The notes beneath the pieces are model-generated. The model saw only the letters and a program-made list of their open reading frames with translations, did no database searches and was not told the origin of the DNA. From NCBI GenBank assembly GCA_012729555.1, contig JAAYCX010000075.1, forward strand, positions 1 to 64,000: a stretch of 64,000 nt of DNA, written 5' to 3'. Positions within the stretch are counted from its first letter, which is position 1. Each line of letters starts with the position of its first letter. The position numbers and the translations under genes were made by a program. This DNA comes from Acidobacteriota bacterium (lineage in GTDB: Bacteria; Acidobacteriota; UBA6911). Of this stretch, positions 1-64,000 are shown one piece after another.

Positions 1-45
1 AAAATGTGTTCCGAAAAGTACAGGCTGTGTGGTAGATTGAGTCAT
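1..45 (-). CDS. N-terminal 15 codons of a leftward ORF, possible transposase start (partial)
   Basis: An ATG at 45-43 opens a frame that translates as MTQSTTQPVLFGTHF and continues past base 1 without a stop. Fifteen residues are too few to identify a family. The call as a transposase start rests only on context: AT-rich DNA, an end-like sequence upstream and a hairpin directly before the start codon. It could equally be an ordinary chromosomal gene transcribed away from iorA. Confidence 0.3.
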   Translation of the reverse strand, partial: MTQSTTQPVLFGTHF

Positions 46-46
46 C

Positions 47-113
47 AAAAAGCCTCTTTTGTGGTATGCAACTTGATTGGTCTCAAGTAGTTATACGCAC
101 GAAGGGGCTTTTT
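47..113 (-). repeat. Inverted repeat directly upstream of the leftward start codon
   Basis: Bases 47-58 (AAAAAGCCTCTT) and 102-113 (AAGGGGCTTTTT) can form a 12-position stem with one non-Watson-Crick position and a 43-base loop. On the minus strand the stem ends one base before the ATG at 45. Such hairpins at transposase starts are known to limit translation from transcripts entering from outside an IS. Read on the plus strand the same structure followed by GTTTTAT could act as a terminator. Which role applies is not decidable here. Confidence 0.4.
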
Positions 114-284
114 GTTTTATCTCTTCATGAATTTTTCGGGTTAGGGTTGCTCACCTTTTCGGGTTCACACTTTTCTTTCCTGGGCGCCGGAGCGCGGGGG
201 TTCAGCGGCGCTATCTTAGTACAGGGAGGCGGGAGGGGGCAGCGAAATCGGGGGCTTCTTTTTCGAGCGCCGGGGGCCGGGTTT

Positions 285-293
285 TGATAGAAT
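285..293 (+). promoter_or_regulatory. Candidate extended -10 promoter for iorA
   Basis: TGATAGAAT at 285-293 matches an extended -10 element (TGN plus TAGAAT). Transcription would begin near 300, giving a leader of about 30 bases to the ATG at 331. No convincing -35 is visible, which is tolerated by extended -10 promoters. A purine-rich GGGGGGGAAAC stretch just before the ATG serves as ribosome binding site. Confidence 0.4.
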
Positions 294-330
294 AAAAGAC
301 TTATTCCATCAGCCAGACGGGGGGGAAACG

Positions 331-801
331 ATGAAGGAGACCATACGTTTTACGCTGAACGGAAAAAAGACGGCGGTCGAGGTCGAGGGGGACCGGAAGC
401 TCCTCTGGGTGCTCCGGACCGAACTCGGGCTGACCGGGACCAAGTACGGGTGCGGGACGGGCATCTGCGGGGCCTGCACCGTCCTGGTCGACAAGGAGGC
501 GGTGCGCTCCTGCATGGCCGACGTCAAGAGCGTGGCCGGGAAGACGGTGACCACCATCGAGGGGCTGGCCGACGGGGAGAAGCTCCACCCGCTCCAGCAG
601 GCGTTTATCGAGCACGGGGCGGTCCAGTGCGGCTTCTGCACCCCGGGGATGCTCATGAACGCCGCGGCCCTGCTCGAAAAGAACCCGAAGATGACGCGCG
701 GGGAGATCCTCGCCGGGATGGAAAACAACCTCTGCCGCTGCGGGGCGCACAAGCGCATCGTGGAGGCGATCGAGAGCGTCGGCCGCGAAAGGAGGGGATG
801 A
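331..801 (+). CDS. iorA: (2Fe-2S)-binding small subunit of a xanthine-oxidase-family dehydrogenase (isoquinoline 1-oxidoreductase alpha type)
   Basis: 156 aa, the usual size for this subunit. The N-terminal plant-ferredoxin-type cluster is given by Cys41, Cys46, Cys49 and Cys61 (CGTGICGACT). The second, four-helix cluster is given by Cys100, Cys103, Cys135 and Cys137 (CGFC and CRC). It passes electrons from the molybdenum centre of the next gene's product to an external acceptor, probably a cytochrome, none of which is encoded nearby. Its TGA overlaps the ATG at 798 of the large-subunit gene, so the two are translationally coupled. The true substrate is unknown: the IorA/IorB group covers N-heterocycle and aldehyde oxidoreductases. 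Confidence 0.9.
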   Translation: MKETIRFTLNGKKTAVEVEGDRKLLWVLRTELGLTGTKYGCGTGICGACTVLVDKEAVRSCMADVKSVAGKTVTTIEGLADGEKLHPLQQAFIEHGAVQCGFCTPGMLMNAAALLEKNPKMTRGEILAGMENNLCRCGAHKRIVEAIESVGRERRG

Positions 802-2927
802 TGAAGGAGAATCCATACGCGCCCCGCTACTCCCGCCGCGACTTCGCGAAATTCGTGGGAAGCGGCATCGTGGTCTTTTTCACCGCCCAGGGACACGCCC
901 AGGCGCCCAAGGGGAAGATGCCGGGCTTCGGCCCCCCCGCCGGGGAGTCGGACTGGAACGCCTACCTCCGGATCGGGGAGGACGGGCGCGTCACCGTCTT
1001 TTCGGGCAAGGTCGAGATGGGGCAGGCCAACACCACCGCCCTGGCCCAGATGGCGGCCGAGGAACTCGCCGTCTCCGTCGACTCGATCGACATGGTCATG
1101 GGCGACACCGCCCTCTGCCCCTGGGACATGGGGACCTTCGGGTCGATGTCGGTCCGGGTCTACGGCGCCGCCCTCCGCTCGGCCGCGGCCGAGGCGCGCG
1201 AAATCCTGCTAGAGCTCGGTTCCGAGCGCCTCTCCCTCCCCGTCACCGGGTTGAAGGCGGAGAACGGCGAGGTGGCGGGTTCGGGCAAACGGGTGGCCTA
1301 CGGCGAGCTCGCGCGGGGACAGAAGATCGCGCGCAAGGCCGCGCGCAAGCCGGCGCTCCATACCCCGGCCGAGTTCAGGGTGATCGGCCAGCCGGTCGAG
1401 CGCCTCGACGGGCGCGCCAAGGTCACGGGGGCGGCGAAATACACCGGCGACCTGCGCTTTCCCGGAATGCTCTACGCCGCCGTGCTGCGCCCCCCGGCCC
1501 ACGGCGCGACCCTCAAAACGATCGACACCTCGGAGGCCGAGAAGGTCCCCGGGGTGCGCCTGGTAAGGGAGGAGGGGCTCGTCGCCCTCCTGGCTGAGGA
1601 CCCCGAAACGGCCCGGCTGGCCCGCTCAAAAGTTAAAGCTGAATATGATGTTCCTTCTGTAGATGTTGATCATAACAGTATTTTCACCTATCTGCTCGAG
1701 AAGGCGCCCAAGCCCCAGCCCCAGGAGCGGCGGGGGGACCTCGCCGAGGGGGAGAAGGCGGCGGTCCAGATCTTCGAGCATGCGTACTACAACGGGTACG
1801 GGGCGCACGCCCCGATGGAGCCGCACACCGCCCTGGCCCGGATGGAGGGGGACACCCTCACCGTCTGGCTCTCCACCCAGACCCCCTTCATGGCCCAGCC
1901 CCAGATCGCCTCGCAGCTCAAGATGGCGCCGGAGAAGGTGCGCGTCATCCCCCCCCACCTCGGCGGGGCCTTCGGGGGGAAGAGCATCACCAACGAGGCG
2001 CACGAGGCCGCCCGCCTGGCCGTCGTGACCGGGAGACCGGTGATGGTGGCCTTCGACCGCAGGGAGGAGTTCTTCTACGACGCTTTCCGCCCCGCCGCCA
2101 TCGTGAAAATCCGCTCGGGCGTCGACTCCGCCGGAAAGATCTGCCTCTGGGACTACGAGGTCTACTACGCCGGGAACCGGAGCGCCGAGCAGTTCTACGA
2201 CGTCCCCCACAACCTGATGCGGGTCTACGGGGGGTGGATGGGGATGCCGGGCACCCACCCGTTCAACACCGGCACCTGGCGCGCCCCGGGCGCCAACATC
2301 AACGTGTTCGCCCGCGAGAGCCAGGTCGACATCATGGCCGCCCACCTCCGGGCGGACCCGCTCGAGTTCCGGCTCCAAAACACCTCCGACGCGCGCATGC
2401 GGCGCGTGCTCGAGGAGGCGGCGAAGCGCTTCGGCTACTCCCCCGCCCCCGCCCCGTCGCGGCGCGGGATCGGGATGGCGTGCGGCATCGACGCCGGCAG
2501 CTACGTGGCCGAGATCGCCGAGGTCGCCGTCGACGGCGGGCGGATCGCGGTGCGGCGCGTCACCGCCGCCCAGGAAATGGGGGTGTCGGTCAACCCGAAG
2601 GGGTCCGTCATGCAGATGGAGGGGTGCATCACCATGGGCCTCGGCTACACCCTGACGGAGGATATCGAATTCGAGGGGGGGAAGATCCTCACCACCAATT
2701 TCCACCAGTACCGGATCCCCCGGTTTTCCATGCTCCCGAAGATCGACGCGTTCCTGGTAAAAAACGACGCGCTCGACCCGCAGGGGGGCGGGGAGCCGGC
2801 CGTCGTCCCGGTGGGGGGAGCGATCGCCAACGCCCTGTTCGACGCGACCGGGGTGAGGGCGTTCCACATGCCGATGACGCCCCAGCGCGTCCGGGCGGCG
2901 GCCGAAAACCCCAAGACAGCCAAATAG
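801..2927 (+). CDS. iorB: Molybdopterin-binding large subunit, Tat-exported xanthine dehydrogenase family (IorB-like)
   Basis: 708 aa from the ATG at 801, preferred over 798 because AGGAGG (790-795) is better spaced. A twin-arginine signal (SRRDFAKF, Arg12-Arg13) and a hydrophobic stretch ending near AQG-HAQA imply folded export to the periplasm. Aldehyde-oxidase a/b hammerhead and molybdopterin-binding segments follow (PVERLDGRAKVTGAAKYTGD, then GGAFGGKS and GTWRAPGA). The GGGEP motif carries the expected catalytic Glu near residue 665. It forms the catalytic half of a heterodimer with the preceding 2Fe-2S protein. Codons between 1626 and 1689 are strikingly AT-rich compared with the rest of the gene while the frame stays open. 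Substrate not predictable from sequence. Confidence 0.88.
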   Translation: MKENPYAPRYSRRDFAKFVGSGIVVFFTAQGHAQAPKGKMPGFGPPAGESDWNAYLRIGEDGRVTVFSGKVEMGQANTTALAQMAAEELAVSVDSIDMVMGDTALCPWDMGTFGSMSVRVYGAALRSAAAEAREILLELGSERLSLPVTGLKAENGEVAGSGKRVAYGELARGQKIARKAARKPALHTPAEFRVIGQPVERLDGRAKVTGAAKYTGDLRFPGMLYAAVLRPPAHGATLKTIDTSEAEKVPGVRLVREEGLVALLAEDPETARLARSKVKAEYDVPSVDVDHNSIFTYLLEKAPKPQPQERRGDLAEGEKAAVQIFEHAYYNGYGAHAPMEPHTALARMEGDTLTVWLSTQTPFMAQPQIASQLKMAPEKVRVIPPHLGGAFGGKSITNEAHEAARLAVVTGRPVMVAFDRREEFFYDAFRPAAIVKIRSGVDSAGKICLWDYEVYYAGNRSAEQFYDVPHNLMRVYGGWMGMPGTHPFNTGTWRAPGANINVFARESQVDIMAAHLRADPLEFRLQNTSDARMRRVLEEAAKRFGYSPAPAPSRRGIGMACGIDAGSYVAEIAEVAVDGGRIAVRRVTAAQEMGVSVNPKGSVMQMEGCITMGLGYTLTEDIEFEGGKILTTNFHQYRIPRFSMLPKIDAFLVKNDALDPQGGGEPAVVPVGGAIANALFDATGVRAFHMPMTPQRVRAAAENPKTAK

Positions 2928-2976
2928 GACCCCGGCCGCGCACCGCGGCCGGGCATTTTCACGGAAAGGCACATTC

Positions 2977-4575
2977 ATGAAGATCATCGTCACCGAGAGA
3001 ATCGCAGAGGAGGGGCTGCAGTACCTCCGCGCGGAGGGCTTCGACCTCGACGTCCGCTACGGTATCTCCCGCCAGGAACTGCTCGACATCATAGACCAGT
3101 ACGACGCCATCATCGTCCGGAGCGTCACGAAGGTGAACCGGGAGCTGATCGAGCGCGGGACGCGGCTCCGGGTGGCCGGGCGCGCGGGCAACGGCATCGA
3201 CAACATCGACGTCGACGCCTGCACCGAGAGGGGCATCATCGTCGTCAACACCCCCGAGAGCAACACCATGGCCGCCGGCGAGCTCGCCATCGCCATGGCC
3301 TGCGCCCTCTTCCGCAACCTGACCCGGGCCAGCGCCGCCTGCCGCGCGCGCGACTTCCGCCGCAACAAGTACATCGGCCGGGAGCTGGACGGCAAGACCG
3401 TGGGCATCATCGGGCTGGGGCGGATCGGGTCGATCGTGGCGCGCAAGCTGATCGGGCACAACATGAAGGCGATCGCCTACGACCCCTACATCACCGACGA
3501 CAAGTTCGCCCGGGTCGGGGTGGAGAAGTGCGCCGACCTCGACGACCTGCTCCGGCGCGCCGACCTGGTCACGATCCACACCCCGAAGACGGCCGAGACG
3601 ATCGGCATGGTGGGGGAGCGGGAACTGGCCCTGTGCAAGAAGGGGGTTTACGTCGTCAACGCCGCCCGCGGCGGGCTGATCAACGAGGCGGCCCTGGTCG
3701 CCGCCCTCCGGAGCGGGCACGTGGCGGGGGCCGGCATCGACGTGCTCGACCCGGAGCCGGGGTACGACAAGCCCCCCGAGGAGCAGACGTACCAGAACCC
3801 GCTCCTGGAACTGGACAACGTGATCGTCACGCCGCACCTGGGCGCCTCGACCGAGGAGGCCAACTACAACGTGGGGACCGCCATCACGAAGCTGGTCGGT
3901 GACGCCCTCCAGGGGAAGATGGTGGCCGCCGTCAACATGCCCCCGCTCAAGAGCGGCGACCTCGAGCAGCTTCGGCCCTACCTGACCCTGGCGGAGATGC
4001 TGGGGAGGATCTACTACCAGGTGGAGAAGGAGACCGTGGAGAAGGTGGAGATCGTCTACTCGGGGGACCTGGCCGACAAGGAGACGAAGGTGCTGTCGCT
4101 GTCGGTGCTCAAGGGGCTCCTCGACCCGGTCGTCAAGGAGACGGTCAACTACGTCAACGCCGAGCTGATCGCCACGGGGATGGGGATCGAGCTGGTCGAG
4201 AGCCGCAGCACCCACCTCGACAAGTACACCAACCTGATCACCGTCCGCTTCCACTCGAGGAGCTGCACGCGCGAGATCTCGGGCACCGTCTTCGCCCGCG
4301 AGGAGCTGCGGATCGTCGACTTCTTCGGCTACCAGCTCGACTTCGAGCCGACGCCCTACGTGATCGCCATCCAGAACATCGACATGCCCGGCACCATCGG
4401 GCGGATCGGCACCCTGCTGGGCGGCCACGGCATCAACATCGCCGCCATGCAGTGGAGCCGCAAGGGGGAGAAGGCGGTTTCGTTCGTGAGCGTCGACGGC
4501 GAGGTGAGCGACGCCGTGCTCAGGGAGCTGGTCGCCACCGAAGGGGTCCTCAAGGCCACGATGATCCACCTGTAA
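2977..4575 (+). CDS. serA: D-3-phosphoglycerate dehydrogenase (long form with ASB and ACT domains)
   Basis: 532 aa, first enzyme of serine synthesis from 3-phosphoglycerate, cytosolic. The Rossmann motif GLGRIG lies at 146-151. The catalytic set of the D-isomer 2-hydroxyacid dehydrogenases is present: Arg231 in NAARGG, Glu260 in DPEP, His287 in TPHLGAST. An allosteric substrate-binding domain and a C-terminal ACT domain (about 459-532) make it the long type, normally controlled by serine. GGAAAGG precedes the ATG. It follows the iorAB pair on the same strand but is functionally unrelated, and ends at a strong terminator. Confidence 0.95.
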   Translation: MKIIVTERIAEEGLQYLRAEGFDLDVRYGISRQELLDIIDQYDAIIVRSVTKVNRELIERGTRLRVAGRAGNGIDNIDVDACTERGIIVVNTPESNTMAAGELAIAMACALFRNLTRASAACRARDFRRNKYIGRELDGKTVGIIGLGRIGSIVARKLIGHNMKAIAYDPYITDDKFARVGVEKCADLDDLLRRADLVTIHTPKTAETIGMVGERELALCKKGVYVVNAARGGLINEAALVAALRSGHVAGAGIDVLDPEPGYDKPPEEQTYQNPLLELDNVIVTPHLGASTEEANYNVGTAITKLVGDALQGKMVAAVNMPPLKSGDLEQLRPYLTLAEMLGRIYYQVEKETVEKVEIVYSGDLADKETKVLSLSVLKGLLDPVVKETVNYVNAELIATGMGIELVESRSTHLDKYTNLITVRFHSRSCTREISGTVFAREELRIVDFFGYQLDFEPTPYVIAIQNIDMPGTIGRIGTLLGGHGINIAAMQWSRKGEKAVSFVSVDGEVSDAVLRELVATEGVLKATMIHL

Positions 4576-4588
4576 GCCCGCATCACGG

Positions 4589-4620
4589 CCGGTTCCCGGG
4601 GCTGCGGCCCCGGGAACCGG
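4589..4620. terminator. Bidirectional hairpin between convergent serA and ptsI
   Basis: A perfect 14-bp GC-rich stem (4589-4602 with 4607-4620) with a 4-base loop sits in the 48-base gap between two convergent genes. No long T tract follows on either side, so it may slow transcripts or protect mRNA ends rather than act as a classic intrinsic terminator. Confidence 0.7.
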
Positions 4621-4623
4621 AGT

Positions 4624-6408
4624 CTATTCATGCCTGCCGTTGGTCGGGCGGATCTCCTTTTCGTAGGTGGACAGGTCGGTCGGGATCAGGTGGGAGACCT
4701 CGGGGACCAGGTACTCGTACACCTGGGCGGCGGTGGCCAGGGTCAGGGCGCGTTCGGCCACCCGGCGGGCGTCCTCGAGCGGGACCTCCCCGAGGGCGCG
4801 GCGGATGGCGGGGATGGCCAGGGGCGTCATGCTCAGCTGCCGGAACCCCATCCCCACCAGGAGGACGGCGAAGAAGGGGTTCGAGGAGATTTCGCCGCAG
4901 ATCCGCACCGGCTTCTGCATCCGCCCGGCGACCTCGGCGATGCGCCCGAGGCACGAGAGCACCGAGGGGTGCAACGGCTGGCAAAGGTAGGCCACCGCCG
5001 GGTTCCCCCGGTCGGCCGCCATCACGTACTGGATCAGGTCGTTGGTCCCGACGCAGAGGAAATCGGCCTCCCGCGCCAGGTTCTCGAGCACCAGCACCGC
5101 CGCCGGGACCTCGATCATCACCCCGAGCGGCACCGGGACGGGCGAAAAACCCGAGTCCTCGAGCTCCGCCCGGACCCGGGCGACGAGGTCCCGGGCCTGC
5201 CAGATCTCCTCCACGGTGGATACCATCGGGAGCACCATCTCGATGTTCCCCTCCCCCGCGGCCCGCAGGATCGCCTCGACCTGCTCGCGGAAAACGTCCC
5301 GGTGCTCGAGGCTCAACCGGATCCCCCGCAGCCCCATGCTCGGGTTGGTCAGCCGCTCCTCCCCCTCCGGCAGCCGCTCCGCCCCGGCGTCCAGGGTGCG
5401 GATGGCCACGGGGTGGGGGCTCATGGCGAGCGCCAGGGTCGCGTAGACCGACCGCTGCTCCTCCATGCAGGGGAAGCCGTTCGGGTGGGCGAAGTAGAGG
5501 AATTCGGAGCGGTAGAGCCCGATCCCCTCGGCGCCGCAGGCCACGGCGGCCGTCAGCTCGTGCGGGAGTTCCGTGTTGGCCCTGAGCGAGAGCGCCACCC
5601 CGTCGGCCGTCGCCGCCGCCGTCCCCTCGGGGCCCGGGGATTCGGCCGCGGCCGCGAGCGCTTCCTTCTGGTGCCGGGCGTTCTCGAGGTGCCCGGGCGC
5701 GGGATGGACGATCACCTGACCCCCGTCGCCGTTGACGAGGAGCAGGTCGCCCGTCGCCACCGAGGAGAGGACGTCGCGGAGCCCCATGACGGCGGGGAGC
5801 CGCAGCCCGCGGCTGAGGATGGCGGTGTGGGAGGTGCGCCCCCCCGACTCGAGCACCAGCCCCCGCACCCGCCCGAGGTCCATGGTGGCGAAGTTCGAGG
5901 GGTTGAAGTCGCGCGCGACCAGGATGACGTCCTCCGGCAGCCGCTCCAGGCTGAAGGAGCGGTCGCCCGAGAGGTTCACGAGCATCCGCTCGGCCACGTG
6001 CTCGATGTCGCTGTGCCGCTCGCGGAAGTATTCGTCTTCGAGCGACTCGTAGGCCGCAATCAGCCGGTCGGTCGCCTCGGTGACGGCCCACTCGGCGTTC
6101 GCCCGCTCCCCGCGGATGGCGGCGATGATCTCCTCGTGCAGCACCCGGTCGTCCAGGATCAGGAAGTGGGCGTCGAGGATGACGCCGTGCTCGACCCCCA
6201 CCTTCTCCTCGAGCCGCCCCTTGAGCCCCTGCAGCTGGATCTTCGACAGCTCGACCGCCGCGAGGAACCGGGCGATCTCCGCCTCCGGGTCCGCCACCTC
6301 CACCTTCGGGATCACGCGGTTGTGGCTGTCGATCTTGAGCGCCCGCCCCCAGACGACGCCCGGCGACACGCCGTGCCCCCGGAGGATGATTTCAGGCTTC
6401 GGCGCCAT
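4624..6408 (-). CDS. ptsI: Phosphoenolpyruvate-protein phosphotransferase (PTS Enzyme I)
   Basis: 594 aa from ATG 6408 (a GTG at 6411 would add one residue; the ATG is better spaced from GGAGGAGG). It transfers phosphate from PEP to HPr. The phosphorylated His lies in GGRTSHTAIL (about residue 194). The C-terminal PEP-binding TIM barrel shows the family motifs GLYRSEFLYF, VGTNDLIQY and the active-site Cys in RICGE. The start overlaps the HPr stop (TGATG). No sugar-specific EIIB or EIIC gene is found in the window, so this EI probably feeds a regulatory phosphorelay with the neighbouring HPr, EIIA and HPr kinase. Confidence 0.95.
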   Translation of the reverse strand: MAPKPEIILRGHGVSPGVVWGRALKIDSHNRVIPKVEVADPEAEIARFLAAVELSKIQLQGLKGRLEEKVGVEHGVILDAHFLILDDRVLHEEIIAAIRGERANAEWAVTEATDRLIAAYESLEDEYFRERHSDIEHVAERMLVNLSGDRSFSLERLPEDVILVARDFNPSNFATMDLGRVRGLVLESGGRTSHTAILSRGLRLPAVMGLRDVLSSVATGDLLLVNGDGGQVIVHPAPGHLENARHQKEALAAAAESPGPEGTAAATADGVALSLRANTELPHELTAAVACGAEGIGLYRSEFLYFAHPNGFPCMEEQRSVYATLALAMSPHPVAIRTLDAGAERLPEGEERLTNPSMGLRGIRLSLEHRDVFREQVEAILRAAGEGNIEMVLPMVSTVEEIWQARDLVARVRAELEDSGFSPVPVPLGVMIEVPAAVLVLENLAREADFLCVGTNDLIQYVMAADRGNPAVAYLCQPLHPSVLSCLGRIAEVAGRMQKPVRICGEISSNPFFAVLLVGMGFRQLSMTPLAIPAIRRALGEVPLEDARRVAERALTLATAAQVYEYLVPEVSHLIPTDLSTYEKEIRPTNGRHE

Positions 6409-6683
6409 CACGCCTCCTCCCCGAACCCGCTCTCGAAAAGGCGGCGGATCGCGCGCTCCGCCTCCGCCTCGTCCTCCCCCTCGACGCTCACCACCAGGCG
6501 GGTCCCCCGGGAGGCGGCCAGCATCAGCACCCCCAGGATGCTCTTGGAATCGATCCGCTGGTCGGCCCCCTCGCGCGCGAGGTGCACCTCGCTCTCGAAG
6601 CGCGAGGCCAGGCGCACCAGCTTGGCCGCCGCGCGCGCGTGCAGCCCCAGCCGGTTGGACACCTCCATCGTGCGGCGGATCAT
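6408..6683 (-). CDS. ptsH: Phosphocarrier protein HPr
   Basis: 91 aa. His15 in RLGLHARAAA is the site phosphorylated by Enzyme I. DSKSILGV carries the regulatory Ser (Ser48, aligned with Ser46 of Bacillus HPr), which fits the HPr kinase gene four genes upstream. Both modification sites are therefore present. It overlaps ptsI (1 base) and the upstream EIIA gene (ATGA), indicating one translationally coupled unit. Confidence 0.95.
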   Translation of the reverse strand: MIRRTMEVSNRLGLHARAAAKLVRLASRFESEVHLAREGADQRIDSKSILGVLMLAASRGTRLVVSVEGEDEAEAERAIRRLFESGFGEEA

Positions 6684-7078
6684 GCGTCGAGGAAATCGCC
6701 GGCGGTGGCGATGCTCCTGCGCCCCTGGTCGCGCACGGTGCGGGCGAGCGATTCCAGCGAGTCCGCCTCCTTCTGGCTGACGATCTTGATGATCATCGGG
6801 AGGTTGACCCCGGTCACGATGTCGATCTTCCCCGGTTCGTGGAGCGCGAAGGCGATGTTGCTGGGGGTGCCGCCGAACATGTCGGTCAACACCAGCACCC
6901 CCTTCCCCCCGTCCAGCTCGGCGATGCGGCGCTCGATGTCCTTCTGCGCCTCGTTGACGTCGTCGTGCCAGCCGATCGAGATCGCGCGGATGTGGGCGAT
7001 CTCCCCCACGATCATCTCCGCGGCCGCCACCAGTTCCTGCCCCAGCTGCCCGTGTGTCACCACCAGCGCCCCGATCAT
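6680..7078 (-). CDS. PTS system mannose/fructose-type EIIA component
   Basis: 132 aa matching the EIIA-Man fold. His9 in VVTHGQLG is the phosphorylation site and the MFGGTPSN motif is present. In full PTS systems this domain passes phosphate to a IIB protein, but no IIB, IIC or IID gene is encoded here. Free-standing EIIA-Man next to rapZ, hprK and HPr occurs in permease-less regulatory PTS clusters of Acidobacteriota and Deltaproteobacteria. Its output partner is unknown. It lies one base downstream of the rapZ stop. Confidence 0.9.
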   Translation of the reverse strand: MIGALVVTHGQLGQELVAAAEMIVGEIAHIRAISIGWHDDVNEAQKDIERRIAELDGGKGVLVLTDMFGGTPSNIAFALHEPGKIDIVTGVNLPMIIKIVSQKEADSLESLARTVRDQGRRSIATAGDFLDA

Positions 7079-7079
7079 G

Positions 7080-7943
7080 TCAGCTCCCTTCGTCCCTGTG
7101 CAGCACCTGCAGGCTGCGCTTCGGCCCCTTCAGCACCTTTCCGAGCTCCTCGGCGATGAAGACGGAGCGGTGCCGCCCCCCCGTGCACCCCACGGCGACG
7201 GTAACCTGGCTCTTCCCCTCCCGCTGGTAATGGGGGAGGAGGTACCGCAGCAGGTCCCCCACCCTCCCGACGAACTCCCCGGTCTCGGGGAAGGAGCGGA
7301 GGAAGGTCTTCACCCTCCGGTCCCGCCCGGTCGACCCCCGCAGGCGCGGAACGAAAAAGGGGTTGGGGAGGAACCGGGCGTCGAAGACCAGGTCGGCCTC
7401 GAGCGGGATGCCGTGCTTGTAGCCGAAGCTCATCACCACCACCTTCAGGCCCGAGCCCGCGGAGCGGCCGCGGAACTTCTGCGCCACGATCGCCTTGACC
7501 TTGTGCACGGTCAGGTCGGAGGTGTCGATCGTCACGTCGGCCAGCTCCTTCAGCTTCCCGAGCCGCCGCCGCTCCCTGCGGATCGCGTCCCGGATCGATC
7601 CCCCGCCGATCAGCGGGTGCGGCCGGCGTGTCTCGCTGAAGCGCCGCACCACGACCTCGTCCCGCGCCTCGAGGTAGAGGACGAAGAGGCGGAAGGAGGA
7701 CTGGCGCAGTTCGGCCAGCATGCGCACGAGGTCGGACAGCCCCTCCCCGGCGCGGATGTCGATGACGAGGGCCGCGCGCTTGAAGACGCCGCCCGAGACG
7801 TTGAACACCTCCAGGAATTTCCGCATCAGCGGCACCGGGAGGTTGTCGACGCAGAAGAAGCCCAGGTCCTCGAAGGTCTTGAGGACCGTCCCCTTCCCGC
7901 TCCCGCTCATGCCCGTGACGATGACCAGGTCCTCGAGTGCCAT
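7080..7943 (-). CDS. rapZ: RNase adapter / nucleotide-binding protein RapZ
   Basis: 287 aa, the standard length, from ATG 7943 rather than the longer upstream frame, which would run into hprK. The Walker A motif GMSGSGKG is at 11-18. The C-terminal domain shows the RapZ signature GCTGGRHRSVFIAEELG. In enterobacteria RapZ binds small RNAs and RNase E to control GlmS. In other phyla the target is not established. The setting between HPr kinase and the PTS proteins is conserved. Confidence 0.93.
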   Translation of the reverse strand: MALEDLVIVTGMSGSGKGTVLKTFEDLGFFCVDNLPVPLMRKFLEVFNVSGGVFKRAALVIDIRAGEGLSDLVRMLAELRQSSFRLFVLYLEARDEVVVRRFSETRRPHPLIGGGSIRDAIRRERRRLGKLKELADVTIDTSDLTVHKVKAIVAQKFRGRSAGSGLKVVVMSFGYKHGIPLEADLVFDARFLPNPFFVPRLRGSTGRDRRVKTFLRSFPETGEFVGRVGDLLRYLLPHYQREGKSQVTVAVGCTGGRHRSVFIAEELGKVLKGPKRSLQVLHRDEGS

Positions 7944-7993
7944 GCGCCCCCTCTCTCCCCGCCGGGATTCAGTGCCCGCATTGTACCAGACGG

Positions 7994-8932
7994 TCAGGAA
8001 TCGTGCTGCAGCAGGTTGGTCTTGTGCCCCCGCTGCTGCAGCAGGTAGATGCGGGCGGCCACCTCCACCAGGGTGGCGACGTTGCGCCCGGGGGCCACCG
8101 GGAGGTCGATCACCGGGACGCTCACCCCGAGCCACTCCACGCTCGAGCGCTCCAGCCCCAGCCGGTCGTACTCGGCGTCGGAGCGCCAGCGCTCCAGGCG
8201 CACGATGAAGTCGATCGCCTGGGAGGTGCCGGTCGCGGAGATGCCGAACATCTCCCGGATGTCGATGATGCCCAAGCCCCGCAGCTCCATGTGGTGCGGC
8301 AGCGCCTTCCCCCCCTCCCCCGAGAGCGCCTGCGCCCCCTGCCGGGTGATCTCGAGGTAGTCGTCGGCGATCAGGCGGTGCCCCTTGAGCACCAGCTCCA
8401 GCGCGCACTCGCTCTTGCCGATGCCGGAGGGGCCGAGGATGACGACGCCCAGGCCGAAGATCTCGAGCAGCCCCCCGTGGACCGTGATCCGCGGGGCCAG
8501 GCGCCGCTCGAGGTAGCGCGCGATCTTTTCGATGGAGCCGTCGCCCGGGGCCCCGCTCCGGATGACGGGGATCCGCCGCCCGGCCGCGAGCTCGAGCAGG
8601 CCGGCCGGGATCTCCACCCCCTGGGTGACCACGATGCAGCAGATGTCGTATTTCCTGAGCCGCTCGATCGCCCGGCCCCGGTCCTCGTCGTCGAGCGAGG
8701 CGAGGTAGCCCGCCTCGGTGCCGCCGATGACCTGCACCCGGTCGGGGTGCACCCCGCCCGAGCTGCCGACCAGGGCCATCCCCAGCTTCTGCGGGCGCGG
8801 GGAGCGGATCCGGTTGGAGATCCCCTCGTGCCCCTGCAGGAGCTCGAGGTTGAGCTCCAGGGCGGGGTCGCTCAGCAGTTCGCCGACCGTGACCCCGGAG
8901 CCCGGGAGGCCGGACGTGGTGGAATCGTTCAT
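7994..8932 (-). CDS. hprK: HPr kinase/phosphorylase
   Basis: 312 aa from ATG 8932. It phosphorylates and dephosphorylates the regulatory Ser of HPr. The P-loop GPSGIGKS lies at 167-174, preceded by His152 in VHGG. The HprK signature (RGLGIIDIREMFG, about 218-230) follows. The N-terminal DRTGG-like domain is present. A longer start at 9061 would overlap hpf and lacks homologous sequence. In Gram-negatives with incomplete PTS this kinase links carbon or energy status to other processes. Confidence 0.93.
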   Translation of the reverse strand: MNDSTTSGLPGSGVTVGELLSDPALELNLELLQGHEGISNRIRSPRPQKLGMALVGSSGGVHPDRVQVIGGTEAGYLASLDDEDRGRAIERLRKYDICCIVVTQGVEIPAGLLELAAGRRIPVIRSGAPGDGSIEKIARYLERRLAPRITVHGGLLEIFGLGVVILGPSGIGKSECALELVLKGHRLIADDYLEITRQGAQALSGEGGKALPHHMELRGLGIIDIREMFGISATGTSQAIDFIVRLERWRSDAEYDRLGLERSSVEWLGVSVPVIDLPVAPGRNVATLVEVAARIYLLQQRGHKTNLLQHDS

Positions 8933-8987
8933 GGCTGTCCCGGGGGGCGCGCCGGGCGCGACCCCGGCTCCGCCCCCCGCTTTCGGT

Positions 8988-9530
8988 CTAGCGGGTGTGG
9001 ACGAGGCGCATCGACCCGTCCTTGCGCCGGTACAGGATGTTGACCTCCCCGGAATCGGCATTCCGGAAGGCGACGAAGCCGTAGTCGGAGCCGGCGAGTT
9101 CCAGCGCGGCCTCCTCGACCGTCATCGGCTTTTTCTGCACCGTCTCCTCGCGCACGACGGCGCTCTTGGGCGCCAGGGAGCGGCTGGTGGGCTCCCCGAT
9201 CCCGAGCTTGGTGGCCACCGATTTCGCCTTCGCCCGCTGGCGCTTCCCCTCGATCAGCTTCCCCTTGTGCTTGAGCGCCTGGCGTTCGAGCTTCTCGATC
9301 GCCTCCATGATCGAGTTGTACATGTCATCGGACTGCCCCTTGCCGGCGAGGCTCAGCATCTTCGTCTTCAGCAGGATTTCGGCCTTCTGCCGGTTCTTCT
9401 CCACGTCGACGACGACGTGGAACTGGATATCCTCCCCGAATACCTTGGTGAACTTGCGCAGCTTCTTCAGGACATACGCGCGGAGCGCGGGCGTAATCAG
9501 TATTCGTCTGCCGGTGATTTCCACCTTCAT
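8988..9530 (-). CDS. hpf: Ribosome hibernation promoting factor, long form
   Basis: 180 aa. Residues 1-100 are the S30AE/YfiA domain that binds the 30S decoding region. The C-terminal 55 residues (about GFVAFRNADSGEVNILYRRK) are the dimerisation tail of long HPFs that make 100S ribosome dimers. It lies immediately downstream of rpoN on the same strand, the arrangement also seen in Proteobacteria, where the short form is used instead. Confidence 0.93.
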   Translation of the reverse strand: MKVEITGRRILITPALRAYVLKKLRKFTKVFGEDIQFHVVVDVEKNRQKAEILLKTKMLSLAGKGQSDDMYNSIMEAIEKLERQALKHKGKLIEGKRQRAKAKSVATKLGIGEPTSRSLAPKSAVVREETVQKKPMTVEEAALELAGSDYGFVAFRNADSGEVNILYRRKDGSMRLVHTR

Positions 9531-9609
9531 GGTATTCCCCTTCCAGGCTGAATGTTTCTTCCAGGATTCCCATACCCTAGACGGCCCGGGGCCGTCAGAC
9601 CGGGGCCGG

Positions 9610-11052
9610 TCAGACCAGGTACTCGAGCCTGCGCTCGCGCGACCCGGCGATCTGCATCTGCTCCCGGTATTTGGCCACCGTGCGCCGGGTGATGAAGATG
9701 TTGTCCCGGCGCAGCATCTGCCCGATCTGGTTGTCCGAATAGGGCTTGCTCTTGCTTTCCCCCTCTATGATCGATTTGATTTTGAGTTTGACCTGCACGA
9801 TCGAGAGGTCCTCCCCCGCGGGGTTTTCCACCCCCATGGTGAAGAACTTTCTCAATTCCATCACCCCCTGGGGGGTGTCCACGTACTTGTTGGTGACCAC
9901 GCGGCTGATGGTGGAGCTGTGCACCCCCAGCTCTTCCGCCACGTCCTTGATCAGCATCGGGCGCAGGCGGCTCATCCCGTGCTCCAGGAACTCGCGCTGC
10001 CGGTTGACGATGGCCACGCTGACGCGGTAGATCGTCTGCTTGCGCTGGCTGACGCTGCGGAGCAGGTCCACGGCGGAGCGGAACTTCTCCTTCAGGAAGG
10101 CCCGGGTCTCCCCGTTGACCCCGTTGCTCTTGAGCAGGTCGCGGTAGGAGGGGCTCAGCCGGAGCTGCGGCATCCCGTCGTCGTTGGGGAGCACGAGGAA
10201 CTCATCGTCCACCTTGACGATCGTCACCTCGGGTTCCACGTAGCTGGGGGCGGCCGCGTTGTACTTCTGCCCCGGGCGCGGGATCAGCCGCCGGATCCCC
10301 TCCACCGCCTCGAGCACCTCCTCGAAGGAGGCCCCGGTATGCGCGGCGATCTCCTTGTAGCGGCGGTTTTCGAGGAGCGGCAAACACTCCTCCACCATCC
10401 GGCGCTCGAGCGTGTCCATCAGCCCGAGGCTCCCGAGCTGCAGGAGCAGGCATTCGCGCAGGTCCCGGGCGGCGACGCCGATCGGGTCCATCGCCTGCAC
10501 CACCCGGAGCGCCGCCTCGGCCTCCTCCTCCGTCGCCCCGGCCGTGGCGGCCAGTTCCTCGAGCCCGATCAGGAGGTAGCCGTCCTCGTTCAGGTTGCCG
10601 ATGATGTGGCGCGCGATCTCCGCCAGGCGCGCGGGGACGTCGGTGAGCCCCAGCTGCCACTCGAGGTGGTCCGAGAGCGAGGGGGCGCGGGTGAGGAAGG
10701 CCTCGAACCCCGGCTTGTCCGGGTCCTCCGCCTCGCGGCTGCGGTACCCGGTGTCGAGGTACTCGTCGAAGAAATAGCGGAAATCGATCTCCTCGAAGGA
10801 GTCGCGCTCCCCTGCGGGCGCGCTTTCGGCCGGGGGCGTCTCCTCGGGTCCCGTGTCCATCCCGGTGTCGGGCGGCGGTTCCGCCGCCTCCTCGAGGACC
10901 GGGTTCTGCATCAGTTCCTGGTTGAGCATCTCCTGGAGCTCCAGCTTGTTCAGCTGCAGCAGCTCGATCTTCTGCAAAAGAGAGGGGGTAAGGGCCAGTC
11001 TCTGCGTGAGACGAAGATCCAGACTCTGCCTCAGAAAATGTCTCCGGTTCAT
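9610..11052 (-). CDS. rpoN: RNA polymerase sigma-54 factor
   Basis: 480 aa. The Gln/Leu-rich activator-interacting region I is at about 10-56. The acidic linker follows, then the core-binding region, a helix-turn-helix, and the C-terminal RpoN box TRRTVAKYRE at 455-464 (canonical first residue Ala replaced by Thr), which reads the -24 promoter element. The stop is followed by hpf; lptB ends seven bases upstream of the start. I found no convincing -24/-12 promoter within the window. Confidence 0.95.
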   Translation of the reverse strand: MNRRHFLRQSLDLRLTQRLALTPSLLQKIELLQLNKLELQEMLNQELMQNPVLEEAAEPPPDTGMDTGPEETPPAESAPAGERDSFEEIDFRYFFDEYLDTGYRSREAEDPDKPGFEAFLTRAPSLSDHLEWQLGLTDVPARLAEIARHIIGNLNEDGYLLIGLEELAATAGATEEEAEAALRVVQAMDPIGVAARDLRECLLLQLGSLGLMDTLERRMVEECLPLLENRRYKEIAAHTGASFEEVLEAVEGIRRLIPRPGQKYNAAAPSYVEPEVTIVKVDDEFLVLPNDDGMPQLRLSPSYRDLLKSNGVNGETRAFLKEKFRSAVDLLRSVSQRKQTIYRVSVAIVNRQREFLEHGMSRLRPMLIKDVAEELGVHSSTISRVVTNKYVDTPQGVMELRKFFTMGVENPAGEDLSIVQVKLKIKSIIEGESKSKPYSDNQIGQMLRRDNIFITRRTVAKYREQMQIAGSRERRLEYLV

Positions 11053-11058
11053 AGGCGC

Positions 11059-11778
11059 CTAAGCCAGCCTGAAATTCTCGCCGAGGTACACTCTTCTCAC
11101 CTCATCGTCACGCGTCAGCGCGTCGGGAGATCCTTCTCGTAAGATCTTTCCGTTGTTTATTATATAGGCACGGTCGGTGATATTCAAAGTCTCCCGGACA
11201 TTATGGTCGGTGATGAGGATCCCGATCCCCTGGCGGCTGAGCGCGCCCACGATGCGCTGGATGTCCACCACGGCCAGGGGATCGATCCCGGCGAAGGGCT
11301 CGTCGAGGAGGATGAAGCGGGGGGTCAGGACCAGGGCGCGCGCGATCTCCAGCCGCCGCCGCTCCCCCCCCGAAAGGGTGTGGGCCCCCTGGTGGCGCAG
11401 GTGATCGATGCCGAATTCCTCGAGGAGCGCGACCACGCGCTCCTCCCGCCCGGCGGGGGTGAGGGGGAGGGTCTCGGCGATGCAGAGGATGTTCTCCCCC
11501 ACCGTCAGCTTGCGGAAGACGGAAGCCTCCTGCGGCAGGTAGCTGATCCCGGCGCGCGCGCGCCGGTACATGGGGAGCCGCGTGATGTCCTCCCCCTCGA
11601 GCAGGACGCGGCCCCCGTCGGGGGAGGCCAGTCCCACCATCATGTGGAAGGTCGTGGTCTTGCCCGCCCCGTTCGGGCCCAGGAGCCCGACGATCTCCCC
11701 CGGGGCGAGCCCGAGACTCACGTCGTCGACCACTCGCCTGCCCCGGTAGGACTTGGTCAATCCGGTCGCCTGCAGCAT
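11059..11778 (-). CDS. lptB: LPS export ABC transporter ATP-binding protein LptB
   Basis: 239 aa ABC ATPase. Walker A GPNGAGKT is at 34-41, then the LSGGERRR signature, the Walker B/D-loop [12 protein letters not shown], and the switch His in [10 protein letters not shown]. It powers lipopolysaccharide extraction from the inner membrane with LptF/LptG, which are not in the window. It sits between an LptC/LptA-like gene and rpoN, the conserved lpt-rpoN order. Confidence 0.93.
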
Positions 11779-11829
11779 GCACTTTGCCCAATTTAAATAT
11801 TTGAAATAACAATACTTAGATCAGATCCA

Positions 11830-13342
11830 TCACTCCCCGAGCAGAATCCTATCATCGGCCTGGAAGTATGTCAATCGACGCGCGAGCGAGCGCCCCCGCT
11901 CCGGGTCGTCGATGACGGCCGGGCGGCCGACGATGACGAAGCGTCCCTGGGCCGGGAGCCACTCGGCCGAATCCCCCCGCCCCTCTCTCCCCAGGTGCCC
12001 GATCCGCACCTCCCCCCGCGCCTCGGCGCGCCGGATGTCGCTTTTCTCCGGGTCGATCCACACGTCGATCTCGCGCGCCTCGAGCCGGACGTCCTCCGAC
12101 TCGAGCCGCACCCCCCCCGAGTAGGTGACGAGGTGCCGCCGATAGCCCACCCCCTCGCTATGGATGACGGCCCCCCGGAGGGAGGCCCCCTTCCCTTGCG
12201 GGCCGGGGAAGATCCGGTGCAGCACCCCGCCCGAAGCCTGGAGCGTCCCCTTCCCGGCCGCGATCTCGAGCGTCCGGGCCTCGAGCTGCTGGCTCTCCCC
12301 CAGCACCCGCACCCCCCCCTCGTAGCGGACGGCCCCGGGCTCCCCCCCCTCCGCGCCCCGGAGCTCGAGCCCCGGGGCGGTGATGACCACGGGAGAGCGG
12401 CCCAGGCCCCCGAGCAGTTCCCCCGCGCCGCCGGAAAGGACCGACCGGACCCCGCCGGTGAAGCGCAGCACCTTTTCCGCCCGCCCGTAGGTGGCGCGCG
12501 CGCCGGTCGTGACGGCAGAGGCCTCGACCACCCTCACCCCGCCCAGGAGGGTCAGGGTGTCCGTGGCGGCCTCGTAGTCGCATCGCTCGGCGGAGGCGGA
12601 GTAGGCGGCGTCGCGGTAGGAGAAATCCCCCTCCTGCGCGGCGTGCTCGACGACGCTCTCCCCGTCCCGCTCCGCGAAGCGCACGCTCATCCGCTCGCTC
12701 GCGGTCTCCAGCCGATCCCGCCCGCCCCCCTCCGCCGCGGCGGTTTCGAAAAGGGTGCGGACCCCCCCCTCGGCCTCCACCCCGCGCGGACGGCCGCTCC
12801 CGGGGAAGAAGGTGAAGCGCATCCGCGCGGAGGAGAGGGTGCGCTCGAGCGCCGACCCCGGCTCCAGCTCCGAAACCCGCACGCCGCCCCCGGCCTCGGC
12901 GGTGAGCGGGCGCCCCCCGTCGCCGGCGAACTCGATCTCCAGCCGCTCGGACTCGAGCCTCCGCTCCGTTCCCCCCCCGGCCGCCGGGTGGAGGCCCCAG
13001 CGGACAGACCCTTCCGCCCGCAGACGCCGCGGCGCGGCCGGGGCGCCGGCGAAGTCGAGCCGCACCCTCCGCGCCTCGAGGGTGTGGCGCTCCCCCGGGG
13101 ATCCGGAGAAGGAGAGGAGGCCCGAGCCGTCGACCTCGACCCGTTCGAGCGCGGCGCCCGCCCCGAACACGGCCCGGACGCTCCCGCCCGAAACCTCCGT
13201 ACCCTCCCCCCCCCCGGATGCCATGAGGAAGCGTACCTCCCCGCGCGCCCTCATTTCACGCGGGGCGCCGGCCGGGTCGAGGTCGAGGTCGATCTCCCCG
13301 CCCCTCAGCCGCTCCTGCCGCCCGGCCGAACTCCAGCGCAGT
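11830..13342 (-). CDS. LptA/OstA-like LPS transport protein, C-terminal part of a frame-broken gene
   Basis: An open frame continues leftward from a 10-G tract (13343-13352) to the stop at 11830. The first Met in it is at 13254, but the residues before that Met (LRWSSAGRQE, then GGEIDLDLDPAG) already fit the repeat pattern. About 500 aa of OstA-like beta-jellyroll repeats follow, recognisable from recurrent A-x-G-x-V and L-E-A-R-x-(V/I)-x-(L/V) phrases. The protein would form part of the periplasmic bridge carrying LPS from LptB2FGC outward. It needs one extra base in the G tract to join the upstream LptC-like frame. See the separate note on the tract. Confidence 0.75.
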
Positions 13343-14204
13343 CCCCCCCCCCGGTGACCCGCACCCGCTCGAGCCTCTCCCCCCCCGCGACGCCGAACTC
13401 GATCCGTCCCCCCTCGAGTTCCCGCACCCCCTGCCCGTCGGCCAGGAGGGCGGAAGCCCCCCCTTCGGCGGCGAGCGCCTCCACCCGCCTTCCGGGCCCG
13501 AGGGCCAGCACGATCCGCTCCCCCCGGATCACGCCCGAGCGCTCCGAGGCGATCTCTCCGCCCCCTTCGAACGTGATCCGGTCCCCGCCGGGCGCCACCG
13601 TCGCCCGGTCCGCGGAGGCCCGGAAGCTTTCGCCCCCCGCACCCACCCTCAGCCGGACCTCCTCGAGGAGCTCGATCGTCTCCCGGGCGCGGTCGTAGCG
13701 CGCCCCCAGGGCGCTCCCGGCCGCCTCCCCCGATTCGATTTCGATCCGGTCCGGGGTGGAGGCGGTTTCACCCGCGATGTCGTAGTGGAGCGAGCGGGTC
13801 TCGAGCCGCAGTCCCTTTCCGAGGCGGAGGCGCACCTCCCCGGAGAAATCGATCGTCCCCCCCTTCGCGTCGTAGCGTGCCTGCCGGCTCCGGATGGAGT
13901 GCCGCGCGGCCCCCGCGGCGTCGAAGTCCCCCGCCTCGATTCCTTCGAGGAGGTGGACCCCGGCGCGCGTCTCCAGGAGGCGCTCCGCGCGGATGCGCAG
14001 GCGCGCCGCCCCGTCCCGGTTCTCGGAGTACTCGATCCCTTCGGCCGCCCGCCGGAGTTCGGAGCCGAGCTTTCCGGGGAGGTCGCCCGCCCTGCGCATC
14101 TTCGCGATCCAGGAGTGGGCCGCGTTCCAGGCCAGGGCCAGGGCCACGGCCAGGATGATGCCGGTCAGCAGCCGGCGCAGGTGGAGAAGGAGACGGGGGT
14201 TCAT
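13305..14204 (-). CDS. lptC: LptC-like LPS export protein, N-terminal part of a frame-broken LptC-LptA gene
   Basis: This frame starts at ATG 14204. Residues 9-28 form a single membrane anchor (TGIILAVALALAWNAAHSW). LptC-type periplasmic sequence follows and runs through OstA-like repeats until the G10 tract, after which 16 unrelated residues (DCAGVRPGGRSG at the end) precede a stop. Adding one G restores a single frame of roughly 790 aa down to 11830. Whether the broken state is real or a homopolymer sequencing error cannot be told from one sequence. Confidence 0.75.
   Translation of the reverse strand: MNPRLLLHLRRLLTGIILAVALALAWNAAHSWIAKMRRAGDLPGKLGSELRRAAEGIEYSENRDGAARLRIRAERLLETRAGVHLLEGIEAGDFDAAGAARHSIRSRQARYDAKGGTIDFSGEVRLRLGKGLRLETRSLHYDIAGETASTPDRIEIESGEAAGSALGARYDRARETIELLEEVRLRVGAGGESFRASADRATVAPGGDRITFEGGGEIASERSGVIRGERIVLALGPGRRVEALAAEGGASALLADGQGVRELEGGRIEFGVAGGERLERVRVTGGGDCAGVRPGGRSG
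13343..13352 (-). other. Homopolymer tract of 10 G (minus strand) at a frame break
   Basis: Ten consecutive C on the given strand, with reading frames open on both sides but in different registers. A tract of 11 would join the LptC-like and LptA-like parts. Poly-G tracts of this length are classic slipped-strand sites as well as classic sequencing and assembly error sites. Confidence 0.9.
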
Positions 14205-14207
14205 GGT

Positions 14208-14882
14208 TCAGAACAGGCTGCGGGCATTGAAGCTCAGGGGAGTGATTTCCCCGAGGGAGATCCGGACCTGCCAGATGTACTCCTCCGCCCCGTCCGGGCC
14301 GTCGAACGTCACCCGCACCCAGTACAGGTCCTCCCCCCGGCGGACGGCCCCCCACCCCCTGAATTCGAGCCCGGGGTCGTCCCCGGCCACCATCGCCGCC
14401 AGCTTCTTCTGGGACTTGAGCACCAACTCGTAGGCCTGCCGCTCGATCTCCCCCTGCCCGTAGGGGAGCCCGTCGTCCGGGGCCTCGGGCGCCGCCGCCG
14501 GCGGCGCCGGCGAAGGCGCCTCGCGCACCAGCGGGGGGGCCTTGCGCGCCCCCTCGCCCCCCTGGGGCACGAGGCGCGGGCGCGTCCGGGCGCCCGCGGG
14601 CGCCGCGGCGGGGGGCGCCTTTACCGGGGGCGTAGCCGCCCTAGCCGCCGGAGGCGGCGAAGGCGGCGGCGAAGGCGGCAGTTCGAATTCCTCGGGGTAG
14701 GGTTCGGCCGCCGCCCCCGCCGTGGCCATGGCGGGCGCCGGCTCCCCCGTGATCGCGGCCCGGAGGGAGTGCGCCCGATCGAAGAGGCGGTGGCGCAGCC
14801 CGGGGACGACCCCGAGCGGGATTCCCACCAGCAGGACGAAGACCGCCAGCCCCATGTAAAACCTGCGCCGGATGTCCGCCAT
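14208..14882 (-). CDS. Membrane-anchored protein with Pro/Ala-rich linker, unknown function
   Basis: 224 aa. One transmembrane segment at about 9-29, then a low-complexity Pro/Ala linker (about 45-130), then a compact C-terminal domain with conserved-looking aromatic phrases (FRGWGAVRRGEDLYWVRVTF). I do not recognise the family. The shape suggests a bitopic inner-membrane protein whose globular domain is held away from the membrane in the periplasm. It starts 37 bases after prfB ends and stops three bases before lptC starts, so it is in the same leftward unit. Confidence 0.6.
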   Translation of the reverse strand: MADIRRRFYMGLAVFVLLVGIPLGVVPGLRHRLFDRAHSLRAAITGEPAPAMATAGAAAEPYPEEFELPPSPPPSPPPAARAATPPVKAPPAAAPAGARTRPRLVPQGGEGARKAPPLVREAPSPAPPAAAPEAPDDGLPYGQGEIERQAYELVLKSQKKLAAMVAGDDPGLEFRGWGAVRRGEDLYWVRVTFDGPDGAEEYIWQVRISLGEITPLSFNARSLF

Positions 14883-14919
14883 ATTCTCCTCCCCTTCGGC
14901 CCCGCCCCGCGGCCGCCCG

Positions 14920-16024
14920 CTAGGCGCGGCCCCGCACCCCCCGGTGGACCAGGTACTGGTAGATGAAGTCCTCGATGTCGCCGTCGAGCACCCGGTCGGC
15001 GTCGGACGTCTCGTACCGGGTGCGGTGGTCCTTGACCATCCGGTAAGGGTGCAGGACGTAGCTCCGGATCTGGCTCCCGAACCCGATGTCGAGCTTGCTG
15101 TCCTCCACGGCCTGCAGCTGCTGGCGCTTCTTCGAAAGTTCCAGCTCGTACAGGCGCGCCTTCAGCACCGTGCGGGCCATTTCGCGGTTGCGGATCTGGG
15201 AGCGCTCGTTCTGGCAGGCGACCACGATCCCGGTCGGCAGGTGGGTGATGCGCACGGCCGAATCGGTGACGTTGACGTGCTGCCCCCCCGCCCCCGAGGA
15301 GCGGTAGGTGTCGATGCGCAGGTCCTTTTCGTCGATCTGGATCTCGATCCGGTCATCGATCTGGGGGTAGACGTAGACGCTGGCGAAGCTGGTCTGGCGC
15401 TTGTCCATCCCCCCGAAGGGGGAGATCCGCACCAGGCGGTGCACCCCGCTCTCGGTCGACAGGTAACCGAAGGCGTAGTCCCCCTCGGCGATGAAGGTGG
15501 CCGACTTGATCCCGTCCTCCTCCCCCGGCTGGTAATCCAGCATCTTCATGGTGTAGCCCGCGCGCTCCCCCCAGCGCAGGTACATCCGCACCAGCATCGC
15601 GGCCCAGTCCTGGCTGTCGACGCCGCCCGCGCCCGGGTGGATGGTGACGATGGCGTTGCTGGCGTCGTGCTCGCCGCCGAGCAGCATGCGGATTTCGGTG
15701 TGCCGGATCTCGGCCTCGAGCCGGGTCACCTCCCCGAGGAGCTCCCCGGCGCAGTCCTCCCCCTCGCCCGCCAGTTCGGCCAGCGCCAGGAGGTCTTCGC
15801 CCTCCCGCCCGAGCCGCGAGTCGGTCTCGATGTCCTTCTCCAGCCGGCTGCGCGCCTGCAGCGTCCTCTGCGCATCCTCCTGGTCGTTCCAGAAATCGGG
15901 CTTCGCTATCGCCTTCTCCAGCTCGAGAATCCGGGCGCGCTTGTTTTCCGCATCAAAGATAACCTCGGACCATCGTTATCTTTTCCTCGACCGCACTCAC
16001 CCTTTCCTTCAGCTCCTCGAGCAT
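14920..16024 (-). CDS. prfB: Peptide chain release factor 2, expressed by programmed +1 frameshift
   Basis: The start ATG is at 16024. The first 23 codons end at CTT (15958-15956) followed by an in-frame TGA (15955-15953). Shifting +1 onto GAT (15954) gives a frame open to 14920, 367 aa in total, the normal RF2 length. The site shows the classical elements: an upstream Shine-Dalgarno-like CGAGG, then TTATCTTTGA. The stop-recognition tripeptide SPF and the catalytic GGQ (GAGGQHVN) confirm RF2. The frameshift is the known autoregulatory device: when RF2 is scarce the ribosome stalls at TGA and shifts. The start overlaps the lnt stop. Confidence 0.95.
15951..15968 (-). promoter_or_regulatory. 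prfB programmed frameshift site
   Basis: On the minus strand CGAGGTTATCTTTGATGC: an SD-like AGG three bases before the slippery CTT and the TGA stop. This is the canonical RF2 autoregulatory layout, so the in-frame stop is not a mutation. Confidence 0.92.
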
Positions 16025-17550
16025 CATCGCCTCCGAAGTTGTCTCCGCTTTTTCCGTTCCGCCCAGAGGACGGAAACCAGCAGAATGATAGCACACAGCA
16101 AAATGAAAACGTCCCCATAACGGGTGTAGACGCCCTGCTCCCGCACGAACCGGAAGCTTCCCCGCCCGAGAGCCTGATGGAGGATCCCGGTGGCGGACTG
16201 GATGCGGCCGGTCGGCTCGATGCAGGCGGTGACCCCGCTGTTGGCCGCCCGCAGGAGGTAGCGGCGGTTCTCCACCGCCCGGAATCGGCTGATGGCCAGG
16301 TGCTGGAAGGGGGCCGCGCTCGGGCCGTACCATTCGTCGTTGGTGAGGTTCAGGAGCAGCCCGCTCCCGCGGCGGGTGACCTCCCGCGCCAGGGAGGGGA
16401 AAACCGCCTCGAAGCAGATGAGGGCGGAGGCGGGGTTCCCGCCGAGCGAAAAGACCCCGGGGTCCCCCCCGGGCGAAAACGCCCCGATGTCGCTGGAGAT
16501 CCTCTCGACGAAGGAGAGGAAGCCGGACCCCGGGATGTACTCCCCGAAGGGGACCAGGTGGATCTTGTCGTAGATCCCGGCGACCTCCCCGCGGCGGTCG
16601 ATGAAAAAGGCGCTGTTGAAGTAGCGTTCCCCCTCCAGCCGGATGTTGCTGAGGACCAGCCCGAGGGGGAAGCGGGCCGCCAGCTCCCGCATCGCGCGGC
16701 GGTAGCCCGCGTCGAGCTGCCAGATGCTCGGGGCCGGGGATTCGGGCAGGACCAGGAGGTCGATCTCCCCGGGCGGGAGGCGGTCGGCCATGGCGACATA
16801 CCCCTGCTGGAATTTTTCCGCCTGGGCCGCCTCCGACTCCCCCGCACCGATGTTCCCCTGGAGCATGGCCGCCCGGTAGCGCGGCTCGACCTTTCCCCAG
16901 CGCTCGAGCTGGTGCGCGCCGTAGAGGAGGGAGACGAGGAGCAGGGCGCCCGCCGCGCCGAGGGGGGCCAGGCGGGCGCCCCACCCCCCGGCCACGAGGG
17001 CCCGGGCCGCGGCCGTGTTGAGCGCGAGGACGAGGAAGGAGACGCCGTAGACCCCGGCGAGGTCGGCGATCTGGATGACGGGGAGCCAATCGGCCTGGGT
17101 GTAGCCCGCCAGGAGCCAGGGGAGCCCCCCGAAGGGGGAGAGGGAGAGGGCGTATTCGCCCAGCACCCAGGCTGCGGGGAAAGCGAGGATCCACCCCCTC
17201 CCCCCCCGCAGCATCAGGTGCTTGACGAGGAGGCAGGCGGCGGCGGGGTAGAGCGCGAGCAGCGCCGCGAGCGCCGCGTAGGCGCCCCAGGCGGGAACGG
17301 GCGCCATGCCGCCGTGGCGCACGAGCACCCCGGGGATCCATGCGAGCAGGATGCCGGTGTAGATCCCGGCGGCCAGGAGGCCCGCCCCGAAGGCGCCCCC
17401 CCGGCCGCGCGCGCGGGCGACCGCCACGAGGAGCGGGACCCACGCGACCCACGCGAGCGCCCCCAGCCCCGCGGCCGGGAAGGAGGCCGCGAGGAGGAGC
17501 CCGGAGAGGACCGCCGGGAGCGCCCTCTTCAGTTCGCCTTGATGAAACAC
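16024..17550 (-). CDS. lnt: Apolipoprotein N-acyltransferase
   Basis: 508 aa. Five or more membrane segments in residues 10-215 precede a nitrilase-fold periplasmic domain with the catalytic triad Glu270 (LVLPESP), Lys329 (YDKIHLVPFGEY) and Cys379 (LICFEAVFP). It adds the third acyl chain to lipoproteins in the inner membrane, a Gram-negative marker. A final TM segment (about 480-500) closes the protein. The start overlaps the end of the SPOR gene by 22 bases; a later start is possible but would trim the first membrane helix. Confidence 0.93.
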   Translation of the reverse strand: MFHQGELKRALPAVLSGLLLAASFPAAGLGALAWVAWVPLLVAVARARGRGGAFGAGLLAAGIYTGILLAWIPGVLVRHGGMAPVPAWGAYAALAALLALYPAAACLLVKHLMLRGGRGWILAFPAAWVLGEYALSLSPFGGLPWLLAGYTQADWLPVIQIADLAGVYGVSFLVLALNTAAARALVAGGWGARLAPLGAAGALLLVSLLYGAHQLERWGKVEPRYRAAMLQGNIGAGESEAAQAEKFQQGYVAMADRLPPGEIDLLVLPESPAPSIWQLDAGYRRAMRELAARFPLGLVLSNIRLEGERYFNSAFFIDRRGEVAGIYDKIHLVPFGEYIPGSGFLSFVERISSDIGAFSPGGDPGVFSLGGNPASALICFEAVFPSLAREVTRRGSGLLLNLTNDEWYGPSAAPFQHLAISRFRAVENRRYLLRAANSGVTACIEPTGRIQSATGILHQALGRGSFRFVREQGVYTRYGDVFILLCAIILLVSVLWAERKKRRQLRRR

Positions 17551-18188
17551 TTGAAGCCGCTGCTTTTGAGCCGGAGCTGCATGGCGGCCGCCTCGGCCCG
17601 GGTCCCGAACCTCCCGACCTTGACCAGGTAGAACCCATCGGGGGAATCGGGGACCTCGATCCTGCCGGTGAACCCCTTCTCCCGGAGGCTGCGCCCGGCG
17701 CTCTCCGCTTCGCGCCGCGCCCGGAACGCCCCTACCTGCACCGAATAGGTGACCCCGTCGGAGGCCGCCCGGGCCTGCGGCCGCCGGGCGGGCGGGGAGG
17801 CCGGGGCCGCCTGCCTGGGCGCCGCTTCAGCTTTCGGCTCCGGCTCGGCCTTCCCCGCGGGCCCGGGGGCGGGGTCCAGCCTGGGGGCGATCGAGGGATC
17901 CCCCTCGCGCCGGTTCACGCTGCGGTACCATTCGAGGTCGCTCTCGGCGATCTCCTCTTTCGGCCCGGCGGCCGCGGATTCCCCCGGCGTTCCGGCCGTC
18001 GGCGCCGGGCTTCCGGGCGCCGTTTCGAGCGCCGTCTGCATCCCGTCCTGGAACCCCTGCCGCCGCCCCTCCATGAAGCCCAGGACGAAGAAGGCGCCGC
18101 AGATGGCGATCAGCACGGCAAAAGCGATGATGAGTTTTCGATTATCGAGCACCAGTTCGTGTCCGGCCTCAGGTTCGCGATCCGTCAT
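17529..18188 (-). CDS. SPOR-domain membrane protein
   Basis: 219 aa. A short cytosolic tail, one TM segment at about 16-33 (LIIAFAVLIAICGAFFVLG), a long Ala/Pro/Glu linker, and a C-terminal SPOR domain (about 140-217; YSVQVGAFRARREAE, then FYLVKVGRFGTRAEA). SPOR domains bind denuded septal peptidoglycan, so the protein probably acts at division sites. It lies six bases downstream of the slipin gene. Confidence 0.85.
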   Translation of the reverse strand: MTDREPEAGHELVLDNRKLIIAFAVLIAICGAFFVLGFMEGRRQGFQDGMQTALETAPGSPAPTAGTPGESAAAGPKEEIAESDLEWYRSVNRREGDPSIAPRLDPAPGPAGKAEPEPKAEAAPRQAAPASPPARRPQARAASDGVTYSVQVGAFRARREAESAGRSLREKGFTGRIEVPDSPDGFYLVKVGRFGTRAEAAAMQLRLKSSGFKCFIKAN

Positions 18189-18194
18189 GAAGAT

Positions 18195-18950
18195 TTACCC
18201 CTGTTTCCTGGGTTCCATCCAGGCCTTGATCATGTCGATGGGCACGGGAAAGACCACGGTGGTGTTCTTCTCCGTGCCGATTTCGGTCAACGTCTGCAGG
18301 TAGCGGAGCTGCAGGGCCACCGGTTCCCGGTTGATGATGCCCGCCGCCTCCGCCAGTTTCGCCGACGCCTGGAACTCGCCGTCGGCGTGAATGATCTTAG
18401 CACGTTTTTCCCGTTCCGCCTCGGCCTGCTTCGCCATAGCTCTTTGCATCTCCTGCGGCAGGTCGACCTGCTTGACCTCCACCAGGCTCACCTTGATCCC
18501 CCAGATGTCCGTATGCCGGTCGAGAATCTCCTGCAGCCGGACGTTGAGCATCTCCCGGTGGCTCAGCAGGTCGTCCAGGTCGACCTCGCCGAGCACCGAG
18601 CGGAGCGTCGTCTGCGCCAGCTGCGAGGTCGCGTAGAGATAGTCCTCCACCTCCACGATCGCCCGCGGGGCGTTCATCACGCGGAAATAGACGATGGCGT
18701 TGACCTTGACCGAGACGTTGTCGCGCGTGATGGTGTCCTGCGGGGGGACGTCGAGGGTGACGGTCCGCAGGCTCACCCGCACCATCCGGTAGACGGGCCA
18801 GAAAATGAAGACGATGCCCGGCCCCATCGCCTTGGGGACCAGCCGTCCCAGGCGGAAGGCCACCCCGCGCTCGTACTCCTTCAGAATATGGATCGTGCTC
18901 CAGAGGTACAAGAGCACGATGATGAGGCCCAACATCCACATCGATCCCAT
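18195..18950 (-). CDS. Slipin / stomatin-like SPFH membrane protein
   Basis: 251 aa. An N-terminal hairpin-type membrane anchor (about 5-22), then the SPFH (band 7) domain beginning at [14 protein letters not shown], and a coiled-coil rich in Ala/Glu ([17 protein letters not shown]). It follows directly downstream of a full-length NfeD protease, the well-known slipin-NfeD partnership in which NfeD cleaves or anchors the slipin in membrane microdomains. Confidence 0.92.
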
Positions 18951-18977
18951 AACGCCCTCCCTTAGGACTCCAGACGG

Positions 18978-20282
18978 TCAGTCACCCCCGTCGGTCGTTT
19001 CCTCCACCGTCAGGGTGAGGTGGTCCACCCCGACGACACGCACCCGCTTCCCCGCCGCGATGGGGGCCTCCGCGCGCGCGGCCCAGTACTCCCCCCGCAC
19101 CAGGACCCGGCCGGCGGCCCCGATGGCGGTGTCGGCCACCCCCTCGAGCCCCACCATCCCCTCGTCCCCGGTGGCCGCCCGCTGGCCCAGGGACCGGATC
19201 AGCGCGACCAGGAGGATGAGCGAGATCACCGCGAAGGGGAGGGCCAGGGCGAGGGCCGTGTAGAGGCCGATCCGGACCGCCGGGTCCGGGGAATCGATAA
19301 GCATCATCATACCCATGACCATCGACACGATCCCCCCGATCCCCAGCACCCCGAAACCGCCGACCTTGACCTCGGCGACGAGCAGCCCGACCGCCAGCAG
19401 GAGGAGGAGCACGCCGACATGGTTGATCGGCAGGAGCGAGAGCCCCAGGACCGCCAGGAGCACGCAGATCCCGCCGACGACGCCGGGGACGATGAAACCG
19501 GGGTTGGAAAATTCGAAATAGAGGAGGATCACCCCCACGAGCCCCAGGAGGAGCGCCAGGTTCGGCTGCGACACGGCCGCGAGCGCCCGCTCGCGCCACG
19601 TCATCTCGTAGCGCACCACCGCGGCGCCCGCCGTGGCGAGGATCCGCTCCTCCCCCGAGAACATCCGCACGCGGCGCCCCTCGAGGGCCCCGAGGAGTTC
19701 CGCCTCGCTCCCAGCCACCAGGTCGATGAGCCCCGCCGCCAGCGCCTCCGCCTCCGTGAACGACTTGCTCTCGGTCACCCCCTTTTCCGCCTCCTCCGGG
19801 CTGCGCCCCCGCCGCGTCACGATGCTGCGCAGGTAGGCGGTGGCGTTGCTGGTGACCTTGTCGGACAGCGTCTTCCCCGCCTCCCCGCCGTCGACCGGGA
19901 AGCCCCCGACGGCCAGGAGCGGGTGGGCGGCCCCGGTCGCGCTCCCCGGCGCCATGGCGGCCACGTCCGCGGCGAGCAGGATGAAGAACCCGGCCGAGGC
20001 CGCCTTCGCCCCCCCCGGCCCCACCCAGACGACGACGGGGACGCGGCTTCGCAGCATGCGCGCGATGATGGCCTCCATGGAGGCGCCGAACCCGCCGGGG
20101 GTGTCGAGCCGCAGGAGCACGAGAGCGGCCCCCTCCGATTCCGCCCGCTCGATGCCGCGCACCACGAACTCGGCCGTGACCGGGTCGATGGCGCCCGCGA
20201 CCTCGATGCGGGCCACCGGGTCCGCCGCCGGGGCGGCCGGGACAGAGAGGAGAAACATCACCGCGCAGAGGATGCTTTTCAT
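18978..20282 (-). CDS. NfeD family membrane-bound serine protease (full-length, NfeD1b)
   Basis: 434 aa from ATG 20282, chosen because a signal peptide (MKSILCAVMFLLSVPAAPA) starts there. A ClpP-class protease domain follows with nucleophile Ser97 (AASAGFF) and a downstream Lys in SDKVTSNATAYL. Four to five TM segments lie between about 225 and 340, and a C-terminal OB-fold NfeD domain ends the protein. The partner slipin gene is 27 bases downstream. Catalytic residues are intact, so a working protease is expected. Confidence 0.9.
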   Translation of the reverse strand: MKSILCAVMFLLSVPAAPAADPVARIEVAGAIDPVTAEFVVRGIERAESEGAALVLLRLDTPGGFGASMEAIIARMLRSRVPVVVWVGPGGAKAASAGFFILLAADVAAMAPGSATGAAHPLLAVGGFPVDGGEAGKTLSDKVTSNATAYLRSIVTRRGRSPEEAEKGVTESKSFTEAEALAAGLIDLVAGSEAELLGALEGRRVRMFSGEERILATAGAAVVRYEMTWRERALAAVSQPNLALLLGLVGVILLYFEFSNPGFIVPGVVGGICVLLAVLGLSLLPINHVGVLLLLLAVGLLVAEVKVGGFGVLGIGGIVSMVMGMMMLIDSPDPAVRIGLYTALALALPFAVISLILLVALIRSLGQRAATGDEGMVGLEGVADTAIGAAGRVLVRGEYWAARAEAPIAAGKRVRVVGVDHLTLTVEETTDGGD

Positions 20283-20304
20283 ATCGGGAACGACCTTTGT
20301 TCCT

Positions 20305-20313
20305 ATCATAGCA
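20305..20313 (-). promoter_or_regulatory. Candidate extended -10 promoter for nfeD-slipin
   Basis: The minus strand reads TGCTATGAT, an extended -10. Transcription would start near 20298, about 16 bases before the ATG. The identical nonamer lies before lipA, which supports it as a genuine promoter element of this genome. Confidence 0.45.
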
Positions 20314-20324
20314 CAGCGACGGGT

Positions 20325-21185
20325 TCAGCGCCCCGCGAACGCTTCGTGCGCCTGGTAGGAGGAGCGGACCAGCGGGCCGGAGGCGACGTGGCGGAAGCCG
20401 ATCGAGAGGGCGTGTTCCCGGAGCCGGGCGAACTCGCGCGGCGGGACGAAGCGCTCCACCGGGAGCGAGGCGCGCGTGGGCTGCAGGTACTGCCCGAGGG
20501 TGAGGAAATCGACCGCGGCCCCCCGCAGGTCCGCGAGCACGGCGCGCACCTCCGCGTCCGTTTCCCCGAGCCCCAGCATCAGGCTCGACTTCGTCCTCAT
20601 CCCGGTCCCCAGGGCCCTGGCGCGGCGGAGCAGCTGGAGCGAGCGCTCGTAGCGCGCCCCGGGCCTCGCGAGCGGGTAGAGGCGCGGCACCGTCTCCACG
20701 TTGTGCCCGAGCACGTCCGGGGCGGCCGCGACCACCGTCTCGAGCGCCCCGGGGTCCCCGCCGAAATCGGGAATGAGGACCTCGATCCGGATCGGCCCGG
20801 CCGTGGTGCGGACCCGCCGGATCGTCTCGGCGAAGATCGAGGCGCCGCCGTCGGGGAGGTCGTCCCGGTCGACCGAGGTGACGACCACGTACCGCAGCCG
20901 CAGCTTTTCGACCGCCACCGCCACCCGCCGCGGCTCGTCCGGGTCGGGCGCGAGCGGCCTGCCGCTCGCGACGGCGCAGAAACGGCACCCGCGCGTGCAC
21001 ACGTCCCCCAGGATCATGAAGGTGGCGGTGCCGGCGCCCCAGCATTCCCCGATATTGGGGCAGCGGGCGTCCTGGCAGACGGTGTGCAGCCGTTCCCCCT
21101 CGACCAGCTTCCTGAGCCTGACATACCCCTCGCCGGAGGGGAGTCTCACCTTGAGCCATGCCGGGCGCGGGCCTCGATGTTTCAT
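20325..21185 (-). CDS. lipA: Lipoyl synthase
   Basis: 286 aa from ATG 21185 (the frame is open to 21200, but GGGGG spacing favours the inner ATG). The auxiliary cluster motif CX4CX5C is at Cys37, Cys42, Cys48 and the radical SAM CX3CX2C at Cys63, Cys67, Cys70 (CTRGCRFC). The C-terminal RSSYQA holds the Ser that ligates the auxiliary cluster. It inserts sulfur at C6 and C8 of octanoyl groups on 2-oxoacid dehydrogenase and glycine-cleavage proteins. No lipB gene lies beside it. Confidence 0.95.
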   Translation of the reverse strand: MKHRGPRPAWLKVRLPSGEGYVRLRKLVEGERLHTVCQDARCPNIGECWGAGTATFMILGDVCTRGCRFCAVASGRPLAPDPDEPRRVAVAVEKLRLRYVVVTSVDRDDLPDGGASIFAETIRRVRTTAGPIRIEVLIPDFGGDPGALETVVAAAPDVLGHNVETVPRLYPLARPGARYERSLQLLRRARALGTGMRTKSSLMLGLGETDAEVRAVLADLRGAAVDFLTLGQYLQPTRASLPVERFVPPREFARLREHALSIGFRHVASGPLVRSSYQAHEAFAGR

Positions 21186-21195
21186 ACGTGCCCCC

Positions 21196-21204
21196 ATCAT
21201 AGCA
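21196..21204 (-). promoter_or_regulatory. Candidate extended -10 promoter for lipA
   Basis: The minus strand reads TGCTATGAT. The predicted start near 21189 is only about four bases before the ATG at 21185, so the transcript would be almost leaderless and the GGGGG upstream of the ATG would not be in the mRNA. Confidence 0.4.
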
Positions 21205-21260
21205 CAAAGAACCGCTTGAGGCTGGGATCCCTTCTCCCGGCGCGGTATACTGTATCGTTT

Positions 21261-24200
21261 ATGTCTCTACTCGACCGGATCGGCCGGCGCGTAAGCCGGA
21301 ACGCGAAGCTGCGGGGGCGGGAGGTCTTCGACCGCGGGGGGGTCCGAATCCTCTTCGCGGACGAGGAGTTCGTCTCCGCGCAGGTGGCGGCGGACCCCCC
21401 CTCGACCGTGGACCTGGAAAACGAGCTCGGGGAGCTGGTCTATTCCTGCGACTGCGCCCGCTTCGAGAACACTCTCGCGGTGTGCGAGCACGTCTGGGCC
21501 GCCCTGCTCGAACTCGAGCGGCGGAACCATTTCGAGCAATGGGCCCCCTCCTTCCCCCGCGCCCTGGCCCCGGCCGCCTTCGACGGCGAGGGGTTCGACC
21601 CGGACGGGGAGGAGGACGAGGATTTCGACGACGCGGACCTCGACCGTTTCGAAGACGCGGCCCCGGCCGGCGGAGCCTTCCCGGAGGGAGCCGCCCGGGT
21701 CGGGGAGCCGCCCGAGGACCCGGGGGACGAGGGGGGGAGGCGCGGCGCGGGGGAGTGGCGCCGCCTGCTCGAGGGGATGCGGCGCGCGGCCGCGCCCCAG
21801 GCGCCGGCCGCTTCCTGGCCCGAGGGGCGGCAGATCCTCTACGTCATCGAGCGCTCCAAGCGGCTGGCCCACGCCCCCCTGGTCATCCAGATCGAGGCGC
21901 GCGACCCCAAAAAGAACGGCGGATGGAAAAAGCCCCGGCCGCTCGAAGCGTTCCGCGACGGGGTCCCCGATTTCGGCCACCCCCTCGACCGGGACATCCT
22001 CGCGCGCCTCGTCGGGGTCAAACGCGACGCCTGGTATTTCGGCTCCTACCCGTCGAACCTCCGCTTCCAGCCCGCGGCGGCCGATCTCGCCCTCCTCCTC
22101 CCGCTCATTTCGGACACCGGCCGCCTTTTCCACCGCGCGGAGGAGGAGGAGCTGCGCCCCCTCAAATGGGACGGGGGGGAGAGCTGGACCTTCGAGGTGG
22201 AGGCGCGGCGGGCGCCCGGCGAGGAGCGCTACGAGATTGCGGGCGCCTTCTTCCGCGACGGCGAGCGCCTGCCGGCCGACGCCCCGGACCGCATCTTCGC
22301 CGAAGGGGTCCTGCTCCTTGACGAAACGCTGGCTCCCTGCACCGGCCCCCCCGAATGGGTCTCCTTCTTCCGGCGCGAGGGCCCGTTCTTCGTCCCCGCC
22401 GCCGAGGCGGACGCGTGGATCGAAACGATGATGGGGATCCGCACGGCCCCCCCCCTGCGCCTTCCCGCGGAGCTGCGCCTGGAGGAGGTGGCCCCCCCCT
22501 TGCGCCCGGTCGTGCGCATCCGCACCCGCAAGGAGCCCTGGGGCGCCCCCTACCTCGCGGCGGAACTCGAGTTCGGCTACCTCGACCGGACCGTCGCCGA
22601 CGGTGACGGCTCGACCTCCATCCCCGTGGTCCGGGAGCGCAGGCGCATCCTGCGCGACCCGGAGGGGGAGCGCGCCGCGCGCCTGCTCCTCGAGCAGGCG
22701 GGGTTCCGCCCCCGCCGGGGAGTGCGCGGCGCCACCGCCTGGTCGATCACCGAAAACCGCCTGGCCGGCGCCGTCCGGGACCTGGTCGGCGCCGGGTGGC
22801 ACGTGGAGGCCGACGGGAAGACGTTCCGCAGCCCCGGCGCGCTGACGCTCCGCGTGACCTCGGGCATCGACTGGTTCGAACTGCACGGGGCCGCCGACTT
22901 CGGCGGCAGCAGCGTCCCGATCCCCCGCCTGCTGGCCGCGCTCCGGCGCCGCCAGCGGGCGGTCCGGCTCGACGACGGCGGCTACGGCATGCTCCCGGAG
23001 GAGTGGGTGCAGAGATACCGCATCCTGGCGGGGCTGGGAAAGGAGGAGGGGGACCACGTGCGCTTCCGGACCCACCAGGTGGGGCTGCTCGACGCGCTGC
23101 TCGAGACCGGGCCCGAGGTGAGCTGCGACGCCCTCTTCGGCCACATCCGCGACGAAATGCGCCGCTTCGAGGGGATCCTCCCCGCCGACGCCCCGCCGGG
23201 GTTCCGGGGGGAGCTGCGGGAGTACCAGCGCGAGGGGCTCGGCTGGTTCCACTTTCTCGAGCGCTTCAACCTTGGGGGATGCCTGGCCGACGACATGGGG
23301 CTCGGCAAGACGATCCAGGTGCTGGCGCTGCTCGAGGAGCGCCGCACGCTCCGCGGGCCGGGGGGCGCCCCCTCGCTCGTGGTGATGCCGCGCTCGCTGG
23401 TCTTCAACTGGGTCGAGGAGGCGCGCCGCTTCACGCCCGGCCTGCGCGTGCTCGAGCACACCGGGAGCGACCGCGAACGAGACCCGGGACGCTTCGACGG
23501 CTACGACGCGGTCTTCACCACCTACGGGACGCTGCGGCGCGACGCCCCGCTGCTGCGCGAGAAGGAGTTCGACTACGTCATCCTCGACGAGGCCCAGGCG
23601 ATCAAGAACGCCTCGACCGCGTCGGCCAAGGCCGCGCGCCTGCTGCGCGCGCGCCGCCGCCTGGCCCTGAGCGGGACCCCGATCGAAAACCACCTGGGGG
23701 AGCTCTGGAGCCTGTTCGAGTTCCTCAACCCGGGGATGCTCGGCTCGGCCTCGGTCCTGCGCCTGGGCCGCGGGGCGGACCGGCTCGACGAGGAGACCCG
23801 GGCGCTCGTCGCCCGGGCGCTGCGCCCCCTCATCCTGCGCCGGACCAAGGCCCAGGTGGCGCGCGACCTGCCGGAGAAGGTGGAGCAGACCCTCTTCTGC
23901 CAGCTGGAGCCGGCGCAGCGCGCCCTGTACGACGAGCTGCGGGAGCACTACCGCCGCTCGCTCCTGGGCCGGATCCGGAGCGAGGGGATGGCCCGGTCGC
24001 AGATGCACATCCTGGAGGCGCTGCTGCGGCTGCGCCAGGCGGCGATCCACCCCGGCCTGGTCGACCCCGCCCGCGCCGCCGAGTCGAGCGCGAAGCTCGA
24101 CATGCTGGTGCCGCAGCTGGAGGAGGTGATCGACGAGGGGCACAAGGCCCTGGTCTTCTCGCAGTTCACCTCGATGCTGGCCATCCTGCGCCGGCGCCTG

Positions 24201-24593
24201 GACTCGGCCGGGATCGCCTACGAGTACCTCGACGGGCAGACGCGCGACCGCGCCCGCGCCGTGGAGCGCTTCCAGAACGACCCCGGCTGCCCCCTCTTCC
24301 TCATCAGCCTCAAGGCCGGGGGCCTCGGCCTGAACCTGACCGCGGCCGAGTACGTCTACCTCCTCGACCCCTGGTGGAACCCCGCCGTCGAGGCCCAGGC
24401 GGTCGACCGCACCCACCGGATCGGCCAGACCCGCTCGGTCTTCGCCTACCGCATCATCGCCCGCGACACGGTCGAGGAAAAGGTCCTGGCGCTGCAGGAG
24501 AGCAAGCGCGAGATCGCCGACGCCATCATCCGCGAGGACAACAGCCTCCTCGCCTCCCTCGACCCCGAGGACCTGGCCCTGCTGCTCGATTGA
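21261..24593 (+). CDS. SWIM zinc-finger SNF2-family DEAD-like helicase
   Basis: 1110 aa. An N-terminal SWIM zinc finger (CDC at 63-65, then CEH at 75-77) is followed by a long acidic linker and a bacterial SNF2-associated region. The two RecA-like lobes carry Walker A DDMGLGKT (about residue 680), DEAQ (about 775), SGTPIENHLGELWSL, and the C-lobe motif TKAQVARDLPEK through the arginine-finger DRTHRIGQTRSV. Such proteins translocate on duplex DNA and remodel protein-DNA complexes; the bacterial role is mostly unknown. The start was set where the SWIM-containing frame first has an ATG. TATACT (21246-21251) lies ten bases before it. Confidence 0.9.
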   Translation: MSLLDRIGRRVSRNAKLRGREVFDRGGVRILFADEEFVSAQVAADPPSTVDLENELGELVYSCDCARFENTLAVCEHVWAALLELERRNHFEQWAPSFPRALAPAAFDGEGFDPDGEEDEDFDDADLDRFEDAAPAGGAFPEGAARVGEPPEDPGDEGGRRGAGEWRRLLEGMRRAAAPQAPAASWPEGRQILYVIERSKRLAHAPLVIQIEARDPKKNGGWKKPRPLEAFRDGVPDFGHPLDRDILARLVGVKRDAWYFGSYPSNLRFQPAAADLALLLPLISDTGRLFHRAEEEELRPLKWDGGESWTFEVEARRAPGEERYEIAGAFFRDGERLPADAPDRIFAEGVLLLDETLAPCTGPPEWVSFFRREGPFFVPAAEADAWIETMMGIRTAPPLRLPAELRLEEVAPPLRPVVRIRTRKEPWGAPYLAAELEFGYLDRTVADGDGSTSIPVVRERRRILRDPEGERAARLLLEQAGFRPRRGVRGATAWSITENRLAGAVRDLVGAGWHVEADGKTFRSPGALTLRVTSGIDWFELHGAADFGGSSVPIPRLLAALRRRQRAVRLDDGGYGMLPEEWVQRYRILAGLGKEEGDHVRFRTHQVGLLDALLETGPEVSCDALFGHIRDEMRRFEGILPADAPPGFRGELREYQREGLGWFHFLERFNLGGCLADDMGLGKTIQVLALLEERRTLRGPGGAPSLVVMPRSLVFNWVEEARRFTPGLRVLEHTGSDRERDPGRFDGYDAVFTTYGTLRRDAPLLREKEFDYVILDEAQAIKNASTASAKAARLLRARRRLALSGTPIENHLGELWSLFEFLNPGMLGSASVLRLGRGADRLDEETRALVARALRPLILRRTKAQVARDLPEKVEQTLFCQLEPAQRALYDELREHYRRSLLGRIRSEGMARSQMHILEALLRLRQAAIHPGLVDPARAAESSAKLDMLVPQLEEVIDEGHKALVFSQFTSMLAILRRRLDSAGIAYEYLDGQTRDRARAVERFQNDPGCPLFLISLKAGGLGLNLTAAEYVYLLDPWWNPAVEAQAVDRTHRIGQTRSVFAYRIIARDTVEEKVLALQESKREIADAIIREDNSLLASLDPEDLALLLD

Positions 24594-24661
24594 ACATTCG
24601 AAATTAGTCTTGCCTCCGCCGGCCCGTCTGGTTTACATTCGGCCTCAACCAAGGAGGCCCC

Positions 24662-25681
24662 ATGATCCGTCACGGCATCATTCCCCCCTACCTCTTGCGA
24701 TCGATCGCGGTCAACGGCAGCCGGCGCCAGCAGGCGCTGGCGTGGGCCACCCTGACCGATTCGGAACAGATCCGGGGGGAGCGGCGCGCCCTCCCCCCCC
24801 TCACCCGGCTCGCCGTGGTCCCCGGGCGGCTGCGGCGCTCGGTCTACGACGCGCGCAACCGCTACGACCTTCCCGGCAGGCTCGTGCGCTCCGAGGGGAG
24901 CGCGGCGAGCGGCGACCCGCGGGTCAACGAGGCCTACAGCGGCGCCGGTGCCACCTACGAGATGTGGCGCAAGGTGTTCGAGCGCAACTCCGTCGACGAC
25001 CGGGGGATGCGGCTCGACGCCACCGTCCATTACGGGAAGGACTACGACAACGCCTTCTGGAACGGGCGGCAGATGGTCTACGGCGACGGCGACGGGGTGA
25101 TCTTCGGCCCCTTCACCCGGGCGCTCGACGTCATCGGCCACGAACTGGCCCACGGCATGGTGCAGTACGAGGCCGACCTGGTCTACCGGGGCCAGCCGGG
25201 CGCCCTGAACGAGTCGTTCGCCGACGTGTTCGGGATCCTGGTCAAACAGTACCGGCGCCGCCAGACGGCCGAAGAATCGGACTGGCTCATCGGCGTGGGC
25301 CTGTTCCGCCCCGGGGTGGGCGCCCGCGCGCTGCGCTCGATGAGGGAGCCGGGGACGGCCTACGACGACCCGGTACTGGGAAAGGATCCCCAGCCCGGGC
25401 ACATGAGGGACTACGTCGACACGAGCGAGGACAACGGCGGGGTGCACCTGAACTCGGGGATCCCCAATCGCGCCTTCTGCGAGCTGGCCCTGCGCCTCGG
25501 GGGGTACGCGTGGGAAAGGGCGGGGCAGATCTGGTACCGGACCCTCTGCGACAAGCTCCGCCCCAACTCCACCTTCCGGGAGGCCTGTTCCCGCTCCGTC
25601 ACCGCGGCGGGGGAACTCTACGGGCCGAACAGCCCGGAGCAAAAGGCAACGCGGGAGTCCTGGGCGGCGGTCGGCCTCTAA
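24662..25681 (+). CDS. Protealysin-like M4 metallopeptidase
   Basis: 339 aa. HELAH at 160-164 and Glu184 in NESFADVFG are the zinc ligands and base of the thermolysin family; the transition-state His is in GGVHLNSGIPN (about 268). There is no signal peptide and no long FTP/PepSY propeptide. Instead the first 50 residues resemble the short protealysin-type precursor with an IPPYLL motif (7-12). Protealysins act inside or are released from the cell and are often paired with the inhibitor emfourin. No emfourin-like gene is adjacent; the next gene is convergent and unrelated by eye. Confidence 0.9.
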   Translation: MIRHGIIPPYLLRSIAVNGSRRQQALAWATLTDSEQIRGERRALPPLTRLAVVPGRLRRSVYDARNRYDLPGRLVRSEGSAASGDPRVNEAYSGAGATYEMWRKVFERNSVDDRGMRLDATVHYGKDYDNAFWNGRQMVYGDGDGVIFGPFTRALDVIGHELAHGMVQYEADLVYRGQPGALNESFADVFGILVKQYRRRQTAEESDWLIGVGLFRPGVGARALRSMREPGTAYDDPVLGKDPQPGHMRDYVDTSEDNGGVHLNSGIPNRAFCELALRLGGYAWERAGQIWYRTLCDKLRPNSTFREACSRSVTAAGELYGPNSPEQKATRESWAAVGL

Positions 25682-26719
25682 TCAGGCCCGCAGCGGTTCG
25701 ATGAGCGCGCCCAGCCCGGCCGTGTCGAAGCAGGGGGCGACGAGGCGCGCCCCGGGCAGATCGGGCGGCTCGGCGGGGAGAGGGCCGATCACCACCACGC
25801 TCCCCCCGTCCTTGGGCTTCAGGTCCCAGAGGTGCTTGCGGACCAGGTCGAGCGCGAAGGAGTCCTCGAGTTCCCCGGCGGCCGCGAACTCGATCATCAC
25901 GTCGGGGCTCGTGCGGGTGCATTCGTAGATGTCGGCGAAGACGGGGATGCTCCCGGGCGATTCCATGAGCGACAGGAGGATCACCCGGCTGTCGAGGGTA
26001 TAGGAGGTGTCCCCCGTCTTCTTCCTGGGGCGCACCGCGGGCTTGTAGCGCACGCCGTAGCCGTCCACCTCGCGCGCCAGGGGCACCTTCACCGCGACCA
26101 GGCGCCCGGAGCCCCGCAGGCGCAGGACGAACTCCGGCAGCCGCATCGTCGGGTGGTGCGCCTGCCGGCCGAAGGCGATCTCCCTGAGCGGCGCGAGGAA
26201 GGGTTTCGAGTCCTCGTCGAGCTCCACCCCGAAGCCCTCTTCCGGGTCGAGCATCCTGATGATGGAGAGCGCGGCCCAGCGCTCGTAGCCGAGACGGTAG
26301 AGCTGCACGGCCGCCGCGCGGATGTCCTCCCCCGCCTGCGCCTCGAATTCCTCCCCGCTGAGCTTCCCCTGGAGCAGGTCGAACATCCGGTTGTAGAGGA
26401 CGCGGGCGAGCCCCTCGGCGGGATTTTCCAGGAAGGAGGCGAGGTCCACCGGCGCGTCGATCCGCTGGAGCCCCAAAAGGCCGGTCACTTCCCTTTCCAC
26501 TTCGGCCGTCCGCCGCGCCAGCGCCGCCGCGTCCACGGGAAGGGAGTCGAGGTGGGAGACGACGACGGCGCGGCGCGCCTCGTCGAAACGGCGGTAGAAC
26601 TCCCCGCGCACCTCCTGGGGGATCGAGACCTCGTTTCCGGCCAGGATGATTTCGGGGTGCGCGGCGATGTAGTCCGCGAGCGGGGCGAAGGTCCCTTTGA
26701 GCGTCTCGGTCAGTTCCAT
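25682..26719 (-). CDS. Conserved-looking cytosolic protein, unknown function
   Basis: 345 aa, no signal peptide or membrane segment. Mostly helical and acidic in the first 200 residues, then beta-rich segments (FVLRLRGSGRLVAVKVPLA, YTLDSRVILLSLMESPGS) and a Gly/Pro-rich end. I do not recognise it. It is convergent with the M4 protease, with the stops adjoining at 25681/25682, which is a tight but not obviously functional arrangement. Confidence 0.6.
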   Translation of the reverse strand: MELTETLKGTFAPLADYIAAHPEIILAGNEVSIPQEVRGEFYRRFDEARRAVVVSHLDSLPVDAAALARRTAEVEREVTGLLGLQRIDAPVDLASFLENPAEGLARVLYNRMFDLLQGKLSGEEFEAQAGEDIRAAAVQLYRLGYERWAALSIIRMLDPEEGFGVELDEDSKPFLAPLREIAFGRQAHHPTMRLPEFVLRLRGSGRLVAVKVPLAREVDGYGVRYKPAVRPRKKTGDTSYTLDSRVILLSLMESPGSIPVFADIYECTRTSPDVMIEFAAAGELEDSFALDLVRKHLWDLKPKDGGSVVVIGPLPAEPPDLPGARLVAPCFDTAGLGALIEPLRA

Positions 26720-26816
26720 GCTTTTCCTCCCTTTCCTCGGGCCGTGGCGGTCCGACCCGTGATCTTACCCCAAACCCGCCCGGCGGCGAAACCCCGCCCT
26801 ATCCGCCTCATCGAAG

Positions 26817-26845
26817 TTGCCAGGAAGGGCCCGACAGGTTACGAT
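26817..26845 (+). promoter_or_regulatory. Candidate sigma70 promoter for the Sel1 gene
   Basis: TTGCCA (26817-26822), a 17-base spacer, TACGAT (26840-26845). A start near 26852 gives a 60-base leader to the ATG at 26916. Confidence 0.4.
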
Positions 26846-26915
26846 ACTTGCGAAACCGGGCGGCGGTTACGCATCCGCCCGATTCCGGAAGATTCCGCCT
26901 GATTTTGGAGGACGC

Positions 26916-27434
26916 ATGCACGCACGTTGTTTTCTTGTGGCCCTTATGTTTCTTTTCGGGTGGGGGGGCGCGGCGCCCGCCGGCCCGCTCCCCGCGGTCG
27001 ACGAGGACGCCGTGACGCGGCCCGACGACACCGAGATCGTCGAGTGGATGGGGCGCACGGCGCCGATGACCGAAGCGGAGCGCGCCTCCGCGCTCGACGC
27101 GATCCTCGCCCGGATGACGGCCGGGGGCGGAGAGACGCCGCGGACCGATTTCATGACCTGCGCGGCGCTCGCCCACCGGGGGGAGGGCCGGGCGCAGTAC
27201 TGCGTCGGGCAGGCCTACGAGAACGGGACGGGCGTCGTGGAGGATCCCACCGACGCCTACGTGTGGTACGCGCTCGCCGCCCGCGCCGGATACGGCGCCG
27301 GGGCCGAGGCGCGGGAACGGGTGAAGACGCTGCTGGTGTCGGTCTACCCTGCGCCCACCGACGAAGAGCTCGGCGCCCTCGAGGCGGCCGCCCTGGAGGC
27401 CGTCGCCCGACTCGGGGCCGAGGCGCGGAAATAG
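26916..27434 (+). CDS. Secreted protein with a Sel1-type repeat
   Basis: 172 aa from ATG 26916, which follows GGAGG by three bases. A signal peptide (ALMFLFGWGGAAPAG) is followed by about 60 residues of acidic sequence. One or two Sel1/TPR-like repeats come next (AQYCVGQAYENGTGVVED, then AYVWYALAARAGYG). Sel1 repeats mediate protein binding; no partner is apparent. The next gene starts 19 bases downstream, so co-transcription is likely. Confidence 0.7.
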   Translation: MHARCFLVALMFLFGWGGAAPAGPLPAVDEDAVTRPDDTEIVEWMGRTAPMTEAERASALDAILARMTAGGGETPRTDFMTCAALAHRGEGRAQYCVGQAYENGTGVVEDPTDAYVWYALAARAGYGAGAEARERVKTLLVSVYPAPTDEELGALEAAALEAVARLGAEARK

Positions 27435-27453
27435 GAAAACCGGAGGAGGAGAG

Positions 27454-28626
27454 ATGCGCTACCGCAAACTGGGGAAGACCGATCTGGATGTTTCGATCCT
27501 GGGGTTCGGGGCGATGCGCCTGCCGATGGTGGGCAACCCCGGAGGGCTCGCCGGGTTCGACCCGAAGATCCCGATCGACGAGGAGCACGCGGACCGGATG
27601 GTCCGCCACGCCCTGGACGAGGGGGTGAACTACTTCGATACGGCCTACGGGTATCACGGCGGCCAGAGCGAGAGGTACATAGGGAAGGTTCTCCGCCCGG
27701 TCCGCACGAAGGTGATGATCGCGACCAAGCTCCCGGTCTGGAACATCGAGAAGCGGGAGGACTTCGACCGGGTGTTCGAGGAGCAGCTCGCCAAGCTCCA
27801 GACCGACTACCTCGACGTCTACCTGATCCACAGCCTCAACCGCCCCTTCTGGGACAAGATGAAGGGGCTGGGGGTGCTCGAGTTCCTCGACCGGCTCAAG
27901 GCCGAGGAGCGCATCCGGGCGGCGGGCTTTTCCTTTCACGACGAAATCAAGGTCTTCAAGTCGATCATCGACGCCCACGACTGGGACGTGTGCCAGATCC
28001 AGTACAATTTCTACGACCGCGCCTACCAGGCCGGCGCGGAGGGGCTCCAGTACGCCGCCGCCCGGAATATCGGGGTGGTGGTGATGGAGCCGCTGCGCGG
28101 CGGGCAGCTGGTCCACAGGGTCCCGGCCCGCGTCCAGGCGCAGTGGGACGCAGCCCCGGTCCGCCGCAGCCCCGCGGAATGGGCGATGCGCTGGGTCTGG
28201 AACCACCCCGGCGTCTCGACCGTGCTGACCGGCTCGAGCACCCTCGAGCAGCTGCAGGAGCACACGCGCACCGTCCGCGACGCCGCGCCCGATTCCCTCT
28301 CCGGGGAGGAACTCGCCCGGTTCGACCAGGTGCGCGCCCTCTACCGGGAGATGGTCAAGGTGGACTGCACCGGCTGCGCCTACTGCATGCCCTGCCCCAG
28401 CGGCGTCGACATCCCGCACAACTTCCAGCTCTACAACGACTATTTCATGTTCCCGGGGCGGGAGTTCTGCAGCTTCTTCTACGGCAACCTGATGCCAGCC
28501 CAGGAGCGCGCTTCCGGCTGCGTCGAGTGCGGCGACTGCATGGACAAGTGCCCGCAGCAGATCGACATCATCCGGGAGCTCAAGGAGGTCCACGGCCTCT
28601 TCGGGGCGCCGCCGAAACAGGACTGA
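27454..28626 (+). CDS. Aldo/keto reductase with C-terminal [4Fe-4S] ferredoxin-like domain
   Basis: 390 aa. The N-terminal 280 residues form the AKR barrel (LGFGAMRLPM, YFDTAYGYHGG with the catalytic Asp/Tyr, ATKLPVW with Lys, IHSLN with His). Cysteines in CTGCAYCMPCP and CVECGDCMDKCP near the C-terminus form the Fe-S domain typical of anaerobe AKRs. The physiological substrate is not known. It is followed 41 bases later by a LUD-domain gene. Confidence 0.9.
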   Translation: MRYRKLGKTDLDVSILGFGAMRLPMVGNPGGLAGFDPKIPIDEEHADRMVRHALDEGVNYFDTAYGYHGGQSERYIGKVLRPVRTKVMIATKLPVWNIEKREDFDRVFEEQLAKLQTDYLDVYLIHSLNRPFWDKMKGLGVLEFLDRLKAEERIRAAGFSFHDEIKVFKSIIDAHDWDVCQIQYNFYDRAYQAGAEGLQYAAARNIGVVVMEPLRGGQLVHRVPARVQAQWDAAPVRRSPAEWAMRWVWNHPGVSTVLTGSSTLEQLQEHTRTVRDAAPDSLSGEELARFDQVRALYREMVKVDCTGCAYCMPCPSGVDIPHNFQLYNDYFMFPGREFCSFFYGNLMPAQERASGCVECGDCMDKCPQQIDIIRELKEVHGLFGAPPKQD

Positions 28627-28667
28627 TCGGCCGGGCCGCACGCGCCCCCGGGCCGGAAAGGAGAGGA

Positions 28668-29396
28668 ATGACCGAGAGAGAAAAGATGGACATCGCCGCC
28701 GCGGCGCTCAAGCACAACGGCTTCGATCCCGTCATCTGCGTCGAGAAGGCCGAGAGCGCGGTCCCCGTCATCCTCGACTGGATCGAGCCGGACGCCCGGC
28801 TCGAGATGGCGGGGTCGGTGTCGGTGGGTCAGCTGGGGCTCCTGGACCTGCTGCGCGAGCGCGGCAACCCGGGTCTGGACTTCCCGGCCCCGGGGGAGGA
28901 GGATCCGGCGCGCGGGCGCCGCGACGTGCTGCTGGTGAGCGCGAACGCCCTCACCCTGGACGGAAAGATCGTCAACATCGACGGGATGGGAAACCGGGTG
29001 GCGGCCATGGCCTACGGGATGCGGCGCGTCATCCTCCTCATCGGCGTCAACAAGATCGTCGCCGACGTCGACGAGGCGCTCGACCGCGTGCAGCACGTCA
29101 TCGCCCCCTACCACGCGAAGTGCCTGGGGGTCGACACCCCCTGCGCCCGGACCGAAACCTGCAGCGACTGCAGTTCGCCCCAGCGGATCTGCAACGTCAC
29201 CACCATCATCTCCCGCCGCCCCCCAGGGGCGCAGTTTTCCATCGTCCTGGCGGCAGAGGACCTGGGGCTGGGGTGGGACCCGGCCTGGCCCGCGGAGCGG
29301 ATCGACCGGATCAAGACCGCCTACCGGGTCGAAATCGACAGATTCCGCGCCGCGCTCGCGCAGGCCCGGGAGGGAAAGGGCGCGCCGGGCGCGTAG
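28668..29396 (+). CDS. LUD-domain (lactate utilization, LutC-like) protein
   Basis: 242 aa from ATG 28668 preceded by AAAGGAGAGG. The LUD fold is shown by SANALTLDGKIVNIDGMGNR and RRVILLIGVNKIV. A four-Cys cluster near the C-terminus (Cys at PCARTETCSDCSSPQRIC) suggests metal or Fe-S binding. LUD proteins include LutB/LutC of the L-lactate oxidation complex, but no LutA or LutB gene is adjacent, so only the domain family is certain. Confidence 0.85.
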   Translation: MTEREKMDIAAAALKHNGFDPVICVEKAESAVPVILDWIEPDARLEMAGSVSVGQLGLLDLLRERGNPGLDFPAPGEEDPARGRRDVLLVSANALTLDGKIVNIDGMGNRVAAMAYGMRRVILLIGVNKIVADVDEALDRVQHVIAPYHAKCLGVDTPCARTETCSDCSSPQRICNVTTIISRRPPGAQFSIVLAAEDLGLGWDPAWPAERIDRIKTAYRVEIDRFRAALAQAREGKGAPGA

Positions 29397-29426
29397 GAGC
29401 GCCCGACGGATCCGGCGTCAGCGCTT

Positions 29427-30662
29427 TCAGGGGATGCCGGGGCGCCCGTTCTCCAGCCGCGCCCGGACCTGCTCCGCCTCCGGGGCGTCCGGCGCGTGCC
29501 TGAGGTAGAGCCGCATCGCCTCGTCGGCCGCCGCCGGGTCGCGCCGCAGGGAGAACAGGTTCGCCCGGATCAGGTGTATCTTGGGGAACTGGTGGGTACT
29601 GTCCCTGAGGACCGTCTGCTCCGCCCGCTTTCCGGCCTGATCGTAATCCCCCAGGTTGTAGTGGGCCAGCGCGCTCAGGTAATAGGCCTCGGGGAAGCTC
29701 ACCGGATCGAGATCCAGCGCCTTTTCGATGACGTCGGCCGCTTCCTCCCACCTCTGCTCCAGGGCGTTGAGCCACCCCAGCGCCACGTAGGGAGGAACGT
29801 ACAGGGCGTCTCCGGCGAGGGCGCGCCCGAAGGCCTCGCGCGCCTCGGGGTACCGCTTGCGCTGCTGCTGGAGCTTGCCCAGTTCCAGCCACGCTTCCCC
29901 GTAGTCCCCGTACTCGGCGATCGCCTCCCTGAGCAGCGCTTCGCACTCCCCGTCCTTCCCCTTCTCCAGGGCCTTGCGCGCCCGCTTCATCTTCTCCTTC
30001 GCCTTCTTCGGCGCCATCAGGCTGGCGGCGCTGACCACGGTGCCGCGCACCCGCTCGAGCGGGTACACGATGATGGTCCCCAGGGTGTTGACCCGGGTGA
30101 GGTTGGTGGCGTTGAGGGTGAGCGAACTCGAGCGGTAGCCCGCGATCTGGGCCTTGAGGTCGCAGCCCGAAAGCCGGATGTACAGAGGGGTGGTCGTCTC
30201 GATCCGGGAGTCGGAGCTCGATCTCAGCGGGTTCCAGTAGATGGCGTCCTCGTCGTTGATATGACCGGTCCCCTCGCTGGCGTCGGGGACGATCGAACTG
30301 AACCGCTGCGCCCCGCCGTACTGAAAGGCGAAATACCCGTTCGGCCCCACCGAAGCCTCCCTCGTCTTGGAACTGCCGCAGTCCAGTTCGATGATGGTGC
30401 CGAAGGGAGGAGGGCTCCCGTCCTCGCGCATGACGGTCCCCGCGAGGAAGATCGGCTGGATTTCGCGCGGCGGGAGGCGGAAATCGGGAACGGCGAAGAT
30501 TCCGGGCTGGGGCACGACCCTGGGCGCGGCGGGCGCGGCGGGGACCGAAGGGGTCGACGGCGTCGTGTCTTTCGGCGCTGAACTCTGCTGGGCAAAGAGC
30601 GCGACGGGCAGAAGCAGGAGAAGGAGCAGGGGGATCAAGCGCGAGGGCCGGAGAATAAGCAT
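29427..30662 (-). CDS. Secreted TPR protein with N-terminal carboxypeptidase-regulatory-like domain
   Basis: 411 aa from ATG 30662, which has GGAGG five bases upstream (a GTG at 30668 lies inside that site). A signal peptide with a Leu-rich core ends at LFAQQ. A beta-sandwich region follows (FLAGTVMREDGSPPPFGTII), and then at least five TPR units from about residue 210 (LREAIAEYGDYGEAWLELGK, YLSALAHYNLGDYDQAGK). This combination is common in Acidobacteriota periplasmic proteins. Function unknown. Confidence 0.8.
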   Translation of the reverse strand: MLILRPSRLIPLLLLLLLPVALFAQQSSAPKDTTPSTPSVPAAPAAPRVVPQPGIFAVPDFRLPPREIQPIFLAGTVMREDGSPPPFGTIIELDCGSSKTREASVGPNGYFAFQYGGAQRFSSIVPDASEGTGHINDEDAIYWNPLRSSSDSRIETTTPLYIRLSGCDLKAQIAGYRSSSLTLNATNLTRVNTLGTIIVYPLERVRGTVVSAASLMAPKKAKEKMKRARKALEKGKDGECEALLREAIAEYGDYGEAWLELGKLQQQRKRYPEAREAFGRALAGDALYVPPYVALGWLNALEQRWEEAADVIEKALDLDPVSFPEAYYLSALAHYNLGDYDQAGKRAEQTVLRDSTHQFPKIHLIRANLFSLRRDPAAADEAMRLYLRHAPDAPEAEQVRARLENGRPGIP

Positions 30663-30839
30663 AAGCACCTCCGTAAAGCGGGGTTTCTGGGGTTTTTAAC
30701 CCAGACATGATTAATATACACCATCCGCGGAGCGAACACAACCGGCTCCCTCCCCTCCCCCGGGCCGCTGCGGATTTCGTTGCGCGCCACGGGTGTTTGT
30801 GGCACCCTTGCGGCCGTACCGGACGGGAGGAGGCGCATC

Positions 30840-31868
30840 ATGAAGGAGGCCGAATGGAACACGCTGCTCGCGGTCGTGCGCGGTGAGGAGCCGGCGCGGA
30901 TCCCCGTGGGCTTCATCATCGACAGCCCCTGGCTCCCCAACTGGGCGGGGCACGCGATCCTCGACTACTTCACCGACGAGCGGGCGTTTCTCGACGCCAA
31001 CCTGAAGGCGCTCGAGACCTTTCCCGGGGCGATGATGCTCCCCGGCTTCTGGTCCGAGTACGGGATGTGCACCGAGCCGTCCGCCTTCGGCGCCGTATCG
31101 GTGTGGGAGGAGGACGCCTTCCCCTTCGCCCGAAGAACGCTCGCCGCGCCCCGGGACGTCGAGCGCCTGGAGCGGCCCGATGCGCGCCGGGAGGGGCTGC
31201 TCCCCTTCGTGATCCAGCGCCTCAGGCACCTCGAACCCGAAATCGTGAAGGCGGGGCACCGCATCCGCTTCGCGGTGGCGCGCGGGCCGCTCAACATAGC
31301 GAGCTTCCTCATGGGGACGACCGAGTTTCTGACCGCGCTCCGGACCGACCCGGAGCTCATGCACCGGCTGCTCGATGTCGTCACCGGCTTTCTCGTGGAC
31401 TGGATCGAATGGCAGCGGGAGTGCTTCCCCTCGATCGACGGGATCCTGCTCCTGGACGACATCGTGGGGTTCGTCGGCCGGGACGATTTCGAGCGGTTCG
31501 CCCTTCCCCGCCTCGCCCGCGCGTTCGACGCCGGCGTCGCGGTGAAGTTCTTCCACAACGACGCCCCTTCGAAGGCCTCGGCCCCCCTGCTCGCAGACGC
31601 GGGGATCAACCTGCTCAATTTCGGGGTGCAGCACACCCTGGAGGAGATGAGGGAATGGACCGGGGGCAAAGTGGCGCTGGTCGGCAATCTCCCCCCGCGC
31701 GACGTCCTCGCCGCGGGGACCCCGGAGGAGGTGGCGCGCGCCGCCACGGAGATGTTCGGCGCGCTCCGCGACCGGTCGCGCCTCGTGGCCTCCTGCGGCG
31801 GGGGGATGCCCCCCGGCGCGCCGACCGAAAACATCCGCGCCTTCATCGACGCCGTCGCCCGGCTGTAA
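30840..31868 (+). CDS. Uroporphyrinogen decarboxylase-fold protein, probable methyltransferase-type
   Basis: 342 aa with the UroD/MtaA barrel. True HemE signature residues are not evident, and a zinc-type His-x-Cys is replaced by FFHNDAPS, although the later Cys is kept (VASCGGG). Members of this branch are cobalamin-dependent methyltransferase relatives that move methyl groups from small substrates to corrinoid or folate. The gene sits convergently with metF, which fits a C1 role but does not prove it. The start is at ATG 30840 after GGGAGGAGG. Confidence 0.75.
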   Translation: MKEAEWNTLLAVVRGEEPARIPVGFIIDSPWLPNWAGHAILDYFTDERAFLDANLKALETFPGAMMLPGFWSEYGMCTEPSAFGAVSVWEEDAFPFARRTLAAPRDVERLERPDARREGLLPFVIQRLRHLEPEIVKAGHRIRFAVARGPLNIASFLMGTTEFLTALRTDPELMHRLLDVVTGFLVDWIEWQRECFPSIDGILLLDDIVGFVGRDDFERFALPRLARAFDAGVAVKFFHNDAPSKASAPLLADAGINLLNFGVQHTLEEMREWTGGKVALVGNLPPRDVLAAGTPEEVARAATEMFGALRDRSRLVASCGGGMPPGAPTENIRAFIDAVARL

Positions 31869-31919
31869 CCCCCCTCGGGCGCCGGAGGGGACCGGTGCCG
31901 GGACCAGGAGGGATGGGGG

Positions 31920-32825
31920 TCAGCGCACCCCGGCCTCTTTCACGATCTCGGGGACCGACTCCTCCCACTCGATCGCCATGATGTGGACCCCGCGGACCCC
32001 GGGGATTTCCCGGAGCTGCCGCACGGTCTCCACCGCGATGCGGATCCCCTCCCCGGCCTGCTTGTCCCTCGGCACCCCCTTGACCCGGGCGATGACGGCC
32101 TCGGGCACGTCCATCCCCGCCACATGGGTGGCCATGTACTCGAGCATGGCGGCGCTCCGGGCCGGGGTGATCCCGGCAAGGATGTGGGTGGCGGTGTCGA
32201 GTCCGCGCTCCCGGACGTCATTCATCCATTCCTTAAACTTTTCAATGTTAAATACACATTGAGTTTGAATAAATTCAGCTCCGGCCGCGACCTTTTTGGC
32301 CAGGCGCGGGACCTGGATCTTGGCCGGGTCGGCGAAGGGGTTGGCCGAGGCGCCGATGAAGAGTTCGAGTTTTCCCTCGAGCGCCTTCCCCCCCGCGAAG
32401 AGCGACGCGTCCCGCATCTCCCGGGCGACCTTCACCAGCTGGATCGAATCGAGGTCGAACACGTTCTTGGCCTGCGGGTGGTCGCCGAAGCTCTGGTGGT
32501 CCCCCGTCAGGCAGAGGAGGTTGGGGATCCCGAGGGCGGCCGCCCCCAGGATGTCGCTCTGGGCCGCGATCCGGTTGCGGTCCCGGCACACCATCTGCAT
32601 GACGGGCTCCACCCCCTCCTCGGAGAGGATGCGGCAGGCGGCCATACTCGCCATCCGCACCACGCTCGTCTGGTTGTCGGTGACGTTGCAGGCGTCGACG
32701 CTCCCCTTGAGGAGGCGCGCCTTCCGCCGCACCGCCTCGGCGTCCGGCCCCCGCGGGGGACCCGCTTCCGCGGTCACGGCGAATTTCCCTGCTTCCAGTA
32801 CGGACTGCAGCCTGCTTGGACTCAT
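31920..32825 (-). CDS. metF: Methylenetetrahydrofolate reductase
   Basis: 301 aa TIM-barrel flavoprotein reducing methylene-THF to methyl-THF. Recognisable phrases are TAEAGPPRG near the start (substrate-binding Glu region), NLLCLTGDHQSFGDHPQAK, and AEFIQTQCVFNIEKF. It is the last gene of a leftward operon and follows the metV-like gene by 19 bases. MetF next to MetV is typical of anaerobes, where MetV connects MetF to other electron carriers. A roughly 60-base stretch (32218-32282) uses AT-ending codons unlike the rest. Confidence 0.92.
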   Translation of the reverse strand: MSPSRLQSVLEAGKFAVTAEAGPPRGPDAEAVRRKARLLKGSVDACNVTDNQTSVVRMASMAACRILSEEGVEPVMQMVCRDRNRIAAQSDILGAAALGIPNLLCLTGDHQSFGDHPQAKNVFDLDSIQLVKVAREMRDASLFAGGKALEGKLELFIGASANPFADPAKIQVPRLAKKVAAGAEFIQTQCVFNIEKFKEWMNDVRERGLDTATHILAGITPARSAAMLEYMATHVAGMDVPEAVIARVKGVPRDKQAGEGIRIAVETVRQLREIPGVRGVHIMAIEWEESVPEIVKEAGVR

Positions 32826-32844
32826 GAGCTTTCCCCCGACAATT

Positions 32845-33510
32845 CTATTGGAGATCCTTGCGGATCAGCTTGCGCGGACCGCCGTCCCGTGATTTGGACC
32901 AGTCGGCCGGGGGCTGGATGACGTCGTACTGGTCCAGCCGCCCCAGCGCCTCCAGCCGGTCGACGATGAGGTTCCAGGCGCAGGGGATTTCGGGATCGAC
33001 TTCGCACTTGCCGTCGCGCGATCCCCCGCAGGGCCCGTTCATCAGGCTCTTCGAGCAGCGCGTGACCGGGCAGATCCCGCCCGTCACGAACAGCTTGCAG
33101 TCGCCGCAGGCCTGGCAGCGCTCCCCCCACTCCCCTTTGCGCTCCACGGCGCCGATGAAGTTGGTGTCGAGCGCCGGGAACACCTCACGGCCCTGGGCAT
33201 GCTCGGCCACGAGCTGAACGCCGGCGCCGCACGCCATCGAAAGGACGGCGTCGTGCTCCCCCGCCAGGGCGAGCAGTTCGGGCAGGAATTCCGGGTCGCA
33301 CTGCCGCTCGACGGTGATCTTCGTGATCCGGAAAGGGCGCCCCCGCCTCTTCCCCGCCAGGTCCAGGATCCGGGCGAGCATGTCGACCTCCTTCTGCCCC
33401 CCCGCGTTGCAGACCGTGACGCAGCCGTTGCAGCCGGCGATCAGGATGCGTTCGCGCTCGGCCAGGTAATCCAGGATGGTCTCGATCGGTTTCCAATCCC
33501 CTACAATCAT
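32845..33510 (-). CDS. metV: MetV-like zinc/Fe-S protein (methylene-THF reductase C-terminal domain)
   Basis: 221 aa. An N-terminal Cys-containing segment (LIAGCNGCVTVCNAGGQKE) and a C-terminal cysteine-rich domain (CQACGDCKLFVTGGICPVTR, then CGGSRDGKC). This is the MTHFR_C/MetV family that partners MetF in acetogens and other anaerobes and carries [4Fe-4S] clusters. It lies between larA and metF in the same leftward unit. Confidence 0.88.
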   Translation of the reverse strand: MIVGDWKPIETILDYLAERERILIAGCNGCVTVCNAGGQKEVDMLARILDLAGKRRGRPFRITKITVERQCDPEFLPELLALAGEHDAVLSMACGAGVQLVAEHAQGREVFPALDTNFIGAVERKGEWGERCQACGDCKLFVTGGICPVTRCSKSLMNGPCGGSRDGKCEVDPEIPCAWNLIVDRLEALGRLDQYDVIQPPADWSKSRDGGPRKLIRKDLQ

Positions 33511-33514
33511 GTCT

Positions 33515-34777
33515 CTACCTCCTTGCCTGGTCCCGGACGACGGGGATGGTCAGGCTCCCGTCCATCAGCACGAGGACCGAAGCGTCCGGCCCCTTCTCCC
33601 CGAGGGCGGCGTCCACGGCCTCCTGGAGCCCGGCGAACGGGCGGATGAACACGCTCTCCAAAAACGCCGGGTCCAGGTCGGTCACCGCCCAGACCTGGGC
33701 CCAGAGCCCGATCTCGGCCATCTTGGCCGCCTTGTGATAGCCCAGGACGAAGCCTTCCTCGATGCGCCGGAGCGCGTCCGCGGGCGAACTGGCCGACCCG
33801 AGCAGGCGGGCGAACGATTCGTCCCCGATCCCCATGCGGCACTTGGCCACCAGGAGCAGGATCCCCCCCTCCTTGAGCGCGTACTTGGCGTTGTCGATCC
33901 CCTTCTGGGCCTGGTACAGGTCGATGTCGGAGGGGAACTTCGCCACCGAGATCACGATATCGGCCTTGCGGGGGATTTCGGCGACGAAGACCTCGTTGGC
34001 CCGGGCGACCGCGGGTTCGAGTGAGCCGTAGATGTCGCCGGCCACGGCGGCGTAGATCCGGTGGTCCCGGTCGAGCACCGTGTTGATGGCGAAGATCTCC
34101 TTCTTGACCGTCGAGAGGGCGTCGATCATGTCCTCGTGGACCGGGTTCCCCTCCAGCCGCAGCGCCGAGGCCTCCCGCCTGAGCGCCAGCTTGTGGTTCT
34201 GCTCGATCGTGTCGAAGGCGGCGATCCCGGGGAGGAACGATTTGCGCCCCCCGGTGTAGCCGGCGAAGTAGTGGGGCTCCACCGAGCTGATGATGAGGAT
34301 GCGGTCCGCCTCCACCCCGCGGCGGTTGACCCTCATCTCGGTCCCGTTCTTCGAGGTCCCCAGGTGGACCATCTCCTCGCTCCTGCGGGCGTCGTGCACG
34401 AAGATGCGGTCGCGGTACCGGGCGTAGTGCCGCTCGGAGAAAATCTGCACGTACTCCTCGGGCGTCGGCGCCCGGTGGGCGCCCGTGGCCACGATGAAGC
34501 TGACCTCCAGGCCGGCCAGTTCGGGCTCGAGGTAATCGAGCACCCGCGCCGTCGGCGTCGGCCGGGTCGGGTCGTTGACGATGACGAGGACGTCCCGGGC
34601 GCCGGCCAGAAACGCGCGGACTCCCGCCGAGCCGACCGGGTGCTCGAGCGCCCGGCGGATCACCTCCCCCTCGTCCCCGATCGGGACGCGGTTCGGTTCG
34701 ATGATCCCCTCGATGCGCGCCTCGTCGATGGCGGCCTCGAGATATCCCTCCTTCCCGTAGGGCAGCCGCAGTTTCAT
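33515..34777 (-). CDS. larA: LarA-like nickel-dependent racemase/epimerase
   Basis: 420 aa. The residues that hold the nickel-pincer cofactor in Lactobacillus LarA have counterparts: His101 (GAHRAPTPEEY), His169 (EPHYFAGY), Lys179 (GGRKSFLPG, cofactor attachment) and His195 (EQNHKLAL), with the same spacing for the last three. It probably interconverts D- and L-2-hydroxyacids. The cofactor genes larB, larC and larE are not in the window. The start overlaps the preceding Fe-S gene (ATGA), tying it to the GlcD-type dehydrogenase. Confidence 0.85.
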   Translation of the reverse strand: MKLRLPYGKEGYLEAAIDEARIEGIIEPNRVPIGDEGEVIRRALEHPVGSAGVRAFLAGARDVLVIVNDPTRPTPTARVLDYLEPELAGLEVSFIVATGAHRAPTPEEYVQIFSERHYARYRDRIFVHDARRSEEMVHLGTSKNGTEMRVNRRGVEADRILIISSVEPHYFAGYTGGRKSFLPGIAAFDTIEQNHKLALRREASALRLEGNPVHEDMIDALSTVKKEIFAINTVLDRDHRIYAAVAGDIYGSLEPAVARANEVFVAEIPRKADIVISVAKFPSDIDLYQAQKGIDNAKYALKEGGILLLVAKCRMGIGDESFARLLGSASSPADALRRIEEGFVLGYHKAAKMAEIGLWAQVWAVTDLDPAFLESVFIRPFAGLQEAVDAALGEKGPDASVLVLMDGSLTIPVVRDQARR

Positions 34778-35730
34778 GCCTCGCTCCTTACCAGCAGCGG
34801 GCCCAGGGCCCGGACATCCTTCATGAAAGCCTGGGTCGCCTCCAGGAACTTCTTGGGGTTCCCCTGCGCGACCTCGGCCACCTGCACGCGCCCGGGGTCG
34901 ACCCCGATCGCCGCCAGCGGCTTCAGGAGAGCCTCCAGGCGCGCCTTCACCCGCGGGCTCCCCCCGTGCTCGCAGTCCTCCTCCGGGCAGGAGACGACCA
35001 GCACCCCCCAGGCGCCGGCGTCCAGGGTCGACAGGATGGTTTCCGAGCGGATCCGGCCGCTGCAGACCGTCACCAGCACCTTGTACTCGGCCGACGCGGC
35101 ATCGGGCTCGTAGCTGGCCGTCTGCATCCCCGGGTAGTTGGACCAGCCGCAGGAGAAGACGACGGCCTTGGCCTCCGGGTTGCGCCCGTCGGCGAAAAAC
35201 GCCGCCACCTCCCGGTCGAGTTCGTCGGGGTTGGTGCCGAAGCCGCGCCCGATCGTGACCCCCTGCTTGGGGCAGATGTCGAGGCAGCTGCCGCAGGACT
35301 GGCATTTCAGCAGGTCGGTCACGATCCGGCCGTCCACGAAACTGCGCGCCTCGTGCTTGCACATCCGGACGCAGTTCAGGCAGAGGGCGCAGACGTCGGT
35401 GTCGGTCCGGGAAGTGGTGCCGGGGACCTCGAACCCCGCCTCGACGAGGAGTTCCCGGGCGTCCTGGTAGACGTCCTGGATCGGGACCCCGGAGGAACAC
35501 GCCTTCTGGCAGCGGCCGCAGTGGAAACACTCCATCAGCTTGCCCGCCACGTACTCCGACGGTTCGATCTCCCCGCTCAGCAGGCCGTAGAGCAGGATCA
35601 GCTTCCCCCGCGGGCTGTCGATCTCCCACCGGGTGGATTTGTAGATCGGGCAGTGCTCGTAGCAGTAGCCGCAGCGGATGCACTTGTTGAGCGCGCCCTT
35701 CCATTTTTCCAGTTTGCCCATATCGCCCAT
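34774..35730 (-). CDS. Fusion of two dicluster ferredoxin domains and an MvhD-type domain
   Basis: 318 aa. Four CX2CX2CX3C motifs: Cys17-27 (CIRCGYCYEHC), Cys68-78 (CFHCGRCQKAC), Cys114-124 (CALCLNCVRMC), Cys143-153 (CQSCGSCLDIC), each able to hold a [4Fe-4S]. The first pair resembles HdrC/GlpC. Residues about 188-318 match the delta subunit MvhD/FrhD with four Cys for a [2Fe-2S] (Cys194, 223, 248, 253). In methanogens and acetogens MvhD couples hydrogenase or MetFV to Hdr. Here it follows a GlcD flavoprotein by 12 bases and could carry its electrons onward. Confidence 0.88.
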   Translation of the reverse strand: MGDMGKLEKWKGALNKCIRCGYCYEHCPIYKSTRWEIDSPRGKLILLYGLLSGEIEPSEYVAGKLMECFHCGRCQKACSSGVPIQDVYQDARELLVEAGFEVPGTTSRTDTDVCALCLNCVRMCKHEARSFVDGRIVTDLLKCQSCGSCLDICPKQGVTIGRGFGTNPDELDREVAAFFADGRNPEAKAVVFSCGWSNYPGMQTASYEPDAASAEYKVLVTVCSGRIRSETILSTLDAGAWGVLVVSCPEEDCEHGGSPRVKARLEALLKPLAAIGVDPGRVQVAEVAQGNPKKFLEATQAFMKDVRALGPLLVRSEA

Positions 35731-35742
35731 GTTCGCCCCCGC

Positions 35743-37173
35743 CTACGATTTCTGATAGCGCAAATGCGTCTCGCCGACCCAGTCGTCCGGGCCGTCCATC
35801 AGCTTGCCCGGGTTCATGATGTTGTTCGGGTCGAACACCTTCTTGATGCCCCGCATCAGGTCGAGCACCGCCGCCTTCTCGCGCCTGAAGGCCCCGGCCT
35901 TGCTGAGCCCGATCCCGTGTTCGGCCGAAGTGGTCCCGCCGACCGACAGGACGTATTCGTAAATCTCCTTGACCGCCTGCCGGGCGCCCTCCCACTGCGT
36001 CCCCTTCTCCGTGTCCATCAGGATCTTCGTGTGCATGCACCCGGCGCCGCAGTGGCCGTACGCCGTCATGACCAGGCCGTTGCGCTCGGCGATCTCGTGG
36101 ATCTTGTTGGCGGTCTCGGCCATCTTGGAAAAGGGCACCGCCATGTCGTCGGCCAGCGACGTCGAGGCCAGGCGCTCGTCGTACTTCGAAAGCGAGGGGA
36201 AGAGCTTGGAGCGGGCGGCGAAGATCCGCGCACGCTCCTTCTCGTCGTAGCTGAACTCGAGGCCGAAGCCGTTGTGGCGCTCGCAGATGGTGCGGAATCT
36301 TTCGATCTCGGGATCGATCGTCTCCTTCGCCATGCCGTCGGCCTCGAACAGCAGGATGGCCTCGACCTCCGGGAGCCCGAGGTTCTCCGCCTTGTTGGCG
36401 GCCGTGATCGCCACCTTGTCCACCAGCTCGAGCATCGACGGCTGGCACCCGCTCCCCATGATTTCACTGATGGCGTCCCCCGCTTCCCCGAGCACGTTGA
36501 ACATGGCGATCCCGAGGCAGCGGAGCTTGGGGATGGGTACGAAGCGCAGGGTGGCCTCGACGATGACGCCCAGGGTCCCCTCCGAGCCCACCATGAGGCG
36601 TTCGAGCGGGTAGCCGCTCGCCGCCACCCGCGTGGTCGCCCCGAGCGAAACCAGCTCCCCGCCGGCCAGGACCACCTTCATCGCGAGGATGGCGTCGCGC
36701 GCCGCCCCGTACTTGACCGAACGGGTGCCGGAGGCGTTGTTGGCGATCTCCCCGCCGATCGTGGCCACCACGCTCGAGGCGGGGGTCGGGGGGTAGAAGA
36801 CCCCGTGGGGCTTCAGCGCCTTGTTCAGGTCGTCGTCGACCACCCCCGGCTCCACCCGGCAGTAGCCGTCCTGCGGGTTGATCTCCAGGATCCGGTTCAT
36901 CGCCTTCATGTCCAGGATGATGCCCCCCCGGACGGGAACGGCCTGGCCGCACATGCCGGAGCCGGAGCCGCGCGGGATCACCGGGATCCGCTCCTCGTCG
37001 GCGTAGCGCAGCAGCTGCTGCACCTGTTCGGTGTTCCGCGGGCGGACGATGGCGTGCGGCGTTCCCTCGTGCACGCTCGAATCGGAGCCGTAGACGTAGA
37101 GATCGGCCGGGTCGGAGAGGACGCCGCCCTCCCCGACGATGGCTTTCAGTTTCTCAAAGTTGATGTCACTCAT
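35743..37173 (-). CDS. FAD-linked 2-hydroxyacid dehydrogenase (GlcD / D-lactate dehydrogenase type)
   Basis: 476 aa. An N-terminal PCMH FAD-binding domain (VIPRGSGSGMCGQAVP; GGEIANNASGTRSVKYG) and the FAD-oxidase C-terminal domain (TAYGHCGAGCMHTKI; TTSAEHGIGLSKAGAF). It oxidises D-lactate, glycolate or a related 2-hydroxyacid. As the first gene of the five-gene leftward operon it probably feeds electrons to the Fe-S/MvhD fusion protein, with LarA adjusting the stereochemistry of the substrate. The 207-base gap upstream (37174-37380) shows no clear promoter to my eye. Confidence 0.9.
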   Translation of the reverse strand: MSDINFEKLKAIVGEGGVLSDPADLYVYGSDSSVHEGTPHAIVRPRNTEQVQQLLRYADEERIPVIPRGSGSGMCGQAVPVRGGIILDMKAMNRILEINPQDGYCRVEPGVVDDDLNKALKPHGVFYPPTPASSVVATIGGEIANNASGTRSVKYGAARDAILAMKVVLAGGELVSLGATTRVAASGYPLERLMVGSEGTLGVIVEATLRFVPIPKLRCLGIAMFNVLGEAGDAISEIMGSGCQPSMLELVDKVAITAANKAENLGLPEVEAILLFEADGMAKETIDPEIERFRTICERHNGFGLEFSYDEKERARIFAARSKLFPSLSKYDERLASTSLADDMAVPFSKMAETANKIHEIAERNGLVMTAYGHCGAGCMHTKILMDTEKGTQWEGARQAVKEIYEYVLSVGGTTSAEHGIGLSKAGAFRREKAAVLDLMRGIKKVFDPNNIMNPGKLMDGPDDWVGETHLRYQKS

Positions 37174-37380
37174 CGACCACCTCTCGCGATAATAGGGGAT
37201 GACGACCGAAACAGAAGAGGGGAATGCGGATCCGCGCCCGTAAAAACGGGTATCAAACCATTCTCGAGACGACGCCGGGACAAATAACCCTCCAGTCCTC
37301 AGGGGGGCCTACGCCAAACTCACGACACTTCAGGTTATCACAGCCCGGAGGAAAAATCCGGGGCCATTTTCGGGAAACCG

Positions 37381-38232
37381 TCAGGCCCGGGAGGGAGCGA
37401 AGCCGAGCAGAAGCCACTCCCCGCGCCGGCGCCGGGAACGGACCGCGAACCCCGCCCGGTCGAGCTCCCCGCGGATTTCGTCCTCGTCCTGCTCCTGCAG
37501 CCCCGAAAGGCAGCCGATGCCGCCGTCCCCGAGCAGGCGCGGGAGGAGGGGGCAGAGCGCCGGAAGGGTCCGGCCGTCGATATTGGCGACCAGGATGTCG
37601 CCCCGCTGCCCGGCGCACTCCTCGAAGGAGCCCGCCCGCAGCTCCAGCTCCGGCCCGAAGCCGTTGGCGGCCGCGTACCCGCGCGCGCACTCGATGGCGA
37701 TCGGGTCGTTGTCCACCCCGAGCGCGCTCCGGGCCCCGAGCCGGAGCGCGGCCATGGCCAGGATGCCGCTCCCGGTGCCGATGTCGAGGACCCGCTCCCC
37801 GCCGCGGATATTCTCCTCGAGCCACTCGACGACCAGCTGCGTGGTGGCGTGGTGCCCGGTGCCGAACGCGCGCTTCGGGTCGAGGACCAGCTCGATGCCG
37901 TCAAAAGCGGGGTCGGGCTCGTGCCAGCTCTGACGGACGCGGATGCGGCCGCCCAGCCGGATCGGCTGCAGGGACGCCGCCCAGGCCGCGTTCCAGTCCC
38001 GGTCCGGCACCGGCTCCACCTCCAGGCTTCCCGCGTCGATGCCGAGCGCGCCCAGCGCCCGCTCGAGTCCTTCGAGGGCCGCACCGTCCCACCTTTTTGC
38101 CGGCCAGAAGAGGTGCACCACCCCGTCCCCCCCCTCCCAGGCTCCCAGCTCCTCCCCCCCGTCGAGCAGGGCCAGGATCTCCCCCGCATCCACACCGGTT
38201 CGCAGGCGCACTTCCACGTAGTCTTCAGCCAT
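37381..38232 (-). CDS. prmA: Ribosomal protein L11 methyltransferase
   Basis: 283 aa from ATG 38232 rather than the open frame back to 38286, which would translate part of a repeat cluster. An N-terminal targeting domain, then a SAM-binding fold with AFGTGHHATTQL, VLDIGTGSGILAMAA and VANIDGRTL (the NxxY-like post-I loop appears as NID). It trimethylates L11 in E. coli. The LLGFAPSRA end is near the usual C-terminus. Confidence 0.88.
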   Translation of the reverse strand: MAEDYVEVRLRTGVDAGEILALLDGGEELGAWEGGDGVVHLFWPAKRWDGAALEGLERALGALGIDAGSLEVEPVPDRDWNAAWAASLQPIRLGGRIRVRQSWHEPDPAFDGIELVLDPKRAFGTGHHATTQLVVEWLEENIRGGERVLDIGTGSGILAMAALRLGARSALGVDNDPIAIECARGYAAANGFGPELELRAGSFEECAGQRGDILVANIDGRTLPALCPLLPRLLGDGGIGCLSGLQEQDEDEIRGELDRAGFAVRSRRRRGEWLLLGFAPSRA

Positions 38233-38274
38233 GGGGGAAGGATACCCGCAACCGCCCTCCACCCGAACACAATT

Positions 38275-38386
38275 ATGGACATCCACTCTTTGAACAAATC
38301 CTGGACACCCACTCTTTGAGCCAGAAGGTGGATGTCCAGGACTGGCTCATCGCCGGTTTTGGGGCAAAGGGTGGATGTCCAGGATT
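38275..38386. repeat. Cluster of four related 17-20 bp repeats, two direct and two inverted
   Basis: The phrase GGACATCCACTCTTTGA (38277-38293) recurs as GGACACCCACTCTTTGA (38303-38319) and appears inverted at 38324-38341 and 38365-38385 (GGTGGATGTCCAGGA). Secondary matches (GAGCCAG against CTGGCTC) let the block fold back on itself. It occupies most of the 174 bases between the divergent prmA and NYN genes. It looks like a REP/REPIN-type intergenic repeat unit. Confidence 0.7.
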
Positions 38387-38406
38387 GGGCGTTGTATCCT
38401 GTCCTC

Positions 38407-38865
38407 ATGCCTTACTGGTTTGACGGCAACAACCTGATCGGGCAATCGGCGGCGGCGGCGGCCGCCGACCCGCGCCCGCGGCGGGAGTTCCTGGCGGCGC
38501 TGGCCGCCTATCGCCGGGCGGGCGGGGGCCGCCTGCTGGTCTTCTTCGACGGGGACGACCCCGGGCGGTCGGACCTCCCCCCGGGGGTCGCCGTGCGTTA
38601 CGCCGCACCCGAATCGGCCGACGCGGCCATCCTCCGGCGCCTCGGCGAAGCCTCCCGCCCCGCCGAAGTCACCGTCGTCACCAACGACCTGGAGCTTCGC
38701 GCCCGCTGCCGCCGCGCCGGCGCCCCGACCCTCGACTGGCGGGAGTTCGCCGCGAGGATGCGCCTTCGTTCAAGCCGCCCCGGCCGTACCCGGAAGCGCC
38801 CGGAGGAGGCGGTCGACGTGGCGGAGTGGATGCGGTGGTTCGGCCTCGACGGCGGGGAGGGCTAG
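38407..38865 (+). CDS. YacP-like NYN-domain (PIN-fold) nuclease
   Basis: 152 aa. It opens with YWFDGNNLIGQ (catalytic Asp of the NYN fold), with further acidic motifs LLVFFDGDD, ESADAAILRRL and TVVTNDLELRARCRRAG. YacP (Rae1 in Bacillus) is a ribosome-associated endoribonuclease. The C-terminus is shorter than Bacillus YacP by about 20 residues. The start ATG follows the repeat cluster by about 20 bases. Confidence 0.82.
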   Translation: MPYWFDGNNLIGQSAAAAAADPRPRREFLAALAAYRRAGGGRLLVFFDGDDPGRSDLPPGVAVRYAAPESADAAILRRLGEASRPAEVTVVTNDLELRARCRRAGAPTLDWREFAARMRLRSSRPGRTRKRPEEAVDVAEWMRWFGLDGGEG

Positions 38866-38874
38866 GCCGCCCCA

Positions 38875-38903
38875 GGCCGCCGTGGTTTCGGCGCCTTTTT
38901 TTT
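38875..38903 (+). terminator. Intrinsic terminator after the NYN gene
   Basis: A 7-bp GC stem with one bulged C (38875-38882 with 38889-38895) and a 6-base loop, followed by eight T (38896-38903). It begins ten bases after the stop codon. Confidence 0.72.
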
Positions 38904-38954
38904 GATAGACTTCTCCCGGTTGCGCGGACCCTTACCCCTACTGCGTCGGGATCT

Positions 38955-40793
38955 ATGGAACAGACATCGAAGAGCCGTAACACCGCTTCCGTCGTCAACG
39001 ATTTCAGCCTCCAGATCGCCACGGTGAACGGCTCCGGGAGCCAGTCGGCCAACGCGATCCTGATGCGGGCGATCTTCCGCATGGGGATCCCGGTCAGCGG
39101 CAAGAACATCTTCCCCTCCAACATCTCGGGACTCCCCACCTGGTACGCCATCCGGGTGAGCGAGCGGGGCTACGCCGCCCGCAAGGCCGGCATCGACATC
39201 GCCGTCGCCCTCAACCCCCACTCGGCGCGCGAGGACGCGCTCGCGGTCAGCCCGGGAGGGGTGCTGCTCGCGGAATCGGCCCTGGGCCTGGGCAGGCTGC
39301 GCGACGACATCCACTGCTACGAAGTCCCCTTCGCCCGGCTGGCGGAGGAGGTCACCGGCAACTTCCGGCTCCGCGCGCTCCTGGCCAACATGGTTTACGT
39401 GGGAGCCCTCACCCGTCTCCTCTCCATCGACACCGCCGAGGTGGAAGCGGCCATCCGGCGGCAGTTCCCGGACAAGGCCGGGGCCGTCGATCTCAACCTT
39501 CGGGCGCTCGAGGCGGGACGCTCCCATGCCGAGCGCCACCTGGAAAAGAGAGACCCCTTCCGCCTCGAGCCGCGCACCCTCACCCGGGGCCGGATCCTCA
39601 TCGACGGCAACGGCGCGGCGGCGCTGGGGGCGATGTTCGGGGGATGCACCGTGGCCTCGTGGTACCCCATCACCCCCTCCACCTCCCTGATGGAACAGCT
39701 GCAGGGGTTCCTGCGCGAGTTCCGGACCGATCCCCGCACGGGGAAAGCGTCGTTCGCCGTCATCCAGGCCGAGGACGAAATGGCGGCCCTCGGCATGGTC
39801 GTGGGAGCGGGGTGGGCGGGCGCCCGCGCCATGACCGCGACCTCCGGTCCCGGCGTCTCCCTGATGACCGAGTTTTCCGGCCTGGCCTATTTCGCCGAAA
39901 TCCCCGCCGTCCTCTGGGACGTCCAGCGCCTGGGACCCTCCACGGGCCTCCCCACCCGCACGAGCCAGGGGGACCTGCTCTCCTGCTACTTTCTCGGCCA
40001 CGGCGACACGCGCCATATCCTCCTCCTGCCGGCCACCCCGGGGGAGTGCTTCGATTTCGCCCAGCAGGCGCTGAACCTGGCCGAGCGCTTCCAGACCCCC
40101 GTCATCTGCATGAGCGACCTGGACCTGGGGATGAACGACTGGGTCGCGGAGGAGTTCCCCTACCCCGACCACATCCCGCTGGATCGCGGCAAGGTACTCC
40201 GGGAGCCGGACCTGGAGGCGATGGCCGACTTCGCCCGCTACCTCGACAGCGACGGGGACGGGGTCTGCCCCCGCACCCTGCCCGGGAACCGGCACCCGGG
40301 CGCCCCCTATTTCACCCGCGGGAGCGGCCACAACCCGAAGGCCGAATACAGCGAACGGCCCGGGGACTACGCCCGGCTCATGGAGCGCCTCGCGCGCAAG
40401 ATCCGGGGAGCCGTCCCCTCCCTCCCCCCCCCGGTCATCGCCGACGGCGCGGGGGGCCCCGTCGGCATCGTCTCCTGGGGCTCCACGCACGCGGCGGTGG
40501 AGGAGGCGCGCGACCGGCTGCGGGAGGAGCATGGCGTCGAAACGGGATACCTGCGCCTGCGCTCCCTGCCGCCCGGGGAGGACACAGCCCGCTTTCTCGA
40601 GCGCCACGAGAGGGTGTACGTGGTGGAACAGAACCGGGACGGGCAGATGCGGGCGATCCTGCAGATCGAATTCCCGGCGGCCGCCGCCCGCCTGCGGTCC
40701 GTCCTTCACTGCGACGGCGTCCCGGCCGACGCGGCCTCGATCGCCGGATCGATCCTGGAAGGGGAAAGGAAAGGGGAAGACCATGTCGCCTGA
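38955..40793 (+). CDS. korA: 2-oxoacid:ferredoxin oxidoreductase, gamma-alpha fusion subunit
   Basis: 612 aa from ATG 38955. The N-terminal gamma domain is shown by NGSGSQSANAILMRAIFRMG and the alpha pyrimidine-binding domain by GNGAAALGAMFGGCTVASWY and AEDEMAALGMVVGAGWAGAR. It oxidatively decarboxylates 2-oxoglutarate or a related acid to acyl-CoA with ferredoxin as acceptor. The gene overlaps korB by 11 bases. Substrate could be 2-oxoglutarate, a branched-chain or an aromatic 2-oxoacid; the two-subunit form is most often Kor. Confidence 0.88.
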   Translation: MEQTSKSRNTASVVNDFSLQIATVNGSGSQSANAILMRAIFRMGIPVSGKNIFPSNISGLPTWYAIRVSERGYAARKAGIDIAVALNPHSAREDALAVSPGGVLLAESALGLGRLRDDIHCYEVPFARLAEEVTGNFRLRALLANMVYVGALTRLLSIDTAEVEAAIRRQFPDKAGAVDLNLRALEAGRSHAERHLEKRDPFRLEPRTLTRGRILIDGNGAAALGAMFGGCTVASWYPITPSTSLMEQLQGFLREFRTDPRTGKASFAVIQAEDEMAALGMVVGAGWAGARAMTATSGPGVSLMTEFSGLAYFAEIPAVLWDVQRLGPSTGLPTRTSQGDLLSCYFLGHGDTRHILLLPATPGECFDFAQQALNLAERFQTPVICMSDLDLGMNDWVAEEFPYPDHIPLDRGKVLREPDLEAMADFARYLDSDGDGVCPRTLPGNRHPGAPYFTRGSGHNPKAEYSERPGDYARLMERLARKIRGAVPSLPPPVIADGAGGPVGIVSWGSTHAAVEEARDRLREEHGVETGYLRLRSLPPGEDTARFLERHERVYVVEQNRDGQMRAILQIEFPAAAARLRSVLHCDGVPADAASIAGSILEGERKGEDHVA

Positions 40794-41823
40794 CAAACCG
40801 CGCCCCGGGGCGCCGAACCGCGCCGGCCTGACGATCGAAGCCTACAAGGGGCGCCCGTCCACCCTGTGCAACGGCTGCGGCCACGACGCCATATCGAACC
40901 AGCTCGTCCGCGCCTTCTACGAGTACGGGATCGACCCGGCGGAGGTGGTCAAATTTTCCGGCATCGGGTGCAGCTCGAAGACCCCGGCCTATTTCCTGGG
41001 ACGCTCCTTCGGCTTCAACGCCATCCACGGCCGGATGCCCTCGGTGGCCACCGGCGCGCTCGTGGCCAACCGCCGCCTGAAGGGGCTGGCCGTAAGCGGC
41101 GACGGCGACACGGCCTCGATCGGGATCGGTCAGTTCGTGCACGCCATGCGCCGCAACATCCCCCTCGTCTACATCCTCGAAAACAACGGCGTCTACGGGC
41201 TGACCAAGGGGCAGTTTTCGGCTACGGCCGACCGGGGCTCGCGCCGGAAGGGGGGGGAGGCCAACGAACTCCCCCCCGTCGACTGCTGCGCCCTGGCGAT
41301 CGAACTCGGGTGCGGCTATGTCGCCCGCTCCTTCGCGGGGGACCCCAAGCAGCTCTCGGCGCTCCTGAAGGGGGCTTTGGGCCACCGGGGGACCGCCTTC
41401 ATCGACGTGCTCTCCCCCTGCGTCACCTTCAACAACCACGAGGGGTCGACCAAGAGCTACCCCTACCTGAAGGGGGCGGAGGAGTGGCTGCACGATGTGG
41501 GCTTCATCCCCTATTTCGAGCAGATCGCGGTGGATTACGCCGACGGGACCACGAGGGAGATCGCGCTCCACGACGGCTCCCGGCTCACGCTGCGCAAGCT
41601 CGAACGGGAGTACGACCCGACCGACCGGGCCGGGGCGCTCGCGAAGCTCCGCGCGTCGTCGGAAGAGGGGACGTTCCTGACGGGACTCTTCTACATCGAC
41701 GGCCGGAAACCGGACATCACGGAACTCCTCGACCTCGACGACGAACCCCTGGCGGCCCTCCCACCGGAAAAGCTGCGCCCCTCCCGCGCCGCGTTCGAAG
41801 AGATCCTGGCGCGGCTCAGGTAG
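40783..41823 (+). CDS. korB: 2-oxoacid:ferredoxin oxidoreductase beta subunit (TPP-binding)
   Basis: 346 aa from ATG 40783. Cys in LCNGCGHD and GIGCSSKTPAYF contributes the proximal cluster, and the TPP-binding motif is GDGDTASIGIGQFVHAMRRN with ENNGVYGLTKGQ. It pairs with the upstream gamma-alpha subunit. The C-terminal 50 residues are a typical extension of the Kor beta family. Confidence 0.9.
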   Translation: MSPDKPRPGAPNRAGLTIEAYKGRPSTLCNGCGHDAISNQLVRAFYEYGIDPAEVVKFSGIGCSSKTPAYFLGRSFGFNAIHGRMPSVATGALVANRRLKGLAVSGDGDTASIGIGQFVHAMRRNIPLVYILENNGVYGLTKGQFSATADRGSRRKGGEANELPPVDCCALAIELGCGYVARSFAGDPKQLSALLKGALGHRGTAFIDVLSPCVTFNNHEGSTKSYPYLKGAEEWLHDVGFIPYFEQIAVDYADGTTREIALHDGSRLTLRKLEREYDPTDRAGALAKLRASSEEGTFLTGLFYIDGRKPDITELLDLDDEPLAALPPEKLRPSRAAFEEILARLR

Positions 41824-41853
41824 GGGGGCGGACCGGGCGGCGACGGCCCCCCC

Positions 41854-42360
41854 TCACTGCGAACGGTAGTTGCCGAACTTGAGCTCGATCGAGAAGTCCT
41901 TCTCCTTGAGCAGGCGCATCACGGTCTGCAGATCGTCGCGCGAGGGGGAGGAGATGCGCACCTGGTCCCCCTGGATCTCCGACTGGAGCTTCTTGATCTT
42001 CTGCTCCTTGAGGTATTTCACGATGGCGCGCGCCGTCTCGGTCGGGATCCCCTGCTGCAGGCTCACCTCCTCGACCACCGTCCCCCCGGCCGCGGGCTGC
42101 GCCTTGCCGTGCTGGAGGTTCCGAAGGGGCACCTGCCGCCGCACCATCTTCTCCTCGAGCACCTCCCAGGCCGCCCGGAGCTTGTATTCGTCCGGAGCGC
42201 GCACCACCAGCTTGTTTTCCGAGCGCCGGAACTCGATCTCGACCTTCTGCCCCTTGAAATCGTAACGCTGCCGGATCTCCTTCATCGCCTGGTTTACGGC
42301 GTTGTCCACCTCCTGGAGATCGCAGCCCGAGGTGACGTCGAACGATTGCGTGGCCGCCAT
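41854..42360 (-). CDS. YajQ-family nucleotide (c-di-GMP) binding protein
   Basis: 168 aa, standard length. It starts MAATQSFDVTSGCDLQEVDN and contains the family's QRYDFKGQKVEIE and QGDQVRISSPSRDDLQ segments. Two ferredoxin-like domains. In Xanthomonas the homolog binds cyclic di-GMP and a LysR regulator; the role here is unknown. It is convergent with korB. Confidence 0.92.
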   Translation of the reverse strand: MAATQSFDVTSGCDLQEVDNAVNQAMKEIRQRYDFKGQKVEIEFRRSENKLVVRAPDEYKLRAAWEVLEEKMVRRQVPLRNLQHGKAQPAAGGTVVEEVSLQQGIPTETARAIVKYLKEQKIKKLQSEIQGDQVRISSPSRDDLQTVMRLLKEKDFSIELKFGNYRSQ

Positions 42361-42370
42361 GGCACCCTCC

Positions 42371-45103
42371 TCAGGGTTCGGGGGACGGCTGCGCGTCCCG
42401 CGTCCGTTTCAATTCCTCCAGGGCGGCCCCCAGCCTGCGGAGCTCCTCCCCGTACTTCGCCCAGTCCCCCTGGCGCTGCGCCGCGACGGCGCGGCTGTAG
42501 GCTTCCCCGGCCTCCTCGACCAGGCCGAGGGCCGAGGACGGCGGACGCGGCGCGGCCGACTCGCCGTCAGCCCCCCCGGCCCTGTCCGGGAGGGAGAGCT
42601 GCCCCTCGAAGATCCGGGCGATGGAAGCCTCGAGCGTCTCCTCCATGACGATCCGGTTCTCGTAGGCGACGATGACGCGCTTGAGCTCCGGGATCTTGCC
42701 GTTCTGGGCCCGCAGGTAGAGCGGGCGGATGTACAGCAGCGCCTCCTCGATCGGGATGATCAGGAGGTTCCCCTGGATCACCTGGGACCCGCGCTGGTCC
42801 CAGAGCGCGATCTGGCGCGCGATCTCGGCGTCCTGGTTGACCCGGGCGACGATCTGGCGCGGCCCGTAGACCAGCTTCTGCTTGGGGAAGCGGTAGACGA
42901 CGAGCTTGCCGTAGTGCTCCCCGTCGCTGCGCGCCACCATCCAGGCCGACAGGTTGTCCTTCCGGCCGGGCGTGAACGGGAGCATCAGGATGAACTCCTC
43001 CCGGCTCTCCTGCGGCAGGCGCATGATGGTGTAGTAGGGGGACATCGGGTTTTCCGTGCTCCCGGTCGCGAGGGTCGGAATCTGCCACAGGTCTTCCTTG
43101 TTGTAGAAGATCTGCGGGGCCCCCATGTGGTAGACCGAGTACATGTAGGTCTGCACCGTGAAGATGTCCTCCGGGTACCGCAGGTGCCGCCGGAGGTGTT
43201 CGGGAATCTCGGAGAGCGGGCGGAAGACCCCGGGAAAGATCTTCTGGTAGACCCGGATCACCGGATCTTCCGCGTCGGCCACGTACAGGTCCACGCCGCC
43301 GTTATAGGCGTCGACCACCACCTTGACCGAGTTGCGGATGTAGTTGCCCACCCCCGGCGTGCGGGTGGAATAGGGGTAGCGGTCCGACACCGTGTAGGCG
43401 TCCTGGATCCAGAAGAGCTTCCCGTCGGAGATCACCATGTAGGGGTCCTGGTCCAGCATCAGAAAGGGCGCCAGCCGGTTGATGCGCTGCCGGATGTCCC
43501 GGAAGTAGAGGAAACGGCTGTCGCGCGTCACCAGCGGCGACAGGAGGATGTTGGGGTCGCGGAAGTAGAAGGCGAACAGGAGCTTTCGCAGCAGGGAGTG
43601 GACGCGCACGCCCCCCTCCCCCTGGTAGCGGGCGTAGACGTTCTCCTCGCCGGAGGGGTAATCGAACTCCTCCTGCCCCGTGTGGACCAGCGCGTAGCTC
43701 TGCGTCAACTCCCCGTAATAGATTTCGGGGCGGTCCACCTCCAGAAGCGGGTAGGAGGACTCCGGCGGGATGTTCTGCACGTGGAGCACCGGCAGCCCCT
43801 CCGACGTCATCCGGTTGACCGGCCCCACCGCGATCCCGTAGCCGTGGGTGTAGCTCAGGTGCTCGTTGATCCAGTTCCGCTCCGGGAGGCTCGCGCTGTT
43901 CAGTTCGCGCGCCGAGAGCATCAGCTGCTTGAGCTGCCCGTCGATCAGGTAGCGGTCGTTGTCGACCGAGACGAAATCGTAATAGGTCCGGATCTCCTGG
44001 ATCTGCTTCAGGGCGTCCAGCAGCGGCTCGTGGTCCCACAGCCGGATGCTCTGGATGGTGGCGGAGTTGTCCTCGATGTCGCGCGCCGTGAGCGCGGTGT
44101 CGCCCGACAGGTCGCGCTCCTCGACCGCCTCGAGCTTGTAGGCCTCGAGCGTCGCCCGGATGTTATGGGCGATCTGCGGGCTCTCCTTGTCGAGTTCGTT
44201 GGGATCGACGAAGAACTTCTGGATGAAGGCGGGGTAGAGGTTCCCCCCGAACATCACCACGAGGTAGAGGAGGATGGCGATGACGGCGGGGCGGCTGCCC
44301 CTGAGGAACGCGTTGGCTATCCACAGGAGGGCCCCGGCCAGGGCCGCCAGCGCGAGCAGGCTGAGCATGGGCAGGCGCGCGTGCAGGTCGGCGTACCCGG
44401 CCCCGGAAAACACGTCGTGGGTGCCGTAAAGAAGCTCGAACCGGTCGAGGTACGCGCTCGCGCCGAGCAGCGCGAAGACCAGCGCGGCCAGGAGCGAAAT
44501 GTGGACGCTCGGGCGGCTGCGCCCCGCGTCCCCCTTCAGCTGGCCCCAGCTGAGCGCCCCCTTGAAGTAGTAGAGCACCGCCACCCCGATCAGGGCGAGG
44601 AAGGAGAGCATGAGGCCGAAGCGCACCACGTCGCGCAGAAACGGCAGCGTGAAGAAGAAGAAGGAGACGTCGCGCCCGAAGACCGGGTCGGACGAGCCGA
44701 AATCGACCCGGTGGAGCCACCGCCAGACCCTCTCCCAGTTGGCCGCGTACCCGACCCCGATCAGAAATCCTATCGCGAGCGAGGCCAGCCCGGCGAACCG
44801 CCGCACGGTTTCGGGTTCGACCCGGTAGGCCGTGATCTGCCCGTTGGGCGTCGGTATCCCGATCTCGATCTGGCCGGGGCCGCGGTTGGCGAACAGGAGG
44901 TTGAGATAGAGGAAGAGGAATGCGGCCAGCAGCGTTGTGGACCCGAGCAGGCTCTTGGCGTACAGAACCGTGGTGAACACCGCGGTCTTGCCCAGTTCCG
45001 CAAACCAGAGGTAATCGAAGTACAGGCCCACGCCGAACGACAGCCCGCCGAAAAGCACAAAAAGCGCGATGAGAACGACCATCCAGGTGATTCTTTTGTG
45101 CAT
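42371..45103 (-). CDS. UPF0182 family large membrane protein
   Basis: 910 aa from ATG 45103 (AGGAGAG upstream); the frame is open to 45295 but that part is unrelated. Seven hydrophobic segments fill residues 5-300 (for example ITWMVVLIALFVLFGGLSF and PAVIAILLYLVVMFGGNLY). A large extracytoplasmic domain follows, with YTHGYGIAVGPVNRMTSEGL and WQIPTLATGSTENPMSPYY, both family hallmarks. The C-terminal tail is coiled and Ala/Glu-rich. Function unestablished. Followed ten bases later by yajQ. Confidence 0.92.
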   Translation of the reverse strand: MHKRITWMVVLIALFVLFGGLSFGVGLYFDYLWFAELGKTAVFTTVLYAKSLLGSTTLLAAFLFLYLNLLFANRGPGQIEIGIPTPNGQITAYRVEPETVRRFAGLASLAIGFLIGVGYAANWERVWRWLHRVDFGSSDPVFGRDVSFFFFTLPFLRDVVRFGLMLSFLALIGVAVLYYFKGALSWGQLKGDAGRSRPSVHISLLAALVFALLGASAYLDRFELLYGTHDVFSGAGYADLHARLPMLSLLALAALAGALLWIANAFLRGSRPAVIAILLYLVVMFGGNLYPAFIQKFFVDPNELDKESPQIAHNIRATLEAYKLEAVEERDLSGDTALTARDIEDNSATIQSIRLWDHEPLLDALKQIQEIRTYYDFVSVDNDRYLIDGQLKQLMLSARELNSASLPERNWINEHLSYTHGYGIAVGPVNRMTSEGLPVLHVQNIPPESSYPLLEVDRPEIYYGELTQSYALVHTGQEEFDYPSGEENVYARYQGEGGVRVHSLLRKLLFAFYFRDPNILLSPLVTRDSRFLYFRDIRQRINRLAPFLMLDQDPYMVISDGKLFWIQDAYTVSDRYPYSTRTPGVGNYIRNSVKVVVDAYNGGVDLYVADAEDPVIRVYQKIFPGVFRPLSEIPEHLRRHLRYPEDIFTVQTYMYSVYHMGAPQIFYNKEDLWQIPTLATGSTENPMSPYYTIMRLPQESREEFILMLPFTPGRKDNLSAWMVARSDGEHYGKLVVYRFPKQKLVYGPRQIVARVNQDAEIARQIALWDQRGSQVIQGNLLIIPIEEALLYIRPLYLRAQNGKIPELKRVIVAYENRIVMEETLEASIARIFEGQLSLPDRAGGADGESAAPRPPSSALGLVEEAGEAYSRAVAAQRQGDWAKYGEELRRLGAALEELKRTRDAQPSPEP

Positions 45104-45303
45104 AACTCTCCTATCCCGGTTTATCGATTGTCGATGCGGTCCATCATACACGCTTCGGCGCACCGGTTCCACCGAAACAGCCCGGGCGCAAAACCGCGCC
45201 GGGCTTGTGCGCGGAAGGCGCATCGGGTATTGTGAAATTTTGCCCGTGGTCGGACCGGAATCCCGGCCCGGATCCCGCGTGATCCGGGCCGCCACAGAAG
45301 GGA

Positions 45304-45789
45304 ATGCCAGTGACGCGCAGAGAGGGGGCTCCCGGAAACGGGATTACGAAAAAGGTATGGATCCAGGCTTCGGCCGAAACCGTCTACCGGGCCCTGACCG
45401 AACCGGGCCTGCTGGCTCACTGGTTCTGCGACAAAGCGTCGTGCGACCCCCGCGAGGGCGGGGAGCTGCTCGCCGAGTGGCACCACGGGAAAGACCGGCG
45501 CAGGGGGCGCGCCGTCATCACCCGCCTCCAGCCGGGGCGGGCGATGGACCTCGCCTGGATCGACGACGGGCAGGGGGCCGATCCCCCGTCGCGCCACACC
45601 CTGAGCTACGAGATCCGGTCCAAGTCGGGAATGACGGAACTGGTCATGACCGACCGCGACGACGCGCCCACCGACGAGGAGACGCTGGAGTTCCTGACCG
45701 ACGGATGGAATTCGGTGCTGCTGGAGCTGAAGGATTTCTGCGAAAACCGGGAGCGTACGGCGAAAAAGGGCGCGGACGCCCGCTCCTGA
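45304..45789 (+). CDS. SRPBCC / AHSA1-like (START-fold) protein
   Basis: 161 aa. Begins with ITKKVWIQASAETVYRALTE, the first strand-helix unit of the AHSA1 family, and continues with LLAHWFCDKA and WNSVLLELKDFCEN. These small cytosolic proteins bind lipids, hydrophobic ligands or Hsp90-type partners. No specific ligand is predictable. A GC-rich hairpin follows the stop (45793-45816). Confidence 0.8.
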   Translation: MPVTRREGAPGNGITKKVWIQASAETVYRALTEPGLLAHWFCDKASCDPREGGELLAEWHHGKDRRRGRAVITRLQPGRAMDLAWIDDGQGADPPSRHTLSYEIRSKSGMTELVMTDRDDAPTDEETLEFLTDGWNSVLLELKDFCENRERTAKKGADARS

Positions 45790-45792
45790 CCC

Positions 45793-45816
45793 CCGGCCCC
45801 GGGCCCCCGGGGCCGG
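45793..45816 (+). terminator. GC-rich hairpin after the SRPBCC gene
   Basis: About ten base pairs (45793-45802 with 45807-45816) begin four bases after the stop codon. There is no T tract, so terminator activity is uncertain. Confidence 0.45.
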
Positions 45817-45871
45817 AAAACGGGCGTGCACGCATCTTTTCCGAACGGGTAAATTCCAAGGCCACAGGCGC

Positions 45872-45901
45872 TTGCAATCTGCCGGGCGCTTCTGCTAGGA
45901 T
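45872..45901 (+). promoter_or_regulatory. Candidate promoter for the radical SAM gene
   Basis: TTGCAA (45872-45877), an 18-base spacer, and TAGGAT (45896-45901) preceded by TGC, making an extended -10. The ATG is at 45945 with CGGAGGC before it. Confidence 0.45.
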
Positions 45902-45944
45902 ATCGGGTTGATTGGGTCGGCCCATATATCCGGAGGCATAAATT

Positions 45945-46949
45945 ATGCGAAAAGTCCCTTTGGGGGAGTCGTTGCGCATCATCGGGAGGGGATCACTGAA
46001 CTGGATGGCGCAGCGGCCGATCGTGGTGTCCTTCGAAGTGACGGACGCATGCACCTGCTACTGCAAGCACTGCGATCACGGAGGCCCCCGGGACATGTCG
46101 CGGGATCTCCAGCCCGCCGAATACCGTAAATACATGAAGGTGCTCCGCCCCTGCGTGGTGCAGATCTCCGGAGGGGAACCGCTCATGCGGGAGGACCTCG
46201 AGGACGTGGTCCGCAACATCAAGTCCGATTCGGGCCTTCCCTACATCATCCTCGTCTCCAACTGGTCCCACATGACCGAGGAGCGCTACCTGGGCCTGCG
46301 CCGCGTGGGAGTGGACGAATTCTGCGTCAGCCTCGACTTCCCCGACGAGCGTCACGACGAGTTCCGCGGGCTGCCGGGGCTGTACCGCCACCTCGCGGAG
46401 GTCGTCCCCAGGGCGGCGGCCCACGGTTTCGACGACATCGTCATGAACAACTGCATCACCGCCGCCAACGTCGGCGAGCTCCAGGCGATCGCCGACCGGG
46501 TGGCCGAGTGGGGCGTCAACGTCAACTACAGCGCCTACTCCCCGCGCCGCACCGGGTGCCGCGACCATTTCCTCACCTCGGCCGACCAGCTGGCGGTCCT
46601 GGACCGGGGCCTCAGGAAAATCAAGGAGCGCATGGACGCCTCCCACTGGATCACGAACAACGAGTCGACCCTCGACGCCACGAGCGAATACTTCCACCGC
46701 GGCGGCATGCCCTCGTGCAAGGCGGGGCTCCGCTGGCTCGTCGTCACGAGCGACGGTTGGCTGCAGCCCTGCTCGATGCAGTTTCAGCGCTACGCCCTCC
46801 ACGAACAGGCGCGCATGGTCCGGGAGTTCACCCGCAACAACACCTGCGACGAGTGCTACGTCTCGATCCGCTCCTACCTGGACAAGTCGTTCCCGCAGCT
46901 CCTCAGGGAGAACGTGTCGGAGTTTTTCTCCTTCAAGTCCCGGGCGTAG
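45945..46949 (+). CDS. Radical SAM protein with SPASM/twitch-type C-terminus
   Basis: 334 aa. The radical SAM cluster motif CX3CX2C is in DACTCYCKHCDHGG (about 36-43), followed by the SAM-binding QISGGEPLM. Cysteines near the C-terminus (PSCKAGLRWLVVTSDGWLQP, then CSMQ and CDECYVSI) form an auxiliary-cluster domain as in SPASM or twitch enzymes. Many relatives modify peptides or lipids, but no precursor peptide or lipid gene is next to it. It is bounded by a promoter-like site and a strong terminator, so it is probably monocistronic. Confidence 0.88.
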   Translation: MRKVPLGESLRIIGRGSLNWMAQRPIVVSFEVTDACTCYCKHCDHGGPRDMSRDLQPAEYRKYMKVLRPCVVQISGGEPLMREDLEDVVRNIKSDSGLPYIILVSNWSHMTEERYLGLRRVGVDEFCVSLDFPDERHDEFRGLPGLYRHLAEVVPRAAAHGFDDIVMNNCITAANVGELQAIADRVAEWGVNVNYSAYSPRRTGCRDHFLTSADQLAVLDRGLRKIKERMDASHWITNNESTLDATSEYFHRGGMPSCKAGLRWLVVTSDGWLQPCSMQFQRYALHEQARMVREFTRNNTCDECYVSIRSYLDKSFPQLLRENVSEFFSFKSRA

Positions 46950-46962
46950 ACACCGGAAAACC

Positions 46963-47010
46963 GGGCGCGGACGTCCATCCCCCGAGGGGGTGGATTCCGC
47001 GCCTTTTTTG
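46963..47010 (+). terminator. Strong intrinsic terminator after the radical SAM gene
   Basis: Stem GGCGCGG (46964-46970) with CCGCGCC (46997-47003), extended by TCCA/TGGA and CCCCC/GGGGG internal pairs, followed by TTTTTT (47004-47009). Confidence 0.85.
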
Positions 47011-47072
47011 TCCCCCTTCGATCCGCCGCGCGCGTGTGCTACCCTTTCCGGTACACCCATGAAGGAGGCGCC

Positions 47073-47765
47073 GTGAAAAGAATCGTGCTGTTCGCCCTCG
47101 CCGGATTGTTCTGCGTCCCGCCGCTCGACGCCGCGACCGAAGTCCACGACCGCGTGGTGCGCGGGGCCATCGTGCTCCGGGAGATCTCCGCGGCCCCCGA
47201 CAACGGGATCCCCCAGGACCTGCTCGACAGGAGCGCGTGCGTCGCCGTCATTCCGGGGCTGAAAAAGGGGGGCTTCATCTTCGGCGCCGCCTACGGCAAG
47301 GGGCTCATGTCCTGCCGCCTCGACAACGGCGCCGGCCCCTGGAGCGCCCCCAGCATGTTTTCGCTGAAGGGGGGGAGCTTCGGGCTGCAGCTGGGCGCCC
47401 AGAGCGTGGACCTGGTGCTGGTGATCATGAACCTTTCGGGGATGGCGAGCCTGCTCGACAGCAAGTTCACCCTGGGGGCCGACGTCAGCGTCTCCGCCGG
47501 TCCCGTGGGGCGCACCGCCTCGGCGGAAACCGATGCCTGGATGTCGGCCGAGATCCTCGCCTACGCCCGTTCGCGCGGGCTGTTCGGGGGCCTGACGATC
47601 AAGGGGAGCGCCGTGCGCCCCGACCGGGACGCCAACCACGTCCTGTACGGGCGGGAGATGAAGCCGCGCAGCCTGCTCCTGTACCGGACCGACCCGGTCC
47701 CCCGCGACGCGGAAATCTTTCTGGACGAGCTCAACCGCATGAGCCCTCCCAAGGCCGCCCGCTGA
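47073..47765 (+). CDS. Secreted SYLF-domain lipid-binding protein
   Basis: 230 aa starting at GTG 47073, four bases after AAGGAGG; an upstream frame exists but lacks a ribosome site. A signal peptide (VLFALAGLFCVPPLDAA) is followed by the SYLF/Ysc84 domain with DRSACVAVIPGLKKGGFIFG, GSFGLQLGAQSVDLVLVIMN and GRTASAETDAWMSAEILAYA. Ysc84-type domains bind phosphoinositides in eukaryotes; bacterial members are periplasmic and uncharacterised. Confidence 0.88.
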   Translation: MKRIVLFALAGLFCVPPLDAATEVHDRVVRGAIVLREISAAPDNGIPQDLLDRSACVAVIPGLKKGGFIFGAAYGKGLMSCRLDNGAGPWSAPSMFSLKGGSFGLQLGAQSVDLVLVIMNLSGMASLLDSKFTLGADVSVSAGPVGRTASAETDAWMSAEILAYARSRGLFGGLTIKGSAVRPDRDANHVLYGREMKPRSLLLYRTDPVPRDAEIFLDELNRMSPPKAAR

Positions 47766-47766
47766 T

Positions 47767-48543
47767 TCAGCCCCTCGAGGCGCGGTTCAGGTCGTAGAGG
47801 ATCCGCAGGCCCTCCAGGGCCAGCCAGGGCTCCACGATATCGATCACGCTCGTTTCCCTGGCGATGGTCTCCACCAGCGCCCCGGTGCCGAAGGTCTTCA
47901 TGCCCGCCCCCAGTTCGGCGCGGAAGCGCGCGACCATCCCCTCCACCAGCCCCACGTAACCGAAGAGGAGCCCGGACTGCAGGGAGTGGACGGTGTTGCG
48001 GCCGATGGCGGAGGGAGGGCGCGTGATCTCCACCCTGGGGAGCTTGGCCGCCCTCCGGAAGAGGGCGTCGGACGCGATGCCGATCCCCGGGGCGATGGCG
48101 CCCCCCAGGTATTCCCCCTCGGCCGAGAGGGCGTCGAAAATGGTCGCCGTGCCGAAATCGACGATGCAGGCCGCGCCCCGGTAGATCCGGCGGACGGCCA
48201 CGGCGTTGACCACCCGGTCGGCCCCCACCTGCTTGGGGTCCTCGTAGCGCAGCGGGATCCCCGTCCGCGTCCCGGCGTCCACGACCAGGGGCTCGGCGTG
48301 CAGGTAGTCACGGCAGGCGCGCAGGAAGGTCCCCGTCAGCGGCGGCACCACCGACGCGATCGCGATCCGCGCCACCCCGCCCGCGGAGACCCCCGCGCGC
48401 TCGAGCAGCTGCGCCACGAGGAGGCCGTACTCGTCCGAGGTGCGTTCGTTGTCGGAAGCCAGGCGCCAGCGCGCGCCCAGCGTTTCGGCCTGGAAAAGCC
48501 CCAGGGTGATGCTGGTGTTCCCGATATCCACCGCAAGAAACAT
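47767..48543 (-). CDS. coaX: Type III pantothenate kinase
   Basis: 258 aa from ATG 48543. The ASKHA phosphate-binding motif DIGNTSI is at 6-12, with GADRVVNAVAVRR and DFGTATIFD downstream and EGMVARF near the end. It phosphorylates pantothenate, the first step of CoA synthesis, without feedback by CoA. It is the last gene of a leftward block that also makes pantothenate (panB, panE, panC), two bases after panC. Confidence 0.94.
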   Translation of the reverse strand: MFLAVDIGNTSITLGLFQAETLGARWRLASDNERTSDEYGLLVAQLLERAGVSAGGVARIAIASVVPPLTGTFLRACRDYLHAEPLVVDAGTRTGIPLRYEDPKQVGADRVVNAVAVRRIYRGAACIVDFGTATIFDALSAEGEYLGGAIAPGIGIASDALFRRAAKLPRVEITRPPSAIGRNTVHSLQSGLLFGYVGLVEGMVARFRAELGAGMKTFGTGALVETIARETSVIDIVEPWLALEGLRILYDLNRASRG

Positions 48544-48545
48544 GG

Positions 48546-49391
48546 CTACCTCCCGCGCCGCTCGAGCGTCAGGTTGTCGATCAGGCGCGTCCGGCCGATC
48601 CGCACGGCCAGAGACAGGAGCCCCCCGCCCTCCACCCGGTCGAGTTCGAGAAGCGTCTCCGGGTCGGCGACGGAGACGTATTCCTCCCGCGCGAGCGGCT
48701 CGGAGCGGAGCTCCTCCCGCATCGCCGCGCGCAGCGCCTCCCCCGCCCTCTCCCCCGCGTCGTACCGGGCGCGGGCGGCGGCAAGCGCCCGGTAGAGCAC
48801 CGCCGCCGCCCGCCGCTCTGCGGCGCCGAGGTAGGCGTTGCGGCTGCTCAGCGCCAGCCCGTCCGGTTCCCGGACCGTGGGGCAGACGACGACTTCGATG
48901 GCAAAATCGAGGTCGCGCACCATGCGCCGGATGACGGCCACCTGCTGCGCGTCCTTCTGGCCGAAATAGGCCCGGTCGGGGGTGAAGGCGTTGAGGAGCT
49001 TGGCCACGACCGTGGCCACCCCCCGGAAATGTCCGGGGCGGCACCCGCCCTCGAGCGGGCGCGTGATCTCCTCGACCGTCACCCAGGTCTGGTAGCCCGG
49101 CCCGTAGAGGCTCGCGGCCGCCGGGGTCCAGACCAGGTCGGCCCCCAGCCCCTCGAGCAATTCGAGGTCCCGGCCGATGGGGCGCGGGTAGGCGGCGAGG
49201 TCCTCCCCGGGGCCGAACTGGGCCGGGTTGACGAAGATGCTCACCCCCACGGCGTCGCACTCCTCCCGCGCCCGCCGGACGAGCGACGCGTGCCCCTCGT
49301 GCAGCGCCCCCATCGTCGGGACCAGGCCGAAGCTCCCCCGCAGCGACCGGCGGGAGTCCCTCAGCTCCTCCAGGCTTTCCGTCACGCGCAT
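48546..49391 (-). CDS. panC: Pantothenate synthetase
   Basis: 281 aa. PTMGALHEGHASLVRRA holds the HIGH-type ATP site; also FVNPAQFGPGEDL, YFGQKDAQQVAVIRRM and SSRNAYL. It joins pantoate and beta-alanine. Beta-alanine supply (panD) is not in this window. The start overlaps the panE stop. Confidence 0.94.
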   Translation of the reverse strand: MRVTESLEELRDSRRSLRGSFGLVPTMGALHEGHASLVRRAREECDAVGVSIFVNPAQFGPGEDLAAYPRPIGRDLELLEGLGADLVWTPAAASLYGPGYQTWVTVEEITRPLEGGCRPGHFRGVATVVAKLLNAFTPDRAYFGQKDAQQVAVIRRMVRDLDFAIEVVVCPTVREPDGLALSSRNAYLGAAERRAAAVLYRALAAARARYDAGERAGEALRAAMREELRSEPLAREEYVSVADPETLLELDRVEGGGLLSLAVRIGRTRLIDNLTLERRGR

Positions 49392-50275
49392 CGATTCCCC
49401 TTCCCTTCGGTCGCGGCCCGCACCAGGAGCCAGAGCAGCCCGTTGACGGGGGCCGGCACCCCGCGGCGCGCCCCTTCGGCCGCCACCGCCCCCTGGATCG
49501 CGTCGCACTCCGTCGGCGCGCCGCGCTCGAGGTCCTGGAGCATCGAGGACCGGTTCGAAGCGGTGCGCGCGGCCACCGCCCGCGCCTCCTCCGCCGCGTC
49601 CTCGAACGGCAGCCGGATGCCGGCGGCTTCGGCTACCCGGGCGCATTCGCGCGCCGCGCGGGCCACCAGCTCCAGGGCCGCGGGCCGCGCCAGCAGTTCC
49701 CCGTTCGGCACCCCCAGCAGCGCCGTGAGCGCGTTGATGCCGCAACTGGCCGTGAGCTTTGCCCACAGCAGCGCCTCGACCTCGCCCGGGTCGCACGCGC
49801 GCGCATCGAACCCCGCCCGCCCGAGGAGCCGCGCCACCCATCCCGGCGCCGCCACGACCGTGGGCCCGCCGCCGGCCGCCCGCACGTGTCCGGGCCCCAG
49901 GAGCGCGGCCCCCTCCGTGGTGCTGCCGCCGAAGGCTCCCGGGCCGAGCCGCTCCAGGTTCCCCAGCCCGTTCTGCAGCGTGAGGGCCACCCCCCCCTCC
50001 CCGAGCGCGGGGCCGAGGTGGGGGGCGATCGTTCCGGTCCGCCACGACTTCACCAGCACGAGCACGAGATCGGCCGCCGGCGTTCCCTCCCCGAGCCGGG
50101 CCGTGCCGACCCGGACGCTGCGGCTGCCGGCGCCCTCCTCGAGGAGGATGCCCCGCCGGCCGATGGCATCGAGCGCTTCCGTCCAGCTCCCTACCAGGGT
50201 GACCTCGGCCACCGGGGCCAGCCTGGCGCCGAAGAGGCATCCGAGCGCCCCGGTGCCGAATATGGTGACATGCAT
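49382..50275 (-). CDS. panE: 2-dehydropantoate 2-reductase
   Basis: 297 aa. NADPH-binding GTGALGCLFGARL at the N-terminus, LTLQNGLGN, and the catalytic Lys in LWAKLTASCGINALTALLG. It reduces ketopantoate, the product of PanB encoded upstream, to pantoate used by PanC downstream. Confidence 0.93.
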   Translation of the reverse strand: MHVTIFGTGALGCLFGARLAPVAEVTLVGSWTEALDAIGRRGILLEEGAGSRSVRVGTARLGEGTPAADLVLVLVKSWRTGTIAPHLGPALGEGGVALTLQNGLGNLERLGPGAFGGSTTEGAALLGPGHVRAAGGGPTVVAAPGWVARLLGRAGFDARACDPGEVEALLWAKLTASCGINALTALLGVPNGELLARPAALELVARAARECARVAEAAGIRLPFEDAAEEARAVAARTASNRSSMLQDLERGAPTECDAIQGAVAAEGARRGVPAPVNGLLWLLVRAATEGKGNRCA

Positions 50276-50299
50276 CCCGGCTCCTCGACCGCGGCCGCG

Positions 50300-51220
50300 T
50301 CAGTGAAACCGGCCGGGCGCGCCGCCGTCCGGTCCCGTCTCCGATTCCAGCATCTCGATCTCCCGCACCAGGTCGCGGAATTCCTGGGGGTCCATCGTGT
50401 GGGAATGCTCCGGCGCCGGGAACCGGCGCTCCTTCACGTCCCCGATATATTCCGTGAAGGCCCGCTGCATCTCGGAGAAAAGATCGGCGTACCTCTTGAC
50501 GAAACCGGGCGTGAAGCGGTCGAAGAGTCCGAGCAGGTCGTGCACCACCAGCACCTGGCCGTCGCAGGCGGCGCCCGCGCCGATACCGATCGTGGGGATC
50601 GCCAGCCGCCGGGTGACGAGCCCCGCGAGTTCCGCGGGGACCGCCTCGAGCACCACCGCGTAGCAGCCGGCGTCCTCCAGGATCAGGGCGTCCTCGATCA
50701 GGCGCCGGGCCGCGGCGGCCGTTTTCCCCTGCACCCGCCACCCCCCCAGCTGGTGCACGCTCTGAGGGGTGAGGCCGAGGTGGCCCATGACGGGGATCCC
50801 GGCCGAGACGATGGCCTTGACGGCGGCCGCCCGCTCGCGCCCCCCCTCGAGCTTGACCGCGTCCATCCTCCCCTTTTTCATCAGGCTGCCCGCGTTGCGC
50901 AGCGCCTCCATCGGGGAGCCCTGGTAGGTCATGAAGGGGAGGTCGGCCACCAGCTGCGCCCGGCGCGCGCCGCGGGCGACCGCGCGGCAGTGGTGGATCA
51001 TGTCCTCGAGGGTCACCGGCAGGGTGTTGTCGTATCCCAGGACCACCATCCCGAGCGAGTCCCCGACCAGGATGCCGTCGATGCCCGAGCGGTCGAGCGC
51101 CACCGCGGTGGAGTAATCGTAACCGGTCAGGAAGGTGATCGGCTCCCGCCGCGCTTTCTTGGATTGCAGCGTGAGGGTGGTGACTTTCTTTACCGCGGAT
51201 GCGGAATCGCTTGAGGCCAT
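50300..51220 (-). CDS. panB: 3-methyl-2-oxobutanoate hydroxymethyltransferase (ketopantoate synthase)
   Basis: 306 aa from ATG 51220 (GGAAGGAGA upstream). The family motifs TGYDYSTAVALDRSGID, LVGDSLGMVVLGYD, VMGHLGLTPQSVHQLGG and GIGAGAACDGQVLV are all present. It uses methylene-THF to hydroxymethylate 2-oxoisovalerate. First gene of the panB-panE-panC-coaX unit. Confidence 0.95.
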   Translation of the reverse strand: MASSDSASAVKKVTTLTLQSKKARREPITFLTGYDYSTAVALDRSGIDGILVGDSLGMVVLGYDNTLPVTLEDMIHHCRAVARGARRAQLVADLPFMTYQGSPMEALRNAGSLMKKGRMDAVKLEGGRERAAAVKAIVSAGIPVMGHLGLTPQSVHQLGGWRVQGKTAAAARRLIEDALILEDAGCYAVVLEAVPAELAGLVTRRLAIPTIGIGAGAACDGQVLVVHDLLGLFDRFTPGFVKRYADLFSEMQRAFTEYIGDVKERRFPAPEHSHTMDPQEFRDLVREIEMLESETGPDGGAPGRFH

Positions 51221-51460
51221 GGCTATCTTCTCCTTCCGAGTAAGATGCCTGTATATGCCGCAACCAGGAGCGGACAGGCAGCGCCGTCCCGGTCCGTCCC
51301 GGATCCAGGCGGCACCCCATATCATAGGCGACCGGACGGGGTTTGAGAAGGCCGAACCCCCTTTCCCCCGCCCCGCGAAAGATGTGTCGGGCGGGCCGCC
51401 GCTGGAGTAGAATCAGGGCATACCGCCGTATCCGAGGATCCGCGGGCAAGGGGGGGAGCC

Positions 51461-52486
51461 ATGAAAGCACTGGTGAAGAAGGAAGCGCGGCCGGGGTTGT
51501 GGCTCCTGGACGTGCCCGAACCCGAGATCGGGATCAACGACGTGCTGATCCGGGTCGACCGCACCGGCATCTGCGGCACCGACCTGCACGTCTACGAGTG
51601 GGACGCCTGGGCCCGGCGCACCATCCCCGTGCCCCTGGTCGTGGGGCACGAGTTCGTGGGGGACGTGGTCGAGGTCGGCTCCAACGTCTCCGACTTCCGC
51701 CCCGGGGACATGGTCAGCGCCGAGGGGCACGTGGTCTGCGGCCGCTGCCGCAACTGCCTCGCCGGGCGGCGGCACCTGTGCAAGGCCACCTGCGGCATCG
51801 GCGTCAACCGCCCCGGCGCCTTCGCCGAGTACATCTCCGTCCCGATGACCAACGTCTGGCACCACCAGGACACCGTCGACCGCGACGTGGCCGCCATCTT
51901 CGACCCGTTCGGCAACGCGGTGCACACGGCGCTGGCTTTCAACGTGCTGGGTGAGGACGTGCTCGTCACCGGGGCCGGCCCGATCGGGATCATGGCCGCG
52001 GCCGTGGCGCGCCACGCGGGCGCCCGCTACGTCGTGATCACCGACCTGAACGAGTACCGCCTGGAGCTGGCGCGCCGGCTGGGGGTGACCGAGGCGCTCG
52101 ACATCCGCACGGCAACCCTGGAGGAGACGCAGCGCCGCCTGGGGATGCGCGAGGGGTTCGACGTGGGGCTCGAGATGTCGGGCAACCCGGAGGCCTTCCG
52201 CTCCATGATCGCCAACATGTGCCACGGCGGCAAGATCGCCCTGCTCGGCATCCCCTCGGAGCCGATCGAGATCGACTGGAACACCGTCATCTTCAACATG
52301 CTCACCATCCGCGGCATCTACGGCCGCGAGATGTACGAGACCTGGTACAAGATGACGGTCATGCTCGAAAGCGGCCTGGACATCCGGCCGGTGATCACCC
52401 ACCGCTTCCCCGCCGCGGAGTTCGAGCGGGGGTTCGAAGCGATGCGCACCGGCCGCTCGGGGAAGGTCCTCCTCCACTGGCGATAA
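51461..52486 (+). CDS. tdh: L-threonine 3-dehydrogenase
   Basis: 341 aa zinc alcohol-dehydrogenase fold. Catalytic zinc site in [13 protein letters not shown] and VVGHEFVG; structural zinc site in [18 protein letters not shown]-binding [19 protein letters not shown]. The sequence [17 protein letters not shown] and overall length match Tdh. It oxidises threonine to 2-amino-3-oxobutyrate. A kbl gene, its usual partner, is not adjacent; the tRNA and the integrated element lie directly downstream and may have separated it. Confidence 0.93.
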
Positions 52487-52518
52487 TTTTCGCCCGGCGG
52501 CGATAATTTCGCCCGGCG
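52481..52518. repeat. Short tandem repeat overlapping the end of tdh
   Basis: CGATAATTTTCGCCCGGCG (52481-52499) is repeated as CGATAATTTCGCCCGGCG (52501-52518). The tdh stop codon lies in the first copy. A third TTCGCCCGG occurs in the tRNA promoter region (52537-52545). Confidence 0.7.
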
Positions 52519-52531
52519 CCCACATGTTCCA

Positions 52532-52560
52532 TTGACTTCGCCCGGGGTTATTGCTAGTTT
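52532..52560 (+). promoter_or_regulatory. Candidate promoter of tRNA-Asn
   Basis: TTGACT (52532-52537), a 17-base spacer, TAGTTT (52555-52560). The tRNA begins 20 bases downstream of the -10. Confidence 0.5.
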
Positions 52561-52579
52561 ATTGCCCGTGCCATTTTGC

Positions 52580-52655
<76 letters not shown>

Positions 52656-52708
52656 AACACCCCCGCAAAGCCAATAAACACAACAACTTACAAAATCCAA
52701 AAATCTGG

Positions 52709-52730
52709 CACCCAACGATCTACCCCACGA
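52709..52730 (+). promoter_or_regulatory. Left integrase arm-type sites (two copies)
   Basis: CACCCAACGA (52709-52718) and TACCCCACGA (52721-52730), 12 bases apart and in the same orientation. The same pair type and spacing occur beside the integrase gene at the right end (63166-63187). This is the expected layout of arm sites in an attP. Confidence 0.65.
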
Positions 52731-52748
52731 TTCCAAAGCCGTGAACCA

Positions 52749-52774
52749 CAAAAAAGGCCCGGTTTCCCGGGCCC
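52749..52774 (-). terminator. Intrinsic terminator ending the leftward transcription of the element
   Basis: On the minus strand a 7-bp stem (52773-52767 with 52762-52756) with a 4-base loop is followed by six T (A at 52750-52755). It lies between the last element gene and the tRNA, insulating the tRNA from element transcription. Confidence 0.85.
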
Positions 52775-52798
52775 TGGTTCAGCGGTCGTCTGTCCCCC

Positions 52799-52999
52799 CT
52801 ACTCAAGGTTTACGCCCTCTTTCATGATGCGGAGCAGCTCCTCCCGGGGTATGACGGTCCTCCGCCCATATCGAATAAATCGAATCTTTTCCTCCTGGCA
52901 CCAGCGATACACCATCCGCTTGGAGACGTATTCCAGATACCGGGCGACCTCATCGGGTCGGAAAAACCGCTTGTTCGGGATCTCAGGCATATCATTCAC
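52799..52999 (-). CDS. Excisionase-like helix-turn-helix protein
   Basis: 66 aa beginning at GTG 52999, seven bases after GGGAGG. The sequence RFFRPDEVARYLEYVSKR followed by YRWCQEEKIRFIRYGRRTVI is the winged-helix MerR/excisionase fold. It lies next to attL arm sites, fitting a recombination directionality factor, but it could be a transcription regulator. The other candidate for that role is the AlpA-like protein at 60986. Confidence 0.75.
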   Translation of the reverse strand: MNDMPEIPNKRFFRPDEVARYLEYVSKRMVYRWCQEEKIRFIRYGRRTVIPREELLRIMKEGVNLE

Positions 53000-53044
53000 G
53001 GTCGGACCTCCCGGGAAGCCACTCAGAAGCGAGCCAGATATTGC

Positions 53045-53281
53045 TCATTCATCACCCCCTTCCGGGGCGGCGGACCCGATCTCGTCGAGCTCCTCGATCA
53101 GGTCGCTGCCCTGTTGCGCTACCATCTCCAGGAGCGCTTTGGGGAAATGCTCGGCGTCCATTTCGGCCAAGTCATTGAAGACCATAGTCAGCGCGAGGAT
53201 GGTCTCGTATTGTTCGGTTGTGATCGTGATTCCCGCGTTTTGTGGGGCAGTGCGCGAAATGGTATTCTTACGTCCAGCCAT
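53045..53281 (-). CDS. Small acidic protein of unknown function
   Basis: 78 aa from ATG 53281 (GGAGGAACGC before it). It begins MAGRKNTISRTAPQ and ends in an acidic tail, with a central helix (YETILALTMVFNDLAEMDAE). No recognised family. Lies between the RHH repressor and the excisionase-like gene, in the same short leftward operon. Confidence 0.6.
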   Translation of the reverse strand: MAGRKNTISRTAPQNAGITITTEQYETILALTMVFNDLAEMDAEHFPKALLEMVAQQGSDLIEELDEIGSAAPEGGDE

Positions 53282-53356
53282 GCGTTCCTCCAATCAGGAA
53301 TGCAGGGTCAGGAACCGGCCCGGGTTGGCGCCCGATCCGGTTCCGCTCCTTGCAGT

Positions 53357-53503
53357 TTATTTTTTCTTTGCCTTCCTGAGGTATTCGCGGAAGAGCTCCG
53401 CTGCGATTTCGGTTATCGTCCGATTCTCCTTTATAGCCTGAATCTTCATGGCCGAAATCAATTCGGGCTCCACCCTCAGGTTGAACGACTTTTTCTTTTC
53501 CAT
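53357..53503 (-). CDS. Ribbon-helix-helix (CopG/Arc-type) repressor
   Basis: 48 aa, too short for most gene callers. The beta strand KSFNLRVEPELI and two helices (SAMKIQAIKENR, TITEIAAELFREYLRKAK) give a complete RHH fold. Its promoter spacer contains a perfect 14-bp palindrome, so negative autoregulation is likely. It would also block the two genes downstream. Arc-type proteins bind as pairs of dimers to such palindromes. Confidence 0.82.
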   Translation of the reverse strand: MEKKKSFNLRVEPELISAMKIQAIKENRTITEIAAELFREYLRKAKKK

Positions 53504-53510
53504 GCATGGC

Positions 53511-53538
53511 AGTATATACCTAGGCGCCTAGGTGTCAA
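53511..53538 (-). promoter_or_regulatory. Sigma70 promoter with operator palindrome for the RHH operon
   Basis: On the minus strand TTGACA (53538-53533), a 16-base spacer, TATACT (53516-53511). The spacer contains the palindrome CCTAGGCGCCTAGG (53519-53532), filling it almost completely. Predicted start is near 53504, giving a leaderless or one-base-leader message for the ATG at 53503. Confidence 0.75.
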
Positions 53539-53567
53539 CAATATTTTCGCCCAGTATCACGCCCAGG

Positions 53568-56153
53568 TCATCTATCCCCCCTCCGTGCGGTAGTATGCCG
53601 GGAGATCGCTTTGGATGTTCGGCTGTTGGCGTAGGCCAGGTCGGCGGCGATCACCTCCGGGCCCCGCTGGGTCAGCACGCTGAGCGCTTCGTCCCGGGCA
53701 ATAATCCGCATCGTCGCCGCGTCCGCCATCTCGATATCGAAGGTCTTTGAGGTGCCGTAATTGTAGACACTGACCTGCAGCGGCGGGCGGGACATCTCCC
53801 CCAGGTCGAATGTCCCGCTGCTGCCAATCTGCCTCTCCTCCGGGACCTGGCCGGCGTTGAGCGCCTCGAGGAGGGGGCGGTAGCGCCGCGTCACATCGGC
53901 GTCCATGACGAATTCCTGGCCGTGGACGAACCCCGCCACCTCATCCGGGGAACCGAAACCGGTGAAGCCGCCCTCCTTGAACCCCTGGGAGCTGATCGCG
54001 GCCACCTGGGCGAACCCTGCCGCCATCACGGCTGCCATATTGAGGGCACCCCAGATTCCGCCCTGCGCCAGCGCCTTGGTCGCGCCGACGTAGGTGTTAA
54101 TGGTAGCCTCGGCGATGGCGGCTGCCTTGCCGATGGCGGCGATCACCCTGATATGAGAGCTCTGGATTTCCGCCAGATTTCCGAAGAAGGTCTTCGCGTT
54201 CGCCAGCTTGACGCTCGCTTCCTCAGCGGCGATGCGTTTCTTGGCGGCGGAGTATTCCTCCTCGCTGATCAGGTCCCTCTCCCTGAGCTCCTCGATCTCC
54301 GCATAGTATTGGCGGATCGTCTCCAGCTGTTCTTCCTGGGCCGTCGTCGTGAAATCCATGGATCGTTCCATCATCTGCGTGATGCGATCCTCGGCTTCTC
54401 CCAATATTGCGGCGTCGATCTCGGTCGCCTCGATGGTCGCCTTCCCGATTGCATCCCAGGATGCCCGGAACTGTTCGGTGCTTATGGAGAGCTCCTGGTA
54501 TTTGTCGAGAGCGTTTTGCAGTTCGGCGTTGAATGAGTTCAGGTTCTGGGCGCCTAGGCGGCGGGAGGTTTCCTGGGGGTTGAGGTCGAAAGGCTGGGGG
54601 AGACTGTTGACGCCTCCGAAGCTGCCCCAGTAGGACTCATTGAAGAGATCCATCATTTCCTTTGCCTGGGCTGCCTGTTTATCCTGCGACTTTGACAATT
54701 CATTGACTACTTTCAGCTGCTCGTTCAGACCGCGGAGCACTTGCGCCTGGGCCGCCAGCTGCTCGTTGGTCCCCTTCTGGATGAGGTTATCGAACGTCTT
54801 CTGTGCCTCCGTGATCCTCATCCGCAATTCTAGATTGTCCGCGTTCTGGGCGATCAGCCGTTGCTGCTCGACGAATATTGCCCTCGCCTGTTCCGCCGGA
54901 TCATATTGCTTCCGATCCAATGGGGGAGTCGGAGGACTCACCACATTCTGGAAGTTTTTATCACGTTGCAGGTATTGCCACGCACCCTGCTCATCCTCTG
55001 GGGCTCTAAGTCCGGGTGCATCCCAAAGGGTGTAATCCTTGCTGCCTTCAATGATGAATTTAAAGAAAGGGTTGTTATTGGCCGCTTCGCCGAGCTTCGC
55101 CATATAACTGAGTGTTTCTCCGATCCCTACTTTTTTGTTTGTCACCCATCTAGCCCAGGCCCTGTCGACTTTATCCAGCGCCTCGTCGAACTGCATCAGC
55201 TTCTGCTGGGTAATCTCATCCCATACCGGTCCGCTCGACTCCATGATTTTGATCTGCTCCGCCAGGCTATCATTGCTGGACATGAGAAGTGGAATCAGGG
55301 TGCGCAGCTCGCCGCCCAATGCGGCGTTCATGGCCTGGGCCCGCTCGATCGGATCGACGATGCCAGCGAACTTCCCCCGCAACTCATCGAGCAGGGCTAC
55401 AGCATCCCTAGCGTTTCCATTCGCATCGATCAGGGCGATGTTGTTCGCCACGAGAGAGCGGGTGAAGTGGCCCCCCTCCCGGCTTCCGAGCTGCTTGTTG
55501 AGCTCCCCTATTGTTCCTGCCAGGTCGATCCCTTCGAGGCCCGCCTCCTTGCTGATCTGCCCGAGGGCCTGAATCGTCTGGGTGGTCAGCCCGGTAGATA
55601 TTGACAGGTTGTAGAGCGCCTCGGCCTGGTTGGCCATATCGGCGCCCATATCGAACAGCGCCTTGCCGGCCAAACCAGCAGCCGCGGCCACGGCTCCCAT
55701 CCCGATAGCCACAGGGCCCAGGCCCTCCAATATCGAGGCCAGTCCTGCCTTCGCCGCGGCCATCGGATTCCCGGCAAACTCCTGAATGGACTTGCCAAGG
55801 TTCTCGAAATCGCGCATTCCTCCGGCGACTTGTTTATTCTGCTCCATCAGCCGCTGGACCGTCGGGTCGATAGCGCTGCCCATTTTCTGCTGGGCCTCGG
55901 ACGCCTGCTTCACGCGGTCCTCGTACACCTTCCAGATTTCGGACGATGACTTCCCGGCCTTTTCCAGCAGCTGGATCTGCTCCCCCAACTCCTTCGTGGG
56001 ATTCAGCGCCCGATCGAAAGCGCTCAGCATCCGCTGCCCGGAGGCCGTCACCTTGATTCCTGCCTCCTCGGCCGCCTTCATGCTCTCGCGCATCGACTGG
56101 TTCATCCGGTCGACGTCCTTCCCAATTTCGACGAATAGTCTTGAGATTGCCAT
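53568..56153 (-). CDS. Phage tail tape measure protein
   Basis: 861 aa. Long helical/coiled-coil segments with a hydrophobic core region (about 140-180; LGPVAIGMGAVAAAAGLAGK) typical of tape measures, and the C-terminal family phrase FKEGGFTGFGSPDEVAGFVHG with QEFVMDADVTRR. It sets tail length and forms part of the DNA-ejection channel in long-tailed phages. No other tail gene is present, which is unusual. Tail length by the common 0.15 nm per residue rule would be roughly 130 nm, an inference only. Confidence 0.85.
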   Translation of the reverse strand: MAISRLFVEIGKDVDRMNQSMRESMKAAEEAGIKVTASGQRMLSAFDRALNPTKELGEQIQLLEKAGKSSSEIWKVYEDRVKQASEAQQKMGSAIDPTVQRLMEQNKQVAGGMRDFENLGKSIQEFAGNPMAAAKAGLASILEGLGPVAIGMGAVAAAAGLAGKALFDMGADMANQAEALYNLSISTGLTTQTIQALGQISKEAGLEGIDLAGTIGELNKQLGSREGGHFTRSLVANNIALIDANGNARDAVALLDELRGKFAGIVDPIERAQAMNAALGGELRTLIPLLMSSNDSLAEQIKIMESSGPVWDEITQQKLMQFDEALDKVDRAWARWVTNKKVGIGETLSYMAKLGEAANNNPFFKFIIEGSKDYTLWDAPGLRAPEDEQGAWQYLQRDKNFQNVVSPPTPPLDRKQYDPAEQARAIFVEQQRLIAQNADNLELRMRITEAQKTFDNLIQKGTNEQLAAQAQVLRGLNEQLKVVNELSKSQDKQAAQAKEMMDLFNESYWGSFGGVNSLPQPFDLNPQETSRRLGAQNLNSFNAELQNALDKYQELSISTEQFRASWDAIGKATIEATEIDAAILGEAEDRITQMMERSMDFTTTAQEEQLETIRQYYAEIEELRERDLISEEEYSAAKKRIAAEEASVKLANAKTFFGNLAEIQSSHIRVIAAIGKAAAIAEATINTYVGATKALAQGGIWGALNMAAVMAAGFAQVAAISSQGFKEGGFTGFGSPDEVAGFVHGQEFVMDADVTRRYRPLLEALNAGQVPEERQIGSSGTFDLGEMSRPPLQVSVYNYGTSKTFDIEMADAATMRIIARDEALSVLTQRGPEVIAADLAYANSRTSKAISRHTTARRGDR

Positions 56154-56206
56154 ATCTTTGCCTCACTCGAGTCCCGACTCGTGCCCCGGATAGTATGGAC
56201 AAAATT

Positions 56207-56368
56207 TCAGTGAACAACTGTTTCCGCATCAGCAGGGGCCGCGGCGATCATTTTCCGCAGCCCCTCCAGGTCCTTTTTTATCGCCTCGATCGCAATAATC
56301 ACGGCCACCTGAACTGCTGCAATCTGGAGCACCTGTTTCTCTAAGTCAGCAAACCTTTTGTCGTCCAT
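56207..56368 (-). CDS. Small helical protein, unknown
   Basis: 53 aa from ATG 56368, preceded by GGGGGAG. Short N-terminal charged part, a hydrophobic helix (VLQIAAVQVAVIIAIEAI) and an amphipathic tail. It may be a membrane-active (holin-like) peptide or a small scaffolding or connector protein; neither can be shown. Confidence 0.5.
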   Translation of the reverse strand: MDDKRFADLEKQVLQIAAVQVAVIIAIEAIKKDLEGLRKMIAAAPADAETVVH

Positions 56369-56466
56369 GACTCCCCCATTGCCCGGTATTTTTCTCCCGC
56401 GCCGGGCCTCGCGGTGATCGCAGAACCGCCGATATTTGTGTCCGCCTCGGGCGCGGGCGGTCAAAA

Positions 56467-57054
56467 TCAGAGATAGACGGCGCCTTTGTGCCCCGCGTTG
56501 AATCGTGCCCACGCGCCGGGGCTCGCGCCGGAGCGATCGGAGGTCAGAATCGAAATCTCCGCCAGGTCCAGACGTCGGTAGGTCTCTATGCCGGCAGAAA
56601 AGTCCTTTTGGCGGACAATCGGACGAAAAGAGACGCCGAGCACGCGGTTGAGCTCAAAAGCGCGCTTAATTCGGTCGCCGCGGCTAGAATCGGGCAGCCG
56701 GTACTCGAAATACAGGCCGCGTCGATCCTCAGCCAGAAACAAAGCGCCGTCGGATTTGCGGCCGATTAACTGCTCGGAGTCGTGGTCCAAAAGCACCGCA
56801 CAGTCAACGTCTCGCTCGAGCCACGCCGAAAAGGCGCACGGTGCAATCTGGATCTCGCGGTCCAGAGCTGCGGTGTGCCAGGTGGCGACGTATCCATAGA
56901 GGCATCCGACCGGCGCCCTTCGGATTTTCGCCAGGTCGGCGCGGTGCTCCCAGGGCACGGCTGTAAGGGCCTCGCCTTTCTCTGGCCATCGGCCCCACCT
57001 ATTGTAAAAATCGAGCGAATCGAATCCGCTCAACTCAGGGTCCCTGATATTCAT
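56467..57054 (-). CDS. HK97-type prohead protease (peptidase S78)
   Basis: 195 aa from ATG 57054, overlapping the preceding stop. The family pattern is visible: VDCAVLLDHDSEQLIGRKSD (catalytic His), RGLYFEYRLPD, and VLGVSFRPIV (nucleophile Ser), with LAEISILTSD near the end. It normally cuts scaffold and capsid delta domains during head maturation and lies directly before the major capsid gene. Here no capsid gene follows. Confidence 0.85.
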   Translation of the reverse strand: MNIRDPELSGFDSLDFYNRWGRWPEKGEALTAVPWEHRADLAKIRRAPVGCLYGYVATWHTAALDREIQIAPCAFSAWLERDVDCAVLLDHDSEQLIGRKSDGALFLAEDRRGLYFEYRLPDSSRGDRIKRAFELNRVLGVSFRPIVRQKDFSAGIETYRRLDLAEISILTSDRSGASPGAWARFNAGHKGAVYL

Positions 57055-57425
57055 ATGCTGCCTTTCTCGAAAATTTGGATTGCATCCGCTCCCGCGGGGT
57101 ACGTGGTGTGCGTACACAGAGCGGGCTGCCTGTCGGGTTGCGGCGCGGCCGCCACTTTGGCCGGCGTCGGGTGTGCGGGTTGTGGCGCTGCGGGCGCGTC
57201 GGGCTGCCCGGCTTGGTGTGTCGGGGAGACAGCCGCGATAACGCGGTCCCACAAACCGGGCTTGGTTTCCAGCGCTTGGAGGCGCTGCTCAAGGGCCACA
57301 ATACGGTGCTCCATCAGTCGGAATTTTGCGGAAATGGCCGAGCTGAGGTTCGCGCTGTCGGACCTGACGGTAGACAGCTGCCGCTGCAAGACGTTAACGT
57401 TGTATTCGGTGGACGATCTTTCCAT
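57051..57425 (-). CDS. Coiled-coil protein with Pro/Ala-rich C-terminus, unknown
   Basis: 124 aa. N-terminal coiled coil (SSAISAKFRLMEHRIVALEQ, continuing to about residue 55), then an Ala/Pro/Gln linker. It sits where HK97-like phages carry portal or connector genes but has no resemblance to them. Translationally coupled to the protease (ATGA). Confidence 0.55.
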   Translation of the reverse strand: MERSSTEYNVNVLQRQLSTVRSDSANLSSAISAKFRLMEHRIVALEQRLQALETKPGLWDRVIAAVSPTHQAGQPDAPAAPQPAHPTPAKVAAAPQPDRQPALCTHTTYPAGADAIQIFEKGSI

Positions 57426-57465
57426 TATTACCTCACTGTTTCTGCCCGGAGCCGCCGGGCCGCGG

Positions 57466-57852
57466 TCAGTCCTCGAGCAGCTCCCGCTCCTCGTCGGTCA
57501 ATAATCCCAGCCGCTCGAGCTCCGCGACCTGGGCGTCGGGGAAACCATCCAGGCCCTGGTCGAAAACCCAGAATGCCCAGGGCCGGCGGCCGGCCTGGTG
57601 GCGGAGGGCGTGTTCTTCGCAGCGGCCGCGCACCTTGTGACACTCGCACAGCCGCATGAACAGGTGGCGGTTCGCCTCCCAGGCGGCCCGGGCGTCCTCG
57701 AGCGTCCGGATCCGGACTCGCGCGGGCGGCGCAGGATCGTGGAGAAGTCCAGAGTGTAGCGTCAAGGTATCCAGGACGGGGCACAGGGTCTCAAGAGCCC
57801 AGGTGGCAGATAGCCGGAAATTCCGGGTGCGGCGTATGCGTTTTGTCGGCAT
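57466..57852 (-). CDS. Small phage protein next to small terminase, unknown
   Basis: 128 aa from ATG 57852 (an upstream ATG at 57906 would overlap terS). A His/Cys segment (MRLCECHKVRGRCEEHALRH) might bind metal. The C-terminal phrase RPWAFWVFDQGLDGFPDAQ with LERLGLLTDEERELLED resembles a class of unnamed proteins often found beside terminases. Confidence 0.55.
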   Translation of the reverse strand: MPTKRIRRTRNFRLSATWALETLCPVLDTLTLHSGLLHDPAPPARVRIRTLEDARAAWEANRHLFMRLCECHKVRGRCEEHALRHQAGRRPWAFWVFDQGLDGFPDAQVAELERLGLLTDEERELLED

Positions 57853-57862
57853 GAGACGATCC

Positions 57863-58198
57863 TCACTTTCCAGGGGGGCGCCCCGGACGGGGCTGGAGCG
57901 GTTCAAGGTCTAAATTCAGACTTTTCAAGCACGCCAACATGGTCTGCACGCTGCCTCTCTCGACCGCAACGCTCGGGTTCTCGCGGAGCTGACCAAATCG
58001 GTCTTTGAAGGTTGTCCCCTCATCTCTGATTTTTGCCCGGGCCTCCTCGGCGCGGTCGAGGGCATGGCAGAACTCGCCAAGCAGCCGAAGGCCGGCCGCA
58101 TCCTCGATCTGGTATTCGAGAATTAGGGTTTTCCAAGCCTTTCGCGCGGAAAGTGACAAGTTCTGAGGGGGTTTTGGCGTCTTTTCAGAATTTTTCAT
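57863..58198 (-). CDS. terS: Phage terminase small subunit, P27 family
   Basis: 111 aa. Recognised by PPQNLSLSARKAWKTLILEY, LRLLGEFCHALDRAEEARAK and the C-terminal P-x-R-P tail typical of the P27 family. Small terminases recognise the packaging start site and recruit the large terminase. None of the latter is encoded, so the protein would have to act with a helper phage's motor, as in many phage satellites. Confidence 0.85.
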   Translation of the reverse strand: MKNSEKTPKPPQNLSLSARKAWKTLILEYQIEDAAGLRLLGEFCHALDRAEEARAKIRDEGTTFKDRFGQLRENPSVAVERGSVQTMLACLKSLNLDLEPLQPRPGRPPGK

Positions 58199-58487
58199 CC
58201 GGAGAACTCCATTTCGTTCACGCGAAGGCGCGCGCCCGGTCTCTGGTAAATCGACTCGGAGATTTGACTACCCCCCCACCCCTTACCTATAACCCTATAT
58301 CTCTTTATATATCTATAAGATAGAGGACTATAGATAATGCTGAGAGCAGGCATAGACTCGCACGGTAGTGACAAGGGGGCACGGGGTGGTAGAGGTGAAC
58401 GGTGAACGGGGGTGAACGTGAATATTGGAAAAGTATTTATATATGCGCATATGAGAAAAGTTTTGGTAAATTGCTGTTCACCCGCGT
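58199..58487. other. Non-coding AT-rich region between primase and terminase genes
   Basis: 289 bases without a convincing gene. It holds the iteron array (from 58393) and a further AT-rich, stop-dense stretch (58280-58340, CCCTATATCTCTTTATATAT). It probably combines an origin and the start region of the terS operon; a -10-like element could be drawn in several ways and none is convincing. Confidence 0.6.
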
Positions 58488-58500
58488 TCACCGTTCACCT
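58393..58500. repeat. Symmetric iteron array around an AT-rich core, putative replication origin
   Basis: Six copies of GGTGAAC: direct at 58394, 58401 and 58411, inverted at 58476, 58486 and 58493, with mirrored spacing (7 and 10 bases). The two 25-bp halves (58393-58417 and 58476-58500) are inverted repeats with one mismatch, flanking 58 bases of AT-rich DNA including TATATATGCGCATATG (58437-58452). The array overlaps the last codon of the primase gene. Iterons beside a P4-type primase are the usual origin design. Confidence 0.75.
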
Positions 58501-60626
58501 CCTCGGATCCGGATTCCTTCCATGGAGCGGATCGCGGAGCCATGAACCTTTCTCCGTCCGGGGTGACATCCAAGGCCCGTTATTCGGAGTCCAAAGACCG
58601 TTCGGGTAAGAGGGTCAATACCGCTGTGCTCCGCCCATGCAGCATAGGAATCCCAGAGTGCGCCGCTTGAAACCCAGGCTGTAGGATCGAGCTCGCAGCA
58701 CTCGGCGAGGTAGTCGGCCAGGGGATCCGAATCAGTGCGCCAGGCATCAACCGCAGACGTTACCTCCTCCGGCCTGTGCAGCCCCTCAGCGCACCATCGC
58801 ACGGCGCCCTGGATCATCCATGCCAGGACGCCCTCCGCCTCGGCCAGGAGCTTCTGTCGGAGGTTGGGGTCCTGCTCTGCTTTTGGGATGGTGACCTCGA
58901 AAGGGATCAGGGCCAGCCGGTTCCAGATCGCCGGATCCTGGCCGCGTACAACCGGGCGGTGGTTCGCGTCGATCCAGAGCGTGTGCGATTCGGGAAACTC
59001 GAACCAGTCCTCATATTTTTTGCAGGCCCGGATAATTCCCATCCCCTGGGTGATGCGCTTCAGCCGGGCCTCATTCAGGCGTTGCCCCTGCTCCGTCTCG
59101 GAGCTCCGCACAAACCGGGCGCCGCGCAAGTTGGCCAGGTCGGCCAGCTCATTGTTTGATAAGTTTTTGCTCATGAGGCTTTCAGTAGAGATCGAGGCGC
59201 TGTAGGGGCCGATGATCTCCCGGATCAGCTCCAATAACGTCGTTTTGCCGTTGTCGCCGGCGCCATGGCAAAGGAACACCACCTTCTCGCTGGTGACGCC
59301 CACCAGGGAATATCCCAGCGCCGTTTGCATGAAGTGCACAAGCCGGGTGGATCGCTCCTCGGATTGCTCGAGGCCCATCATGCGATAGAGCGCCACCAGG
59401 AAGGCCGCGCACTTCGCCTGGGGGTCGTAGCGGAAGGGAATCACGCGGGTGATGTAATCCTCCGGGAGGTGCGGCCGGAGCGCGCCGCTCCGGCAGTCCA
59501 CTGTTCCATTGAGCACGTTCAGGCTGTAGGGATCGCGGTCCAGTTCGTCCATTTCAATCGGGAGCTCGCATTGCGCCAGCGAGAGCGCATTCTCGATCCG
59601 CTTGGAATCCAAGCTCCGGCGGCTGAAGGTCTCGTGCGCCTCATTGTGCGCGATCAGCGCCTGGCGGTGATACTCGGTCATCACCAGCTTTGCGCGCCGG
59701 CGCAGATACCCGGAGGTATCCCATTCCCAGTGCGTGCCGGCGTAATAGAGCCATTTTCGGGCGGGGTAGCAGTATCGGATCTCCTGCTTGAGGTGCGCCA
59801 GGAGGCGCTCGGAATTGCCTACGTCGTGCATTCCATACCGCAGGAGGTCGGGCTCATATTCTCGGGCGGCGGATATGCGCTCGAGGAGGCGCTCCGGGCC
59901 GCCGTCAGGGTGCGCCAGGTAGTCATCGGCTCCGGTCTTTTCCAGGTCGGCAAGGTCGGGAAGGTCCACCAGGTAGACCTCCGCTCCCCGGGATTTCAGT
60001 TCGCCTGCCAGGCCCCGGGCGGCCGCCTGGACGGATTTATTTCGCGCGGCGTCAGAATCGAACAGGATATATGCGCGGCGGCCCTGCCAGGTGATCCGGG
60101 CCAGGTCGGGGATCGGGCCCTTTACCGCCTGGCGGCTGCCGTCAGCTCCGGCCTGCTTGCCAACGGTCCCGCGCCACGACCACACGCCCGTAAGGCCCAG
60201 GGGAAGATACCTCGGGGTCTCCTGGTCGCTGGTGGCCATGCGCCAGAGCGCCAGAACCTTGAAGGCCCCCTCGGTGATGATGATCGGCAGCTGGGAATCA
60301 TCCAGGTTGCCAGCCGTGGCCATGTCCGGAACATAGAGAATATTGCTCCGGCCCGGCGGGAGAAGATACTTTGCCTTCGGCTTTGTGGTGCCGTCCCGCT
60401 TTATCTCAAGCTCCGGGTGATCCAATCGCAGCTGGGTTTCCCGGGTGCCGGCGCCTGGCCAGGTGTAGGGGATCGCCAGCCCCGCGTAATCGCCGGATCC
60501 CTTCCGGCCGATGATGGCCGCGCCGTCGGCCGATTCCACCCGGTAGATTCCGGCCGCCTCCGCCAGCTCGGGCGGGATCCATCGCGCGCCCAGGGCTTGG
60601 AGGTCGCCATCATTCAGGCTTGCCAT
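58488..60626 (-). CDS. P4/D5-type primase-helicase with N-terminal toprim-like domain
   Basis: 712 aa. Residues about 1-250 include a DUF3854/toprim-like segment (LPIIITEGAFKVLALW, RAYILFDSDAARNKS). The C-terminal D5-type helicase carries Walker A CHGAGDNGKTTLL, the SF3-like ARFVRSSETEQGQRL and HTLWIDANHRPVV. It initiates and unwinds element DNA. The iterons lie at its 3' end, and the AlpA-type regulator is encoded two genes upstream, as in P4. The first 13 bases overlap the preceding gene. Confidence 0.88.
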   Translation of the reverse strand: MASLNDGDLQALGARWIPPELAEAAGIYRVESADGAAIIGRKGSGDYAGLAIPYTWPGAGTRETQLRLDHPELEIKRDGTTKPKAKYLLPPGRSNILYVPDMATAGNLDDSQLPIIITEGAFKVLALWRMATSDQETPRYLPLGLTGVWSWRGTVGKQAGADGSRQAVKGPIPDLARITWQGRRAYILFDSDAARNKSVQAAARGLAGELKSRGAEVYLVDLPDLADLEKTGADDYLAHPDGGPERLLERISAAREYEPDLLRYGMHDVGNSERLLAHLKQEIRYCYPARKWLYYAGTHWEWDTSGYLRRRAKLVMTEYHRQALIAHNEAHETFSRRSLDSKRIENALSLAQCELPIEMDELDRDPYSLNVLNGTVDCRSGALRPHLPEDYITRVIPFRYDPQAKCAAFLVALYRMMGLEQSEERSTRLVHFMQTALGYSLVGVTSEKVVFLCHGAGDNGKTTLLELIREIIGPYSASISTESLMSKNLSNNELADLANLRGARFVRSSETEQGQRLNEARLKRITQGMGIIRACKKYEDWFEFPESHTLWIDANHRPVVRGQDPAIWNRLALIPFEVTIPKAEQDPNLRQKLLAEAEGVLAWMIQGAVRWCAEGLHRPEEVTSAVDAWRTDSDPLADYLAECCELDPTAWVSSGALWDSYAAWAEHSGIDPLTRTVFGLRITGLGCHPGRRKVHGSAIRSMEGIRIRGGER

Positions 60627-60982
60627 GCGGCACCTCCATGGGGCTTGCCCTTGGAAATCACTTCTCCAGCGTGTTGGAGAAGTGTTTCTTTCGGTCTTCC
60701 GGGCGCGGCACCTCCATGGGGCTTGCCCTTGGAAAGCGGGTCTGCAACGATTTGCTGACCCGCTTTTTTGTACTCATCGGAGCAATGATCCCCGCCCCCT
60801 TCCCGCATCCGCTCCTTCGCCTGTGCCTTGTAGATGCCATCCTGTTTTTCGGCCCGGTAAAGAGGGCAAAGCATCGCGTGATGATCGCGCGGACCATAGA
60901 CCACGGCGCCGCATTTCGGGCAGCGCCAGGGCGCCGGCTGGCCGTCGGGGATCCGAATATTCGTTGACGGGTGGGGCAGCAT
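60614..60982 (-). CDS. Small zinc-ribbon protein with duplicated C-terminal motif
   Basis: 122 aa. A zinc ribbon (WRCPKCGAVVYG, then HHAMLCPLY) and a C-terminus with the motif SKGKPHGGAA occurring twice, 26 residues apart. The duplication is perfect at DNA level over 31 bases (60627-60657 and 60705-60735). The motif copies coincide with the ribosome-binding region of the primase gene. Function unknown; the ribbon suggests nucleic-acid binding. Confidence 0.6.
   Translation of the reverse strand: MLPHPSTNIRIPDGQPAPWRCPKCGAVVYGPRDHHAMLCPLYRAEKQDGIYKAQAKERMREGGGDHCSDEYKKAGQQIVADPLSKGKPHGGAAPGRPKETLLQHAGEVISKGKPHGGAAWQA
60627..60735. repeat. 31-bp perfect direct repeat flanking a hairpin
   Basis: Copies at 60627-60657 and 60705-60735, 78 bases apart (26 codons, so frame is kept). 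Between them 60659-60668 pairs perfectly with 60675-60684 (CACTTCTCCA/TGGAGAAGTG, 6-base loop). On the minus strand each copy carries GGAGGTGCCGC; in the copy next to 60626 this is the primase ribosome binding site. Confidence 0.85.
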
Positions 60983-60985
60983 AGC

Positions 60986-61228
60986 CTACTCGCCGATCAG
61001 TGCGCGAATCTCGGACGCACGCCAGGCGGTGATACGCGGTCCCAGCTTAACAGGCTTCGGCGCGCGGCCGTCTCGAACCATATTCCACCAGGTCGCGCCG
61101 CAGATCGGGAGGACGGCCAGGATCTGCGGCAAGCGCACGAATCCCTGCGCGGGGATCCCTGCCGTTGCCAGCCGCCGGGGATATCCGCTTGTTGCCTTCC
61201 GTGTTTTGTTTTGAGTGCTTTCTCGCAT
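60986..61228 (-). CDS. AlpA-family DNA-binding regulator
   Basis: 80 aa. FVRLPQILAVLPICGATWWN followed by MVRDGRAPKPVKLGPRITAW with an Arg/Glu end is the AlpA winged-helix fold. In P4-like elements AlpA/Vis controls integrase and acts as excision factor. Its own start is preceded by an inverted repeat that covers the Shine-Dalgarno sequence. Confidence 0.88.
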   Translation of the reverse strand: MRESTQNKTRKATSGYPRRLATAGIPAQGFVRLPQILAVLPICGATWWNMVRDGRAPKPVKLGPRITAWRASEIRALIGE

Positions 61229-61231
61229 CGC

Positions 61232-61255
61232 TATACCTCCATGCGCTGAGGTATA
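61232..61255 (-). promoter_or_regulatory. Inverted repeat covering the alpA ribosome binding site
   Basis: TATACCTC (61232-61239) and GAGGTATA (61248-61255) with an 8-base spacer. On the minus strand the second arm contains GGAGG (61240-61236 with the flank), seven bases before the ATG at 61228. It can act as an RNA hairpin hiding the ribosome site or as a DNA operator. A weak promoter TTGTAG (61279-61274), 17 bases, TTATAC (61256-61251) overlaps it. Confidence 0.55.
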
Positions 61256-61273
61256 ACGATTTCCGGATACTGC

Positions 61274-61927
61274 CTACAAGGTAATCAAAGGGGCCTTTTT
61301 TGTACCTTTGTTTACCCTGTAGGCCTTTGCCGCCGTTAGGGTGAGTTTGTGGGCGCTGTCACCTGATACCATTTCTCCGGCGGCGGCGAGCAGGATAAGG
61401 ATGCAGTTTTCGAATGATCCATCACGGGTGGCCTTTGGATCGCATCCGTGCTCATTGAATATCTCGAACACCTGGAGGACGTATTGCCCTTTTGGGTCGG
61501 CGCGGCGGCCCTTTGGGCATTTGCCGGATATCGCGTACTGTGCCCTTCGAATTGCGGCCCACAACTCGCGCAGCGCATCCGGGCTGTCACGGATTATTGC
61601 CGGGTTCTCCCCCTGTAGCGCGGCCACCTGGCCAATCATCGAACCGGTCAGAGGATCGAGGCGCTCGATCCTCTCCATGAGCTCCCGGGTTCTCACCTCG
61701 AGCTCGGATAGTGCGCCCCTTATGTTCCCGATGGAGGGGATCGCAGTGCCGGCATATCGGCTCCATGCGATAAACCGCGCGGTGACAAACTCCAGCGCAT
61801 TATAAAAATCAGCCGTCGGTTTTTTAAGCAAATTCTCGTTAATCTGCTTCCGGGTCGCTTCATCGAGCGAAAATTCCGGGATCCAATATCCGGACCTTGC
61901 GCCCCATTTCGCTTGCGGCCTGGCCAT
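61274..61927 (-). CDS. Element protein of unknown function
   Basis: 217 aa. Largely helical (LEVRTRELMERIERLDPLTG), with a Cys/Gly loop (AISGKCPKGRRADPKGQYVL) and an Ala/Leu-rich helix near the end. Its ATG overlaps the integrase stop by one base with GAGGGGAG upstream, so it is translated with the integrase. No family recognised. Confidence 0.6.
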   Translation of the reverse strand: MARPQAKWGARSGYWIPEFSLDEATRKQINENLLKKPTADFYNALEFVTARFIAWSRYAGTAIPSIGNIRGALSELEVRTRELMERIERLDPLTGSMIGQVAALQGENPAIIRDSPDALRELWAAIRRAQYAISGKCPKGRRADPKGQYVLQVFEIFNEHGCDPKATRDGSFENCILILLAAAGEMVSGDSAHKLTLTAAKAYRVNKGTKKAPLITL

Positions 61928-63153
61928 TATGCTCCCCTCATTTTCACTACTTTTTCAGCCGGCTTTGCCGTGGCGAAGGCCGCCCAGGCTTCCATCAGGG
62001 GGCGGCGCAGATCGAGAAGATCGCTACGCTGATAGCTCTCCTCCACCTTGGATTGCAGTCGGTGGGCGAGGCATTTCTCAATCACGTTGTGCGCATATCG
62101 GTTTCGCTCTTCCGCCCAATCCCGGAACGATGAACGGAAGCCGTGCGCCGTGATTTCAGACCTTCCCATGCGCTTGAGACATTGCAGGAAAATCATATTC
62201 GAACAGGGGCGGCCATAGGTGCGGCCCGGGAAAACGTAGTCCCCTTCCCCCAGCTCCCGTGCCTCCTGGAGTATTTCGAGACAGCGCGGGGCCAGCGGTA
62301 CCCGGTGGGGGATCCTCCGTTCTGTTGCCTTGCCCTTCATTTGCTCGGCCGGAACGGTCCAGGTCCTCGCCTCCAGGTTGATCTGATCCCAGCGCGCGAG
62401 CAGGACCTCGGAGGTCCTCATCGCTGTGAGGATCAGGAATTCAAACGCCAGCTTCACGGACAGCGCCGCGTCCGCTGCGCGCATTGCCAGGATAAATCCG
62501 GGCACCTCCTGGTAAGGCAGGGCCGGGTGGTGATCCGCCCCGCTTACTTGCTTGGGCAGAACCTTTGTGACATCCTCCGCCGGATTGTCGCCGGACATCC
62601 ACCCCCGCGCCTTGGAGTAACTGAAGACGGCCCGGAGGCGCTGTTTGATGCGCTTGGCGCTTTCGGGGATCTCGAGCCATATCGGGGTAAGGACCTTCAG
62701 GACATCGCCGGAGGTGACACTATCCACGGCCAGGGCGCCGATCGCCGGGAAGGCATACGTTTCAAGGGTGGTGATCCATCGGTTTGCGTGGCGTCGATCG
62801 AAGCCCTTGGAATTGACCGCGTGAAATTCCCGGGCCGCCTCCTCGAGAGTGGGGACCGTCATTCGCTCCCGCCGCCGCTGTTCGACCGGATCGCCGCCGG
62901 CCCTGGCGATCTTTCGAAGTCGCGCCGCCTCCTCGCGCGCGTCTTTGAGCGAGACATAGGACAGGCCTCCCAGTCCGATATCCCGGCGCTTGCCCTTGAC
63001 GGTGGTCCGGAGGATCCAGTGCTTCCCTCCGCTCGGTTCGACCACCAGGAATAAACAGCCGCCGTCAGCGTACATTCCGGGCTTCGAAAGTCCCCGGATT
63101 TCGGCGGCCGATAACGCCTTGTCGGGGTGTTTCCCAGGTTCGATTCCTTTCAT
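61927..63153 (-). CDS. int: Tyrosine recombinase (P4/CP4-57-type integrase)
   Basis: 408 aa. An N-terminal arm-binding DUF4102 domain (LSAAEIRGLSKPGMYADGG, HWILRTTVKGKRRDIGLGGL), a core-binding domain (about 100-190) and a catalytic domain with the first Arg in LTAMRTSEVLLARWD, HGFRSSFRDWAEERN for His/Arg, and the nucleophile Tyr in VEESYQRSDLLD. It lies 150 bases from attR, with arm sites in its promoter region, which suggests self-control. Confidence 0.93.
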   Translation of the reverse strand: MKGIEPGKHPDKALSAAEIRGLSKPGMYADGGCLFLVVEPSGGKHWILRTTVKGKRRDIGLGGLSYVSLKDAREEAARLRKIARAGGDPVEQRRRERMTVPTLEEAAREFHAVNSKGFDRRHANRWITTLETYAFPAIGALAVDSVTSGDVLKVLTPIWLEIPESAKRIKQRLRAVFSYSKARGWMSGDNPAEDVTKVLPKQVSGADHHPALPYQEVPGFILAMRAADAALSVKLAFEFLILTAMRTSEVLLARWDQINLEARTWTVPAEQMKGKATERRIPHRVPLAPRCLEILQEARELGEGDYVFPGRTYGRPCSNMIFLQCLKRMGRSEITAHGFRSSFRDWAEERNRYAHNVIEKCLAHRLQSKVEESYQRSDLLDLRRPLMEAWAAFATAKPAEKVVKMRGA

Positions 63154-63165
63154 AGGAGCCTTTCC

Positions 63166-63187
63166 TACCCCACGATTTACCCAACGA
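63166..63187 (+). promoter_or_regulatory. Right integrase arm-type sites (two copies)
   Basis: TACCCCACGA (63166-63175) and TACCCAACGA (63178-63187), 12 bases apart, matching the left pair in sequence, orientation and spacing. They lie 13-34 bases upstream of the integrase ATG. Confidence 0.65.
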
Positions 63188-63304
63188 AATTATTTTGATG
63201 CCACTATATTCCCTTCCTTTTCCTTTGACAATGAAAATCTACAAATGGTTATGAATACTGGGTTTTGTTTACGTTGCTTGTTTTCCTTAGACGCTATAAA
63301 AACG

Positions 63305-63321
63305 CCTACCTGAGGAGCCAG
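63305..63321 (+). repeat. attR: 17-bp core repeat
   Basis: CCTACCTGAGGAGCCAG, identical to the tRNA-Asn 3' end at 52639-52655. Sequence to the right is chromosomal. Confidence 0.93.
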
Positions 63322-63383
63322 TACCTTCCTTTAATTACACCACCCATTAAGACTTAGACCCAAGACCCCCTGCAAATCCCGGG

Positions 63384-63710
63384 CTATTCGATATTGGCGC
63401 TGACAACGGACGCCATCTGCATCATGTCGATCGTCTGCCCCGCTTCCAGGCCGGTCAGATCGGTCACTTTTCCGTTCTTCCCGGTAGTCCGGGTGTTTTT
63501 GAATATTTTGATCAGGTTGGCGTCCGCCACGATGAATTTGCCGGCATTTTCCGGCTTGCCGTTCACCGTTTTCGTCTGCAGCCCGTTTTCCTTGATGTAA
63601 TCCCACAACCTTTTGGTGATCTCGGTGCGAGGAAGCGAGGCAACGCCCAGGAATGCGGCCAACTCCGCTTTCAGTGTCACCGGTTTGTTGAGTCCCTTTT
63701 CTTCCGCCAT
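63384..63710 (-). CDS. SWIB/MDM2-domain protein
   Basis: 108 aa. The SWIB fold is complete: LGVASLPRTEITKRLWDYIK, NGLQTKTVNGKPENAGKFIV, ADANLIKIF. SWIB domains are common in eukaryotic chromatin remodellers and occur in some bacteria (Chlamydiae, Acidobacteriota, others), sometimes beside DNA topology genes. It lies 60 bases beyond attR, outside the element. Biological role in bacteria is not settled. Confidence 0.88.
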   Translation of the reverse strand: MAEEKGLNKPVTLKAELAAFLGVASLPRTEITKRLWDYIKENGLQTKTVNGKPENAGKFIVADANLIKIFKNTRTTGKNGKVTDLTGLEAGQTIDMMQMASVVSANIE

Positions 63711-63867
63711 GGCTGTTGTCTCCGTTATCTGGTTGGATCCGATCTGGTGGAGAAAGTATTAGGGGCTTCCCGTTTGCATGTCAAGGGACCAGACCCGGTG
63801 CTGCCGGGCCGTCCCGTGAATGCGGAGGGGGATCCGGGGTTGGGGCCACCGGTGACTGGCCCCCCGG

Positions 63868-64000
63868 TCAGGCGATGGCGGTCAGCCGCGCCACCCGCAC
63901 CGCCGGGCGGTTGCGGGCGATGTCGTAGGCCGACTGCAGATTAGCCCAGAACTCGGGCGTCGTATGGAGCGCCTCGGACAGCATCCATGCCGTCTCCGGG
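63868..64000 (-). CDS. HigA-like antitoxin, C-terminal part (runs off the window)
   Basis: The last 43 codons of a leftward gene ending at TGA 63870-63868. The sequence MLSEALHTTPEFWANLQSAY is the typical second half of HigA/VapI-type XRE antitoxins. The toxin gene would lie beyond base 64000, upstream of this gene. The 157 bases between this stop and the SWIB start (63711-63867) show nothing recognisable. Confidence 0.7.
   Translation of the reverse strand, partial: PETAWMLSEALHTTPEFWANLQSAYDIARNRPAVRVARLTAIA

Follow-up and report, generated by a model that had tools for sequence, protein, structure and literature searches.

A conserved five-gene operon of Acidobacteriota that could couple 2-hydroxyacid oxidation to methylene-THF reduction

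The present study describes an operon which could encode a soluble 2-hydroxyacid:methylene-THF oxidoreductase with a dedicated racemase. It lies in the window, the whole stretch of 64,000 nucleotides of Acidobacteriota DNA that was analysed, where glcD, an Fe-S/MvhD fusion gene, larA, metV and metF are adjacent on the minus strand (37173-31920). Fed by D-malate, such an enzyme would add a fifth type to the known MetVF-type reductases, and we put the probability of this reading at roughly one half (0.48). A fuller formulation is more tentative, namely that the five proteins make up a non-bifurcating malate (2-hydroxy-dicarboxylate):methylene-THF oxidoreductase which has a chimeric GlcF-HdrA-MvhD wire, works without a nucleotide or ferredoxin carrier and is shared across phyla. 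In the proposed scheme LarA would turn the L form of a 2-hydroxy-dicarboxylate, most probably malate, into the D form and back, and GlcD, using FAD and a bound metal, would oxidise the D enantiomer to the corresponding 2-oxo acid, which for D-malate is oxaloacetate. From GlcD the electrons would enter the fusion, where they would cross two [4Fe-4S] clusters of GlcF type, two more of HdrA type and the [2Fe-2S] cluster of MvhD. MetV would receive them next and hand them to the flavin of MetF, by which methylene-THF would be reduced to methyl-THF. The oxaloacetate/malate couple has a potential of about -170 mV. As the hydroxyacid and folate couples lie at similar potentials, no bifurcation would be needed. 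The folate couple has been placed at -200 mV, and the natural electron donor of MetVF is disputed, since ferredoxin works in vitro and has been argued to be energetically impossible for cells growing on H2 + CO2 (PMC8760232). The operon points to a candidate donor enzyme and provides the wire in a single protein, which makes the donor question directly testable. If the proposal is true, MetVF-type methylene-THF reductase would have a previously undescribed electron donor. A direct wire would run from C4-acid oxidation to the reduction of C1-folate, NADH playing no part in coupling malate oxidation to folate C1 chemistry, and Hdr/MvhD parts would have been recombined as adaptors between unrelated enzymes.

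The original prediction of five leftward genes with gaps or overlaps of 4-19 bases is confirmed by the coordinates and the Pfam domains (Table 1). From glcD to metF the intergenic gaps are 12, -4, 4 and 19 nt, the start of larA at 34777 overlapping the end of the fusion gene by 4 nt. The claim that HdrA and HdrB are absent also agrees with the Pfam matches, as the five genes contain neither the HdrA flavin domain nor the CCG domain of HdrB or GlcF. All five genes have a dN/dS of 0.10-0.20 in comparison with two relatives. These ratios, and a gene order that is kept across two phyla with differing flanks, argue that the operon is not a product of chance. A promoter and terminator scan gave no signal above chance. 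Two neighbours were rejected as further members: the UroD/MtaA-like gene at 30780-31868 is common to one relative only (G004), and the divergent 2-oxoacid oxidoreductase at 38826-41823 is on the other strand, beyond prmA.

Table 1. Features of the operon in window coordinates
Feature	Coordinates	Strand	Description
glcD	35743..37173	-	476 aa; FAD-dependent D-2-hydroxyacid dehydrogenase, VAO/PCMH family; Pfam PF01565 + PF02913 (FAD_binding_4 + FAD-oxidase_C)
GlcD motif GHCGAGCMHTK	36025..36057	-	H374, H381 = metal ligands; C375, C379, K383 distinctive
Fe-S/MvhD fusion (putative electron adaptor)	34774..35730	-	318 aa; Fer4_8 + Fer4 + FlpD
Fusion domain 1, GlcF-type N-terminal 2x[4Fe-4S] dicluster	35485..35691	-	residues 14-82; Fer4_8
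Fusion domain 2, HdrA C-terminal-type 2x[4Fe-4S] ferredoxin	35260..35403	-	residues 110-157
Fusion domain 3, MvhD/FlpD, 4 conserved Cys	34801..35163	-	residues 190-310; PF02662
larA	33515..34777	-	420 aa; nickel-pincer-nucleotide 2-hydroxyacid racemase, malate-racemase-like; Lar_N + LarA_C
LarA H348-K349, malate-racemase signature	33731..33736	-	LarA1 W358/T359 positions
metV	32845..33510	-	221 aa; Fe-S subunit of MetVF methylene-THF reductase; PF12225
metF	31920..32825	-	301 aa; methylene-THF reductase flavin subunit; PF02219

Judged from its sequence, the fusion protein is a natural chimera of a GlcF N-terminal dicluster, an HdrA C-terminal dicluster and MvhD. Its first domain has 34-41% identity to the GlcF N-termini of the same genome (E about 3e-13). 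Residues 91-311 match positions 556-773 of HdrA2 (of 777; E 3e-31), the second domain being 35% identical to the C-terminus of an HdrA from the same genome, and the PF02662 match scores 90 bits (cut-off 22.3). A PDB fold search with a model of the fusion, which has a modest pLDDT of 69, recovered with confidence the MvhD domain alone (5odc_D and 8rvu_F). An HdrC-MvhD fusion had been predicted. The MvhD part of this stands, but HdrC gives way to the GlcF N-terminus and HdrA C-terminal dicluster, as the HdrC-like protein of the genome matches the N-terminus at E 0.02 only, against 3e-13 for the genome's own GlcF. The five clusters predicted are borne out by four CxxCxxCxxxC motifs and four MvhD-type cysteines, all conserved in the relatives. 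Such a chimera suggests that the place of GlcF, the usual partner of GlcD, has been taken by that portion of the Hdr system which contacts MetVF. The fusion can thus reasonably be taken to join the output end of the GlcD enzyme to the input end of the MetVF complex, and the products may form one physical complex. The chain from GlcD through the fusion and MetV to MetF proposed earlier is therefore reasonable in view of the domain build, but its lactate donor did not hold.

The same five genes were found in the same order in the host (G000), in G004, G006, G007 and G008, and in G795 from another phylum. A single Acidobacteriota genus thus has the full set in no fewer than five species, and a second phylum has it as well. 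In G799 and G001 the remaining block is present up to the contig edge. The fusion and the gene order are conserved across two phyla plus Syntrophorhabdaceae, the flanking genes differ between loci, and identity goes down to about 54-74%. The neighbourhood survey proposed earlier thus finds the five genes to be a conserved unit. The bacteria carrying it are uncultured anaerobes.

Another five genomes have the set in shortened form: G002, G005, G397 and G792 have glcD-fusion-larA without metVF at the locus, and G396 has no metF there. MetVF being dispensable in some members, glcD-fusion-larA is the core, and MetVF in cis cannot be the sole acceptor. The four loci agree with a different arrangement, in which the core oxidises a 2-hydroxyacid and its MvhD docks on a separate, possibly bifurcating or confurcating, HdrA complex, MetVF being another client of the MvhD pool. 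HdrA and MvhD genes do exist elsewhere in the genome, and HdrA is the known partner of MvhD in the PDB matches. We regard this arrangement as unlikely, though it has to be weighed seriously. Across phyla the operon-type MetVs go together with the core and form a group distinct from the paralogues within the genomes (support 68 with all sequences, 97 without G795), and G396 has kept its operon-type metV even without metF. Outside the closest relatives these MetVs are 62-70% identical to the window MetV, and the in-genome paralogues 48-52%. G002 and G005 nest inside metVF-bearing clades in the tree, so that loss of metVF is the simpler reading there, and both keep another metVF which could act in trans.

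MetV and MetF qualify as a MetVF-type reductase, both families scoring above cut-off (PF12225, DUF5981, the MetV C-terminus, 126 bits; PF02219, MTHFR, 147.6 bits), and the MetV cysteines are conserved in the alignment. For the host genome the analysis covered family searches and individual stretches. Its other MetVF sits with HdrA and MvhD, away from this operon. FTHFS is present, but acetyl-CoA synthase (CdhC/AcsB) was not detected by family search in the host, which is 98.9% complete; G005, G007, G396 and G397 have the synthase. Standard acetogenesis was rejected for the host on this ground. A large need for methyl-THF is thereby left unexplained, which counts against the proposed 2-hydroxyacid:methylene-THF oxidoreductase. 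It could be possible that the system runs in reverse, with MetF/MetV oxidising methyl-THF, GlcD reducing oxaloacetate to D-malate and LarA converting this to L-malate for fumarate reduction. Methyl-THF would not be fed to acetyl-CoA in such a host, FTHFS could carry C1 units onwards, and the potentials of the folate and oxaloacetate/malate couples are close. However, GlcD-family enzymes have been characterised as dehydrogenases. No sequence feature fixes the direction, and we consider the reverse improbable and infer a flow from hydroxyacid to folate.

The nearest solved relatives of GlcD are glycolate oxidase (9qgz), LctD and mouse LDHD. R321, H374, H381, E418 and H419 are invariant, so the catalytic R, H, H, E, H set, whose roles are known (PMC7801405), is present. 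The H, C, C, H and K of the GlcD motif are invariant in a nine-member alignment (GHCGSGCMHTK in G795). The two other GlcD paralogues of the genome have GHAGDGN at this place and adjoin GlcF-type genes with two CCG domains. The original prediction asked about hdrA and etfAB: in the stretches read, neither of the two paralogues has these genes next to it, and EtfAB-type partners are absent among the operon genes and their immediate neighbours. K383 is conserved and lies in the side-chain pocket, at the position of D-2-HGDH N443 and mLDHD I407, which in D-2-HGDH is the subsite binding the second carboxylate. Since lysine K401 of D-2-HGDH is replaced by Ala, the malate assignment rests partly on one substitute lysine.

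The best NCBIfam match of LarA is LarAH6 malate racemase, although its 385.8 bits are below the cut-off of 500, and its nearest solved chain is Mar2. LarC and LarE for NPN biosynthesis are present in the genome. At the four positions that govern selectivity lactate racemases have F, F, W, E/Q, and malate racemases have H/Q and then K at W358/T359 (PMC11770544). LarA has Y, F, H, K, which departs from the lactate pattern, and H348-K349 is invariant among nine members. Its substrate is thus probably malate rather than lactate, and K383 of GlcD and the neighbours in Syntrophorhabdaceae point the same way, as the operon there faces divergent oxaloacetate decarboxylase/PycB-type, malic-enzyme and DctP/DctM TRAP transporter genes. 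Lactate as electron source, with LarA as lactate racemase, belonged to the first proposal; the relatives of GlcD include LctD and D-lactate dehydrogenase, and LarA belongs to the LarA superfamily. It was rejected as the likeliest substrate, because LarA has H-K and not W-E/Q and the G396 locus is flanked by malate/oxaloacetate genes; K383 also replaces a hydrophobic residue of lactate-type LDHD. Lactate is therefore quite improbable. In other organisms ferredoxin can reduce MetVF by itself in vitro (PMC8760232), which would suit five enzymes merely co-transcribed without a common electron path. Such an arrangement is scarcely credible, for no other function is evident for the fusion, which carries neither the GlcF CCG nor the HdrA flavin domain and joins both interfaces.

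In line with the earlier expectation of a new composition, the literature searched, which was mostly open-access, contained no set of GlcD, MvhD fusion, LarA and MetVF. The operon LarA has the H-K selectivity pair of Mar1/Mar2 (LarAH5/LarAH6; PMC7583248, PMC11770544) as well as their catalytic residues and those that bind the cofactor, but it falls below the NCBIfam cut-off, has Y-F as loop residues instead of the Y-K of Mar2 and lies within a redox operon. The glycolate or D-lactate oxidases GlcDEF/GlcDF have the same GlcD fold, catalytic residues and a partner with a GlcF-like N-terminal dicluster. Their GlcF, however, has two CCG domains where the operon has HdrA-C and MvhD, GlcE is lacking in the operon, and their GlcD motif is GHxGDGN rather than GHCG[AS]GC. 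The bifurcating lactate dehydrogenase LctBCD of A. woodii (7qh2) also has a GlcD-type subunit, LctD, but joined to EtfAB-type LctBC in place of an Fe-S/MvhD adaptor. In GlcD-HdrD pairs of Archaeoglobi and others (PMC6474303) a GlcD-type flavoprotein is likewise tied to an Hdr-type Fe-S protein, but HdrD carries CCG domains, and MvhD, LarA and MetVF are absent from the pairs as described. Type III MetVF-RnfC2 of Acetobacterium woodii resembles the operon in having MetVF and a dedicated input subunit in one cluster, with bifurcation not shown; its input is the NADH-oxidising RnfC2, whereas that of the operon would be a 2-hydroxyacid dehydrogenase (PMC8760232). With Type IV MTHFR of Moorella thermoacetica (MetVF-HdrCBA-MvhD; PMC8760232) the operon shares MetV, MetF, the MvhD domain and, as the electron entry to MetV, a dicluster of the HdrA C-terminal type. 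Type IV has an HdrA flavin subunit, HdrB and HdrC, whereas the operon has no HdrA flavin domain, HdrB or separate HdrC, and the NADH-oxidising HdrA that feeds Type IV would have its counterpart here in the GlcD flavoprotein.

The five genes adjoin one another, all leftward as had been claimed, with intergenic gaps of 12, -4, 4 and 19 nt along glcD-fusion-larA-metV-metF, and the family assignments of all five predicted proteins are clear. A URO-D/MtaA-CmuA-type methyltransferase-like gene is convergent with metF; among the relatives read, only G004, a genome of the same genus, has such a gene at this position. Beyond glcD, the genes for a 2-oxoacid:acceptor oxidoreductase are directed away from the operon.

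Operon genes and neighbouring genes in the window
Gene	Coordinates	Direction	Domains or family
GlcD	37173-35743	leftward	PF01565/PF02913
Fusion	35730-34774	leftward	Fer4_8 + Fer4 + FlpD
LarA	34777-33515	leftward	Lar_N/LarA_C
MetV	33510-32845	leftward	DUF5981
MetF	32825-31920	leftward	MTHFR
Methyltransferase-like	30780-31868	+	URO-D/MtaA-CmuA type
2-oxoacid:acceptor oxidoreductase	38826-41823	+	alpha (gamma-alpha fused) and beta subunits

In the fusion, residues 17, 68, 114 and 143 mark four CxxCxxCxxxC motifs, and the MvhD part adds the cysteines 194, 223, 248 and 253; the predicted count of five clusters is therefore right. All of these cysteines are retained across a nine-member alignment. 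Residues 14-103 share 34-41% identity with the N-termini of the two GlcF proteins of the host genome (G000), residues 91-160 share 35% with the C-terminus of its HdrA and residues 217-311 share 27% with its MvhD. The HdrA2 model matches residues 91-311 with its positions 556-773 of 777 (E 3e-31). An AlphaFold2 model of the fusion was modest (pLDDT 69, pTM 0.59), and the final third of it matches the MvhD chain in structures of Hdr complexes (5odc_D, E 3e-8). By these segment matches to GlcF, HdrA and MvhD the fusion is a chimera, whose GlcF piece would be expected to meet GlcD and whose Hdr piece would be expected to pass electrons to MetV or take them from it. The other glcD genes of the host genome (contigs 42 and 21) adjoin an ordinary CCG-bearing GlcF gene, and its other metVF is located with HdrA (plus a GltD-like domain) and MvhD. 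On contig 42 (L157:6022-9856) a gene of the malate/L-lactate dehydrogenase family (Ldh_2) comes after the GlcD-GlcF pair, which makes this a second locus for 2-hydroxyacids.

The host assembly (3.83 Mb, 98.9% complete) has close relatives deposited as Acidobacteria MAGs. The fusion is present in 7 of the 10 genomes of the host genus and a sample of 386 further genomes from the rest of the phylum gave no match; an eighth genome of the genus, G001, has larA-metV-metF beginning at a contig edge. Searches outside the phylum recovered it from 1 of the 395 genomes in the phylum to which G396, a Syntrophorhabdaceae MAG, belongs; the other 18 matches in that set are weaker and align with the HdrA/MvhD-like part alone. 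The phylum of G397 (deposited as a Deltaproteobacteria MAG) has it in 4 of 195 genomes. The proposed co-occurrence holds in a neighbourhood survey: all five genes stand in the same order in G000, G004, G006, G007, G008 and G795. Partial sets are found elsewhere, namely fusion-larA-metV-metF as far as the contig edge in G799, glcD-fusion-larA-metV with metF absent in G396, and glcD-fusion-larA alone in G002, G005, G397 and G792. In G795 the proteins are down to 54-74% identity with those of the window, and the flanking genes vary (a LepA-like gene in G795, unrelated ones in G007, enzymes of oxaloacetate in G396). Selection on the block therefore explains its maintenance better than recent shared ancestry does. 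Against G004 and G006, dN/dS of each of the five genes is 0.10-0.20. Presence, conservation, domain composition and ligands of the system are matters of observation.

In a tree of the core (GlcD, fusion and LarA) the metVF-less G002 and G005 are nested within metVF-bearing Acidobacteriota, grouping with G000, G004 and G006 with support of 100; loss of metVF in this pair is therefore the simpler reading. The operon MetVs form one group (support 68; 97 without G795), separate from the HdrA-linked MetVs of the same genomes, and the operon MetV of G396 is sister to those of Acidobacteriota (support 74). From these moderate supports, MetV probably travelled together with the core. It was also observed that metV occurs without a neighbouring metF on contig 10 of the host genome (L021:3200-8620), with similar loci in G001, G003, G005, G007, G008 and G009. 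Such metVs lie next to HdrA/MvhD-type genes in several genomes and form a clade of their own, which suggests that MetV may be an adaptor for other complexes. A 658-aa protein encoded on contig 90 (L022:7324-9300) has a MetV C-terminal domain together with a region resembling MTHFR, and long open frames of this kind surround a DUF5981 match in most genomes of the genus.

Lactate or another 2-hydroxyacid had been put forward as the electron source, and the lactate part of this prediction does not stand up well. The nearest solved structure to LarA is Mar2, and its top curated-family match is the LarAH6 malate racemase, with a score under the cut-off. At the positions of LarA1 W358/T359, malate racemases carry H/Q followed by K, and lactate racemases carry W followed by E/Q (PMC11770544); a GHK motif is described for malate racemase (PMC7583248). 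The operon LarA has H348-K349 there, invariant in the LarA alignment. GlcD retains the catalytic set, with GHCG[AS]GC replacing GHxGDGN, and has an invariant lysine, K383, two residues past the second metal histidine. At the equivalent site D-2-HGDH has N443, which binds the second carboxylate group of 2-hydroxyglutarate, and mouse LDHD has I407, part of its hydrophobic pocket (PMC7801405, PMC10589216). Y372 corresponds to D-2-HGDH Y432, and Ala stands at the K401 position; these positions were assigned from the spacing of motifs and from pairwise alignment, not from a structure. Genes for an oxaloacetate decarboxylase alpha/pyruvate carboxylase B-type protein and a malic enzyme diverge from the operon in G396, with DctM/DctP TRAP genes after them. 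Together, the LarA matches and residues, K383 and these neighbours favour malate over lactate. A related dicarboxylate could be the substrate instead, since the LarA loop residues Y170-F171 are like those of 2-hydroxyglutarate racemases.

The oxaloacetate/malate couple lies at about -170 mV, and lower in cells with scarce oxaloacetate. For methylene/methyl-THF the potential is -200 mV (PMC8760232). As the two are close, electron transfer without bifurcation would be feasible in either direction. We infer malate as the substrate, contacts between the proteins and a direction as follows: LarA would interconvert L-malate and D-malate, GlcD would oxidise D-malate to oxaloacetate, and electrons would pass from GlcD through the five clusters to MetV and MetF, where methylene-THF would be reduced to methyl-THF.

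Of larBCE, also named at the outset, larC and larE were detected: 11 of the 12 genomes searched for LarC have it (G792, G795 and G799 left out), and LarE scores above the cut-off in 14 of 15 tested. In G009 neither LarC nor LarE was found, and the module is likewise absent. The sole LarA found in G006 is that of the operon. FTHFS was found in the host genome. Acetyl-CoA synthase was not detected there, nor in seven further members of the genus; G005, G007, G396 and G397 have it. At the metVF-less locus of G005 the gene next to glcD, divergently oriented and about 1.2 kb upstream, encodes FTHFS (L017:5469-7304); this again links the core with folate C1 chemistry. The same locus has a 200-aa open frame between fusion and larA (L017:10974-11576). 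Near the core of G002 a single frame of 1156 aa (L018:1553-5023) combines NuoG-like [2Fe-2S], GltD-like and group A [FeFe]-hydrogenase domains. In the Syntrophorhabdaceae MAG, a single TauE-type gene downstream of glcD-fusion-larA-metV separates it from hgcA and hgcB for mercury methylation (L026:11754-13086). Both score above their NCBIfam cut-offs, and the motif NVWCAAGK is present.

No description of the five-gene set was found in the open-access literature searched, in line with the view that no complex of this composition had been described. In the published classification of methylene-THF reductases into types I-IV, the type IV enzyme has MetVF and MvhD in common with the operon, whereas its HdrA, HdrB and HdrC are absent here. 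The operon system is best not classed as type IV, as GlcDF or as LctBCD; it would work as type III or IV enzymes do, but from another input.
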